Positions 1-44,437 of a stretch of DNA of 44,437 nt are shown piece by piece. Below the pieces are notes generated by a model. It was not told where the DNA came from. It ran no database searches and saw nothing but the letters and a program-made list of their open reading frames with translations. Source of the stretch: Chloroflexota bacterium. GTDB lineage: Bacteria; Chloroflexota; Dehalococcoidia; Bin125. Both the position numbers and the translations under genes were made by a program. Position 1 is the stretch's first letter. Each line of letters begins with the position of its first letter. Location of the stretch: NCBI GenBank assembly GCA_028874365.1, contig JAPPJZ010000033.1:158657-203093 (forward strand), written 5' to 3'.

Positions 1-111
1 CCCCCCCCAAACCCCCCCCCTTTTCCCCCCGGGGGGCTTTGTCTGCCCCTTTAACGGGTGGTGGGGGGGCAAGCGGGCCCGCCCTCCGTACGTCCCCTGA
101 CCTCGAGGCTC
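1..111. other. Low-complexity contig end, no gene seen
   Basis: The first ~70 bases are runs of C, A, T and G, then a G-rich stretch, up to the stop codon of the first minus-strand gene. Nothing coding or structured can be supported. It looks like an assembly or sequencing artefact at a contig end rather than biology. Confidence 0.6.
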
Positions 112-1392
112 CTACTGCTGACAGAAGGAAGGCGCCAGGCTGGGATCAAACTGCATGGCCAGCGCGCAAACCTGGTCCATCCAGGTCGGCGGCAGGCTGT
201 CGATGTAGGCCCTGTTCAGCACCAGCGGACGAATCAATAGCGTCGTGGTCTCGGGCGCTTGCGCGGCTGTTAGCGCCAGCATGGCGCGCGCGCTGGGGCT
301 GGAATCGACGTTCTTCAATGACAGCATGACGTGGCTCGCCTGTGTGAGGCTTCCGTCCGCGATCGCAAACAGCAGGTGTCCCTCGTAGACCTGGACCAAG
401 CTGAGATCGGAGCGACCGACCGCACCCACCAACGCATCGCTCTGCAGGAACTGCACCGCGCCAATCGCCGTGTTGATCAGTTCCGCGTTGAGCACCAGGA
501 CGCCGGTGGCCTGGTTGGCCACCATCGCTTCGCCAATCACCCTGCCCGACACCATCGGATCCGTCAGACTGCCGGGCGGGAGCATGACGCGTTCGACGGC
601 TCCCACGTACGTGCTCTCCAGACCTTCACAGCGGTCCACCAGCCCAATGTTCACCTCTTCGTGGATTACGCAGAGGACCGTCCCGCTGGCGCCGGCGTCG
701 TTGAACTCCTTGCCCGCGAGTTCGCCAGCTGCGCGATCGTCGAGGCCATAGTGGATCGTCGAGCCGACACGCCCCGCGACACCCGCGCCCGAGTTGAAGG
801 TGACGAGGAACGCTCCGCTCTGACGGGCCGCGACCAGGGAGTCATGCAACCCGTCAAGGTCGGGAATCGAGGAGGCGATGCCCAGTGCCCCGCGGTCAAC
901 GCAGTCGTCAATTGCTGCCGCGTGGGCTGCAACATCTGGCTCCCCTCGGAGCTCGATGTTGGTTAGACCCAGCTCGGCAGCGTTTTGCTGGGCCACGAGG
1001 TTGAACAAAATCCAAAACGGATCATTCTCAGCCCCGTGGTGGATCACGCAGTACAACTCGGCCGTGCCGGTCGACGGCATCATTCCCTCCGGCATCTGGT
1101 CGCCCATCATGCCGTCGGCCGCATGCGCGACGCCGACGCTCACCGGCGTCGACACGCGCCACTCGCCAGTGACACCAGGCGGCAGGAACCGCGCCGGAGG
1201 AAGCTGACGCTCGCCCCAGCCGCCGTCGGCGTCGCGTTGCTGGACCGCGATTTCTACTCGACCGTCGTCATGCCGCTGGACCGCGACGCGTACTTCCGTC
1301 TCGCCGCCCTGGACCGCATAGACGGCCCCAGCGATGATCCCGATCACGGCAATCAATGCCAGGCTCAGCAGTCGCCACTTGGTCCCGAACAT
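112..1392 (-). CDS. Secreted sugar-type periplasmic substrate-binding protein (orphan)
   Basis: This 426-aa protein starts with an uncleaved or cleavable signal segment (LLSLALIAVIGIIAGAVYA). An Asp/Arg-rich stretch and a Met-rich linker (MMGDQMPEGMM, about residues 95-105) follow, then a domain resembling the periplasmic-binding fold of sugar ABC systems (Peripla_BP_4): FWILFNLVAQQNAAELG, a DD pair, TFNSG, and alternating beta-alpha segments to the end. The start chosen is the ATG at 1392, because GGAAGG sits 7 nt upstream; a TTG five codons further out (1407) would destroy that site. No ABC permease or ATPase is adjacent, so it is an orphan binding protein or a sensor. Substrate unknown. 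The Met-rich linker is unusual for the family. Confidence 0.7.
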   Translation of the reverse strand: MFGTKWRLLSLALIAVIGIIAGAVYAVQGGETEVRVAVQRHDDGRVEIAVQQRDADGGWGERQLPPARFLPPGVTGEWRVSTPVSVGVAHAADGMMGDQMPEGMMPSTGTAELYCVIHHGAENDPFWILFNLVAQQNAAELGLTNIELRGEPDVAAHAAAIDDCVDRGALGIASSIPDLDGLHDSLVAARQSGAFLVTFNSGAGVAGRVGSTIHYGLDDRAAGELAGKEFNDAGASGTVLCVIHEEVNIGLVDRCEGLESTYVGAVERVMLPPGSLTDPMVSGRVIGEAMVANQATGVLVLNAELINTAIGAVQFLQSDALVGAVGRSDLSLVQVYEGHLLFAIADGSLTQASHVMLSLKNVDSSPSARAMLALTAAQAPETTTLLIRPLVLNRAYIDSLPPTWMDQVCALAMQFDPSLAPSFCQQ

Positions 1393-1471
1393 GTCGCCAC
1401 CTTCCAATGAATAGCTGGACGCATTGTCGTTCTTAACTGGGAACAGGCTAGTGGCAGTTCGGGAACACGCG

Positions 1472-1502
1472 AAAGGGCACGGGGAGAATCCCCGTGCCCT
1501 TT
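1472..1502 (-). terminator. Strong hairpin terminator of the thiolase gene
   Basis: A perfect 14-bp inverted repeat (AAAGGGCACGGGGA / TCCCCGTGCCCTTT) with a GAA loop lies 35 nt beyond the thiolase stop. On the minus strand it ends in a short T run, as expected of an intrinsic terminator. It also separates the thiolase from the binding-protein gene. Confidence 0.75.
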
Positions 1503-1537
1503 GATGGCGATCGGACTGTCTGGACGGTCAGTCGACC

Positions 1538-2842
1538 CTAGACAGCCTCGATGATGGTGCTGATGCCCATGCCTGCGCCGATGCACTGGGTGGCCAGACC
1601 GTACTGGCCGCCGGAGCGCTTGAGCTCCCGCGCAACGGTTGTGACCAGGCGGGTACCCGTGGCGCCCAGCGGGTGACCGATGGCCAGCGAACCGCCGTTG
1701 ACGTTCACGTTCTCCATCGGGATGCCCAGTTCCTGGACCGACGGAATCACCTGAGCGGCGAACGCTTCGTTGAACTCGACACGGTCGATCTGCGAAGCGT
1801 CGACGCCCGCGTGGGCCAACGCCTTGCGCGTCGCCGGGATCGGGCCAAGGCCCATGACCTGCGGCTTGACGCCGCCGACGCCGAAGCCGGCGATCCGAGC
1901 CAGCGGCTCGAGACCGAGCTCATCCGCCTTGCGCTCGCTCATCAGCAGCGCGGCGGTGAAGCCGTCGTTGGTCGGGCAGCTATTGCCGGCCGTGATCCGG
2001 ATCTCGCTCTGCGTGTGCGAGACCGTGCCGCGGACGGTGCGCAGGCCGCTCAGACCCTCGAAGTTCGTGCCCGGGCGGTAGCCCTCGTCGACGGTCACGG
2101 TGACGGTTTCGCCCTCTTCGTCGAGCAGCAGGTTGCCCTCTTCGTCGAAGACCGGTCGCTGAACCTCGATCGGGACGATTTCGCCGTCGTAGAAGCCCGA
2201 GGCCAGCGCCTCACCGTACTTGCGGTGCGACTCGACCGCGAACTCGTCCAGCGTCTCGCGCGAGATGTCGTACATCTCGGCGACGTTCTGGGCGGTCTGC
2301 AGCATCGAGCAGACCGGTGACGAGTCGAGGATCTCGTCCGGAATCGGCACGCTGAAGTCGAGCGCGTGATCGTGCGCGAGGTTGCGCTGGGTCTCGTTCA
2401 TGTTGTGGCGGTCTGAGTTGAACTCGGTGATCCGGTTCGGTTCCGCGCCACCGCCGCCGCCCAGCTGGCGGCCCATACGCTCGACGCCGAGGGCCACGCC
2501 GACATCAATCGCGCCGACCATGATCTCCTGGGCCACGCGGTGCATGGTCTCCATCGAGGAGCCGCACTGGCGGTTGGAGTCGAAGGTGCAGACGGACTCG
2601 GGCAGGCCGGCCAGTCGCACGATGTGGTTGGCGCCAATTCCGGCGAGCTCAGCCACGCCGCCGACGCAGCCCATGCCGACATCTTCGATCTCGGTCGGGG
2701 AAAGCTGCGGGTAGCGGCCCAGCAGTTCCTGGAGCACCTGGACGCCAATGGTGTCCAGCCGTGTCGCCGTGAAGGCGCCGCGTCCGCCGCGAGTGAAGGC
2801 GGAACGTACGCCGTCAACGATGACGACATTCTGCATTTCCAT
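1538..2842 (-). CDS. Thiolase family acetyl-CoA C-acyltransferase
   Basis: The 434-aa product carries all thiolase signatures. The nucleophilic Cys (about residue 93) is in NRQCGSS, followed by NEAFAAQ, by GGSLAIGHPLGATG with the catalytic His, and by CIGAGMG with the second catalytic Cys. Thiolases cleave 3-ketoacyl-CoA with CoA or run the reverse condensation, typically in beta-oxidation. The start is the ATG at 2842 (MEMQNVV), 9 nt after AGAGAGGA; an ATG at 2836 is also possible, and a longer reading frame to 2872 lacks a ribosome site. Length is slightly above the ~390-aa norm because of an inserted acidic loop (DEEGNLLLDEEGETVTV, about residues 235-250). Monocistronic, with its own terminator. 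Chain-length preference cannot be read from the sequence. Confidence 0.9.
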   Translation of the reverse strand: MEMQNVVIVDGVRSAFTRGGRGAFTATRLDTIGVQVLQELLGRYPQLSPTEIEDVGMGCVGGVAELAGIGANHIVRLAGLPESVCTFDSNRQCGSSMETMHRVAQEIMVGAIDVGVALGVERMGRQLGGGGGAEPNRITEFNSDRHNMNETQRNLAHDHALDFSVPIPDEILDSSPVCSMLQTAQNVAEMYDISRETLDEFAVESHRKYGEALASGFYDGEIVPIEVQRPVFDEEGNLLLDEEGETVTVTVDEGYRPGTNFEGLSGLRTVRGTVSHTQSEIRITAGNSCPTNDGFTAALLMSERKADELGLEPLARIAGFGVGGVKPQVMGLGPIPATRKALAHAGVDASQIDRVEFNEAFAAQVIPSVQELGIPMENVNVNGGSLAIGHPLGATGTRLVTTVARELKRSGGQYGLATQCIGAGMGISTIIEAV

Positions 2843-2945
2843 CTTTCGAATTCCTCTCTCTGAGGCGCCCAACTCGGAGGTGCGCCCTGTCGCTGAAGGT
2901 CAATCGGCAGTGTAGCGAATGGCGCAGGAAACCCTGCTGAACGAC

Positions 2946-2973
2946 CGCGCCGGGCCCTAAGGGGTCCGGCGCG
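2946..2973 (-). terminator. GC-rich hairpin after the amidohydrolase gene
   Basis: A 12-bp stem (CGCGCCGGGCCC against GGGTCCGGCGCG, one G-T wobble) with a TAAG loop lies 27 nt beyond the amidohydrolase stop. No long T run follows, so it may be a weak terminator or an mRNA 3' end. Confidence 0.55.
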
Positions 2974-2999
2974 TGGTTCGTCCTCCGACGATTGCCGTT

Positions 3000-4181
3000 C
3001 TACACCTCGAAGTTGTAGACCTTCATCGCGTTGCGCTGCAGCACGTTGAGCAGGTCTTCCTCGGGCAGGACGCTGAGGACTTCCTCGACGTGCTGCTTGG
3101 GGTTGCGGGCGATACTGTTCGGTCCCGGCGACATCGAGGTCGGGTGCGGGAAGTCGGTCTCGAACATGAAGTTCTCGGAGCCGAACTGTTCGATCGCCTT
3201 GACCACCGAGTCTTCTTCGAACCAGAAGCAGCCGTAGCACTGGCGGCGGAAATACTCGGAGGGGAGCAGGTCCATCTCGGGGTGCTCCTCGCGGCATCCG
3301 GAGTTGAGCCACTGCCAGTCCATCGCCTCGAGCAGATAAGGGATCCAGCCGACGCCCGATTCGACCGAAACGAATTTGAGGTCGGGGAAGCGGTGGCACA
3401 TACCCCCGAGGATGATGTCGAGGATCGCGTTGGAGTTGTCGAGGAAGAGCTTGACCGTGATCTTGGCGTAGGCGGCCTGGCGTCCGTTGTCGACGTCGGC
3501 GTTGCGGACCTGGGTGAGGTCGCCGGAGCCGATGTGGAAGTTGATCGACAGGCCCATGTCCTGCGCCTGGTTCCAGAGCGGATCCCAGTGTCGGTCGGTG
3601 ATCCGCGGCAGGCCGAAGGTGTCCGGCTGATTGGTCATCAACACGCCGCGGTGGCCGCGGTCGTAGGCGCGCTGCATCTCGTCAACGCAGGCCTGCACGT
3701 CCCAGAAGGGCATGGCCATGATCGGGATGAAGCGCTTCGGCTCGACCGATGTCCAGTCGACGAGGAAGTCGTTGTAGGCGCGGACGCAGTCGAGGCGCAG
3801 CTCGTCATCGGTGAGCTGGAGGAAGTTGCCCGAGCCGAAGCCGCCGACGTTCGGATAGACGACCTGGGCGTACATGCCGTACTCGTCCATGCGCTGCAGG
3901 CGCTCGCGGATTTCCCAGGAGCCATGGTCGGCTTCCTTGAGGCTGGGCGGGTGGTTCGGCGGCGGCGACTTCCAGCCGGCCATGGCGGCGCCGGCGGTGG
4001 GCATGAACTTCTTGCCGCCCATGACCCAGCGATCCTCGTTGATCTCCGGGTCGAAGATCACGTGAGGCACGAGGTCGCCCCACTTCTTCGTCGAGATCCG
4101 ATCGGTCCACAGCGTCTCCGGTTCGGAGACGTGGGTGTCGGAGTCGATCACCTTGATCCGGTCGCAGATCATCTCAGCCAT
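3000..4181 (-). CDS. Amidohydrolase family (Amidohydro_2) metal-dependent hydrolase
   Basis: This 393-aa TIM-barrel protein begins MAEMICDRIKVIDSDTHVSEP. The D-x-H metal motif (DTHVSEP, about residue 16) is typical of the decarboxylase/hydrolase branch of the amidohydrolase superfamily. Further family marks are NFHIGSG in mid-sequence, SVESGVGWIPYLLEAMDW, and FETDFPHP with the conserved late Asp. Members hydrolyse or decarboxylate aromatic and cyclic acids; the substrate here is unknown. The ATG at 4181 is preceded by AGGAAGGAA at 7 nt. It diverges from the MFS exporter at 4330, which could export a related compound (inference). Confidence 0.85.
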   Translation of the reverse strand: MAEMICDRIKVIDSDTHVSEPETLWTDRISTKKWGDLVPHVIFDPEINEDRWVMGGKKFMPTAGAAMAGWKSPPPNHPPSLKEADHGSWEIRERLQRMDEYGMYAQVVYPNVGGFGSGNFLQLTDDELRLDCVRAYNDFLVDWTSVEPKRFIPIMAMPFWDVQACVDEMQRAYDRGHRGVLMTNQPDTFGLPRITDRHWDPLWNQAQDMGLSINFHIGSGDLTQVRNADVDNGRQAAYAKITVKLFLDNSNAILDIILGGMCHRFPDLKFVSVESGVGWIPYLLEAMDWQWLNSGCREEHPEMDLLPSEYFRRQCYGCFWFEEDSVVKAIEQFGSENFMFETDFPHPTSMSPGPNSIARNPKQHVEEVLSVLPEEDLLNVLQRNAMKVYNFEV

Positions 4182-4262
4182 CGCAATTTCCTTCCTGCCG
4201 GCAAGACCGTTTGAGATGTAATCAGGTTAGCAGTCGACCCGGCGCCGTTACAGCGTTGAGCC

Positions 4263-4279
4263 AGGTTAGCGGCCAACCT
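4263..4279. promoter_or_regulatory. Candidate operator in a divergent intergenic region
   Basis: The 148-bp gap between the amidohydrolase and MFS genes holds a 17-bp near-palindrome, AGGTTAGCGGCCAACCT. It overlaps a second inverted repeat (GCCAA-6-TTGGC, 4272-4287). CAGGTTAGC also occurs as a direct repeat at 4223-4231 and 4262-4270. The layout fits a TetR/MarR-type operator controlling both genes, but no regulator gene is in the window. Confidence 0.35.
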
Positions 4280-4329
4280 ACATTGGCGGTTAGTTCGAGC
4301 ATCCGAACCATATCGACGACCATGTAGAC

Positions 4330-6195
4330 GTGGCCCATCGAACCACCTCCGCCGAAGCCGACGCAGCGCTCGACGAGCAGCGGCCGCTCGGCATCGACCT
4401 GCCCCGGCGAACGAAGCGCCTGATTATCGTCGGTGCCTTGCTGGGCATGTTCATGGCGGCGCTCGAGCAGAGCGTCGTCAGTCCGGCGATGCCGCAGATC
4501 GTGTCCGATCTGGGCGGCCTCGAGCTCTACCCCTGGCTGATCCAGTCGTTCATCATGGCTCAGGTCGTCACGATCCCGATCGCCGGCACGCTCGGAGACA
4601 TGTTCGGTCGCAAACAGCTGCTGCTCAGCGGTATGACGATCTTCCTGCTCGGCTCGGCGCTCTGCGGCTTCGCGCCGGGCATCTACGAGCTCATCGCCTT
4701 CCGTGCCGTCCAGGGCGTCGGCGCGGCGATCCTGATGACATCCTCCTTCTCGGTGGTCGGCGACCTCTACGCGCCGGCCGAGCGCGGACGGTTCATTGGC
4801 CTCTTCGGGGGCGTGTTCGCGCTCAGCAGCCTGATCGGCGCGCCCATCGGCGGCGTCCTCACCGAGACCCTGTCCTGGCGCTGGGTCTTCTGGATCATGC
4901 TGATCCTCGGCCCGGTCGTGATCGCGGTAGTGGCGCTCAGGGTGCCCTGGCTGCGACCGCCGAAACGCAAGCTTCAGATCGACGCCGCTGGCGTGCTGAC
5001 CCTGTCGGTCACCCTGATCCCGGCGTTGATCGCCCTCAGCCTCGCGTCCGAGTGGGGCTGGCTCGCTCCACAGACGCTCGTGCTGTTCGTGGTCTCGGCC
5101 CTTTCGCTGGTTCTCTTCATCCGTATCGAGCAGCGCGCCGAACAACCCATTGTCCCCCTGCATCTGTTCCGCATCCACACCATCGCGACCGCCGCCGTCG
5201 TCAACTTCTTCATCGGCGTCGGGATGATGGGTGTCTTCGTCTATCTGCAGTTCTACCTGCAGGTCGGTATCGGCGTCGACGCTGCGACCGCTGGTCTCGT
5301 CATGGGACCGATGATCCTCGTCTCGGTCGCGGCGTCCGTCGTCTCCGGGCAGATCATGTCGCGCACCGGCCGCTACAAGATCCTCGCCGTGGCTGGCTCG
5401 CTGATGATGCTCGGCTCGATGCTCCTCCTGTCGACCATGACTCGCGAGACCACCATTCCCGGCGTTCTCGGCCGCATGTTCCTGTTCGGCGCCGGCATGG
5501 GCCTGATGATGCCGGTCATGTCGATCGCCTCACAGAACGCGGCACCGCAGAAGTTCCTCGGAATCGTCTCGGCCTTCACCCAGTTCTTCCAACAGGTCGG
5601 AGGCGTGATCGGCATCGGCGTGATCGGCGCGCTGTTCAACGCGAGGCTGGCCAGCGGACTCATGGAACGATTGAGTCCCGATCTGGTCGACCGGATTCAA
5701 CCGGAGAAACTCGTCGATCCCCTGTTCCGCGAAGGACTGGTAGAGGATCTCGGGACCGAGGTCTGGTCCGTAGCCGAGCCTCAGGTGCAGAGCGCCGTCG
5801 CCACCGCGATCACCGACAATTTCCTTCTCGCCGCCGCAATCGTTCTGATCTCAGCGCTGGCCATTCTGAGGATGAAGGAGATCAGACTCCGCAGCGCCGA
5901 GTTGCCACCCGCCGTCGCAATCGAGCGACCGGACCCGGAATCGCCTCCGCCTGACCGCAGCGTGATCGAGTTCCCGATTCTTGATTCCCCACGGAGAAGG
6001 GAGTTGAACGGTCTCGTCGACGTACTGGAAATCGAAATGCGGGAGCAGTACGCCCCCCAGCCACCGTCCGTCGGCGTTCCGACGGAAGGGGACCGTTACA
6101 GGTCGCTGAGACGCTCAGTCATCGCCGCAGCAATGGTCGGCGCCGGACTCGGCCTGGCAATCTCGGTCATCTACCCCCGATACCGGGCCCGCTAG
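4330..6195 (+). CDS. MFS drug/proton antiporter, DHA2 (EmrB/QacA-like) family
   Basis: The 621-aa integral membrane protein shows about 14 hydrophobic spans. The N-terminal set includes IIVGALLGMFMAALEQSVVSPAMPQI, the conserved first helix of the 14-TM DHA2 exporters, and motif A (GDMFGRKQ) lies between helices 2 and 3. Such proteins expel drugs, solvents or metabolites using the proton gradient. The C-terminus is extended by a soluble linker of about 85 residues and a last hydrophobic segment (AAMVGAGLGLAISVIY), beyond the usual end. The only plausible start is GTG at 4330; no convincing ribosome site precedes it and no ATG is available in frame before the first helix. Its stop overlaps the stop of the converging aminotransferase gene by 3 nt. 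Confidence 0.88.
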   Translation: MAHRTTSAEADAALDEQRPLGIDLPRRTKRLIIVGALLGMFMAALEQSVVSPAMPQIVSDLGGLELYPWLIQSFIMAQVVTIPIAGTLGDMFGRKQLLLSGMTIFLLGSALCGFAPGIYELIAFRAVQGVGAAILMTSSFSVVGDLYAPAERGRFIGLFGGVFALSSLIGAPIGGVLTETLSWRWVFWIMLILGPVVIAVVALRVPWLRPPKRKLQIDAAGVLTLSVTLIPALIALSLASEWGWLAPQTLVLFVVSALSLVLFIRIEQRAEQPIVPLHLFRIHTIATAAVVNFFIGVGMMGVFVYLQFYLQVGIGVDAATAGLVMGPMILVSVAASVVSGQIMSRTGRYKILAVAGSLMMLGSMLLLSTMTRETTIPGVLGRMFLFGAGMGLMMPVMSIASQNAAPQKFLGIVSAFTQFFQQVGGVIGIGVIGALFNARLASGLMERLSPDLVDRIQPEKLVDPLFREGLVEDLGTEVWSVAEPQVQSAVATAITDNFLLAAAIVLISALAILRMKEIRLRSAELPPAVAIERPDPESPPPDRSVIEFPILDSPRRRELNGLVDVLEIEMREQYAPQPPSVGVPTEGDRYRSLRRSVIAAAMVGAGLGLAISVIYPRYRAR

Positions 6196-7436
6196 TCGCC
6201 AAACTCCGACGCCACCACCGCGAACGCCTCGTCCGACGCCTCCAGCGTGTGCGCGACATCCTCGTCACTCAGCGCCGTCGACAGGAAGCCGTTGTGGACC
6301 GGGTGTAGGTAGACGCCCCGATCGGCAAGTTCAGCCGAGAACCGGTACGCGCGAGGCACTTCACGAGTTGAGAAGTCGTCGCCGTCGAACAGCATCAAGG
6401 GAATCGATACCGGACCGGTCTGGCGAATGCCAACGCCGTGCGAGTCGGCTGCCTGCTGCCACCCTGCTCTCAGCGCGCTGCCGACCCGTTCGAGGTGGGC
6501 AATGCCATCGGTTTCAAGCATCGTCTCGATCGTCGCCTGCGCCGCCGCCATCGGCGCGCCGGTGAACCAATATGAACCCGTCGCAAAGGTCTTGGCCACC
6601 GCTTCGCTCAGACTCTCTCGACCCATCAGCGCCGAGATCGGGTGTCCGTTGCCAATCGCCTTGCAGTACGCGCTCAGGTCCGGGTCGACCCCGACCGGCA
6701 CCCAGCTCCCGGCCATGTCAATCCGAAATCCGCCGCGCACGTCGTCAAGAATCAGCACGATGCCATTGGCATCGCAGAGCTCCCGGACCCCACGCGCGAA
6801 CTCGACCGTCGGCAGCTCCTGGTCGATGCCCACATCGTGCTTGAACGCGGAGACGATGATCGCCGCCGCGTCGCCGTCGGCCGCGTCGATCGCTGCCCGC
6901 ACCGACTCCAGGTCGTTGTACTCGTATTCGCTCGTGCCATCGGCGTGGGCGTACATGTCTTCCGGGTTCATCCAGGCCGGCGAGGCGCCGTGATAGCCGC
7001 CGTGCGCGCGCAAGATCGTGCCACGACCGGTGGCAGTGCGAGCCACCGACGCCGCGTACACGGTCGCGTCGGTGCCGTTCTTGGCCATCCAGGCCCAGTC
7101 CGCCCACGGCGTGATCTCGACCAGCAATTCGGCCAGCTCGACCATCTTCGGCGAGGGGCCGTTGTAGCAGTCGCCCGCGCTCTGCGCCTCGGCCGCCGCC
7201 TCGTCGACCGCCGGATGCTGATAACCCAGCAGGATCGGTCCATATGCGCAGAGGTAGTCGATGTACTCGTTGCCGTCGACATCCCAGAGGTGAGAGCCCT
7301 CCCCGCGAGCGAAGAACTGAGGGAAGTTCTTGGGCAGGATCGCCGCATTCTGGTGGCCGTACATGCCGTTGGGAATCACCGCGCTCGCGCGCTCGCGCAG
7401 CGCTGCGTCGGCGGATCGTGGGCGTTCAGTGGTCAT
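6192..7436 (-). CDS. Class-III aminotransferase / glutamate-1-semialdehyde aminomutase-like
   Basis: This 414-aa fold-type-I PLP enzyme has the class-III pattern. It shows FFARGEGSHLWDVDGNEYIDY near residue 50, GTDATVYAASVARTATGR (about 121-138, phosphate-binding turn), DDVRGGFR (231-238, the Asp that contacts the PLP nitrogen), and YCKAIGNGHPISAL with the likely Schiff-base Lys at 259. It most resembles the HemL-like subgroup. True HemL ends the Lys motif GKVIGGGLP, so a role other than haem synthesis, such as omega-amino-acid metabolism, is likely. The ATG at 7436 follows GCGAGG at ~7 nt. It diverges from the flavoprotein at 7503. Confidence 0.82.
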   Translation of the reverse strand: MTTERPRSADAALRERASAVIPNGMYGHQNAAILPKNFPQFFARGEGSHLWDVDGNEYIDYLCAYGPILLGYQHPAVDEAAAEAQSAGDCYNGPSPKMVELAELLVEITPWADWAWMAKNGTDATVYAASVARTATGRGTILRAHGGYHGASPAWMNPEDMYAHADGTSEYEYNDLESVRAAIDAADGDAAAIIVSAFKHDVGIDQELPTVEFARGVRELCDANGIVLILDDVRGGFRIDMAGSWVPVGVDPDLSAYCKAIGNGHPISALMGRESLSEAVAKTFATGSYWFTGAPMAAAQATIETMLETDGIAHLERVGSALRAGWQQAADSHGVGIRQTGPVSIPLMLFDGDDFSTREVPRAYRFSAELADRGVYLHPVHNGFLSTALSDEDVAHTLEASDEAFAVVASEFGD

Positions 7437-7474
7437 CTCGTGCCTCGCTCACTGGAAGATTCGTTTCGCGACGC

Positions 7475-7496
7475 AGTCTAGGCCCGCCTCTAACCT
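7475..7496. promoter_or_regulatory. Possible divergent -10 elements
   Basis: Only 66 bp separate the two divergent genes. TAGACT (minus strand, 7480-7475) could be the -10 of the aminotransferase. TAACCT (plus, 7491-7496) lies 6 nt before the ATG at 7503; as that gene has no visible ribosome site, it may be transcribed leaderless. No clear -35 boxes were seen. Confidence 0.3.
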
Positions 7497-7502
7497 GCAT
7501 TC

Positions 7503-8663
7503 ATGTGCACAGTCCGCCACCCCTTCGCGGAGTACGAGGAGCATCCGCTCGTCGAAGGGGCGCGCGAGCTCCAGCCCATGATCCGCGCTTGCGCGAACGA
7601 AATCGAAGCGCGCGGCAGCGTCTCTTCCGAGGTCATCAACGCCATCACCGACCGCGGACTGTTCCGTCTCAACATCCCCGCGCGGAGCTACGGCGAGCAG
7701 GCGCATCCGCTGGTCGTCTTCCACGCAATCGAAGCGCTCGCCCATGCCGACGCCTCCACTGCCTGGGTCGTCATGATTGCCAGCGAGGTCTCGCTCCTCG
7801 CTGCCTGGCTGCCCAACGCCGTCCTCAGTCAGATGATCGGCGGAGAGGAGCCCGGCGGACCCCGCTGCCGCATCGTCGGATCCTCAAGGGTGATGACAAC
7901 AGCAACACCCGATGTCTCCGGCTATCGCCTCAGCGGCCGCTTGAACTTCGTCAGCGGCGTCGAGCACGCCACCCACATCGTCGCGACCTTCATCGACTTC
8001 GACGATCAGGTCCGTTTCGCCCTGCTACCCCAACGAGCAGGAACCGTCATTGAGACCTGGGACGCCATGGGTCTGCAGGGCACCGGAAGCCACGATTGGG
8101 AACTTGAAGACGCCTTCGTCCAGCAGGGACACACCTGGGCCGCGCTCGATTTACCCGCCGCCGACGGTCCGCACTGGCGAGTGCCCGACCGCTCGCTCGT
8201 CGCCTGGATCGCCAACGCAGGCCACGCCGTCGGCACGGCCCAGGGTGCGCTCGACGATCTCGCCCAGGCCGCATCAGAGGCCACGACCGGCGATGCGGCG
8301 CCGCTGCGTGATCGCGAGACGTTCCGCCTTGAGTACGCGCGAGCCCAGGCTGAAGTCGCATCAGCCCGCGCCTTCATCCAGGAAGCATGGACACGCGCCT
8401 GGCCCTCGATTGAGCAACGCAAGCCCGACCTGGGGCTGCTCGGCCGCTGCCGCCTCGCCAACGTCCACGCCGTGCACGCCTGCGCCGATGCCGTCGAGCG
8501 CGTCTTCCGGGCCGGCGGGACCAACGCGGCCCGACGCGGCTGGACGCTCGAACGACGTTGGCGCGACCTGCAGACCGCTCGCCAGCATGGGGCGGCGCTG
8601 GATTGGAATCTCGATGCGGGCGTGCGGCATCAGCTTGGTCTGGAACAGCGCCGCGCGCGTTAG
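7503..8663 (+). CDS. Acyl-CoA dehydrogenase-fold flavin monooxygenase (DszC/HsaA-like)
   Basis: The 386-aa protein follows the two-component monooxygenase branch of the acyl-CoA dehydrogenase superfamily. It has an N-terminal helical domain ending ADASTAWVVMI, a middle beta-domain with SGRLNFVSGVEHATHI, the motif MGLQGTGSHDWELEDAFV (about 185-202) and a C-terminal helical domain finishing RDLQTARQHGAALDWN. This group (DszC, HsaA, HpaB-like) uses reduced flavin and O2 to hydroxylate aromatic or sulfur compounds and needs a separate flavin reductase, which is not seen nearby. The dehydrogenase's catalytic Glu is not evident. The substrate is unknown. Confidence 0.78.
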   Translation: MCTVRHPFAEYEEHPLVEGARELQPMIRACANEIEARGSVSSEVINAITDRGLFRLNIPARSYGEQAHPLVVFHAIEALAHADASTAWVVMIASEVSLLAAWLPNAVLSQMIGGEEPGGPRCRIVGSSRVMTTATPDVSGYRLSGRLNFVSGVEHATHIVATFIDFDDQVRFALLPQRAGTVIETWDAMGLQGTGSHDWELEDAFVQQGHTWAALDLPAADGPHWRVPDRSLVAWIANAGHAVGTAQGALDDLAQAASEATTGDAAPLRDRETFRLEYARAQAEVASARAFIQEAWTRAWPSIEQRKPDLGLLGRCRLANVHAVHACADAVERVFRAGGTNAARRGWTLERRWRDLQTARQHGAALDWNLDAGVRHQLGLEQRRAR

Positions 8664-8784
8664 GTCGAGGGCCGCATCGAGCACCGGGACGAAATTTGAC
8701 GATGTGGCTTAGCATGACCGCAACGCATGAGCCGAGCGGGATCGTGTTCCCGGTCGGAAACCGTCGCGTCTGTGTGGGAGTCGC

Positions 8785-11379
8785 ATGGCCGGACCGTTGG
8801 AGGGGATCGTCGTACTCGATCTGACCCGTACGGTGACGGGTCCCTATGCGACCAAGCTGTTGGCCGACTACGGGGCGCGGGTGATTAAGGCGGAGCCGCG
8901 AGGCGGCGATCCGTCGCGCCTGTTCGGCCCCTTTCCCAACAACGAGCGCAACATCGAGGCCTCCGGCATCTTCATGCACCTCAACACCAACAAGCAGTCG
9001 ATCGTGCTCGACCCACACACCGACGACGGCGCCGCCACGGTCCGACGCCTCGCCCAACTGGTCAACGTCGTCGTGGAAGACCTACAACCCGGCGAGGCCG
9101 AGACGGCTGGTTGGGGCTGGGAGATGCTGCACTCGATCAACCCTCAGCTGATCCTCTGCTCGATCACGCCATTCGGACAGACCGGTCCCTACCGCGACTA
9201 CCGCGGCTCCGAACTCACCATGCAGGCCATCGGCGGCCCACTCCATGCGACCGGAGCAGCCGATCGCGAGCCGATCAAACTCGCCGGTCACTACGCCAGC
9301 TACCACGCCGGAGCGACCGCCGCCTTTGCCATCCTCCTCGCATTGAAGCGCGTCTTCAACGACCGCCTCGCAGGCGACTGGATCGATATCTCCCTCTATC
9401 GCTGTCAGGCCGGCTGCCGCGACCGACGCACCATCCAGTTGCTCGCCGCCGAATACAGCGGCGTCGCCCCGGGACGCGCGATTCCCGAGCGGCGGCTGGT
9501 CGGATTTGGCATCTATCCCTGCGCTGACGGATTCGTCAACATCATGGGCGCCGGTAATCGCCTGCCCAGACTCGTGAGCTGGATCGGCCGCGAGGATCTG
9601 CTCGAAGACGAGGACTATCTGTCAGGGCCGCGATCCGGCTCCGGCTTCGGCGCGCGGGTCGATGAGGCAGTGGACTCGTACCTCGCCGACAAGAACAAAA
9701 TCGATGTCGTCGCCGAGGCGCAGGCGCAGGGGCTGCTCGCCGGCGCGGTCATGACCGTGGCGGATGTGCTCGACGACCCGCAACTCGCCGCCCGCGACTG
9801 GTGGCATCGCATCACCCACTGGCACGGCACCGAGTTGTCCTACCCCGGTTTCCCCTTCCGCATGTCCGAGTCCCAACCTGATCCGCCGAAGCGCTCCCCC
9901 AGGCTCGGTGAGCATTCGCGCGTCGTCCTCGACCTCACCCCGCCCGACCCTATCGAGAACCTGCGCCATCCACTGCCGCACGGACCCTCGAGCTCGTTGC
10001 ATCCGCCGCTTGAGGGCCTGCGCGTAGCCGCGATTACCGTGGTCTGGGCCGGACCCCACGTCACCCAGTTGCTGGCGGAGTGGGGCGCCGACGTCATCAA
10101 CGTCGAACCGGTTAACCGAGTACAGCCCTACACGCGCGGCGCAGAGAATGTCCCCACTCGCGACGCCATGCTCCGCGGCGCCGAGATCGGCGTCCAGCCC
10201 CAGTATCCCGACTCCGAGCCCGGCGACGATCCCTGGAACCGCTTTGCCTCCTTCAACTCGCACGCCCGCAACAAGCGCTCCATGACCTGCGACATCATGT
10301 CGCCCGAGGGTCGAGAGGCGTTCCTCAAGCTCATCGAGCAGTGCGACGTGCTGGTCGAGAACAACGTGCCCACCACGATCGACAAGGCGGGCATCGGCTG
10401 GGACGAGTTGCAGAAGATCAATCCCCGGCTAATCATGCTGCGCATGCCGGCCTTTGGACTCGAGGGACCATACGCCTCCTATCGCGCCTTCGGGCTGCAC
10501 GTCGAGGCGATGGTCGGACACACCCACTTGCGCGGTTACCCCGACCGCGGACCCGAGGGCATCGGAGAAACGCTTGCCAGCGACGGTATGTCCGGCATTC
10601 AGGGCGCTGTCGCAGTGTTGATGGCACTGCGCCACCGCGAACAGACCGGTCAGGGACAGCTGATCGAAATGCCGCTCAACGAAGGCTTCATCCCCACCCT
10701 GGCGGAATACCTGTTTCAGTACTCGATGAATGGCGAGAACCCGCCGTCGCAGGGCAACAGCCACCAGTACCACGCCCCGTACGGCGTCTACCCCTGTCGT
10801 GGCGACGATCAATGGATCGCGATCGATGTCGCCTCGGACGCCGAGTTCGTCGCGCTCTGCGACGCGCTGGCCGCCGGACCCGGCGAAGCATCCGTGCAGT
10901 CCGACCTGGCCCACGCACCACTCGATACCCGCTTCTCTCACGCCGAAGCGCGCAAGGCCAACTCAGCGGTGCTGGACTCCCTGATCTCCGAGGAGACCAT
11001 CGTCTGGAACAAGGAAGACCTGTTCCACAAGCTGCAGCTCGCCGGCATCTGCGCCGCGCCATTGAACGATCCGTTCGATGCGCTCTCAGATCGGCATCTC
11101 CGCGAGGTCGGTTTCTTCGAGCAGATGGACGTCGACGGAGTCGGCACGCATCGCTATCCGGGCCTCACCTTCACCATGAGCCGAACGCCCAATCAGCTCC
11201 GTACGCCGCCGCCCAAACTGGGCGAACACAACCGCGAGATCTACTGTGATCTGCTCGGCTATTCCGAGGATCAGCTCTCCGACTTGGAGCGCATGGGTCT
11301 GGTCGGCACCACGTATCCCGACCATCTCCTGCCTCGGCATCTACAACGAACCACCGCGACCAACGACAGGGAATCATGA
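8785..11379 (+). CDS. Tandem (fused) CaiB/BaiF class-III CoA-transferase
   Basis: The 864-aa protein is two CaiB/BaiF domains in a row (about residues 1-385 and 400-855); usual members are ~400 aa and dimeric. Each half repeats the fold signatures, for example LEGIVVLDLTRTVTGPYATKLLADYGARV and LEGLRVAAITVVWAGPHVTQLLAEWGADV with CITPFGQTGPY and RMPAFGLEGPY equivalents. Class-III transferases move CoA between acids through a covalent Asp. By position that Asp is present in the second half (Asp600, ASDGMSG) but is Ser172 in the first (YASYHAG), so the first half may be inactive. ATG at 8785, GGGAG 6 nt upstream. Its stop overlaps the next gene (ATGA), showing coupled translation. Confidence 0.88.
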   Translation: MAGPLEGIVVLDLTRTVTGPYATKLLADYGARVIKAEPRGGDPSRLFGPFPNNERNIEASGIFMHLNTNKQSIVLDPHTDDGAATVRRLAQLVNVVVEDLQPGEAETAGWGWEMLHSINPQLILCSITPFGQTGPYRDYRGSELTMQAIGGPLHATGAADREPIKLAGHYASYHAGATAAFAILLALKRVFNDRLAGDWIDISLYRCQAGCRDRRTIQLLAAEYSGVAPGRAIPERRLVGFGIYPCADGFVNIMGAGNRLPRLVSWIGREDLLEDEDYLSGPRSGSGFGARVDEAVDSYLADKNKIDVVAEAQAQGLLAGAVMTVADVLDDPQLAARDWWHRITHWHGTELSYPGFPFRMSESQPDPPKRSPRLGEHSRVVLDLTPPDPIENLRHPLPHGPSSSLHPPLEGLRVAAITVVWAGPHVTQLLAEWGADVINVEPVNRVQPYTRGAENVPTRDAMLRGAEIGVQPQYPDSEPGDDPWNRFASFNSHARNKRSMTCDIMSPEGREAFLKLIEQCDVLVENNVPTTIDKAGIGWDELQKINPRLIMLRMPAFGLEGPYASYRAFGLHVEAMVGHTHLRGYPDRGPEGIGETLASDGMSGIQGAVAVLMALRHREQTGQGQLIEMPLNEGFIPTLAEYLFQYSMNGENPPSQGNSHQYHAPYGVYPCRGDDQWIAIDVASDAEFVALCDALAAGPGEASVQSDLAHAPLDTRFSHAEARKANSAVLDSLISEETIVWNKEDLFHKLQLAGICAAPLNDPFDALSDRHLREVGFFEQMDVDGVGTHRYPGLTFTMSRTPNQLRTPPPKLGEHNREIYCDLLGYSEDQLSDLERMGLVGTTYPDHLLPRHLQRTTATNDRES

Positions 11380-11981
11380 CCATGAGCACACCCAGACTCG
11401 AACCGCAAACCTTCGACACTCTCACTGACCGCCAGCGCGTTCTCTGGGACAACATCACCACCGGCCCGCGCGGCAACCCGGAACGCGAACATGGCGGCCT
11501 GGCCGGACCCGACGGCGCGCTGATTGGGCCGTTCAACGCCCTCTTCCAGTCACCCGAGGTCGGCGATGCGATCCAGAAATTGGGCGCGTCGATTCGCTAC
11601 GGCACGTCATTGCCCGCCGACCTCCTTGAGGTCGCGATCTGCACGATGGGCGGTCACTGGCGGGCCAACTTCGAGTTCTGGGCCCACGCCCGGCTGGCCA
11701 AGAACGCTGGCGTCTCCGAGGGTGCAATCGACGCCATCCGCGACGGCGAGCGACCCTTCTTCGGCGATGATCGCCAACAGGCCGTCTACCAGTTCGGCCG
11801 CGAGCTGATCGAGAACCAGCGCGTCTCCGATGAGACCTACGACACCCTCAAGAACATGCTCGGCGCGAGAGGGGTCTTCGAGGTCGCCTCTGTCATGGGC
11901 TACTACGCGCTCGTTTCCATCGGCCTCAACACCTTCAACGTGGCGATGCCCACCGGCGTCGAAGCGCCCTTCTCCGACTGA
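11376..11981 (+). CDS. Carboxymuconolactone decarboxylase-like (AhpD fold) protein
   Basis: This 201-aa all-helical protein has a CMD-type core: SIRYGTSLPADLLEVAICTMGGHWRANFEFWAHARLAKNAGVSEGAIDAI (within about residues 68-120). The WAHARLAKNAGVS part matches the conserved H-x-x-x-A-x-x-A-G-x-S region. The CxxC of AhpD peroxidase partners is missing, so it is closer to the gamma-carboxymuconolactone decarboxylase type. The reaction is unknown. AGGGAA stands just before the ATG, which overlaps the CoA-transferase stop by 4 nt. Operon with the flanking CoA-transferase and dioxygenase. Confidence 0.78.
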   Translation: MTMSTPRLEPQTFDTLTDRQRVLWDNITTGPRGNPEREHGGLAGPDGALIGPFNALFQSPEVGDAIQKLGASIRYGTSLPADLLEVAICTMGGHWRANFEFWAHARLAKNAGVSEGAIDAIRDGERPFFGDDRQQAVYQFGRELIENQRVSDETYDTLKNMLGARGVFEVASVMGYYALVSIGLNTFNVAMPTGVEAPFSD

Positions 11982-11986
11982 CCAAC

Positions 11987-12847
11987 ATGCCGCCAATCCT
12001 CTCCGAGGCTGACCGCGCCTTCTTCGACCAGAACGGCTACCTCGTCGTCCGCCGGTTGATCCCGCGCGAGCAGGTCGACGCGGTCGTCGATGCAATCTGG
12101 GAGTTCCTCGAGTTCGACCCTGACGATCCGTCGGACTGGTACCGAGATCCGCACCGCGTCAACGGGATGGTGGAGATGTACCACCATCAAGCCCTCTGGG
12201 ACGTGCGGCAGAACCCGAGGATCTACGAGCTCTTCCGCGAACTGTTCGGTCGTGACGACCTCTGGGTCTTCATCGACCGTGCCAACCTGAAGCCGCCGCC
12301 CAATCCGGAACATCCCGAATACGACCATCAGGGCATGGTCCACTGGGATATCGACGTCCGCCAGGCGCCGACGCCGTTCCTGGTCCAGGGCGTCCTCTAC
12401 CTCGTCGACACGAACCAGGGCGAGGGCGGGTTCCAGTGCGTGCCGGGCGTCCATCAACGGGCGGCCGAGGTCTCAGCGGCGATCTCCGACGAGGATCTCC
12501 GGCACCAGCAGCTTCATGAGCGGTTTCCCGACCGGATCGGCCCACCGATCGAGGTCGAAGCCGAAGCAGGCGACTTCATCATCTGGCACTCGGCACTGCC
12601 CCACGGCAACAGCCGCAACTGTTCCGACAAGCCTCGGCTGGCACAGTATGTGCGCCTCTTCCCCGCCGATCCGGCTGACGAGCCACTGCGCGAAGCGAGG
12701 ATCGAATCGTGGAGGGAAAGCTCACACCCGGCATTCCAGAATCCACGGGCCTTCCCCGGCGACCCCAGAGGCAAGGAAACCCATACGCCACCCGCCGAAC
12801 TGACTCCGCTGGGACGCAAACTGCTCGGCCTGGACGACTGGAGTTAG
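11987..12847 (+). CDS. Phytanoyl-CoA dioxygenase (PhyH) family Fe(II)/2-oxoglutarate oxygenase
   Basis: The 286-aa double-stranded beta-helix enzyme has the PhyH start (FFDQNGYLVVRRLIPREQVDAVVDAIW) and an Fe(II) facial triad: His119 and Asp121 in HWDID plus His206 in PHGNSRN. The arginine in the downstream strand (YVRLF) likely holds 2-oxoglutarate. The family hydroxylates CoA esters and many free metabolites. It begins 5 nt after the CMD-like stop, with no clear ribosome site, which fits translational coupling. With the CoA-transferase upstream, oxidation of a CoA-linked or carboxylic substrate is a reasonable inference. Its stop overlaps the converging permease gene by 4 nt. Confidence 0.86.
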   Translation: MPPILSEADRAFFDQNGYLVVRRLIPREQVDAVVDAIWEFLEFDPDDPSDWYRDPHRVNGMVEMYHHQALWDVRQNPRIYELFRELFGRDDLWVFIDRANLKPPPNPEHPEYDHQGMVHWDIDVRQAPTPFLVQGVLYLVDTNQGEGGFQCVPGVHQRAAEVSAAISDEDLRHQQLHERFPDRIGPPIEVEAEAGDFIIWHSALPHGNSRNCSDKPRLAQYVRLFPADPADEPLREARIESWRESSHPAFQNPRAFPGDPRGKETHTPPAELTPLGRKLLGLDDWS

Positions 12848-13782
12848 CCGGAGTACTCCGCTTGCGGCTGCCGTCGCAACTGCACAAACGAACTCCCGAT
12901 CACCAGCAGCACCACGCCGACGAGCACCTCGTAACCGAGTGACTCGCCCAGAATTGCCCAACTGAAGATCACACCGAAGATCGGCGCGAACAGCATCGTC
13001 GCCGAGACCTGCGACGGAAAATGCCGCTTAACCAGCCAGGTGTTGCCGATAAACCCGAACCCTCCGATCACCACGCCCTGGTAGAGCAGCGCAATGATGA
13101 ACTCGTTCGTCCAGGCGATTCCGCCCGATTCGACAAACAATCCCGATAACCCAAAGATCAGCACCGCAGCCACCGACTGCGTCATCAACAGTCGCGCTGG
13201 GTGAATGCTCTGCGAGAAGTGCGAGAGATACACCTGCCGCGCCGCGAGCAGCGAAGCCGAGATCACGGTCATCAGATCGCCCCACACCGTCGCCCCAGGC
13301 GCGCTGAATCCACCGACGAACACGACCACCACACCCGCATACGCAACCAGCAATCCGCCCGTTCGCCGCGCCGACATCCGATCGCCAGGCACGAACAGGT
13401 GGCCCAGCACCGCCGTCCAGAGCGGGAACGAAAAAATCAGCACCGACGCGTGACCCGAGCTCGTGTTGTCCGCCCCCACGTACATCAGCATCGTCTGCAC
13501 CACGAACAGCACACCGAGGCCGTACAGCGGCCGCAGCTCGCTGCGAGTCGGGCGCAGCGGCGTCCGCGTGACAATCGCGTAGCCGATCACCACCACGCCG
13601 CCCAGCGCCATCCGAATCGCGCTCAGGCGTAGCGGCCCGACCCCCTCTTCGAGACCCGCCTTGATCGCTGCCGGCTGTCCCCCCCAGAGCAGCACCAGCA
13701 ACATCGCCAGCGCCCCGGCCCGCAGCGTCAGCGGCCGACGAACATCCAACCTCGAAGCCAGATCCGATGACGTGCTGGACAC
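12844..13782 (-). CDS. DMT-superfamily EamA transporter
   Basis: A 312-aa membrane protein with ten hydrophobic segments arranged as two EamA repeats, the first opening ALAMLLVLLWGGQPAAIKAGL and the second near WGDLMTVISASLLAARQVYLSHF. EamA proteins export amino acids or metabolites. The frame stays open to 13923, but that extra stretch is the translated hairpin repeat at 13842-13875, so it is not taken as coding. The GTG at 13782 gives a normal length. TATCTT lies just upstream and there is no ribosome site, so leaderless expression is possible. Confidence 0.82.
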   Translation of the reverse strand: MSSTSSDLASRLDVRRPLTLRAGALAMLLVLLWGGQPAAIKAGLEEGVGPLRLSAIRMALGGVVVIGYAIVTRTPLRPTRSELRPLYGLGVLFVVQTMLMYVGADNTSSGHASVLIFSFPLWTAVLGHLFVPGDRMSARRTGGLLVAYAGVVVVFVGGFSAPGATVWGDLMTVISASLLAARQVYLSHFSQSIHPARLLMTQSVAAVLIFGLSGLFVESGGIAWTNEFIIALLYQGVVIGGFGFIGNTWLVKRHFPSQVSATMLFAPIFGVIFSWAILGESLGYEVLVGVVLLVIGSSFVQLRRQPQAEYSG

Positions 13783-13841
13783 ACCGAGAAGATACAAGCG
13801 CCGCGATTCGCCCTCCCCCTGGAGACAGGGTGATTCAGGCT

Positions 13842-13875
13842 CCCTCTCCCTCTGGGAGAGGGCGGGGGTGAGGGT
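13842..13875 (+). repeat. Interspersed hairpin repeat, copy 1
   Basis: Perfect 9-bp stem CCCTCTCCC / GGGAGAGGG with a TCT loop, then the tail CGGGGGTGAGGGT. It lies between the start of the permease gene and the stop of the BNR propeller gene. Six further copies are listed below. Confidence 0.9.
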
Positions 13876-13882
13876 CCCCCAC

Positions 13883-14953
13883 CTACTCCATCCGCCAGGC
13901 CCGAACCGCCGTGACCGGCGCAAGATGCGAGCGGATCAAGCTCCAGCGCTCACCGGCATCGTTAGATGCGTACACCTCACCACCAGTCGAGCCCATGTAC
14001 AGACCAAGCGGATCGCCGCCGTCCTGACCCAGCGCATGTCGGAAAATGCCCTGGTGGAACCCCGACTGCGGCAGACCAGCCGAGAGTCGCGTCCAGGTCT
14101 TGCCCGCGTCCGAGGTCCGGTAGACCCCGAGCGAACCGCCGCGCGGCATTCGCGACTGATCGGAATCGAGCGGAATGTAGTAGCACACGTCGGGATCGCT
14201 CGGGTCAATCGCCGAGGCAAAGCCGAACTCTCCGGGCAGGCCCTCGCCAACGTCGATCCACGTTTCGCCATCGTCATCCGAGCGATATTGGCCGAAGTGA
14301 TTCTGCTGCCAGATCCGACCGCGCTGCTTTGGATGAGCGAACATCGAATGAACGCACGGCGCCATGTGCTGCAAATCGGGCGGCATGTGATCGGAGCGAA
14401 GTCCCGAGTTCCGCGGCTCCCAGCTCTTCCCGCCGTCGTATGAAGCGAAGATACCGGTGGCCGACCCGCCAACGACCAGCCGATCGGGGTCGTGTTGATC
14501 GACGTTGAGGTGGTGGAACATCAAGCCGGCCGCACCCGGCATCCAGTACTCCGAGAACGGGTGAATGGACAGCGACTCGATCTCCTGCCAGCTCGCGCCG
14601 TCGTCGTCCGACCGGAACAACGCGGCGGGCATCACGCCCGCGAACAGCAGACCGTCCCGCGCCCCTGGTTCAATCGTCCAGACGCTCTCCAGCGAGCGCT
14701 GGCCGTCGGCAAACGCCGGCATCCCGGTCTCGCGCCACGTCGCGCCCTCATCGTCCGAACGATGCAGCCGAGCACCCCACTGCTCGTGATGCGCCGCGCA
14801 CCAGATCGCCCCGCTCCGAGCGTCGCGAACGGTGTAGTTGATCACCCAACCGGAGAACTGAAGCCCGGACCACTCCCATTCCGACCGACCGGCTGAACTC
14901 CGTCCAACCAGAAGGCCCTTCCGCGTGCTGACCAACAGACCTGCTTCAGCCAT
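13883..14953 (-). CDS. BNR/sialidase-type beta-propeller protein
   Basis: The 356-aa protein is built of BNR (Asp-box) repeats: SDDEGATW, SDDDGASW, SYDGGKSW, SDDDGETW, TSDAGKTW and SNDAGERW, spaced about 45-60 residues apart. This is a six- or seven-bladed propeller of the exo-alpha-sialidase/VPS10 type. No catalytic sialidase residues are obvious, so enzymatic function is unproven. There is no signal peptide, suggesting a cytoplasmic location. The start is the ATG at 14953, because GGAG is 5 nt upstream; the longer frame to 15028 overlaps the preceding gene. It lies 16 nt downstream of a ThiS/MoaD-like gene and is probably co-transcribed with it. Confidence 0.82.
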   Translation of the reverse strand: MAEAGLLVSTRKGLLVGRSSAGRSEWEWSGLQFSGWVINYTVRDARSGAIWCAAHHEQWGARLHRSDDEGATWRETGMPAFADGQRSLESVWTIEPGARDGLLFAGVMPAALFRSDDDGASWQEIESLSIHPFSEYWMPGAAGLMFHHLNVDQHDPDRLVVGGSATGIFASYDGGKSWEPRNSGLRSDHMPPDLQHMAPCVHSMFAHPKQRGRIWQQNHFGQYRSDDDGETWIDVGEGLPGEFGFASAIDPSDPDVCYYIPLDSDQSRMPRGGSLGVYRTSDAGKTWTRLSAGLPQSGFHQGIFRHALGQDGGDPLGLYMGSTGGEVYASNDAGERWSLIRSHLAPVTAVRAWRME

Positions 14954-14969
14954 GTGTGCTCCTGCGTTC

Positions 14970-15263
14970 CTATGGTTCCTCACCAGTGCCGCCTGATACA
15001 GCCGGCAGAATGTGGATTCGATCGCCATCAGTCACCGGATCGGAAAGTTGATCCCGATCCGCAATCTGCTCGTCATTGATGAAGACGTTGACATGCCGCC
15101 GCAGGCGCCGAGCATCGTCAAGCACGAACCTGTCCAACCCCGGGTGCAGGCGAACCAGGTCGTCGATCGCCTCACGCGCGCTCGCGCCCGACACCGCAAC
15201 TATCGCAGGCGCTTCGACATGGACACGCAATCCTCGCGCCAGATGCACTTCGATGCCCATCAT
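14970..15263 (-). CDS. ThiS/MoaD family ubiquitin-fold protein
   Basis: A 97-aa beta-grasp protein: VHLARGLRVHVEA, a helix SAREAIDDLVRLHPGLDRFVLDD, RRHVNVFINDEQIADRDQLSDPVTDGDRIHILPAVSGG. MoaD and ThiS proteins carry sulfur as a C-terminal Gly-Gly thiocarboxylate. Here the Gly-Gly is followed by five more residues (TGEEP), so it would need trimming to be used, or it is not used. Two start codons stand in tandem (15263 and 15260) after GGAAAGG; the inner one is better spaced. It heads a two-gene unit with the BNR propeller. No MoeB-like activating enzyme is in view. Confidence 0.82.
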   Translation of the reverse strand: MMGIEVHLARGLRVHVEAPAIVAVSGASAREAIDDLVRLHPGLDRFVLDDARRLRRHVNVFINDEQIADRDQLSDPVTDGDRIHILPAVSGGTGEEP

Positions 15264-15374
15264 CGCCTTTCCGAACCAGTCAGAGCTTAGTACACTTGTC
15301 CGAGATTGAGCATCATCTGTGAGCCTTCCTCACGATGTCTATCTTCTTCTTGACGTAACGAAAGCAGGTCGATC

Positions 15375-15764
15375 ATGGTTGAAGTCGTCGCAATGGATCA
15401 CATCGTCCTCCGCGTCTCCGAGGTGCAACGCTCGCTTGACTGGTACACCACAATGCTCGGCCTCGAGCCGGTCCGTCTGGACGAGTGGCGAGCTGGCGAG
15501 TGTCCCTTCCCCTCCGTCCGTATCTCGGGCGACACGATCATCGATCTGATCAGCGGAGACGTCGATCACGACGCCCGAAATCTCGACCACTTCTGCGTCG
15601 TCGTCACGTCGCAAAGCATGGACGAAGTCCGCCGCTCCGCCGACTTCGACATCGTCAGAGATCCCGATTTCGCCCTCTTCGGCGCCCGGGGCATGGCCGA
15701 CGGACTCTACATCCGCGACCCCGACGGCAACGAGATCGAGTTGCGCGCCTATCCCGTCGATTGA
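15375..15764 (+). CDS. VOC (glyoxalase/bleomycin-resistance) superfamily protein
   Basis: The 129-aa protein has the paired beta-alpha-beta-beta-beta modules of vicinal-oxygen-chelate enzymes. Possible metal ligands are the His in MDHIVLRVSEVQRSLDWYTTMLG, the His in LDHFCVVV and the Glu in DPDGNEIELRAY near the C-terminus. The family covers glyoxalases, extradiol dioxygenases and resistance proteins; the substrate is not predictable. The ATG at 15375 follows AGCAGGT. It diverges from the ThiS/MoaD-like gene and precedes a RidA gene by 51 nt on the same strand. Confidence 0.85.
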   Translation: MVEVVAMDHIVLRVSEVQRSLDWYTTMLGLEPVRLDEWRAGECPFPSVRISGDTIIDLISGDVDHDARNLDHFCVVVTSQSMDEVRRSADFDIVRDPDFALFGARGMADGLYIRDPDGNEIELRAYPVD

Positions 15765-15815
15765 CCGATGCTGCGATAGCCTGAGTCGCGACGAACTCTG
15801 ACGAAGGGGATTGCG

Positions 15816-16277
15816 ATGTCAGCACACAACGCCGACGCCAAAGCGTTGGAGATGGGACTCGACCTGTCCACCAATCCACCGCTGGCCAATTACGTGCCTG
15901 CGGTCAGGACCGGCAACCTCGTCTACCTCTCCGGCCACGGACCCTTCCAGGATGGCGAGTTGATCCGCGGCAAGCTGGGCGCAGACCTCGACGTCGACGC
16001 CGGCTACCAGGCCGCTCGCGCCGTCATGGTCCAGCTCCTCGGCTCGCTCCGCGCCGAGATCGGATCGCTCGACCGCGTCTCGCGCATCGTCAAGCTGCTC
16101 TGCATGGTCAACTGCACCCCGGACTTCGGCAACCATCCCGGCGTCGCCAACGGAGCCTCCGACCTGCTCGTCGAACTCTTCGGCGAAAGCGGCCGACACG
16201 CCCGCTCCGCCGTCGGCATGCAGTCCCTCCCTATGGGCATGTCCGTCGAAATCGAAATGATCGTCGAAATCGAATAG
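15816..16277 (+). CDS. RidA/YjgF (Rid) family protein
   Basis: The 153-aa protein belongs to the Rid family, trimeric proteins of which RidA hydrolyses reactive enamines and imines formed by PLP enzymes. Visible marks are NYVPAVRTGNLVYLSGHGPFQDGELIRGKLGADLD, the long helix AGYQAARAVMVQLLGSLRAEIGSLDRVSRIVKLLCMVNCTPDF, and the final strand RSAVGMQSLPMGMSVEIEMIVEIE. The classic catalytic Arg corresponds to RHARSAVG. The N-terminus is longer than in RidA itself and resembles the subgroup with an AKALEMGLDL start. AAGGGG precedes the ATG by 7-8 nt. Confidence 0.88.
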   Translation: MSAHNADAKALEMGLDLSTNPPLANYVPAVRTGNLVYLSGHGPFQDGELIRGKLGADLDVDAGYQAARAVMVQLLGSLRAEIGSLDRVSRIVKLLCMVNCTPDFGNHPGVANGASDLLVELFGESGRHARSAVGMQSLPMGMSVEIEMIVEIE

Positions 16278-16279
16278 TC

Positions 16280-16312
16280 CCCTCTCCCTGAGGGAGAGGG
16301 CCAGGGTGAGGG
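16280..16312 (+). repeat. Interspersed hairpin repeat, copy 2
   Basis: Stem CCCTCTCCC / GGGAGAGGG with a TGA loop, then tail CCAGGGTGAGGG. It begins 2 nt after the RidA stop and ends 29 nt before the start of the LLM oxidoreductase, inside a presumably shared transcript. Confidence 0.9.
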
Positions 16313-16341
16313 CCGCCTCGCCTTTCAGAAAGGTTCATCCG

Positions 16342-17340
16342 ATGCGACTCGGCATCCTCGCCGGATTCGACGCCAACTGGCAGGACACCCTCGAGAAGAT
16401 CAAGATCGCCGAAGACCTCGGCTACGAGATGGTCTCCACCGGCGAAGCCTGGGGACATTCGGTCCTCCCCTGGCTCACCGTGATCGCCGCCAACACCGAA
16501 AAGATGCAAATCGGCACCGGCATCCTCAACACCTTCTCCCGCTCGCCCGCCGCCATCGCCCAGGAGTTCGCCACCCTCGAAACCATCTCCGGCGGACGCA
16601 TGGTCTGCGGACTCGGCTCCTCCGGAAACCTCGTGATAGAAGGCTTCCACGGCGTCGACTTCGACCGACCCCTGCGCCGCATCCGCGAGTACACCGAGAT
16701 CATCAAGATGCTGCTCAGCGGACAGCGCCTCCAGTACGAGGGCGAGATCTACACCCTCCAGCGCGGGTTCCGCCTGCTCGGCTACGAACCGGTCCGCGAG
16801 GACATGCCCATCTGGATCGCCGCTATTACCCCGCGTTCCATACAGCAGACCGGCGAGATCGCCGACGGCATCTATCCGATCCACTGGCCCAAACGAGGCT
16901 TTGAGCCGCTCAAGCGCCAACTCGCCGGCGCATCCCGCGACGCCGGCCGACCCGAGGACTCCGTCACCGTCGCACCGTTCACCAACGTCTACGTCACCGG
17001 CGAAGGCGACGACGAGCAAGTCTGGCGCAACGCCCGACAACCGCTCTTCCACTACACCAATCGGATGGGCTCGTTCTACTGGCAGATGCTCTCCCGCTCC
17101 GGCTTCGAGTCTGAGATCAAGGACTCCCGAGCCGCCTGGGCCGACCGCGACTCCGAAGGCGCGCTCATGGCCTTCTCCGAGAGCATGGTCCGCGAGATCC
17201 AGGTGATCGGCCCCATCGCGTCCGTCCCAGAGCAACTCCAGGCCCGCTCCAACGCCGGAGCCGAACTCCAGATGATCCCCCTGCCGTCCGGGGACACGAT
17301 GGACGTCGGCCGCCGACTCGAGCAATACCTCGGCAGCTAG
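16342..17340 (+). CDS. LLM-class F420/FMN-dependent oxidoreductase
   Basis: The 332-aa luciferase-like TIM barrel starts MRLGILAGFDANWQDTLEKIKIAEDLGYEMVSTGEAWG. It continues through the family pattern TVIAANTEKMQIGTGILNTFSRSPAAIAQEFATLETISGGRMVCGLGSSG and the mid-domain DMPIWIAAITPRSIQQTGEIADGIYPIHW. These enzymes use FMN or coenzyme F420 for monooxygenation or dehydrogenation; this one has features of the F420 (methylenetetrahydromethanopterin reductase-like) branch. The start is the ATG at 16342, with AGAAAGG 9 nt upstream; an upstream GTG at 16306 lies within the repeat tail and is rejected. A second LLM gene is at 43248. Confidence 0.87.
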   Translation: MRLGILAGFDANWQDTLEKIKIAEDLGYEMVSTGEAWGHSVLPWLTVIAANTEKMQIGTGILNTFSRSPAAIAQEFATLETISGGRMVCGLGSSGNLVIEGFHGVDFDRPLRRIREYTEIIKMLLSGQRLQYEGEIYTLQRGFRLLGYEPVREDMPIWIAAITPRSIQQTGEIADGIYPIHWPKRGFEPLKRQLAGASRDAGRPEDSVTVAPFTNVYVTGEGDDEQVWRNARQPLFHYTNRMGSFYWQMLSRSGFESEIKDSRAAWADRDSEGALMAFSESMVREIQVIGPIASVPEQLQARSNAGAELQMIPLPSGDTMDVGRRLEQYLGS

Positions 17341-17341
17341 T

Positions 17342-17393
17342 GCCCTCTCCCTTCCGGTTCCCTCTCCCCGAGGGAGAGGGCTAGGGTGAGGGT
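17342..17393 (+). repeat. Interspersed hairpin repeat, copy 3 (extended form)
   Basis: Core stem at 17360-17380 (CCCTCTCCC / GGGAGAGGG, loop CGA) and tail CTAGGGTGAGGGT. It is preceded by an extra left arm, CCCTCTCCCTTCCGGTT, which it shares with copy 4. It starts right after the LLM stop codon. Confidence 0.88.
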
Positions 17394-17413
17394 CACTCCC
17401 TGAGGACCCCAGC

Positions 17414-17665
17414 ATGTCCGACAAGCAGATCGCCATTGAAGTCGTCTACTGCGCCGATTGTGGCTACTGGCCTCGCACTTCGTGGATGCTCGGCGAGCTG
17501 ATGACCGACATCCAGCACCTCGTCTCCGACGTCAAACTCATCCCCGACACCAAAGGCCTCTTCGAGTGGTCCGTCAACGGAGACCTCGTCTTCAGCAAAG
17601 CCGCCATGGGCCGCTTCCCCGACATGGATGAACTGCGAGAACTCGTTTACGCCCACCTCGAATAG
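17414..17665 (+). CDS. SelW/Rdx-type thioredoxin-like protein (Cys form)
   Basis: An 83-aa protein with the Rdx (SelT/SelW/SelH) fold: EVVYCADCGYWPRTSWMLGELMTDI, a strand VKLIPDTKGLFEWSVNGDLVFSK, and the C-terminal helix PDMDELRELVYAHL. The redox motif CADC (residues 13-16) corresponds to CxxU in selenoprotein W; here it is the cysteine version. It is probably a cytoplasmic thiol-redox protein. GAGG lies 8 nt before the ATG. It is close to a true selenoprotein gene (19467). Confidence 0.85.
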   Translation: MSDKQIAIEVVYCADCGYWPRTSWMLGELMTDIQHLVSDVKLIPDTKGLFEWSVNGDLVFSKAAMGRFPDMDELRELVYAHLE

Positions 17666-17691
17666 GGCGAGGCAGGCAAGGCAGACGTCAG

Positions 17692-19398
17692 ATGCATCGC
17701 GTGGCCGTCCGCCTGATATTGCCCGGAGTCATCGCTCTATGCGGCCTGTTGCTTGCAGTCGCATCCAGTTCGACACATGCCTTGGGCGAGAATCAAACGC
17801 CTGCTTGGTGCTACAACGGCAAGTGGTGGCTCCTGTACGCGGAAGGCATCCCCGGCAGCGCCACTCAGGATGATTTTGGCGCGTGCCTGCGTTCCTCGGC
17901 CGGGCGCGGTCACGTTGGGGCCATTCGAGGACAGCTAGTTGATGGAATCGTTCTGCTGGAGGTTGGCGAAAGCACCTTGCGCTGGAACACTCGGGCCGCG
18001 CTTGAGGCGGACCTGTACATCATGGGCTATTCCGACCGCGTTGAGTTCTATGACGCCTGTGAACGCCGGTTCCAGCTCCGGGACGGAATCCTGTCCATGA
18101 TTGATCCCGGGTACCCCTGTTACAACAATGAGCGGATCCGCGAGTCGAGCGAGTCGGTGAACCGGGCAGAGTTCACGATCTTCGTAATCGGCCATCAGTT
18201 CGTCGTCGATGGACCGGACGGCTGGTATCACATCCGGGTCGACCAATCAGGACCAGAGCCGAATCCTACGCGTCGGACCTTACTCTGGCTGTTGAGCCGA
18301 GGCGAAGGAGTGTGGGCTACCACGGAGTACATAGCGAGGGGTCCCGGTATTCAAACTCGATTCCTTCGCAAGCCCCTGGTCGGAACGCAAAGTGATCCTC
18401 AACAGTACAACGTGATCGATTGGTCCGATCACATCGCAGACGAGCTGATCCCCTTGTCATTTGAACGCACTGCCCACTACTTCCTGCCTGACTGGGTGGC
18501 ATACCAGGCGGAAGTTAACCTCTGGCTCAGCCTGATCATGGATGATCTGTTCCGCAGTGATGATCGGCCATTTGATGTGAACTATCGCTTACCGAACGTC
18601 CCTGTCGCATCGTCCAACACTGAAGCGTCAGACAGTATGACGGGAGCGGATACGGAAGAGGAGATGATGGGTGAAATGACCGGGGAGATGAGCGAGGAAG
18701 TGACCGGCGCATCCGCCGTCGCGACGCGGACCATTGTCTGCGGGGCGAATGTTGCTGTCATCCTCCATCACCTCGCTCGTCTCCTTGTCGGGGTCGATGA
18801 AGGAATGAGCCCCAGGTTTGCCGCGACTCTGCTATTGCTCTGGGAGCGGTACGTGCCCGACTTCGACGCGGACCTGGCGCTGCAGTTGGCGCAACGGTAC
18901 TCGGTCGAGATCGTTGCTCCTGTGCCCGTACAACCTTTGTCCGGCCGGACGCAGGCGGTCCATGCGGCGTTCGCGAAACCGGCGCCGGTCCTACCGTCCG
19001 ACTACGAGCCGATTGCTCCCGAGGATCTGCATCTCAGCGCGACGCTGGGAGTCGGGCGGTCGTATGAACACCCGAATGATGTAGTCATCGTGACGTCGGA
19101 ACTGTCTCCGACTTGCCTGGTTGACGAGGCCTACTCCGACGGCACGACGTATCGCCTGCGTCACGGACCACGAGGTGAGTTCACTGTCAATCCCGGAGGA
19201 ACCTGGAACGGTCTTAGAATCTTCGGATTCTCGGGAGCGTCCGGACGGGGTGGCATGATTCTCCAGGGCACGCCAACGCAGGAGGGCCGGGTGCGAATCA
19301 GAATCACCACGTTGTGCCCGGATGGCTATGCGCAGGAGCCACGCCTGGTTGGCTACTCGGAGATCATCGTGGTCGATCTGGCAGATGAGGACGAGTGA
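17692..19398 (+). CDS. Large secreted protein of unknown function
   Basis: A 568-aa protein not recognised. It has a Sec-type signal peptide (VAVRLILPGVIALCGLLLAVASSSTHALG, cut near residue 31). A Cys-containing domain begins WCYNGKWWLLYAEGIPG. A Met/Glu-rich segment (about residues 320-342: DSMTGADTEEEMMGEMTGEM) divides it from the second half. That half has a helical stretch (ALQLAQRYSVEIV) and a beta-rich C-terminal domain with paired Cys (PTCLVDEAYSDG, TLCPDGYAQEP). It looks exported and disulfide-bonded, perhaps surface-bound. Codon and base use seem less GC-biased than in the neighbours. The ribosome site is weak. Confidence 0.6.
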   Translation: MHRVAVRLILPGVIALCGLLLAVASSSTHALGENQTPAWCYNGKWWLLYAEGIPGSATQDDFGACLRSSAGRGHVGAIRGQLVDGIVLLEVGESTLRWNTRAALEADLYIMGYSDRVEFYDACERRFQLRDGILSMIDPGYPCYNNERIRESSESVNRAEFTIFVIGHQFVVDGPDGWYHIRVDQSGPEPNPTRRTLLWLLSRGEGVWATTEYIARGPGIQTRFLRKPLVGTQSDPQQYNVIDWSDHIADELIPLSFERTAHYFLPDWVAYQAEVNLWLSLIMDDLFRSDDRPFDVNYRLPNVPVASSNTEASDSMTGADTEEEMMGEMTGEMSEEVTGASAVATRTIVCGANVAVILHHLARLLVGVDEGMSPRFAATLLLLWERYVPDFDADLALQLAQRYSVEIVAPVPVQPLSGRTQAVHAAFAKPAPVLPSDYEPIAPEDLHLSATLGVGRSYEHPNDVVIVTSELSPTCLVDEAYSDGTTYRLRHGPRGEFTVNPGGTWNGLRIFGFSGASGRGGMILQGTPTQEGRVRIRITTLCPDGYAQEPRLVGYSEIIVVDLADEDE

Positions 19399-19466
19399 GT
19401 CGCGGACGGGTAGACTCGCTACGCCGATGTCGATCTGATGCTTGTCCTCACCCTTGGAGCCGACTG

Positions 19467-20012
19467 ATGTCCGAAACCATTGAAGTCCTCAGCCCCCTCG
19501 CGCACGTCGCCGTCCACGAGGCGACCGCAGCCCCCCGTCCCCTGTCCCTTGACGGCCTCCGACCCGGCATCCTCGAGAACCGCAAGGCCAACGCCCGACT
19601 CCTGATGGAAACCATGGTCGAGCGGCTCGGCGAACGCCACCAACTCGGCGACCTCGTCGTCGGCAGCAAGCCGGTCGGCGGCCCACCCTCCGACTCAACC
19701 ATCGACGCCCTGCGCAACGGCGCCGACTTCCTCCTCATCGGCAGCTGCGATTGAGGCAGCTGCACGACGTGGAGTGTCCACGCCTCGGTCCTCTTCGAAG
19801 ACATGGGAATCCCGACCGTGACGGTCGGTACCTCCGCCTTCACCGACCTCCTCCAGCTCGAAGCCGAGCAGCGCGGCCTGCCCGAACTCGATCGCCTGAT
19901 CGTCCCACACCCGCTCGGCGGCCTGCGGCCTGACCGCGTCCGCGCACGTGTCGACGAGGGCGTCCTCGACCGCCTCGAAGCCGCCCTGCTCGGTCAGGCG
20001 GCAAGCTCGTGA
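19467..20012 (+). CDS. UGSC-family selenoprotein (in-frame UGA at 19752-19754)
   Basis: Two abutting open frames are one gene read through a TGA. Before it lies ADFLLIGSCD, after it GSCTTWSVHASVLFEDMGIPTV, which reconstitutes the D-Sec-GSC-T signature of the UGSC-containing family, known as a selenoprotein family in marine metagenomes. Product: 181 aa, Sec at residue 96. N-terminal half: IEVLSPLAHVAVHEATAAPRPL and LDGLRPGILENRKANARLLMETMVERLG. C-terminal half: VTVGTSAFTDLLQLEA and LIVPHPLGGLRPDRVRARVDEGV. A SECIS-like hairpin follows the UGA. GGAG is 8 nt before the ATG. The final TGA overlaps the GTG of the next gene. The redox role is inferred; the biochemical function is unknown. Expression needs SelA/B/C/D elsewhere in the genome. 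Confidence 0.88.
19768..19782 (+). promoter_or_regulatory. Putative bacterial SECIS hairpin
   Basis: CGTGGA-GTG-TCCACG forms a perfect 6-bp stem with a three-base loop that begins with G. The loop starts 19 nt after the UGA. This agrees with the bacterial SECIS consensus (G in the first loop positions, about 16-37 nt from the codon). It lies within the coding sequence, as bacterial SECIS elements do. Confidence 0.7.
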
Positions 20013-21067
20013 CCGCAGCTCGCGGCCGAGTAGCCGACCGATTCAGCCTGCCCTCCGACCCCTTCGACTTCTCCCAGGAATGCCAGCGTCGCGGTTGGTC
20101 CGACGGCCTGCCCCTGATCCCGCCAACGCCGGACCGCGTCGACGCAATGATCGAGTCATCCGGCCGAGATCCGCTCGAGCTGCTCGGCGTCCTCGCCCCG
20201 CGGCAGGGCGAGGCGACCGTCCAGGCGATTGCGATCAACGCCGTCATGGCCGGCTGTCGTCCCCCGCAGTTTCCGATTGTCCTCGCCGCCGTAGAGGCCA
20301 TCGCCCAGCCGCCGTTCAACCTGGACGGCATCAACGCCACCACGCACCCATGCGCCGTCTTCATCCTCGCCTCCGGTCCCGCCGCACGCTCGGCCGGCAT
20401 CCACGGAGGATCAGGTTGTTTCGGACCCACCTTCCCCTCCAACGCGACGATCGGTCGCGCCGTCCGGTTGGTCCAGCTCAATGTCGCCGGCGCAACACCC
20501 GGCCGCGGAGATCGCGCCACCCAGGGCACCCCGGCCAAGTTCGCCTTCTGCGCCACCGAGCGCGAGGACGCCTCGCCCTGGCCACCCTTCCAAACCACCC
20601 GCGGACTCAACGCCGAGGACAGTTGCGTCACGACCTGGGCCTGCGAGGGTCCGCACAACATCCAGGATCACGGCAGTAACACTGCCGCCGGTATCCTCCA
20701 GACCGTCGCCGGAGCCATGGGCCAGGCCGGCTCGAACAACATCCTCGGCAAGGGCGAGCCCGTCCTCGCCTTCGGTCCCGAGCACGCCGAGACCGTCGCC
20801 TCTGAGGGCTGGACCCGCGAAACCGTCCAGGAATATCTCTGGGAGAACGCCCGCTACCCCGCCAGCAAACTTAGCGACGAGTTCCTCGAGTCGGTCAACA
20901 TCCGCATGGCCGGCGGCGTCCTGGCCGAACACGACTCCGACGAATTGCTGCCCATCTCCGACAAGCCCGACGAAATCCACATCATCGTCGCCGGAGGCCC
21001 CGGCAAACACTCCTGCTGGATGCCCACCTTCGGCGGCATGACCCGCCCCGTCACTGTGCCGCTCTGA
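20009..21067 (+). CDS. Unrecognised partner protein of the UGSC selenoprotein
   Basis: A 352-aa protein I cannot assign. It is cytoplasmic in appearance and starts with GTG overlapping the selenoprotein stop (GTGA), so the two are translationally coupled. It contains conserved-looking turns and cysteines: WSDGLPLIPPTPDRVDAM, VMAGCRPPQFPIVLAAVEAI, ATTHPCAVFILASGP, GSGCFGPTFPSNATIGRAVRL, DSCVTTWACEGPHNIQDHGS and IIVAGGPGKHSCWMPTFGG near the C-terminus. The eight or so Cys and the coupling suggest that it works with the selenoprotein, possibly as a redox partner or a second subunit (inference). The WSDGLPLIPPT opening is shared with proteins in environmental bacteria that I can only call conserved hypothetical. 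Confidence 0.72.
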   Translation: MTAARGRVADRFSLPSDPFDFSQECQRRGWSDGLPLIPPTPDRVDAMIESSGRDPLELLGVLAPRQGEATVQAIAINAVMAGCRPPQFPIVLAAVEAIAQPPFNLDGINATTHPCAVFILASGPAARSAGIHGGSGCFGPTFPSNATIGRAVRLVQLNVAGATPGRGDRATQGTPAKFAFCATEREDASPWPPFQTTRGLNAEDSCVTTWACEGPHNIQDHGSNTAAGILQTVAGAMGQAGSNNILGKGEPVLAFGPEHAETVASEGWTRETVQEYLWENARYPASKLSDEFLESVNIRMAGGVLAEHDSDELLPISDKPDEIHIIVAGGPGKHSCWMPTFGGMTRPVTVPL

Positions 21068-21072
21068 GGCCG

Positions 21073-22005
21073 CTACTCGGCAAAACCCGCAGCTCGCTCG
21101 CCGCGATGGAACTCCGCCAGCTTCACGAACAGGTCATTGAAGATCGGGTCGCGCTGAACGTAGTGCGCCTCGGCGAACGCGGCCAGCGGCGCGTCATCAG
21201 GCGACGCCACCCACTTCATCTCCTCCGACAGCATCGGTCGCGCCACGCTCCGCGTTGGTACCCATGAGTGGCTGATCACGTAACCCGTCGCTGAAAGGTC
21301 CCAGATCTCCTTCGAGCGGCCCGGATACTGCTCGTTGTGGTCGCGGAAAATGTCGCTCAAGTACTCGCCGATCGGCCCCTGGGGACGCACATACGCATCG
21401 AGCTCCGCCGTGCTCGTCAACAGATGCGAAGCAGCGCCGTAGCAGGGAATGTGCACTAGCGGCGCGCCGCTGGCGAACACAGTCCGGGCGGCCACAGGGT
21501 CCTGGTACAGGTTGAACTCCCTCGCGTCCTCGCGATGCTGCGGCTGACCGCCCAACCAGACGATCACAATCCGCCCGGCGATGTATGGCGCCGCGTTGAG
21601 CGCCGAAGCGACGTTGGTCAGCGCGCCGATCGCCACGACCCAGAGCGGTCCGTCGCGCGGCTCCATTGCCCGCTTGATCAGATCGTCCGAAGCCGCGTTG
21701 TTGATCGACGCCACATCGTCGGACAGGAATCGATCCGCACCTCGAAGCACCCGCCCGCTGCCATCGACCCCCAGTCGCTCAATCAGGCGATGAATCTCCG
21801 CCTCCGACTCATCCAGTCCCCGCGCCGGCGAGTCCCCCTGGCGCAGAAACAGCGTCGCGTACATCGCCTCCAACCGCAGCCGATCCTGCGATAGCAACGC
21901 GTGGACCACGGCGAACTGGTCGTCAATCTCATTCGCCGTATCCGTATCGAGCACCATCGCAACCCGCTCAGGCGGAGAAGGAGGGACCAACACGTGATGC
22001 TGCAT
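21073..22005 (-). CDS. Inosine/uridine-preferring nucleoside hydrolase family
   Basis: The 310-aa protein has the nucleoside hydrolase N-terminal calcium motif in its DTD-NEIDDQ variant (DTDTANEIDDQFAVVHALL, residues 20-38). The core VVAIGALTNVASAL (a ligand strand) and a FNLYQDPVAARTVFASG region place it in the IunH superfamily. Such enzymes cleave the N-glycosidic bond of ribonucleosides to base and ribose. The NEIDDQ branch is divergent and its substrate is uncertain. The ATG at 22005 directly follows a G-run, so the ribosome spacing is poor; the ATG at 21957 (MVLDTD) is an alternative but would trim the first strand. It converges with the UGSC partner gene, 5 nt between stops. Confidence 0.84.
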   Translation of the reverse strand: MQHHVLVPPSPPERVAMVLDTDTANEIDDQFAVVHALLSQDRLRLEAMYATLFLRQGDSPARGLDESEAEIHRLIERLGVDGSGRVLRGADRFLSDDVASINNAASDDLIKRAMEPRDGPLWVVAIGALTNVASALNAAPYIAGRIVIVWLGGQPQHREDAREFNLYQDPVAARTVFASGAPLVHIPCYGAASHLLTSTAELDAYVRPQGPIGEYLSDIFRDHNEQYPGRSKEIWDLSATGYVISHSWVPTRSVARPMLSEEMKWVASPDDAPLAAFAEAHYVQRDPIFNDLFVKLAEFHRGERAAGFAE

Positions 22006-22027
22006 CCCCCCAGCCTATGACCTCCCC

Positions 22028-22070
22028 CTTCCGGTCCCCTCTCCCCGAGCAAGAAGGCTGGGCTGAGGGC
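22028..22070 (+). repeat. Interspersed hairpin repeat, copy 4 (degenerate)
   Basis: It shares the left arm and core of copy 3 (CCTTCCGGTCCCCTCTCCCC) and a tail-like GGGCTGAGGG. The right stem has decayed to CAAGAAGG, so the hairpin is lost. It lies upstream of the small multicopy gene. Confidence 0.75.
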
Positions 22071-22120
22071 CCTCCCGCACCGTTCCCACTCTGCACTCCG
22101 GTGCCCCTCCTCATTCCCGT

Positions 22121-22146
22121 TCTCCCCCCGCGCGAGCGGGGGGAGA
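22121..22146. repeat. Second type of GC hairpin
   Basis: An 11-bp perfect stem (TCTCCCCCCGC / GCGGGGGGAGA) with loop GCGA, followed by TGCCGCAGGCAGAGGGGGG. It differs from the seven-copy repeat. It occurs once here, in the 279-bp gap between the nucleoside hydrolase and the small gene. Confidence 0.7.
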
Positions 22147-22238
22147 TGCCGCAGGCAGAGGGGGGCCTCCCAACGCATTCAGGGCAACACAGTTCCTCTT
22201 ACCTCGTTTCAGCCATGTCTATCTCCTCCAAGATTCGA

Positions 22239-22244
22239 TACAAT
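22239..22244 (+). promoter_or_regulatory. Possible -10 box of the small multicopy gene
   Basis: TACAAT differs from the TATAAT consensus at one base and sits in a locally AT-rich stretch about 40 nt before the ATG at 22285. No good -35 is visible. AAGGAG follows, 9 nt before the start codon. Confidence 0.4.
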
Positions 22245-22284
22245 CAGAACATACGTACATCTAAGACCCAAGGAGCCTCCCACC

Positions 22285-22596
22285 ATGCCCAACCCGTACC
22301 ACTTCCGAGCCAGGATCGACCGAATCTGCCGGCGCGCCTTCGGCAACGGACCCGGCTACCTCCGGCTCAATGCCCTCAACACCCTCGTCCGAGAACTCCA
22401 CGCCCGCAACGACCGAGCCCGAGCCAACTACCAGATGTACCTCGCCACCGATCCCTACGACGTCGCCCGCCACCAACTCCGCCACCTCCACGACCGGGCC
22501 TCCCTCTTACCCCCTCTCCCTCTGGGAGAGGGCTGGGGTGAGGGTTCCCCGGCACAGGACGAACAACGACCCGACGAAGACGACGACCCCTTGTAA
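22285..22596 (+). CDS. Small basic multicopy protein with an in-frame palindromic insert, copy 1
   Basis: A 103-aa protein of unknown function. Residues 1-72 are Arg-rich and helical (FRARIDRICRRAFGN, LNALNTLVRELHARNDRARA, YLATDPYDVARHQLRHLHD). Next come about 14 residues encoded by a hairpin repeat (LLPPLPLGEGWGEGSP), then an acidic tail ending DEDDDPL. The AAGGAG ribosome site is well placed. A second copy at the right end of the window is identical over 84 of 85 bases in the overlap (22397-22481), including synonymous sites. Both are followed by two T-tracts around a CGCG core (here 22614-22635). This suggests a recently copied or homogenised element. No transposase motifs were seen. The basic head may bind nucleic acid (inference). 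Confidence 0.68.
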   Translation: MPNPYHFRARIDRICRRAFGNGPGYLRLNALNTLVRELHARNDRARANYQMYLATDPYDVARHQLRHLHDRASLLPPLPLGEGWGEGSPAQDEQRPDEDDDPL

Positions 22597-22635
22597 TCGC
22601 CAATCCGCATCTCTTTTTTCCTGCGCGTTTTTTTT
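22397..22635 (+). repeat. Segment duplicated at the right end of the window
   Basis: This segment matches the reverse complement of 44437-44169. The match is near-identical over the first 85 nt, diverges and has a 24-codon-scale insertion in the other copy just before the hairpin, is near-identical through the hairpin and the acidic tail, and then keeps only the pattern T-tract, CGCG, T-tract. Confidence 0.85.
22512..22545 (+). repeat. Interspersed hairpin repeat, copy 5 (inside a coding region)
   Basis: Perfect stem CCCTCTCCC / GGGAGAGGG, loop TCT, tail CTGGGGTGAGGGT. It is in frame within the small gene and encodes roughly PPLPLGEGWGEGS. Confidence 0.92.
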
Positions 22636-22772
22636 CGAGCGGGCCACAACCCGGCCCTTGGCCCCGCCGTGCCCCCCATCCGAGACCACACCAGGACGGG
22701 TGATACCATGACACTCGCCCAGCTAACGCCAGTCAGCGAACGCTGCTTGCCTACCACCAGTTAGATGTCTAC

Positions 22773-23480
22773 ATGCTGATTGACCTGCACAACCACACGT
22801 GGCCGCGCTCGCACGATTCCGTGCTCGACCCCAAAGACTTGGCCATCCGCGCCAAGAACGCGGGGCTCGACGCCATCTCGTTCACCGAACACGACGCGCT
22901 CTGGCCGCACGACGAGGTGCAGAAGATCGCCGAGGAAGTCGGCATCGTCATCATTCCCGGCTGCGAGGTCTCAACCGACCCCGGCCACATCCTCGCCTGG
23001 GGCATGGAGAAGTACGTCTTCGGCATGCACCGTGTCGAGCGCCTCGCCGAGCATGTCTACGAACGTGGCGGCGCGCTCGTCTTTGCCCACCCCTACCGCC
23101 GACAGATCGCCTGGAAAGACAATCCCGACGACTGGGACATCGCCGTTGAACGCGCCGCCAACAACGGCGCCATGGAACACGTGATCGCCCTCGAAATCCT
23201 CAACGGTCGCGGCAAGGAGCGCGAGAACCGCTTCTCCGCCGACCTCGCCGCCGCCTCAGGGATGAATGGCACCGCCGGCACCGACTCGCATGCCGTTCAC
23301 GACATCGGCAAGGTCGCCACCTGGTTCGAGTCCGACTCGATCGAGACCTGGCAAGACCTCGTACGCGAACTCAAGGCCGGCAACTTCTGCGCCGTCGACA
23401 TGGCCACCGGCGAAGAGTTCGCGATTCCTTCGCGGCCGCCCAAGTTCCGGATCGTCGGAGCGACTGCCAGCGGCAGCTAA
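22773..23480 (+). CDS. PHP-domain metal-dependent phosphoesterase
   Basis: The 235-aa protein has the PHP motifs in order: DLHNHTW (residues 4-10), FTEHDALW (about 36-43), PGCEVST (about 66), FAHPYRR (about 106-112) and GTDSHA near residue 170, giving the His/Asp/Glu metal cluster. PHP proteins include histidinol-phosphatase-like and YciV-type (5'-3' ssRNA/DNA or 3',5'-bisphosphate) phosphoesterases. This short form lacks extra domains and its substrate is unknown. The ATG at 22773 has no obvious ribosome site. The 176-bp region upstream holds T-tracts, a short GGGCC/GGCCC hairpin and nothing else supportable. Confidence 0.85.
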   Translation: MLIDLHNHTWPRSHDSVLDPKDLAIRAKNAGLDAISFTEHDALWPHDEVQKIAEEVGIVIIPGCEVSTDPGHILAWGMEKYVFGMHRVERLAEHVYERGGALVFAHPYRRQIAWKDNPDDWDIAVERAANNGAMEHVIALEILNGRGKERENRFSADLAAASGMNGTAGTDSHAVHDIGKVATWFESDSIETWQDLVRELKAGNFCAVDMATGEEFAIPSRPPKFRIVGATASGS

Positions 23481-23539
23481 ACTTCGATTCGTCAAGCCCA
23501 CACAACCCGAAACCAGCTCACGAGCAAGGGAGGAGCCAA

Positions 23540-24058
23540 ATGGCAGACCAAGAGTTTGAATCGGTCATCACCGATGAGATGCGCGCCATGATCGGCGTCA
23601 AGGGCGAAGAAACGGTCAGCGAACTGACCACCACCAGCGTGCGCATGTTCGCCCGCTCCGTCGGCTACGTCGACCCCGCCTTCTACGACGAAGCGGTCGC
23701 CCGCGACCGCGGCTTCCGCAGCCTGCCGGCGCCTCCGGGATACCTGGGCACGCCGATCTACAATCCGGCCGATTCCGATCCGACCTTCGGCGGTCGTCGC
23801 GGCTCGGGCGGCTTCCGCTCGCCGTACCCGTTGGTCCTCAACGGCGGGACCGACATCGAGTACACCGGCGAGCAAATCTGCGCCGGCGACACCCTCACCT
23901 CGGCGACCGCGCTGGCCTCGCTGAATGAGCGCTGGAGCGGCGCCCTGGGCGTGCCGATGCTGATCCAGGTGTCGGAAACTACCTACACCAACCAGAACGG
24001 CGCGGTCGTCGCCATCTCACGCGGCACCGGCATCTCCTACCCCCGTCCTGGCGACTAA
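23540..24058 (+). CDS. MaoC-like dehydratase, N-terminal (FAS1-like) half
   Basis: The 172-aa protein matches the N-terminal hot-dog half of eukaryote-type MaoC dehydratases: SVRMFARSVGYVDPAFYDEAVARDRGFRSLPAPPGYLGTPIY, then LVLNGGTDIEYTGEQICAGDTLTSATALASLNERW and a strand MLIQVSETTYTNQNGAVVA. The catalytic Asp-His pair is normally on the partner half. GGGAGGAG precedes the ATG by 4-6 nt. The catalytic half is encoded 104 nt downstream, so the two probably form a heteromeric (R)-hydratase acting on enoyl- or 3-hydroxyacyl-CoA. Confidence 0.86.
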   Translation: MADQEFESVITDEMRAMIGVKGEETVSELTTTSVRMFARSVGYVDPAFYDEAVARDRGFRSLPAPPGYLGTPIYNPADSDPTFGGRRGSGGFRSPYPLVLNGGTDIEYTGEQICAGDTLTSATALASLNERWSGALGVPMLIQVSETTYTNQNGAVVAISRGTGISYPRPGD

Positions 24059-24118
24059 CGAGTCGCCTCAACCGAGCGGCGACTAGAAGGTCGCCACGGC
24101 TTAGCGGCGACTAAACCC
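24050..24118 (+). repeat. Tandem 28-bp hairpin units between the MaoC halves
   Basis: GGCGACTA starts three units at 24050, 24078 and 24106. Unit 1 folds as GGCGACT-AACG-AGTCGCC (7-bp perfect stem) and overlaps the stop codon of the upstream gene. Unit 2 folds as GGCGAC / GTCGCC. Unit 3 is truncated after GGCGACTAAACCC. The array lies inside a likely bicistronic mRNA and could tune stability or read-through. Confidence 0.8.
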
Positions 24119-24162
24119 AGGACATCACATAGACTGTCCACGACGATTGAAGGAGAGCACAT

Positions 24163-24630
24163 ATGTCAGACGCAGTGCCGGACCAGATCTACTTCGAAGA
24201 CATCGAAGTTGGCGACAGCATCCCTGAACTGGAGAAAAGCCCGACTAGCCAGCAGCTCGTCCAGTGGGCCGCCGGCTCAGGCGACTTCTACCAGATTCAC
24301 TACGACACAAGCTACGCGCAGGACACCGGCCTCGAAGACATCATCGTCCACGGCGCGCTCAAGCACGCCTTCTTGGGCGAACTGCTCTGGCGATTTGCCG
24401 GTCCTGAGGGTCAGGTCAAGCGCGTGCAGTGCTCCTACCGAGGCATGGACCCGGCCGCCCAGGGCCGCGAGTCGGCTCAGGAAAAGAAGTTCACCCTGCG
24501 CGGCAGCGTCACCCGCAAGTACACCGAGGGTGAGCGCAACTTCGTTGAGCTCAGCGTCGAGGGCGTCCGCGCCGACGGATCGGTCAGCACCCCGGGTACC
24601 GGGGTCGTGATTCTCCCCAGCCGCGGCTAA
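24163..24630 (+). CDS. MaoC-like hydratase, catalytic half
   Basis: A 155-aa hot-dog protein with the hydratase-2 motif: QWAAGSGDFYQIHYDTSYAQDTGLEDIIVHGALKHAFLGELL (residues about 34-75). Asp41 and His46 form the catalytic pair expected for (R)-specific enoyl-CoA hydration. The end of the domain is RKYTEGERNFVELSVEGVRADGSVSTPGTGVV. GAAGGAGAG lies 5-8 nt before the ATG. It pairs with the non-catalytic half at 23540. The CoA substrate is unknown. Confidence 0.87.
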   Translation: MSDAVPDQIYFEDIEVGDSIPELEKSPTSQQLVQWAAGSGDFYQIHYDTSYAQDTGLEDIIVHGALKHAFLGELLWRFAGPEGQVKRVQCSYRGMDPAAQGRESAQEKKFTLRGSVTRKYTEGERNFVELSVEGVRADGSVSTPGTGVVILPSRG

Positions 24631-24652
24631 CCGCAACCTTTGTCGTTCAATT

Positions 24653-24686
24653 CCCTCTCCCTCCGAGAGAGGGCTAGGGTGAGGGT
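24653..24686 (+). repeat. Interspersed hairpin repeat, copy 6
   Basis: CCCTCTCCCTCCGAGAGAGGG gives a 7-bp stem with a mismatch-widened loop; the tail is CTAGGGTGAGGGT. It lies in the 79-bp gap between the MaoC hydratase and the converging GNAT gene. Confidence 0.88.
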
Positions 24687-24709
24687 CCGGCCGGGGCCAA
24701 GTTCCTCCG

Positions 24710-25276
24710 TCAACGCGCCCCGCGGCGTTGGTAATCCCGCTCCCAAAACCATTCGCGCAGTACGTGCATCTGGTGGAAACGGTGGCGGCCGCGCCTGACC
24801 CGTCCACAGTCCCGGAACCCCGCCGCCGCAAAGGCCCGCTGCGCCCGCACGTTCCAGTCCAACGTGTGCAGGTAGATGCGGGTCAGCGATGTATTCGTGA
24901 ACACATGGTCGACCAACAATCGCACCGCTTCACGCCCATACCCACCGTTCCAGCAGGTACGGTCGCCTAACAGAATGCCGAGCTCCGTCTCACGCCGCTG
25001 GAAGTCCGTGTTGTAGTACATCACGTTGCCGACATGGCGCGGATCCTCAAGCGTCTCGACCGCGAACGTTGAGCGGTAGACCGGCGTCGATCGAAGCTGC
25101 CAGGCGTACTGATTGCGGTATTGCTCAAAGGTCAGAGGGCTGACCGTCGCGGCATCGAGCTCAGCCAACTCCGCGTCGGTCCGCCAGATCCAGTCGAGCT
25201 CTGCGTCCTCGAGACGCTTGCGCCGCAAGAGCACCAACTTGCCTTCAGCGACAACATCGGCCGGACTCGTGACCAC
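24710..25276 (-). CDS. GNAT N-acetyltransferase (RimJ/RimL-like)
   Basis: The 188-aa protein shows the RimJ/RimL acetyltransferase layout: VLLRRKRLEDAELDWIWRTD, HVGNVMYYNTDFQRRETELGILLGDRTCWNGGYGREAVRLLVDHVF (acetyl-CoA site, with GGYGREA as the Q/RxxGxG/A motif), TRIYLHTLDWNVRAQRAFAAAGFRDCGRVRR. It transfers acetyl from acetyl-CoA to an amine of unknown identity. The GTG start at 25276 has GGGAG 7 nt upstream. It lies 58 nt downstream of the Nudix gene and is likely co-transcribed with it. Confidence 0.85.
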   Translation of the reverse strand: MVTSPADVVAEGKLVLLRRKRLEDAELDWIWRTDAELAELDAATVSPLTFEQYRNQYAWQLRSTPVYRSTFAVETLEDPRHVGNVMYYNTDFQRRETELGILLGDRTCWNGGYGREAVRLLVDHVFTNTSLTRIYLHTLDWNVRAQRAFAAAGFRDCGRVRRGRHRFHQMHVLREWFWERDYQRRGAR

Positions 25277-25334
25277 GACGCGACTCCCGGACTGCTTCGC
25301 CCCAGCGGGCGACCGCCGTAGGCTACGACGCTGG

Positions 25335-25844
25335 TCAAGCCTGTGCAGGCCCGACCCGCCGATCCAACATGGCCGCGGCGTCCTCCAGCAGCGACGCCGT
25401 GTTCGGGTAGCTGACCATCCTCATCGCGTCGCCCAGGCCGACCCAGCGCACGTCGATGTGTTCATCGTCGTGATGTTCAAATGAGCCGCCGGTGGGCTGC
25501 ATCAGCCAGAAGTGAACCGCCTTGTCGATTCGCGCTTCCTCCCCGAAGAAGGAGTAGCGCATCACGCCGATCTTCTCATCCAGCTGAACTTGCAACCCGG
25601 TCTCCTCCGAGACCTCGCGCAACGCCGTATCGGGCAGCTTCTCGCCGTTCTCCGGGGTCCCTTTGGGCAGCGACCAGCGCCGTTGCGGGGTCTGCACGAG
25701 GACGATTTCCACTTCACCATCCGCGGAGGTCTCGCGCCAAACGACACCGCCCGCGCTAACGGCAATTCCCTTCCGAATGGACTTGGCTGACCTCGTGGTT
25801 CGTCGATTTCCGTTTCGTCGTCGGCGCTCGCCAGTACTCCGCAC
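25335..25844 (-). CDS. Nudix hydrolase (MutT-like)
   Basis: A 169-aa protein with a complete Nudix box, GTPENGEKLPDTALREVSEETGLQ (residues about 62-85, G-x5-E-x7-REVSEETG). A basic N-terminal stretch of about 25 residues (GERRRRNGNRRTTRSAKSIRKG) precedes the fold. WSLPKG just before the box and the later HHDDEHIDVRWVGLGDA resemble Ap4A- or diphosphoinositol-type Nudix enzymes. The GTG start at 25844 has GGAG 8 nt upstream. The 103-bp region upstream is the most AT-rich part of its surroundings and probably holds the promoter. Confidence 0.86.
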   Translation of the reverse strand: MRSTGERRRRNGNRRTTRSAKSIRKGIAVSAGGVVWRETSADGEVEIVLVQTPQRRWSLPKGTPENGEKLPDTALREVSEETGLQVQLDEKIGVMRYSFFGEEARIDKAVHFWLMQPTGGSFEHHDDEHIDVRWVGLGDAMRMVSYPNTASLLEDAAAMLDRRVGPAQA

Positions 25845-25947
25845 GCCTCAGCTCCTCCGCAATTCGTATCAACAAATTTCAATCTATCAGAGCGTCACCA
25901 TTTCGCTAGGCGGCCGCACCCACTGAACGGTCCCCGCGAGCGCTGCC

Positions 25948-26946
25948 CTACTCGTGCGCCCACCTGAACGGGTCTTGACTGGACGAAGGGTCGTCCAGGT
26001 CATCGAGCCAAGTTGCTTCCTCCAGCGCCGCCTGGGCGGTTGCCCGAACCGCCGGATCCGGATGGGTTCGCAATCGCTCCAGTTCTTCGACCGCTTCCTC
26101 GCTTCCTACCTCCCCCAGCGCCGCAACGGCGGCGCGGATCAGCTCCTCCGAGGCCGAAGGATCGTCGAACAGCTCCAGTAACATCGGAGCGCCGTCCTCC
26201 GAGCCGATCTCGCCGATTGCCTGCACCGCGGCGATTCGTTCATCGTCATCCTCCGCTACCAGCGAACCCTCCAACACCGGGAGCCAGTAGACATCGGCAT
26301 TGCGCCCCATGGCCTGTACCGCCCCCAGGTGTAAGGAGGCCGCGTCGCTTTCGAACGCATCCTCGATCAGCCCCGTCACCCACGACTCGGAAATCACACC
26401 AATTCCAGACAACGCGGTGGCTCTCACCTCCTCATCCTCTCTGTCGTCCTCAACGATCGTACGCAACGCGCCAACGACCTCACCGGCATCTTCGCTTGCT
26501 GCCCAACCCAACTCCACTCGCATGGCCACTTCGCCGAGCGCATTGACAGCTTCGCGCCGCACACCGGTTTCCTCTTCGTCGGAACGCACGGTGGCCAACA
26601 GTGCCGCGGTAGCCCCGGGGGTCTCGCAGAGCGCCAGCCCACTGACCGCCATGGTCCGCACAGAAGCATCTTCGTCCGTGAGCATCGCTCCAAAGAAGAC
26701 CGTGAAGTCGTACCCGCCGAACTCTGCGCCAACCTCCCGGAGACGGTCCAGCAGTGCGAATCGCTCCGCCGAGTCGAGTTCGCTGAGCTGCTGATGGACA
26801 ACGTTCTCGGAGCCGGCAGCGAGCCGCGAGACGGCGTGAAGATCTTCAGGTTCCAGTTCCACAACCCCCGATGTGATCGCGCCGATCACCCGGCGCAGTC
26901 CATCGAGCGGTTCGGCTTCATCCTCGTGCCCAGTCTGTTGCGTCAT
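25948..26946 (-). CDS. HEAT-repeat scaffold protein
   Basis: The 332-aa protein is a string of HEAT/PBS-lyase-like repeats, each about 35 residues: for example VRTMAVSGLALCETPGATAALLATV, VRREAVNALGEVAMRVEL, VRATALSGIGVISESWVTGLIEDAF, RIAAVQAIGEIGSEDGAPMLLELF and IRAAVAALGEVGSEEAVEELERL. It is very acidic and has no catalytic motif, so it probably serves as a protein-interaction scaffold. Its ATG overlaps the gpsA stop (TAATG), so it is the last gene of the cdaA-der-plsY-gpsA operon. Its partner is unknown. Confidence 0.84.
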   Translation of the reverse strand: MTQQTGHEDEAEPLDGLRRVIGAITSGVVELEPEDLHAVSRLAAGSENVVHQQLSELDSAERFALLDRLREVGAEFGGYDFTVFFGAMLTDEDASVRTMAVSGLALCETPGATAALLATVRSDEEETGVRREAVNALGEVAMRVELGWAASEDAGEVVGALRTIVEDDREDEEVRATALSGIGVISESWVTGLIEDAFESDAASLHLGAVQAMGRNADVYWLPVLEGSLVAEDDDERIAAVQAIGEIGSEDGAPMLLELFDDPSASEELIRAAVAALGEVGSEEAVEELERLRTHPDPAVRATAQAALEEATWLDDLDDPSSSQDPFRWAHE

Positions 26947-27944
26947 TAGCCTTCCACGGTTGGAGCCCGCTCCATGAGCACCCGGATCGCTTCCTGCGGC
27001 TCCAGGCCTTCGAACAACACTCTCGAGACCACTTCGGCGACGGGCATCTGGACATCAAGCGCCTCGGCCACCTCCAGCACGACGCGCGTGGTCTCAACGC
27101 CTTCGACTACGTGTGGATTGTCCGCCATCGCCTCGGCCAGGGTCATCCCGCTTCCGATCCTCTCGCCCAGAGTTCGATTGCGAGAGCGAGGACTGCTCGC
27201 GGTGGCCAGCAGATCGCCAAGTCCGGCCAGTCCGGAAAAGGTCGACGGCGAGGCGCCCATCGCAACGCCGAGTCGTGCGATCTCTGAGAGTCCGCGGGTC
27301 ATCAGCGCAGCACGCGCATTGTCACCGACATCCAGGCCGGTCGCGGTGCCCACCGCGATTGCGATGACGTTCTTCAGTGCTCCGCCCGTTTCGACGCCGA
27401 CTACGTCCTCGTTCGTGTATACCCGGAAACTTGTCGAGTTCAGGGCTGCCTGCAATCGTTCACGATCTGGCGGGGACACCGAGGCAACCACCGTGGTTGC
27501 CGGTAGGCCGCGCGCCACTTCCCTGGCAATGTTCGGTCCGGAGATCGCTCCCACTCTCGCATCGCGTCCCGCCAGTTCGAGCTCCTGGCTCAGGAGCTCG
27601 GTCATACGCAGATGTGAGCCCTTCTCCAAGCCTTTGGCGGCTGACGCGTGCACCGTGTCTCCAGGTGTAAGCATCGGCAACACGGTGCGCAGGTTCTCCC
27701 GCAGTCGCTGCGACGGCGTTGCCCAGATCACTACTGGCGGGGGAGCACCGGACGCATCGGAGGTGAAAATCAGGCTCTCCGGCAAGGGAACCCCCGGCAG
27801 CAATCGTCGATGCTCGCGCGCAGCGGACAGCTCGACCGCTTCCTCTTCGGTGCGGCAGAGGACGATCGTCTCGTTGCCTGCGCGATCCGCGCAGGACGCC
27901 AGCGTGCAGCCCCACGAGGTCGCTCCAACGACCATCACGCGCAT
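26946..27944 (-). CDS. gpsA: Glycerol-3-phosphate dehydrogenase [NAD(P)+]
   Basis: The 332-aa enzyme reduces dihydroxyacetone phosphate to sn-glycerol-3-phosphate, the backbone of phospholipids. It has the family's GATSWGCTLA dinucleotide turn (normally GAGSWGTALA), SAAKGLEKGSHLRMTELL, ISGPNIAREVARGLPATTVVAS, GVETGGALKNVIAIAVG with the catalytic Lys, GLSEIARLGVAMGA and GLAGLGDLLAT. The start ATG overlaps the plsY stop (TAATG), which couples synthesis of glycerol-3-phosphate to its acylation. The A for G in the first glycine motif (GATSWG) is slightly unusual. Confidence 0.95.
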   Translation of the reverse strand: MRVMVVGATSWGCTLASCADRAGNETIVLCRTEEEAVELSAAREHRRLLPGVPLPESLIFTSDASGAPPPVVIWATPSQRLRENLRTVLPMLTPGDTVHASAAKGLEKGSHLRMTELLSQELELAGRDARVGAISGPNIAREVARGLPATTVVASVSPPDRERLQAALNSTSFRVYTNEDVVGVETGGALKNVIAIAVGTATGLDVGDNARAALMTRGLSEIARLGVAMGASPSTFSGLAGLGDLLATASSPRSRNRTLGERIGSGMTLAEAMADNPHVVEGVETTRVVLEVAEALDVQMPVAEVVSRVLFEGLEPQEAIRVLMERAPTVEG

Positions 27945-28561
27945 TACGCCGACCTACCACCCATCGAGAGCACCCGTTCTGTCCCTGCAGCCAATCGTTC
28001 AAGGTTGTCCCTGTGTCCCCAGAAGACCAGCACCCAGGTGCCAATAGCGAAGCCGATGTACGCGTCCGGCGCGGCACCGAATGCGGCCAGCAGCGAGATA
28101 CCGACGGCGGCCGATGTCGCCCCAGTCAGGGTCGCCAGTGACATCACCTTGATGCGCAGCAGGATAGGTATAGCCGACCCCAGCGCGAATAGTGCGCCCA
28201 TCGGCATGATCGCGATCATGCCGCCGAGCGCCGTCGCAGCCCCTCGGCCGCCGCGGAATCCTGCGAACAGGGGGAACTGGTGCCCGACCACTGCTGCCAG
28301 GCCTCCTACGACCTCGCCGGTCGGGCTGTCCCAGACGACCATCATGATCAGGATCGGCAATGCGCCCTTCAGCGCATCGAGCGCTAGGACGGTGACTGAC
28401 CAACGAAGACCAAGTGCCCGAAAGGTGTTCGTCGCGCCGGTTCGTCCACTGCCCGACGTACGGATGTCGCCCCCGCCCCGCCACTTTCCGATCCACAGAC
28501 CCGTTGGTATCGAGCCGAGCAGATAACCGATGACGGCTCCGACGAACCACGCCTCAACCAC
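27944..28561 (-). CDS. plsY: Glycerol-3-phosphate acyltransferase PlsY
   Basis: A 205-aa membrane enzyme that acylates sn-glycerol-3-phosphate from acyl-phosphate. Motifs: GYLLGSIPTGLWIG (motif 1), GSGRTGATNTFRALG (normally GSGNIGATN, here Arg for the first Asn), and GHQFPLFAGFRGGRGAATALG (normally GGKG, here GGRG). The start is GTG at 28561: GGAGG lies exactly 8 nt upstream and the protein then has the family length. A longer frame to 28639 would run deep into der. It overlaps the der stop by 8 nt and the gpsA start by 1 nt. Confidence 0.93.
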   Translation of the reverse strand: MVEAWFVGAVIGYLLGSIPTGLWIGKWRGGGDIRTSGSGRTGATNTFRALGLRWSVTVLALDALKGALPILIMMVVWDSPTGEVVGGLAAVVGHQFPLFAGFRGGRGAATALGGMIAIMPMGALFALGSAIPILLRIKVMSLATLTGATSAAVGISLLAAFGAAPDAYIGFAIGTWVLVFWGHRDNLERLAAGTERVLSMGGRSA

Positions 28562-29963
28562 GTCGACCACCTCCGTCGTCCGACTCGGTCGATTCCCGAC
28601 CACGCAAGATGCATCGTAGTGGTGTGCCGTCGAAGCCAAAGGCGCGCCGGATCCGGCCCATCAGGAATCGCTCGTAGGAAAAGTGAACGGCATCCGGATA
28701 GTTCACGAAGAATGTGAACGTCGGAGGAGCGAAGGCTGTCTGTACGCCGTAGTAGAACCGAATTCGCTTGCCTCGATACGTGGCTGGCGGTCGCTCCACT
28801 TGCGCCTGTCGCAGCAACGCGTTCAACCGAGGCGTAGGAATCCGCTGCCGTCGTGCCTGGGCAACATGCAGCGCCGCGCCGACCACGCTATCGACCGCGT
28901 CCCCGGTCAGGGCCGAGATCCAGACGATTGGCGCCCAGCTAACGAACCGCGCTCGCCCTGCCAACTGCCGCTCTCGGCTGTTGCGCAAACCATCCTGCCC
29001 ATCGACGAGATCCGATTTATTCATCACAATCACGATGCCCGCGCCGTCGTCCATCGCCATGCCGAGCACGTGCAGGTCCTGGGACGTGACTCCCTCGAAG
29101 GCGTCAATCACCACCGCCGACACGTCAGCGCGCCGCACGGCGGCTCCGGCACGGCGGACCGACGCGCGCTCGACGCCGGGGGCGACTCTGCCGGGGCGCC
29201 TGATTCCCGCGGTGTCGACCAACGACACGCGTTCGCCGCCGAAGGTGAGCTGCGTGTCCACTGCATCCCGCGTAGTGCCAGGGACCTCTGAGACGATCAT
29301 GCGCTCGTCTCTCAGCAGAGCGTTGACCAGTGACGACTTGCCCACATTTGGACGTCCGACAATCGCCAGTCGGCAGGCCACATCGTCCGCCTCAAGCGGT
29401 TCGGTGACGGCGAGATTGGCTGTCACCCGGTCCAACAGGTCGTCAATCCGGCGACCGTGATGGGCTGATATCGCCACAGGGTCGCCGAGTCCTAGTCCGT
29501 AGAATTGCGAAGCCTCGGCGGCAAGGAGATCATTGTCCGCCTTGTTTGCGCAGACGGTGACCGGCTGCACGGCCTCGCGAAGCAACGCGGCAACATCCTC
29601 GTCCGCAGGAAGCGGACCCGCTTGGACATCGACAACCAGGACGATGGCGTCTGCCTCAGCCATCGCCTGCTCCACCTGCTCAGCGACCGATGTTGCGAAC
29701 GGGCCCGTGAGCTGCTCGCCCAGCAGGCCTCCCGTATCAATCACCGAGAAGTGCTGACCTCGCCACTCGGTGCTCGCGTAGTTGCGATCCCGTGTTGTCC
29801 CGGGTTCTCCTCGAACGATGGCTTGTCGGCGCCGCACCAATCGATTGAATAGCGTTGATTTGCCGACATTGGGACGTCCAACGATCGCAACGGTAGGCAA
29901 CGTATTGCCCGGTACCGCGCGGACATCGACCTTCGGCAGAGAACCAGTCCCACTGTCACTCAT
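28554..29963 (-). CDS. der: Ribosome-assembly GTPase Der (EngA)
   Basis: A 469-aa protein with the two tandem G domains unique to Der. Each has GRPNVGKS (G1), PGTTRD (G2), DTGG or DTAG (G3) and NKAD or NKSD (G4); the KH-like C-terminal domain follows (TPRLNALLRQAQVERPPATYRGKRIRFYYGVQ). Der acts in maturation of the 50S subunit. The ATG at 29963 follows GAGGAGG and overlaps the cdaR stop by 8 nt; the frame to 30053 has no ribosome site and lies inside cdaR. The N-terminus has a short Ser/Gly/Pro-rich leader of about 20 residues. Confidence 0.95.
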   Translation of the reverse strand: MSDSGTGSLPKVDVRAVPGNTLPTVAIVGRPNVGKSTLFNRLVRRRQAIVRGEPGTTRDRNYASTEWRGQHFSVIDTGGLLGEQLTGPFATSVAEQVEQAMAEADAIVLVVDVQAGPLPADEDVAALLREAVQPVTVCANKADNDLLAAEASQFYGLGLGDPVAISAHHGRRIDDLLDRVTANLAVTEPLEADDVACRLAIVGRPNVGKSSLVNALLRDERMIVSEVPGTTRDAVDTQLTFGGERVSLVDTAGIRRPGRVAPGVERASVRRAGAAVRRADVSAVVIDAFEGVTSQDLHVLGMAMDDGAGIVIVMNKSDLVDGQDGLRNSRERQLAGRARFVSWAPIVWISALTGDAVDSVVGAALHVAQARRQRIPTPRLNALLRQAQVERPPATYRGKRIRFYYGVQTAFAPPTFTFFVNYPDAVHFSYERFLMGRIRRAFGFDGTPLRCILRGRESTESDDGGGRRG

Positions 29964-31263
29964 CTTCCGCCTCCTCGGACCCCGCGGTGTCGCCGTCCGG
30001 TGTCTCTTCGCCTTCGGTCCCGTCAGCGTCCTCGTCGACAGGACGAGGCTCAAGGCGGGGGAGCGCCGCGAGCGTGACGATCATGCGATCCGGAGCCAAT
30101 TCGATCAGTTCCAGGCCGATCGGTGCATTCCAGCGTAAGTCGATTCGATGGCGGCCTATGCCGTAGGCGCTCAAGTCGACGACAATCGGTGAAAGCGGAC
30201 CGGCCAACTCCGAAACTATCGCGACCGGACCGCGTAGCGTCACGTCTACGCTTGTCGGACTCGCCACCGCCAAACGCAGATCCTCGGCCACGCCCTCTGT
30301 CAGCACCTCTACCGGGAGTGTGACGGTCGTGATCAGCGGTTCAATCACCACGACGACCCGCACCGCCGTTTCCGTATCGCTCGCTGCCGGCGCGTCGTCA
30401 CCGAACACCAACTCGGCGATCGTCGACAGGTTGGTGTCCATGCCAGAGATGTCGAGCGGCACGGTCTTAACCTCGACCTCGTCGTCAAGCACATCAACAG
30501 AGACCAGGACTTCGACCGTTGCCGGCGTCGCGCGCACGGTCCGGACTCTGTAGCCGTCAGCCGGCGTGCCAACCACGTCCGGCAAGATCGATGCCGTGCG
30601 TCGGAAGACCTCCTGGACGATTGGCACCCGCACTTTGGCGACTCGTGGGTTGACCACGACCTGTGTCACGGCGCCGCCCGAGGCTGTACGCGCCTCCAGG
30701 ATGACATCGCGTTCGACGGATGCTTCCGCCCCACCCAAGTCGAGCCTCGCGACCACGGAATCGACTGCATCGACCTCTGAAGCAATGCCCGACACGATCG
30801 CGGTCTCAGGCCTCACCTCGGGCGTTCCGACACGGAATCCGAGCTGGGGAAAGTTGGAAGGCTCAACGATGACCGGCACCTCGCGCTCGACCGTCTCCTG
30901 CACGATGACGACGACCGTCTCCGGCTGCACGGCACGCACTCGAACGTCGCCGTCGACCGCCTCCACACGGACGGGAAGGCTATGCCGGCCGGCGGCGCGA
31001 TTCCTCAGCGAGACCGTCGCCAGAAAATGCTCCGGCCGGGCGGCTTCGAGATCCGCTTCTCGACCGACTACGGTGACGGTCACCGGCAACGGCTCACCAG
31101 CCACTACCAGGTTGGATGCAAGGCCTCTCACCTCGACCTGCAGAGAGAATCCGAGCCGCTCTTCGATCTCCCGATTCTCTGCATCGGCGATCACGAACCA
31201 GACAGCCAGCGCCAACACGATCACGGTGACAAGCAGCGTCGCTTCTTGCGCCGCGCGTCGCAC
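29956..31263 (-). CDS. cdaR: YbbR-domain protein, CdaR-type regulator of diadenylate cyclase
   Basis: The 435-aa protein has one N-terminal membrane helix (TLLVTVIVLALAVWFVIADA). Four YbbR-like beta-repeats of about 80 residues follow, each with a strand such as VPVIVEPSNFPQLGFRVGTPEV or VTLPVEVLTEGVAEDLRLAVASPTSVDVTLRGP, and then an acidic tail (DEDADGTEGEETPDGD). In Firmicutes CdaR is the extracytoplasmic regulator of CdaA. The GTG start directly abuts the cdaA stop (TAGGTG), showing coupling. The regulatory role is inferred from gene order and family. Confidence 0.88.
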   Translation of the reverse strand: MRRAAQEATLLVTVIVLALAVWFVIADAENREIEERLGFSLQVEVRGLASNLVVAGEPLPVTVTVVGREADLEAARPEHFLATVSLRNRAAGRHSLPVRVEAVDGDVRVRAVQPETVVVIVQETVEREVPVIVEPSNFPQLGFRVGTPEVRPETAIVSGIASEVDAVDSVVARLDLGGAEASVERDVILEARTASGGAVTQVVVNPRVAKVRVPIVQEVFRRTASILPDVVGTPADGYRVRTVRATPATVEVLVSVDVLDDEVEVKTVPLDISGMDTNLSTIAELVFGDDAPAASDTETAVRVVVVIEPLITTVTLPVEVLTEGVAEDLRLAVASPTSVDVTLRGPVAIVSELAGPLSPIVVDLSAYGIGRHRIDLRWNAPIGLELIELAPDRMIVTLAALPRLEPRPVDEDADGTEGEETPDGDTAGSEEAEDE

Positions 31264-32172
31264 CTATGGCCCCGTTGCGTCTCCGCCGGCAGTTGTCGGC
31301 GCGCTCTGATGTGGTCCCGATGTTCGGCCGAGGAACGGCACTCCCAGGCGATCGCCCCAGCGGCGCGAGTGCAGATGCCTGGACAGTGCCCCTTCGAGCT
31401 CCGACGCGGTCAACGGGGGTGAGAGCAGCCCCCCCGCGGACAGCGAGATGATGCCTGTCTCCTCCGAGATCACTACAGCGATGGCGTCGGTCTCATCCGA
31501 GATCGTCAGCGCGGCCCGATGGCGGGTTCCCAGATGCCCGCCAAACTGATCGTTGGACTGGCCGCGGCTGGCAAAGTCACTGGTCGGGGTCGGCAGGATC
31601 ACGGCAGCCGCGACCACTTCCGATGGACGCAACAACACTGCACCGTCGTGCAGCGGCGAGCCGGGCCAGAAAATGCTCTCCAACAGATCGGTCGTAGGTG
31701 CTGCGCCAAGCCTGACGCCCGCCTCAGCCAGCTCTTCGAGGCCGGTGTCGCGTTCGAAGACGAAGAGGCCACCCACGCCCTTCTGCGACAGTCGGTACGC
31801 CACCGCCGCCGTCATCGGAATCAGCGAGCGATACGGCTGTCCTCGACTACCCCAGTGCCTCAATCCCCCTGCTCGGCCAACGTGTTCAAAGGCCCGACGG
31901 AACTCCGGCTGAAACACCAGCAGAACGAGGATCAACAGGACTGCCAGGGCGTTGTCAACGATCCAGTTCAGCACGACCGAGTCCACGACCCGACCGATCA
32001 CGATGATCGCAACCACAACCAGGACCATGCCCCTAACGACGGACATCGCCGTCGTACCGCGCAACAATCGCAGGCCCGCGTAGAACACGACGGCGATCGC
32101 CGTAACCTCCAGCGCGTTGGTCCAACTGAAGTCGCCGAATGCGACCTGAATGTCGTTGATCAGACCATCCAC
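31264..32172 (-). CDS. cdaA: Membrane diadenylate cyclase CdaA
   Basis: A 302-aa enzyme that makes c-di-AMP from two ATP. It has three N-terminal membrane helices (ALEVTAIAVVFYAGL, MSVVRGMVLVVVAIIVIGRVV, WIVDNALAVLLILVLLVF) and then the DisA_N/DAC catalytic domain with LHDGAVLL (DGA motif) and GTRHRAAL (RHR motif). The GTG start at 32172 follows AGAGGCGG. The C-terminal 50 residues are a Pro/Gly-rich tail. The usual neighbour glmM is absent; here cdaA-cdaR leads instead into der, plsY and gpsA. Confidence 0.95.
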   Translation of the reverse strand: MDGLINDIQVAFGDFSWTNALEVTAIAVVFYAGLRLLRGTTAMSVVRGMVLVVVAIIVIGRVVDSVVLNWIVDNALAVLLILVLLVFQPEFRRAFEHVGRAGGLRHWGSRGQPYRSLIPMTAAVAYRLSQKGVGGLFVFERDTGLEELAEAGVRLGAAPTTDLLESIFWPGSPLHDGAVLLRPSEVVAAAVILPTPTSDFASRGQSNDQFGGHLGTRHRAALTISDETDAIAVVISEETGIISLSAGGLLSPPLTASELEGALSRHLHSRRWGDRLGVPFLGRTSGPHQSAPTTAGGDATGP

Positions 32173-32254
32173 GACATCCGCCTCTGTTCTCTATCAGGTC
32201 TCAGACCAGATTCGACGCTCGCCATGCTAGGCGAACGCCAGCCCTTCGATCGGA

Positions 32255-33166
32255 CTAGCCAAACAGCCAGGCCAGCAAGGCCTGCTGAGCGTGCAGGCGG
32301 TTCTCTGCCTGATCGAGGACGATCGATTGGGGACCGTCCAGCACCTCGTCGGTAATCTCTTCGCCGCGATGGGCCGGGAGGCAGTGCATCACACACGCGC
32401 CTGGCGAAGCCTCGCGGACCAGCGCGACATCCACTTGGTATCCCGAGAAGGCTTCCAGACGCTGCTTTGCCTCGAGTTCCTGACCCATTGATGTCCACGT
32501 ATCGGTGTAAACCACGTCGGCGCCATCCACCGCCTCACTCGGGTTGAGGACGGCGGACACCGAGCCACCGGCACCGATTGCGCGTTGCGACGCCACCGTA
32601 ATGCTGGCCTCGTCGAGTTCATAGCCGGAGGGCGAGGCGATCCGTACAGCCATACCCTCGCCCGCCGCCGCGATCACCAACGACCGAGCCACATTGTTGC
32701 CATCACCGACATAGGCCAATGTTCGGCCTGCGGTCCCTCCATGCTCGCGGATCGTCAGCACGTCGGCCAGGGCCTGGCAAGGATGCTCCCAGTCGCTCAG
32801 CGCGTTGACGATCGGCACACCGGACGAAGCAGCCAGGCGTTCAAGATTGCTCTGTTCGAACGTGCGACACACGATCAGATCGCAATAGCGCCCTGCTACA
32901 CCGCCCACATCCTCCGGCGATTCGCGTTCGCCGATCCCGACCTCGGGAGGCGAGAGGTACAGGGCGCGCCCACCGAGGTTGTCGACGGCCAACTCGAACG
33001 ACACACGAGTTCGCAGCGACGGCTTCTGGAAGATCAATAGCGCGGTCTTGCCTTCGAGCGGCGTGGGGCGGGGGTTCTCCCCGCGCTTCGTTTGGAGCGC
33101 CAGATCCAGAACCTGACCAATCTCGGTGGTGGAGAGATCAGCCACTGTCAAGAGCGAGCGAGCCAT
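32255..33166 (-). CDS. argF: Ornithine carbamoyltransferase
   Basis: A 303-aa enzyme of arginine biosynthesis that forms citrulline from ornithine and carbamoyl phosphate. Motifs: [16 protein letters not shown] (carbamoyl-phosphate loop, normally STRTR), [15 protein letters not shown] (HPCQ), [26 protein letters not shown] and [13 protein letters not shown] (HCLP). The ATG at 33166 lies 9-11 nt after GAGAGG; the frame to 33190 includes the leader and is not used. No other arg gene is adjacent, so it is unclustered. It may share a transcript with cdaA, 82 nt downstream. A start-stop element sits in its leader. Confidence 0.93.
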
Positions 33167-33208
33167 GCCTCGACCACCTCTCAAATCCAACTGTACCCGT
33201 CACAAGAT

Positions 33209-33227
33209 TCACATTTGGTACCTCCTT
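33209..33227 (-). promoter_or_regulatory. Start-stop element (perfect SD, ATG-TGA) in the argF leader
   Basis: The minus strand reads AAGGAGGT-ACCAA-ATG-TGA: a full Shine-Dalgarno sequence, optimal spacing, a start codon and an immediate stop, 42 nt before the argF ATG. Ribosomes should initiate and stall there, which could regulate argF translation or protect its mRNA. Function is inferred. Confidence 0.55.
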
Positions 33228-33277
33228 CGTTTAATGTCTACCCGTCGCGAGCACCCAACACCGAGCTGAGACCCGCC

Positions 33278-33706
33278 ATGTCAATCTGGTCGGAAATCCG
33301 CCCGCCGAGACGCGATGCCGCAGAGAGCAGGGTCAGCGGTCTACGAGCCATGTGGTCGTTGCGCCGAGCGATCGCATTCGCGCCGTTGGGTCTCGCAATG
33401 ATCGCGGCTCTTATGGGCCTAGCAGCTATCGCGCATCAACAATCGCAGGCAAATCAGCCGTTGATCGTGGAGTCGGTCGACTTGCCGACGGGTTCCGAGC
33501 CCAGCCTTATCGATCTGAATACGGCAACGGTTGCTGAGTTGGCCACGTTGCCCGGGATTGGTGAAACTCGAGCCAAGGCGATCGTCGTCTCGCGCGAACA
33601 GTCAAGGTTCACTTCGCTTGCCGATGTAGTCGATCGGGGCATCCTGCGTCCAACGCAACTCGCAGCCATCGCCGAACAGGCGGCCGTCTATGTCACGTTG
33701 GACTAG
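33278..33706 (+). CDS. ComEA-like helix-hairpin-helix DNA-uptake protein
   Basis: A 142-aa protein with one membrane anchor (FAPLGLAMIAALMGLAAIA, about residues 33-51) and a C-terminal HhH domain, LIDLNTATVAELATLPGIGETRAKAIVVSREQSRF. ComEA binds incoming double-stranded DNA outside the membrane during transformation. It lies directly before comEC with a 17-nt overlap, the classical order. The ATG at 33278 has a weak GAGA site; an ATG at 33350 would still include the anchor, and the longer frame to 33092 lies on argF. Confidence 0.88.
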   Translation: MSIWSEIRPPRRDAAESRVSGLRAMWSLRRAIAFAPLGLAMIAALMGLAAIAHQQSQANQPLIVESVDLPTGSEPSLIDLNTATVAELATLPGIGETRAKAIVVSREQSRFTSLADVVDRGILRPTQLAAIAEQAAVYVTLD

Positions 33707-36218
33707 GTCGCTTCCGCTGCATTTGAGGCGCTTCAGGCCGTCGTACCAGCCGCCATTGCTGCTCTGGACGCTGGCATTCACGGCTGGAGTAGCGCTCGCG
33801 CTCCTCGAGGCCAACCCATGGATCGCGGCGGCGGCGACCGCCGCGGCGACGATCGGGGCCTTCGCCTCGGCGTCGGCGGCTCCCCGCACATCGAGATTCT
33901 GGCGCGTCAACGTTGTCCTGATCGTGATCTCGCCGACTCTGGTGGGCGCCGGCTTTTGGCGAGGCGAGTCAACCTCCTTCGAGGCCGACAGCATCGCATG
34001 GATCGACCTTTCCGATCAGGTGGTGCAGCTCAGGGGCGTCGTCGCGGACGATCCGGTCCATCGGTCCGCCGGGCTACGCCTGCTGATCGACGCAACCGCC
34101 ATCTCGCTTGGTTCAGAGCGACGTTCAGTTCGAGACCAAGTCCAGCTGCAGATTCCGGAACCGGTCACGATCAAGCGGGGCGACGAAATCACGGTAAGCG
34201 CCACAATCGTCCCGGTTGGGGGAAGCGACGACGACTATCTCAGTTGGCTGGCGAGTCAGCGAGTTGCAGCATCGGCAAACGCGAGGCCGGGCAGCGTTCA
34301 GGTTGTCCGGACCAATCAGCTTTCTTGGTGGCAGTCAACGGCGGCGGACGTTCGCAACGCCCTGAACCACAGTCTGCGCGAGGCGTTGCCACCGCCGCTC
34401 TCGGGTATTGCGCAGGGGATGATCACCGGTCGCCGGGATGGCATTGACCCGGCACTCCGCAGCGACCTCAACGACACATCGCTCTCTCATTTGATTGTCA
34501 TCTCAGGGAGCAATCTCACGCTGCTGACGGCGATTGTCATGGCTGCGTCAGCCTGGCTCTTGGGGCGGAGGCCTGCTGCGATGCTGGTCATCGTTACCGC
34601 GCTGTCGTACGGCGTTCTTATCGGACCGGACCCACCCGTCCAGCGGGCCATGTGGATGGCCATCGTGTTCGCAGCGGCCCATCTCCTGGGGCGCGGCCCC
34701 TCTGCGCTCTACGCGGTCGCAGCGTCAGCCGGAATCTTGATTGGACTGGAGCCCCACATTCTGCTCGACCTGTCATTCCAACTTACGCTCGCCGGCACCC
34801 TTGGCATCGTCCTGCTGATGCCCGCGCTATCGCAGCGATTCCTCAGCGACGAGCAGGGCGCGACCGCTTCGATTCGCGATGCTGCGCTCGTAACTCTCGT
34901 CGCAGGTCTAGCCACGATGCCGCTGATCATTCTGCACTTCGAGCGTGCGGCACTGATCGGGTTGCCAGCCAACGTGCTGGTCACACCCTTATTCAGTTGG
35001 ATGCTGCTTGGCTCAGCAGCCACTGCAGTCGTCGGTCTGGTATCCGAGAGCGCTGCGCTCGTGCTCGCCTGGCCGTTGGCGTGGCTGCCGCTGCGCTGGC
35101 TGACCCTGGTAACGGAGCAGGCGGCGCAAGCGCCCGGAGCCGGCGTCCCGATTCAGGGTTTCAGTCATTGGCACCTGTTACTGATCTATGGCGCCATTGT
35201 CGTCGCCGCCTGGCGGCCGCACAAGGAACGAGTGGCACGCTGGCACCGCACAGGTGCGAGCGACAGGTCGAGAATCCAGCCCGGTCTCCCAGTTCCGCTA
35301 CCTATTGAGTTCATTCCGCGCTTGCGATCACACCTAACGCCCGTCGCCGTCGCCGCAGCAGCCTCGGCGCTCGCTGCTGTGCTCTGGCTTTCCTCTCTAG
35401 GCGGTGGCGGAGAGCGCCTGCGCGTGCATTTTCTAGATGTGGGACAGGGGGACGCGACCCTGTTGGTCACACCGGAAGGACGCTCAGTCCTGATTGACAC
35501 TGGCGAGAGTGCGGACTCCATCCTCGCCGCGTTACGCAAGCACCTACCCGACGGTGCACGCTCGATTGACATGGTGGTGATCACACATCCTCAATCCGAC
35601 CACGGCGAGGCGCTTTGGCCGATCGTCGAGCACTACGACATCGGTCAACTGCTGGTGAATCGGTACTTCGAGGCGACCCGGTTCGGTCAGAGATTGGTCA
35701 GTCTCGCGAAACAACACGAGATTCCCACGATTGCGGCTGAACCGGGGCAGCGCGTCGTCGTGACGGGAGGTCCCGACCTCGTTCTCGACTTGCTCTGGCC
35801 ACCCGTTGCGGGTTTGCCGGAGAGCTACCTCGCCGATCCCAACGCCACGTCCACCGTCTTGCGAGCCAGTTACGGGGATGCGGTGTTCCTGTTCACTGGC
35901 GACATCAACGCACAACAGGAGCTCGACCTGGTGCGCGGTCCCTGCGCTCGTTCCGTTCACTCCTGTGACATCGGAGCCGACGTGCTCAAGGTCTCGCATC
36001 AGGGCAGCCGTTTCTCTTCGACAAGCCTCTTCCTTGAGCGGGTGCGCCCGAACGTGGCCATCGTCAGCGCCGGAGTGCGTAATCCGCATGGGCATCCGCA
36101 CACCGAAGTGATGGCCAATCTGGACCGAATCGGCGCTACCTCGCTGGTCACGGCGGAACGTGGCGACATCTCGCTGAGCACCGACGGACGATCGATCAGC
36201 TTCGCGACGGAGCGCTGA
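33690..36218 (+). CDS. comEC: ComEC/Rec2 DNA-uptake channel
   Basis: The 842-aa protein has the ComEC layout. First come membrane helices and a DUF4131-type OB region (residues about 1-210). The Competence domain follows with many helices, LSHLIVISGSNLTLLTAI and IGPDPPVQRAMWMAIVFAAAHLLGRG. After a cytoplasmic linker comes a metallo-beta-lactamase domain (from about 575): VHFLDVGQGDATLLVTPEGRSVLIDTG, ITHPQSDHGE, FLFTGDINAQQE, VLKVSHQGSRFSS. The HxHxDH box reads HPQSDH, with Gln for the second His, a variation seen in some ComEC. It admits single-stranded DNA to the cytoplasm. The ATG at 33690 lies within the end of comEA. Confidence 0.93.
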   Translation: MSRWTRSLPLHLRRFRPSYQPPLLLWTLAFTAGVALALLEANPWIAAAATAAATIGAFASASAAPRTSRFWRVNVVLIVISPTLVGAGFWRGESTSFEADSIAWIDLSDQVVQLRGVVADDPVHRSAGLRLLIDATAISLGSERRSVRDQVQLQIPEPVTIKRGDEITVSATIVPVGGSDDDYLSWLASQRVAASANARPGSVQVVRTNQLSWWQSTAADVRNALNHSLREALPPPLSGIAQGMITGRRDGIDPALRSDLNDTSLSHLIVISGSNLTLLTAIVMAASAWLLGRRPAAMLVIVTALSYGVLIGPDPPVQRAMWMAIVFAAAHLLGRGPSALYAVAASAGILIGLEPHILLDLSFQLTLAGTLGIVLLMPALSQRFLSDEQGATASIRDAALVTLVAGLATMPLIILHFERAALIGLPANVLVTPLFSWMLLGSAATAVVGLVSESAALVLAWPLAWLPLRWLTLVTEQAAQAPGAGVPIQGFSHWHLLLIYGAIVVAAWRPHKERVARWHRTGASDRSRIQPGLPVPLPIEFIPRLRSHLTPVAVAAAASALAAVLWLSSLGGGGERLRVHFLDVGQGDATLLVTPEGRSVLIDTGESADSILAALRKHLPDGARSIDMVVITHPQSDHGEALWPIVEHYDIGQLLVNRYFEATRFGQRLVSLAKQHEIPTIAAEPGQRVVVTGGPDLVLDLLWPPVAGLPESYLADPNATSTVLRASYGDAVFLFTGDINAQQELDLVRGPCARSVHSCDIGADVLKVSHQGSRFSSTSLFLERVRPNVAIVSAGVRNPHGHPHTEVMANLDRIGATSLVTAERGDISLSTDGRSISFATER

Positions 36219-36279
36219 TTCTTCGATATCGTCACAAGACGCGGCAACGCGCCGATGGCCGAGGCGCGCTGGCGTGAGC

Positions 36280-36366
36280 GCCGGGATGGCGGAATTGGCA
36301 GACGCGGCGGACTTAAAATCCGCTGGCCTAACGGCCGTGTGGGTTCGAGCCCCTCTCCCGGCACCA
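36280..36366 (+). tRNA. tRNA-Leu (anticodon UAA), CCA encoded
   Basis: Acceptor stem GCCGGGA / TCCCGGC, D-loop region GGCGGAATTGGCAGAC, anticodon arm GCGGA-CTTAAAA-TCCGC (anticodon TAA), a long class-II variable arm TGGCCTAACGGCCG, T-arm GGGTTCGAGCCCC, discriminator A and a genomic CCA. A small CGCGCC/GGCGCG hairpin (36248-36268) lies between the comEC stop and the tRNA. Confidence 0.96.
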
Positions 36367-36447
36367 CTTGCCACTCGGATCGCTTGAAGCCCTAGAATGC
36401 GCTGCGCAACGGCACACCGGCGTGTCGTGCCCAGAAAGGATGTCGCG

Positions 36448-37533
36448 ATGAAAGCCGCTGTCTTCCACGGCCCGCATCAGGATTTGACGATCGAAGACGT
36501 TGACGTATCCAAGCCTGGACCGCGCGAGGTGTTGGTTAAGACGGCCGCCTCCGGCGTCTGCCACTCCGACCTGCACTTCGTCGAGGGTCTCTACCCCTTC
36601 CAGGCGCCCGGCATTCTCGGACACGAAGCCGCCGGCGTCGTCGAGGAAGTTGGCGAACTGGTTCAACAGTTCAAGTCCGGCGACCACGTAATCATGTGTC
36701 TCTCGGTCTTCTGCGGAAACTGCTCCTACTGCCTCAGCGGCCGGCCCAATCTCTGCCGCAGCCCGGAAACACAGCGCCGACCGGATGAAGATCCCCGTCT
36801 CTCCTGGAACGGTAATCCCGTCGCACAGTTCGCCAACCTCTCGACCTACGCGGAGTACACGCTGGTCCACGAGAACGCGCTCGTCTACGTCGACGACGAC
36901 ATGCCGTTGGACAAGGCCGCTCTGATCGGATGCGGCGTGATGACCGGCGCCGGCGCTGCGATGAATACCGCCAAGGTGCATCACGGCAGCACCGTGGCGG
37001 TCTTTGGCGCCGGCGGCGTCGGCCTCTCAGCGATTCAGGGTGCGCGGATCGCCGGAGCCAAGCAGATCATCGCCGTCGACCTGCACGAGCACAAACTGGC
37101 CCTGGCCCGCGAGCTCGGCGCCACGCACTCGGTCGACGCCTCCACAGGCGACCCAGTCGCCCAGATCCAGGACATGACCGACGGCGAGGGCGTCGACTTC
37201 AGCTTCGAGGCGATCGGCCTCAAGTCCGTCGCCGAGCAGTGCTTCGCAGCGATCAAGCGGGGCGGCGTCGCCACCATCATCGGCATGGTCCCGCTCGGAC
37301 AAACGCTGGAGATTCCGGCCCACGAACTGCTCTCCGAAAAGGTGCTGCAGGGCTCGAGCATGGGCAGCAACCGCTTCCGCACGGACATGCCAAACCTCGT
37401 CGACTATTACCGCCAGGGCCGCCTAATGCTCGACGAGATGGTCAGCGTGACTGCGCCGCTCGAGGACATCAACGAAGCCTTCCGGGCCATGAAGGCCGGC
37501 GAGGTCGCCCGCACGGTTCTGACCAGCTTCTAG
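36448..37533 (+). CDS. Zinc-dependent alcohol dehydrogenase (MDR family, class III-like)
   Basis: The 361-aa enzyme has a catalytic zinc site (GVCHSDLH, GHEAAGVV), a structural zinc site with four Cys (CGNCSYCLSGRPNLC, about residues 92-106), and the NAD-binding turn AVFGAGGVGLSAIQGARIAGAKQIIAVD. GCGVMTGAGAAMNTAKVHHG is typical of the formaldehyde/long-chain (class III) branch, so it oxidises an alcohol or S-hydroxymethyl-thiol with NAD. The start is the ATG at 36448 with AGAAAGGA upstream; the frame to 36397 starts in the tRNA spacer and is not used. Followed by a strong terminator. Confidence 0.9.
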   Translation: MKAAVFHGPHQDLTIEDVDVSKPGPREVLVKTAASGVCHSDLHFVEGLYPFQAPGILGHEAAGVVEEVGELVQQFKSGDHVIMCLSVFCGNCSYCLSGRPNLCRSPETQRRPDEDPRLSWNGNPVAQFANLSTYAEYTLVHENALVYVDDDMPLDKAALIGCGVMTGAGAAMNTAKVHHGSTVAVFGAGGVGLSAIQGARIAGAKQIIAVDLHEHKLALARELGATHSVDASTGDPVAQIQDMTDGEGVDFSFEAIGLKSVAEQCFAAIKRGGVATIIGMVPLGQTLEIPAHELLSEKVLQGSSMGSNRFRTDMPNLVDYYRQGRLMLDEMVSVTAPLEDINEAFRAMKAGEVARTVLTSF

Positions 37534-37557
37534 TTCGCCGTCGGTCGGATGACCTGA

Positions 37558-37582
37558 AGGGGCGGCCGCAAAGGCCGCCCCT
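37558..37582 (+). terminator. Hairpin terminator of the alcohol dehydrogenase gene
   Basis: A 10-bp stem AGGGGCGGCC / GGCCGCCCCT with loop GCAAA, 24 nt after the stop. No long T tract follows, only a few Ts. It insulates the dehydrogenase from tRNA-Ser. Confidence 0.7.
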
Positions 37583-37631
37583 GTGGCGTCTTCTTGGAAT
37601 CGGAGACGGATCACCGCGAGCTTTGCGCCTC

Positions 37632-37645
37632 GGTGACCGGTCACC
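37632..37645. promoter_or_regulatory. Perfect 14-bp palindrome at the tRNA-Ser promoter
   Basis: GGTGACCGGTCACC is an exact palindrome 23 nt before the 5' end of tRNA-Ser. TACGAT at 37654-37659 is a candidate -10, which would put the palindrome over the -35 region. A repressor or activator site is possible. Confidence 0.45.
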
Positions 37646-37668
37646 AGTCGATGTACGATTTGCAGTGC

Positions 37669-37758
37669 GGAGGGGTGGCCGAGCGGACGAAGGCGGCGGT
37701 CTTGAAAACCGTTAGGCGTGCAAGCGTCTCGGGGGTTCGAATCCCTCCCCCTCCGCCA
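37669..37758 (+). tRNA. tRNA-Ser (anticodon UGA), CCA encoded
   Basis: Acceptor stem GGAGGGG / CCCCTCC, anticodon arm GCGGT-CTTGAAA-ACCGT (anticodon TGA), a long variable arm (AGGCGTGCAAGCGTCTC), T-arm GGGGGTTCGAATCCC, discriminator G and CCA. The serS gene lies 2 kb downstream on the opposite strand. Confidence 0.95.
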
Positions 37759-37780
37759 TCACCTTTCCGAATTGTGGTCC

Positions 37781-38407
37781 TTACGCCGCGCCCGCGATGG
37801 CGCGCGCCACGGTGACAACTGCGTCCACCGTCGTTGGGTACGGCAGACCTTCCCCGGTTCGATGCGCCGCTACGCGCACTAGCGACGCGGACGGCACCAC
37901 TTCGACGTGAATGATCCCGGGCTCTCGCAATGCCGTACTGACCCATCTGGCCACGCGCTCGTTCCCGGTCAGCAGTTCAACCACATCGGACGCTCCGGCA
38001 CCAGTCGCGTCCAGCGGGCGCCAGGCGAAGTCACGCGCTTCGCCAACGCCTTCGCGAGCGGTGTCCGGCTGGGCGTGGATCGCGGTGGCCCAGCGTGCCG
38101 GCCATTGATCGGGTAGCGCCCGTCGGTCGAGCGTCACGTGGATTCCCGTCACCGTGATTCGACCCGAGTGACCGGCCGCGTCGCCGCCGATGCGGGAGGC
38201 GATCACGTGCTGCAAGGGCGCCTGGCCGGCCTCCAGGTCGATCACGGCCAACGCTCGCGTGCCCCTTGGAAACGACAGCTCCCTAACGATCCGTTGGCCG
38301 TCCTCTGCTGACTCACCGCTGACGTTTCGCTTGGCGAGCATGTCGATCACCGCGTTGGTCGCTTCGGTGTCGGGCCCGCGCCGAAACAGCCGACTGAGGA
38401 TGCTCAC
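37781..38407 (-). CDS. Conserved-looking protein of unknown function
   Basis: A 208-aa protein not recognised. It starts MSILSRLFRRGPDTEATNAVIDMLAKR. The centre is a mixed alpha-beta domain (TRALAVIDLEAGQAPLQHVIASRIGGD, RITVTGIHVTLDR) and the end is IIHVEVVPSASLVRVAAHRTGEGLPYPTTVDAVVTVARAIAGAA. No signal or membrane segment, no catalytic motif visible. The GTG at 38407 is chosen because AGGGAAG lies 7 nt upstream; the frame to 38824 is only the shadow of the divergent gene. Confidence 0.62.
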   Translation of the reverse strand: MSILSRLFRRGPDTEATNAVIDMLAKRNVSGESAEDGQRIVRELSFPRGTRALAVIDLEAGQAPLQHVIASRIGGDAAGHSGRITVTGIHVTLDRRALPDQWPARWATAIHAQPDTAREGVGEARDFAWRPLDATGAGASDVVELLTGNERVARWVSTALREPGIIHVEVVPSASLVRVAAHRTGEGLPYPTTVDAVVTVARAIAGAA

Positions 38408-38482
38408 AGGACTTCCCTTGCTTCGTGCCAGATCTCGGCGGGATGTGCGCCATAATGCTACGCGCTGAAGTGGGGGCAACCG

Positions 38483-38884
38483 ATGCTCGTGGTCATGCGC
38501 AGATTCTGGATCCAAAAGGGCTCGATTGACGAGTTCGAGCGACTCAGTCGTGAAGAGATCTGGCCGCCGATTGAAGCGGCCGGCGCCAGCATCCTGGGCA
38601 TGTTCCGGGCCGAGGAGCCTCACCCCAACGAAGAAGTCACGGAACCCTGCGACATGGTCATCCTGCTGACGCAGTACACCGATCGCGACCACTGGCACGC
38701 TGTTCGAGCTCGCGCAGACACCTGGCGCGGTCCCGATGACGTGCGAACCAGGCTGGCCGAGGGAGGGCGCGCGAGGCACCAGCTCACGTTGGCCACGCAT
38801 CCCACCTTCACCGAGCCGGTCCACGTGAAGATCGGCGGTCCCTTCTTCACCTGGACGGAGGATCCGATGGGGAGCGTCGAGTAG
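38483..38884 (+). CDS. Small dimeric alpha-beta-barrel-like protein of unknown function
   Basis: A 133-aa protein whose shape (MLVVMRRFWIQKGSIDEFERLSREEIWPPIEAAGASILGMFRAEEP, CDMVILLTQYTDRDHWHAVRARADTW) resembles the ferredoxin-like ABM/NIPSNAP/EthD barrels: a beta strand, a long helix, then a WHAVR-type second half. Such proteins bind or modify small aromatic molecules. AAGTGGGGG precedes the ATG. It diverges from the unknown gene at 37781, and its last 38 nt overlap the end of the methyltransferase gene. Confidence 0.68.
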   Translation: MLVVMRRFWIQKGSIDEFERLSREEIWPPIEAAGASILGMFRAEEPHPNEEVTEPCDMVILLTQYTDRDHWHAVRARADTWRGPDDVRTRLAEGGRARHQLTLATHPTFTEPVHVKIGGPFFTWTEDPMGSVE

Positions 38885-39722
38885 CGCCCCGGGTCGCGCG
38901 CAGCGAGAACATCAACGGTAGGCGTCGGTCAGGCTTACCGTCGATGTCGGGCAAGCGCCAAACACCTCGCTCCGTTTCAACCAGCCAGGGAAGCGCCGGA
39001 TAGACGGTCCAATCCTGCTCGTGCAGGAAATCGATCTGCAATCCTGCCGCCACCACGGCGGTCACAATCTGGCCCAGGCCGTGATTCCACTCGTATGACT
39101 CCTGGTGCTCAAACGTGGCTGTCGGGTCGGTGTAATCGCCGTCGCCGCTCCAATGCAGCGGTTGTTCGGTCTCGAAGTAGGGGTAACGCAGCGGCAACTC
39201 ACCGACCGGCGCGTCGTCGTCGACCGAAAACGTGATTGGATGTACGTCCCGGACGTACAACTGGCCGCCGTCTTTCAGGAATCCGGCGCAGACTTTTGCC
39301 CAACCGGCGATGTCAGGCAACCAGCACAACGCACCAATGTTCACGTAGACCACATCGAATGACCCCAGCTGGTCAGACAGGACTTCAGGCGACGCGTACA
39401 ACTCCGATTCGACGAACTCAGCCTTCAAGCCTGCCCGAGTGGCAATCTCGCGAGCGGTATCGACCGCTGACGGCGCGAAGTCGACGCCCACGACCTCGGC
39501 CCCCGCTCGAGCCCACGAGAGCGTGTCCAGGCCGAAATGGCACTGAAGATGCAGCAGCGACTTTCCTGCAACGTTGCCGACTTCATCCAGGTCAAGTGGC
39601 AGAAGCGTCGATTCGCCTGCCAGGAACCGGTCGACCCCGTAGAAGTCTGAGGCGGCGTGAACCGGAACCGATTCGTCCCAGCGAGCGCGATTCGCTTCCC
39701 GAAACTGGTCAAGCGATGACAC
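38847..39722 (-). CDS. Class-I SAM-dependent methyltransferase
   Basis: A 291-aa protein with a class-I methyltransferase core: KSLLHLQCHFGLDTLSWARAGAEVVGVDFAPSAVDTAREIATRAGL (motif I and the acidic loop, residues about 53-99) and FDVVYVNIGALCWLPDIAGWAKVCAGFLKDGGQLYVRDVHP. The C-terminal third (HWSGDGDYTDPTATFEHQESYEWNHGLGQIVTAVVAAGLQIDFLHEQDW) probably binds the acceptor, which is unknown. The GTG start lies 14 nt inside the serS end, so translation may be coupled to serS. Confidence 0.86.
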   Translation of the reverse strand: MSSLDQFREANRARWDESVPVHAASDFYGVDRFLAGESTLLPLDLDEVGNVAGKSLLHLQCHFGLDTLSWARAGAEVVGVDFAPSAVDTAREIATRAGLKAEFVESELYASPEVLSDQLGSFDVVYVNIGALCWLPDIAGWAKVCAGFLKDGGQLYVRDVHPITFSVDDDAPVGELPLRYPYFETEQPLHWSGDGDYTDPTATFEHQESYEWNHGLGQIVTAVVAAGLQIDFLHEQDWTVYPALPWLVETERGVWRLPDIDGKPDRRLPLMFSLRATRGATRRSPSDPPSR

Positions 39723-40971
39723 GCGAACCCATCCGCGAGGCCAGCATGTCGGGCAAGATGACCGAGCCGTCGGACTGCTGGCCGTTCTCCAGCAGCGCGG
39801 CGATGGTCCTGGGCAGCGCCAGACCTGAGCCGTTCAGCGTGTGCACGAACCGCGTGCCCTTCTTGCCTTCCGGCCGATAACGAACATTCGCCCGCCGGGC
39901 CTGGAAGTCGGTGCAGTTGGAAATGCTGGACACTTCCAGCCACTCCTGCGCTCCGGGCGCCCAGATCTCGAGGTCGTAGCTGACCGAGGCGCTGAATCCG
40001 ATGTCGCCGCTGCAGATCTGCAGCACGCGATACTCCAACTCCAGTCCCTGTAGCAACGACTCCGCCGAAGCCAACATCTCGTCCAATGCCGACGCGGATG
40101 TTTCGGGGGTCGTGAACTGATACATCTCGACTTTCTCGAACTGATGCACCCGTTTGATGCCGCGCACGTCGCGTCCGGCGCTGGTCTTCTCCCGGCGGAA
40201 GCACGGCGTATGCGCGGCATAGCGAATCGGCAGCTGATCTTCCGAGAGGATCTCGTCCGCATGCATGTTGGTCAGCGGCACCTCGGCAGTCGGGACGAAG
40301 TAGTAGTCCTCTTCTTCGTCGCGGTAGAGATTGTCGCGGAACTTGGGCAACTGACCCGAGGCGCGCATCGCGTCCTCGCGCACCATCGCCGGGACGTAGC
40401 ACTCCTCATAGCCGGACTCGCCGTGGCAATCGAGGAACCAGCCGATCAACGCTCGCTGCAGACGAGCGCCCGCGCCTCGCAGGGCGTACATGCGAGAGCC
40501 CGACATCGCGGCGGCTCGCTCGATGTCGATGATGCCGAGATGTTCGCCGATCTCCCAATGCGGCTTCGGCTCGAAGTCGAACGCCCGACGTTCGCCCCAC
40601 TCGCGTACCGCGACATTTGATTCCTCGTCGTCGCCGTCCGGGGTTTCGTCGCCGACCACGTTGGGAATCTCGGAGAGGAGCGCGTTCATGGATGATTCCA
40701 CGGCACGCAACTGCTCTTCCAGCTCATCGATCCGCGCCGCCGATACTCGCTGGGCGGCAATCAGTCGCTGGCGCTCCTCGTTGTCGCCGGCCTTGCCGAT
40801 GGCTCGGCCGGCGTTGTTGCGTTCGGCCCGAAGCTCCTCCAGTTCGACCAACACGCCACGGCGTCGCTCGTCGGCCTCGATTGCCTCATCGAGCGGAGCC
40901 TCCGCCCTGCGACGCACCAACGATCGACGAATGGTCTCCGTTTCCTCCCGCACCATTTGCGCTGAGATCAC
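39709..40971 (-). CDS. serS: Seryl-tRNA synthetase
   Basis: A 420-aa class-II synthetase. The N-terminal coiled-coil arm, REETETIRRSLVRRR to about residue 100, grips the long arm of tRNA-Ser. The core has motif 2, CFRREKTSAGRDVRGIKRVHQFEKVEMYQF, and motif 3, GSGLALPRTIAALLENGQ; TAEVPLTNMHADEIL binds serine. SerRS also charges tRNA-Sec with serine, which matters because this window has a selenoprotein. The GTG at 40971 follows GGAG by 8 nt; an ATG five codons later is an alternative. It overlaps the Nudix gene by 4 nt. Confidence 0.95.
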   Translation of the reverse strand: MISAQMVREETETIRRSLVRRRAEAPLDEAIEADERRRGVLVELEELRAERNNAGRAIGKAGDNEERQRLIAAQRVSAARIDELEEQLRAVESSMNALLSEIPNVVGDETPDGDDEESNVAVREWGERRAFDFEPKPHWEIGEHLGIIDIERAAAMSGSRMYALRGAGARLQRALIGWFLDCHGESGYEECYVPAMVREDAMRASGQLPKFRDNLYRDEEEDYYFVPTAEVPLTNMHADEILSEDQLPIRYAAHTPCFRREKTSAGRDVRGIKRVHQFEKVEMYQFTTPETSASALDEMLASAESLLQGLELEYRVLQICSGDIGFSASVSYDLEIWAPGAQEWLEVSSISNCTDFQARRANVRYRPEGKKGTRFVHTLNGSGLALPRTIAALLENGQQSDGSVILPDMLASRMGSRVIA

Positions 40972-41489
40972 GCTTCGGTCTCCTCGAATGTTGCTATATG
41001 GTCGATTGCCGCCATCCCCAGGATCCGCACGTCCTCGGAGATTCGCGCCGAGACGCCCTCAAGCGTCATCGGCGCGTCATCCTCCAGTTGTTGCCGACTC
41101 ACCCATCGCCACGTTTCGCCCGGCGGCCTCGGTCGTTCGCTGTTCATCGGTCTAGTGAAGTAGATCATGTCGATGTGGTGGTGGGCGTCTTCGCCGCCGA
41201 AGGACCGGATTGGCTCCACCATGATCGTCGCCGGCGGCGATAACTGTGGTGGATCGTTATACGCGAACCGCGACGAGGTCGGCAAGATCTGCACCGAGAA
41301 CCCGGTCTCCTCCAAGGCCTCGCGACGGGCGGCCTGCATTGGATCTTCGTTCGCTTCGATGTGGCCGCCGGGAGGCAGCCACAAGCCAACTTTACGATGC
41401 CAGTGCAACAGGGTCGCGCCGTCCATCGACACAAACGCGGTCACCGTGAAGTGTCGGATACCGTCCACGCGACGTACCGTATCGCACAT
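40968..41489 (-). CDS. Nudix hydrolase upstream of serS
   Basis: A 173-aa Nudix protein: HWHRKVGLWLPPGGHIEANEDPMQAARREALEETGFSVQ contains the box G-x5-E-x7-REALEETG. The ribonucleotide-type motif KVGLWLPPGGH precedes it, and later HHIDMIYF and MTLEGVSARISEDVRIL appear. The nucleoside-diphosphate substrate is unknown. Its stop overlaps the serS GTG (4 nt). The ATG at 41489 overlaps the ATG of the divergent gene at 41488 (CATG), so no 5' untranslated region is possible without invading the neighbour; an inner GTG at 41468 is an alternative. Confidence 0.85.
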   Translation of the reverse strand: MCDTVRRVDGIRHFTVTAFVSMDGATLLHWHRKVGLWLPPGGHIEANEDPMQAARREALEETGFSVQILPTSSRFAYNDPPQLSPPATIMVEPIRSFGGEDAHHHIDMIYFTRPMNSERPRPPGETWRWVSRQQLEDDAPMTLEGVSARISEDVRILGMAAIDHIATFEETEA

Positions 41490-42240
41490 GGAACTGATCT
41501 CGGCCGAGAACGGCATGTCGCCAACCTGGTCGCCCGACGGCCGACAGATCGCCTTCCTCAGCAACCGGGCGGAGGGCTGGGACTTGTACACGATGCCCGC
41601 GGCCGGAGGTGAAGCGACCCGATTGACGAGTGGGGCCACGGCAGACAGCCCCGCCTGGTCGACTGACGGTGGCTGGATCGCCGTCGAGCGCAATGATCGG
41701 ATTGAGGCAGTCTCGCCGGACGGCAGCGCACGCAAGGTGCTGGTCGAGGATGCCAGCCAACCGGCGTGGTCGCCGAGCCAGCAGCTTGCCTTTGTGCGCA
41801 ATCGGGATCTCTACGTTCTGGAGGTGGACGGCACGGAGCGGCTCATCTTGCGAGATGCCGATCAGCCTCATTGGTCGGCGGATGGAGAGACCATTGTCTT
41901 TGCCAGGCGCGGGATCTGGGAGCTGGATGTCGGAAGCGGCAGGCTCAGGCAGCGAACCCAGAATCCAGTAGACGAGTCGCCCTGCATCCAGTTCGACGGC
42001 GACATCGTCTTCATTCGCCATGCGCAACTCATGATCATCCACCAAGACGGCGCCATGACCGATATCTCCTATCACCCGTCTCCGGCGGGCGCGCCGGCGC
42101 CGCATCCACTGGAGATCGACACCGTCGCCTATCAGCTGCACGACGGCGGCAACTGGGACATCGTCACTGCCTCGCTGGAGCATGGCAACGTGCGTAGGTT
42201 GACTCGCGCGACCTGGACGTCGTGGAATGCGCGGCTGTGA
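41488..42240 (+). CDS. TolB/PD40-type beta-propeller protein
   Basis: A 250-aa protein with PD40/WD40-like blades: PTWSPDGRQIAFLSNRAEGWDLYTMPAAGGEATRLTSG, PAWSTDGGWIAVERNDRIEAVSPDGSARKVL, PAWSPSQQLAFVRNRDLYVLEVDG and PHWSADGETIVFARRGIWELDVGSGR, with two or three further blades to the end. It has no signal peptide, unlike TolB. These short propellers often bind proteins or oligopeptides. Its ATG and that of the divergent Nudix gene share two bases. No ribosome site is apparent, so it may be leaderless. Confidence 0.8.
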   Translation: MELISAENGMSPTWSPDGRQIAFLSNRAEGWDLYTMPAAGGEATRLTSGATADSPAWSTDGGWIAVERNDRIEAVSPDGSARKVLVEDASQPAWSPSQQLAFVRNRDLYVLEVDGTERLILRDADQPHWSADGETIVFARRGIWELDVGSGRLRQRTQNPVDESPCIQFDGDIVFIRHAQLMIIHQDGAMTDISYHPSPAGAPAPHPLEIDTVAYQLHDGGNWDIVTASLEHGNVRRLTRATWTSWNARL

Positions 42241-42273
42241 CGGTCTGGATCCCAGCTTCGGTATCGTGACCGC

Positions 42274-42747
42274 ATGTCGCACTTTCTGATCCGTCAGGCC
42301 GCGCGGGTGATTGCCGGCTCGGCTGCACCGCAGGTTGCCTCGCAACTGGCTCAGCGCTTGACCGCGCAGCAGACGCGCGACGAAGACCGCCGTCGCTTCC
42401 TCATCTGGCTTGCTGGTCCGTTCAAGCAGTCGCAGCCCGACGGGTACGAGCAACTCTGGCCCCGGTTGAGCGGCAACGATCAAACGATCAACGCTCTGAC
42501 GGGCGTCTTCCTCGAACTCCAGGCCGCCGGTCCGAGTGCGTTGTCAGCCTGGTTTGCTCAACTCGCGGAGTCGGACCAACAGCACTTCGACGAGTTGATC
42601 GCTGCCATGCAACCGAAGCAGCCCGATACGCAGCAGTTGATGAAGCAGGCCTCGAAAGAGGCCGAGTCCACCTTCAGAGGCGCGGCCAGGTTCCTCGGCC
42701 GCACCTACCGCAAGACTTCAGAAGAGGCGCGCAAACGAAAGCGATAG
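42274..42747 (+). CDS. Small helical protein of unknown function
   Basis: A 157-aa protein not recognised. It is mostly alpha-helical with a Gln/Ala-rich centre (LAGPFKQSQPDGYEQLWPRLSGNDQTINALTGVFLELQAAG) and a basic tail (RTYRKTSEEARKRKR). No signal peptide is certain: the first 20 residues (MSHFLIRQAARVIAGSAAPQ) are only mildly hydrophobic. It precedes the PNPOx-fold gene by 5 nt, so the two are likely co-transcribed. Confidence 0.62.
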   Translation: MSHFLIRQAARVIAGSAAPQVASQLAQRLTAQQTRDEDRRRFLIWLAGPFKQSQPDGYEQLWPRLSGNDQTINALTGVFLELQAAGPSALSAWFAQLAESDQQHFDELIAAMQPKQPDTQQLMKQASKEAESTFRGAARFLGRTYRKTSEEARKRKR

Positions 42748-42752
42748 TCACG

Positions 42753-43247
42753 ATGCCGATGATCGATCACATCACCGACGAGCAGGCCGATCTGATCCGC
42801 AACGCGAAGGTGTTCTTCGTTGCGTCCGCCGACCCTTCTTTCGGGGCTGGTCCGAACGGGGAGGGTCCGGTCAACCTGTCGCCCAAGGGCGCGGCCGATT
42901 TGCAGGTCATCGACCGCCACACGGTCGCGTATTTCGACTATCGCGGCAGCGGCAACGAGACGGCCCGCCATACAGCGGCTGGCGGTCCGATTACCGTGAT
43001 GGTGACTTCCTTCGATGAGGACGCTGCCATCGTTCGGCTCTACGGCCGTGCCGTGGCCAAGCCGCTGGAGGAGTCGGTGCTGGCCGAGCAGGCCGAAGCG
43101 CTACGCGCGGTCGAGATGCCGACCCCGGAGCGACAGGTGATCGAGATCAGCGTCGATTGCACCCAGACCTCATGCGGCTACGGTGTACCGCTCTACGAGT
43201 ACCGGGGCGATCGATCCCAGGACGAGCGCGGGCGGCGCTACAAGTAA
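42753..43247 (+). CDS. PNPOx-like FMN-binding flavoprotein
   Basis: A 164-aa split-barrel protein: NAKVFFVASADPSFGAGPNGEGPVNLSPKGAADLQVIDRHTVAYFDYRGSGNETARHTAAGG matches the pyridoxamine-5'-phosphate oxidase-related fold, with an FMN-binding strand, GSGNETARHT and ITVMVTSFDEDAAIVRLYGRAV. The C-terminal part (VIEISVDCTQTSCGYGVPLYEYRG) is typical of this PNPOx-like family, whose members reduce or bind small molecules with FMN. It starts 5 nt after the upstream stop, and its stop abuts the converging LLM gene with no gap. Confidence 0.84.
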   Translation: MPMIDHITDEQADLIRNAKVFFVASADPSFGAGPNGEGPVNLSPKGAADLQVIDRHTVAYFDYRGSGNETARHTAAGGPITVMVTSFDEDAAIVRLYGRAVAKPLEESVLAEQAEALRAVEMPTPERQVIEISVDCTQTSCGYGVPLYEYRGDRSQDERGRRYK

Positions 43248-44084
43248 CTACCGGATCAGGGCTGCAAGCCGATCCAGCTCGGGAACCACCTCGTCTGCGC
43301 CTGCGTGGGGCAGGCGGAAGATGAGGCGGTCGACCCCCATTCGCTCGTACTCGGCGATGGCGTTGTCGTCTCCGCCGAAGACGTTGATCGAGATTTCGTC
43401 GAAGTCGCGGCCGGCCTCGTGCGCGCGGGACTGGATGTCCTGGATACCGCGCTCGACGAATCCGGGAGCGGTGATGTTCGGCAGCCAGCCGTCTGCCCAG
43501 TCAACGACGCGTTGCCGCGCCCACTTGCTGCCGGCGCCGATCAGGATCGGCGGATGTGGGGCCTGAACAGGCTTGGGGATCACGTAGGTTTTGGGGATGT
43601 CGACGAACTCGGAGTGATACTCGGCTTCCTCCTCGGTCCACATCTCCTTCATCGCCGCGATCCGTTGTTCGGTGACCTTCCAGCGGTCCTGGTAGCGGAC
43701 GCCGAGCGGCTCCATCTCCTCGGCCAGCCAGCCGGCGCCGATGCCGAAGTCGAAGCGGCCGCCAGAGATCATGTCCAGAGAGGCGATCTGCTTGGCCAGG
43801 GCGATTGGTTCATGCTCGGTGACGAGGCAGATGCCGGTGCCGAGACGGATCTCAGAGGTTGCGCCGGCGGCCGCGCCGAGGGCGACGAAGGGGTCGTGGA
43901 TTCGGCGGTACTCCTCGGGTAGTGAGCCGTCCTCCGACCGTGGGAACTGCGTCTCCCGTTCAACCGGCATGTGGACGTGCTCGGGAACGAAGAAGGACTC
44001 GAAGCCTCGCTCCTCGGCGGCCACAGCCAGGTCTGCCGGGTCCATGGCCAGGTCGGTGGCGAAGATGAATACGCCGAATTTCAT
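43248..44084 (-). CDS. LLM-class F420/FMN-dependent oxidoreductase (second copy of the family)
   Basis: A 278-aa luciferase-like TIM barrel: MKFGVFIFATDLAMDPADLAVAAEERGFESFFVPEHVHMP, then LGTGICLVTEHEPIALAKQIASLDMISGGRFDFGIGAGWLAEEMEPLGV and PPILIGAGSKWARQRVVDWADGWLPN, and ends with GADEVVPELDRLAALIR. This belongs to the F420-dependent (MSMEG_4879-like) branch and shows only family similarity to the LLM at 16342. The ATG at 44084 has GAGG 6 nt upstream. The frame remains open upstream through the small multicopy gene, but the ribosome site marks the true start. Confidence 0.86.
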   Translation of the reverse strand: MKFGVFIFATDLAMDPADLAVAAEERGFESFFVPEHVHMPVERETQFPRSEDGSLPEEYRRIHDPFVALGAAAGATSEIRLGTGICLVTEHEPIALAKQIASLDMISGGRFDFGIGAGWLAEEMEPLGVRYQDRWKVTEQRIAAMKEMWTEEEAEYHSEFVDIPKTYVIPKPVQAPHPPILIGAGSKWARQRVVDWADGWLPNITAPGFVERGIQDIQSRAHEAGRDFDEISINVFGGDDNAIAEYERMGVDRLIFRLPHAGADEVVPELDRLAALIR

Positions 44085-44207
44085 GTCGGACCTCGTTCCT
44101 GAGTTGTTCGTTGCGCGGTGTTCAGCGTAGGGCACGGGGCGGCCGACATCGGTGTGTCGTGTGTGGGGAAAAAAACGCGCGGGAAAAAAAGACGAGTTTG
44201 GGGAATA

Positions 44208-44437
44208 GAAGGGGTCGTCGTCTTCGTCGGGGGAACCCTCACCCCCACCCTCTCCCAGAGGGAGAGGGGGTAAGAGGGAGGCCTCGGAGGGGGCCTCCCT
44301 CTGCGCGGGGACGACTTCGTGTATTGCGGGGGATGACTGGTCGTAGAGCTCTCGGAGTTGGTGGCGGGCGACGTCGTAGGGGTCGGTGGCGAGGTACATC
44401 TGGTAGTTGGCTCGGGCTCGGTCGTTGCGGGCGTGGA
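44208..44437 (-). CDS. Small basic multicopy protein, copy 2 (partial, own stop lost)
   Basis: Read from the right edge of the window, this repeats the small gene at 22285: HARNDRARANYQMYLATDPYDVARHQLRELYD, then 24 additional residues (SSPAIHEVVPAQREAPSEAS), the hairpin-encoded LLPPLPLGEGGGEGSP and the acidic DEDDDP. Over the first 85 nt only one base differs from copy 1. The stop codon TAA of copy 1 has become a sense codon, so the frame runs on toward the LLM gene without a stop. The start lies outside the window. Downstream, two runs of seven T flank a CGCG core as in copy 1. Confidence 0.7.
44235..44268 (-). repeat. Interspersed hairpin repeat, copy 7 (inside a coding region)
   Basis: On the minus strand it reads CCCTCTCCC-TCT-GGGAGAGGG followed by TGGGGGTGAGGGT. 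It is in frame within copy 2 of the small gene, in the same place as copy 5. Confidence 0.92.

Follow-up and report, generated by a model that had tools for sequence, protein, structure and literature searches.

A UGSC-family selenoprotein gene of a Chloroflexota genome, its companion gene and its probable kinship with selenoprotein B

Among the closest described systems, glycine reductase is reduced by thioredoxin and makes and breaks a selenium-carbon bond, D-proline reductase works with a dithiol (PMC10298544), and for a GrdB-like pair of proteins, cleavage of the fluoroacetate C-F bond has been proposed (PMC10838667). The UGSC family was reported in 2008 with 255 Sec genes in the GOS set, including a UGSC-containing protein fused with a conserved domain termed 'Unknown_1', and a thioredoxin fold was guessed for it at the time (PMC2398784); in a 2026 review its function was still not assigned (PMC13188914). 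The gene described here joins this known, uncharacterised selenoprotein family, and what is added is a testable proposal for the nature of the family. The partner gene, the linkage to thioredoxin reductase and the kinship with GrdB and PrdB all go beyond an earlier note, which was made from the DNA letters alone.

The window is a stretch of 44,437 nucleotides from contig JAPPJZ010000033.1 of a Chloroflexota bacterium (GCA_028874365.1), and the features relevant to the locus, in window coordinates, are as follows.

19454..19459, + strand: possible ribosome-binding site TTGGAG, 7 nt 5' of the ATG (judged by inspection of the sequence)
19467..20012, + strand: gene of the UGSC-family selenoprotein, 181 codons including the UGA, plus stop (translation with TGA as Sec, PF24696, dN/dS)
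19752..19754, + strand: in-frame UGA, the Sec96 codon (translation; TGA at the same place in 86 of 96 homologous domains)
19761..19763, + strand: Cys99 codon, second UxxC residue (invariant in alignments A1 and A10)
19768..19782, + strand: SECIS hairpin within the coding frame, 6-bp stem and GUG loop (folding and covariation in 24 sequences)
20009..21067, + strand: partner gene, 352 aa, putative substrate-binding subunit (family linkage to UGSC, fusions, model)

Under translation table 11 the two halves of the UGSC gene fall into separate open reading frames. With TGA read as Sec, they form a single 181-aa chain that starts at the ATG at 19467, ends at the true stop TGA at 20010-20012 and reads ...GADFLLIGSCD-U-GSCTTWSVHASVLFEDMGIPTVTVG..., with the motif Asp-Sec-Gly-Ser-Cys-Thr (context ...GSCD-U-GSCTTWSVH...) and with Cys99 as the probable resolving thiol. 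In a comparison with a same-genus copy (L162), whose TGA aligns to that of the window gene, dN/dS was 0.05 on the 5' side of the TGA and 0.12 on the 3' side, and the reading frame beyond the TGA is, to judge from these sequences, under purifying selection. The in-frame TGA recurs across the 96 distinct UGSC domains gathered from public genomes of Chloroflexota, Proteobacteria, Actinomycetota and haloarchaea; where the TGA is absent and a motif can still be recognised, Cys stands at the Sec position, natural Cys homologues being found in Natrinema and Arthrobacter. That the TGA is an ordinary stop, followed by a remnant or a separate gene, would fit the splitting of UGSC genes by standard gene callers, but this is extremely improbable given the low dN/dS past the TGA, the TGA shared by 86 of the 96 homologous domains (most others having Cys), a covarying SECIS and a complete Sec machinery (see below); on the first three of these lines a plain stop codon or pseudogene was ruled out. 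Selenium is presumably incorporated at residue 96. The earlier note had joined two frames across the TGA into one D-Sec-GSC-T protein and had predicted that automatic annotation would cut the gene in two, and both statements hold, the split being seen as well in a homologue from Paracoccus ferrooxidans; homologues, which the note thought might all end at the TGA were its reading wrong, continue past it. The P. ferrooxidans gene is of the Sec type, with two hypothetical proteins annotated in its place; on plasmid pFER4 (L107) it sits beside its partner, with selA on one side of the pair and selB on the other, an arrangement which suggests that the Sec machinery travels together with the UGSC gene.

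The SECIS element has the sequence CGUGGA-GUG-UCCACG, with six Watson-Crick pairs, and is present in the predicted folding. The stem begins 13 nt past the UGA (its first base being the 14th), and the loop G at 19774 follows a spacer of 19 nt; of the hairpin as described in the earlier note, the 6-bp stem and the G-first GUG loop stand, whereas the distance of 19 nt applies to the loop G and not to the start of the stem. When the peptide was recoded synonymously 20,000 times, a comparable 6-bp hairpin arose in 3.1% of cases over the range tested, and in the single sequence the hairpin is modestly unusual and suggestive only. Across 24 homologues aligned without indels, 85% of the stem cells are paired and the covariation is 0.324, compared with 0.117 +/- 0.023 for shuffled alignments (0 of 500 as high) and at most 0.122 for slid controls, with compensatory changes from C-G to G-C, U-A to G-C and G-C to C-G. 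Because the stem is coding, the residues at Sec+6 and Sec+9 covary (C..H, W..H, A..A, G..L). Just 5' of the SECIS stem, the repeated GSC-D-U-GSC codons (19741-19763) form a further hairpin of 7-8 bp with the UGA in its loop, which may have a regulatory role; the GSCDUGSC peptide was seen in the genus of the window only.

The genome encodes the means to read the codon, with a tRNA-Sec (70.2 bits, above the cut-off, anticodon UCA), selA (529.9 bits), selB (342.5 bits) and selD (352.1 bits), so that the search for these four genes proposed in the earlier note recovered all of them. The SelD of the genome (L019, G000:C18:83058-83999) has one in-frame TGA and is probably itself a selenoprotein. Four UGSC genes are present in the genome, every one with a TGA, and the copies share 21-31% mutual identity. 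Elsewhere in the genome, four sites match PF07355 as short PrdB-like proteins, including L130 (G000:C78:47442-47834) and sites on G000:C59 and C9, and the site on C78 runs through an in-frame TGA with the motif PVUPFC. In the window itself, an Rdx (SelW-like) protein with CxxC and not Sec is encoded at 17414-17665, some 2 kb 5' of the UGSC gene.

Membership of the UGSC family, as named in the earlier note, is borne out by a PF24696 match over residues 6-165 (140 bits against a cut-off of 25, E 1.1e-40) with the U/C-G-S-C motif in register with the family in alignments A1 and A10. The NCBIfam equivalog NF041046 scores 105.6 bits, under its cut-off of 125, and the window protein is therefore a divergent member. 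With the family as defined by Zhang and Gladyshev (PF24696 / NF041046) it shares the sequence family, the UGSC motif, the SECIS and an occurrence in uncultivated aquatic bacteria, but it lacks the third Cys, having UGSCTTW rather than UGSCTSC. The statement that the family is known from marine metagenomes and lacks a function agrees with the literature (PMC2398784, PMC13188914). No relatives of the protein were found among viral contigs, and a sequence search of solved structures returned nothing credible.

The gene that follows begins within the end of the UGSC gene, with an overlap of 4 nt (GTGA, 20009-20012) at the stop, and its product matched no family in Pfam and NCBIfam searches. A homologue of this partner lies within 1 kb of 94 of the 96 UGSC domains, upstream or downstream and nearly always on the same strand, and in 26 of the 96 the two are fused as a single chain (some 530-600 aa), most of these chains having the variant motif GHUSTC or being UGSC-type fusions. 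The distance matrices of UGSC and partner correlate with r = 0.91 (82 pairs; 0 of 2000 permutations as high), a correlation to which shared genome descent contributes, although the set includes multi-copy genomes. The partner is thus a near-obligate companion of UGSC, and the family is probably the 'Unknown_1' of PMC2398784. Since the genes overlap, translation of the partner would depend on read-through of the UGA, which implies that both subunits would be tied to the selenium supply. Each of the four highly diverged UGSC copies in the genome has a partner of its own, and together the copies suggest one module per substrate. Around three further UGSC genes (L056, L104, L111), two or three partner-family genes stand in tandem about the single UGSC gene and may form a mixed complex.

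Partner residues conserved at ~93-100% are D32, P35, N77, M80-A81-G82, T112, G123, N145, G149-R150, E184, P190-W191, G199 and G329, and C83 and C181 are conserved at 82% and 74%, with the remainder mostly A and T, respectively. The structural model of the partner is confident (pLDDT 91.7). No credible match was obtained when solved structures were searched by sequence; the best fold match, to the two-subunit fumarate hydratase 7xky, was weak (Foldseek E 7.5e-4, probability 0.66, Z 5.5), matches to cyclic amide hydrolases were weak and unconvincing, and no fold is claimed for the partner. As a candidate homologue of GrdE/PrdA it was rejected (hhalign 0.1%), as it was for GrdB, to which it has no similarity.

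Several lines of sequence comparison place the UGSC domain near selenoprotein B. Aligned by hhalign with GrdB-family proteins of the same phylum, whose C-terminal region reads TATUGTCTRCGAT...AGIP...HPVGDPS..., the UGSC profile gave 95.8% (E 6.8e-9, 91 columns) with Sec on Sec, and 95.6% (E 1.2e-8) with a smaller sequence set, and G-IP, HP-G and the C-terminal helix are common to both. The score of 64.7 compares with maxima of 21.5 for 100 column-shuffled profiles, 18.8 for reversed and 15.3 for the partner profile, and it was 43.1 with the six motif columns masked in both. Short PrdB-like proteins aligned at 88% (E 2.8e-6). Conversely, PF24696 matches six of seven GrdB proteins exactly at UGTC, the best at 7e-5 and 23.4 bits, just under the 25-bit cut-off, and the NCBIfam models gly_red_sel_B, GrdF and PrdB match 28, 22 and 9 of 54 UGSC proteins, with best E values from 1.7e-4 to 2e-3 and far more UGSC members matched than by any unrelated family. 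The similarity is distant and local, spanning ~90 residues; from these profiles we conclude that UGSC belongs to the selenoprotein B superfamily, as a divergent branch cut down to the Sec domain. This kinship was not found stated in openly searchable papers, and priority is not claimed.

The window protein is not GrdB proper: it has no match up to E 10 to PF07355, the GRDB N-terminal domain of 347 positions, and its partner is not GrdE/PrdA, nor was a GrdE/PrdA-type gene (PF09338) found in the genome. GrdB, GrdF and GrdH, of glycine, sarcosine and betaine reductase, share with UGSC the UGxC motif, homologous flanks and the C-terminal region, and they can be likened to it in a two-subunit organisation and in the thioredoxin system as reductant, both of which are presumed on the UGSC side. 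They differ in length (~440 aa including the PF07355 part, against ~180 aa without it) and in having a GrdE-like second subunit, which the UGSC partner is not. PrdB and the short PrdB-like proteins are also small Sec subunits with UxxC and have a weaker but significant profile similarity, but they carry a UPxC motif and a longer conserved region, and GrdE/PrdA is unrelated to the UGSC partner. FarB/FarE offers a precedent within the superfamily for the proposed cleavage of a bond other than C-N by a Sec subunit and a second subunit (PMC10838667), but these are GrdB/GrdE homologues of anaerobes, and the partners show no homology. Full-length GrdB-like selenoproteins with the motifs UGSC, UGTC or UGTG were observed in several Chloroflexota genomes (L113-L119), those of the UGTG type having no second Cys, comparable to the description of FarB. 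No solved GrdB structure was found for comparison.

The AlphaFold2 model of UGSC (pLDDT 95.2) predicts a five-stranded alpha/beta sandwich with alternating strand-helix order, in which Sec96 would immediately precede the helix after strand 3. Structural matches listed for the model were receiver domains, flavodoxin-like reductases, small GTPases and similar proteins at Z 10.5 and below, and as common arrangements these would by themselves say little about function. The order of elements is Rossmann/flavodoxin-like, and the thioredoxin fold was absent from the listed matches, an absence that is no proof. These features bear on whether UGSC is an antioxidant thiol/selenol peroxidase or a thioredoxin-like disulfide reductase, with the partner as an accessory or substrate protein. 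A UxxC motif and thioredoxin-reductase neighbours would suit a peroxiredoxin-like cycle, and a Trx-like fold was assumed in 2008 (PMC2398784), but the confident model has Sec at a helix start after strand 3 in what is predicted not to be a thioredoxin fold, the best solved matches are of the Rossmann/flavodoxin-like kind, sequence similarity leads to GrdB/PrdB, the partner is nearly obligatory and antioxidant genes are not recurrent near UGSC; an antioxidant role is thus quite unlikely.

Same-strand thioredoxin-reductase-like genes adjoin the UGSC-partner pair in eight loci, three from Chloroflexota (L059, L150, L154) and the others from Roseovarius, Arthrobacter, two Variovorax and Haloterrigena, with a thioredoxin gene (trxA) beside it in Arthrobacter. 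Given that a genome carries one or two of these genes, the linkage is estimated to be far above chance; no thioredoxin reductase was seen beside the UGSC copy of the window. Clustering of the neighbourhoods returned, besides the partner, recurrent CoA transferases, SDR proteins, acyl-CoA dehydrogenases and thiolases, with several other clusters being shadow frames, and carboxylate-binding transport proteins and lyases are also found among the neighbours. The neighbourhoods point to the catabolism of small carboxylates and are too generic to fix a substrate. A link to hydroxyproline metabolism is a lead only, drawn from aconitase X or ornithine-cyclodeaminase neighbours at three loci (Sporomusa, Vibrio and V. 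boronicumulans), two of them without Sec/Cys.

On balance, we favour the reading that UGSC and its partner make up a thioredoxin-linked, two-component (elsewhere single-chain) C-X-cleaving reductase, UGSC as its Sec subunit and the partner as the subunit that binds the substrate, a reading which is probable rather than firm and for which we infer the physical complex, the reductive chemistry, the electron flow, the subunit roles and the substrate class. The UxxC would serve as the active site, set in a Rossmann-like domain that is homologous with the Sec domain at the C-terminus of GrdB/PrdB. The substrate, a small organic compound and probably a carboxylate, would be bound and polarised by the partner, the Sec selenolate would attack the carbon of the C-X bond (where X may be N, S, O or halogen) with release of the leaving group, and Cys99 would resolve the Se-carbon adduct, releasing the product and leaving a selenenylsulfide that thioredoxin and thioredoxin reductase would reduce to close the cycle. 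The Schiff-base/pyruvoyl chemistry would not be transferable to the UGSC pair because the partner is unlike GrdE/PrdA. Counting against a reductase are the missing GrdB N-terminal domain and the distant similarity of ~90 residues.

It may instead be that there is no net reduction, with Sec serving as nucleophile in an isomerase, lyase or transferase and with the role of thioredoxin reductase limited to keeping the selenol reduced. A Rossmann-like domain with Sec where a helix begins, as modelled, would also suit covalent non-redox catalysis, and CoA-transferase and lyase neighbours are common. In Sporomusa termitida (L110 7299-9023) and Vibrio europaeus (L183 5368-7053), a fused UGSC-partner protein carries DMGT where the Sec/Cys motif would be, and it adjoins genes for aconitase X, of a dehydratase family, and DUF126. 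Because these fusions have lost Sec/Cys and kept the partner, at least one branch would act without the redox residue, and this branch is the strongest reason for keeping a non-reductive mechanism in play. Its application to the Sec-containing proteins is nevertheless unlikely, as selenenylsulfide turnover is suggested both by the second UxxC Cys, which is invariant, and by the recurrent trxB/trxA linkage.

Beyond the reductase reading for UGSC itself, it is possible, if distinctly more tentative, that UGSC and its partner form a distinct class of Se-dependent, thioredoxin-driven C-X reductases, combining a Sec domain of GrdB type with a partner whose fold is not recognised, occurring in bacteria outside the Stickland fermenters and, in a Cys form, in halophilic archaea, and expanded by duplication to several substrate-specific modules per genome. 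UGSC is among the most abundant selenoprotein families of aquatic metagenomes and has stood for ~18 years without a function. For annotation, a split gene preceded or followed by the partner family can be read as one selenoprotein operon. Taken together, the placement with selenoprotein B, the partner and the likely electron donor turn an 'unknown redox protein' into an assayable enzyme hypothesis, which, if true, would extend Sec-driven reductive C-X cleavage beyond the amino-acid-fermenting anaerobes.
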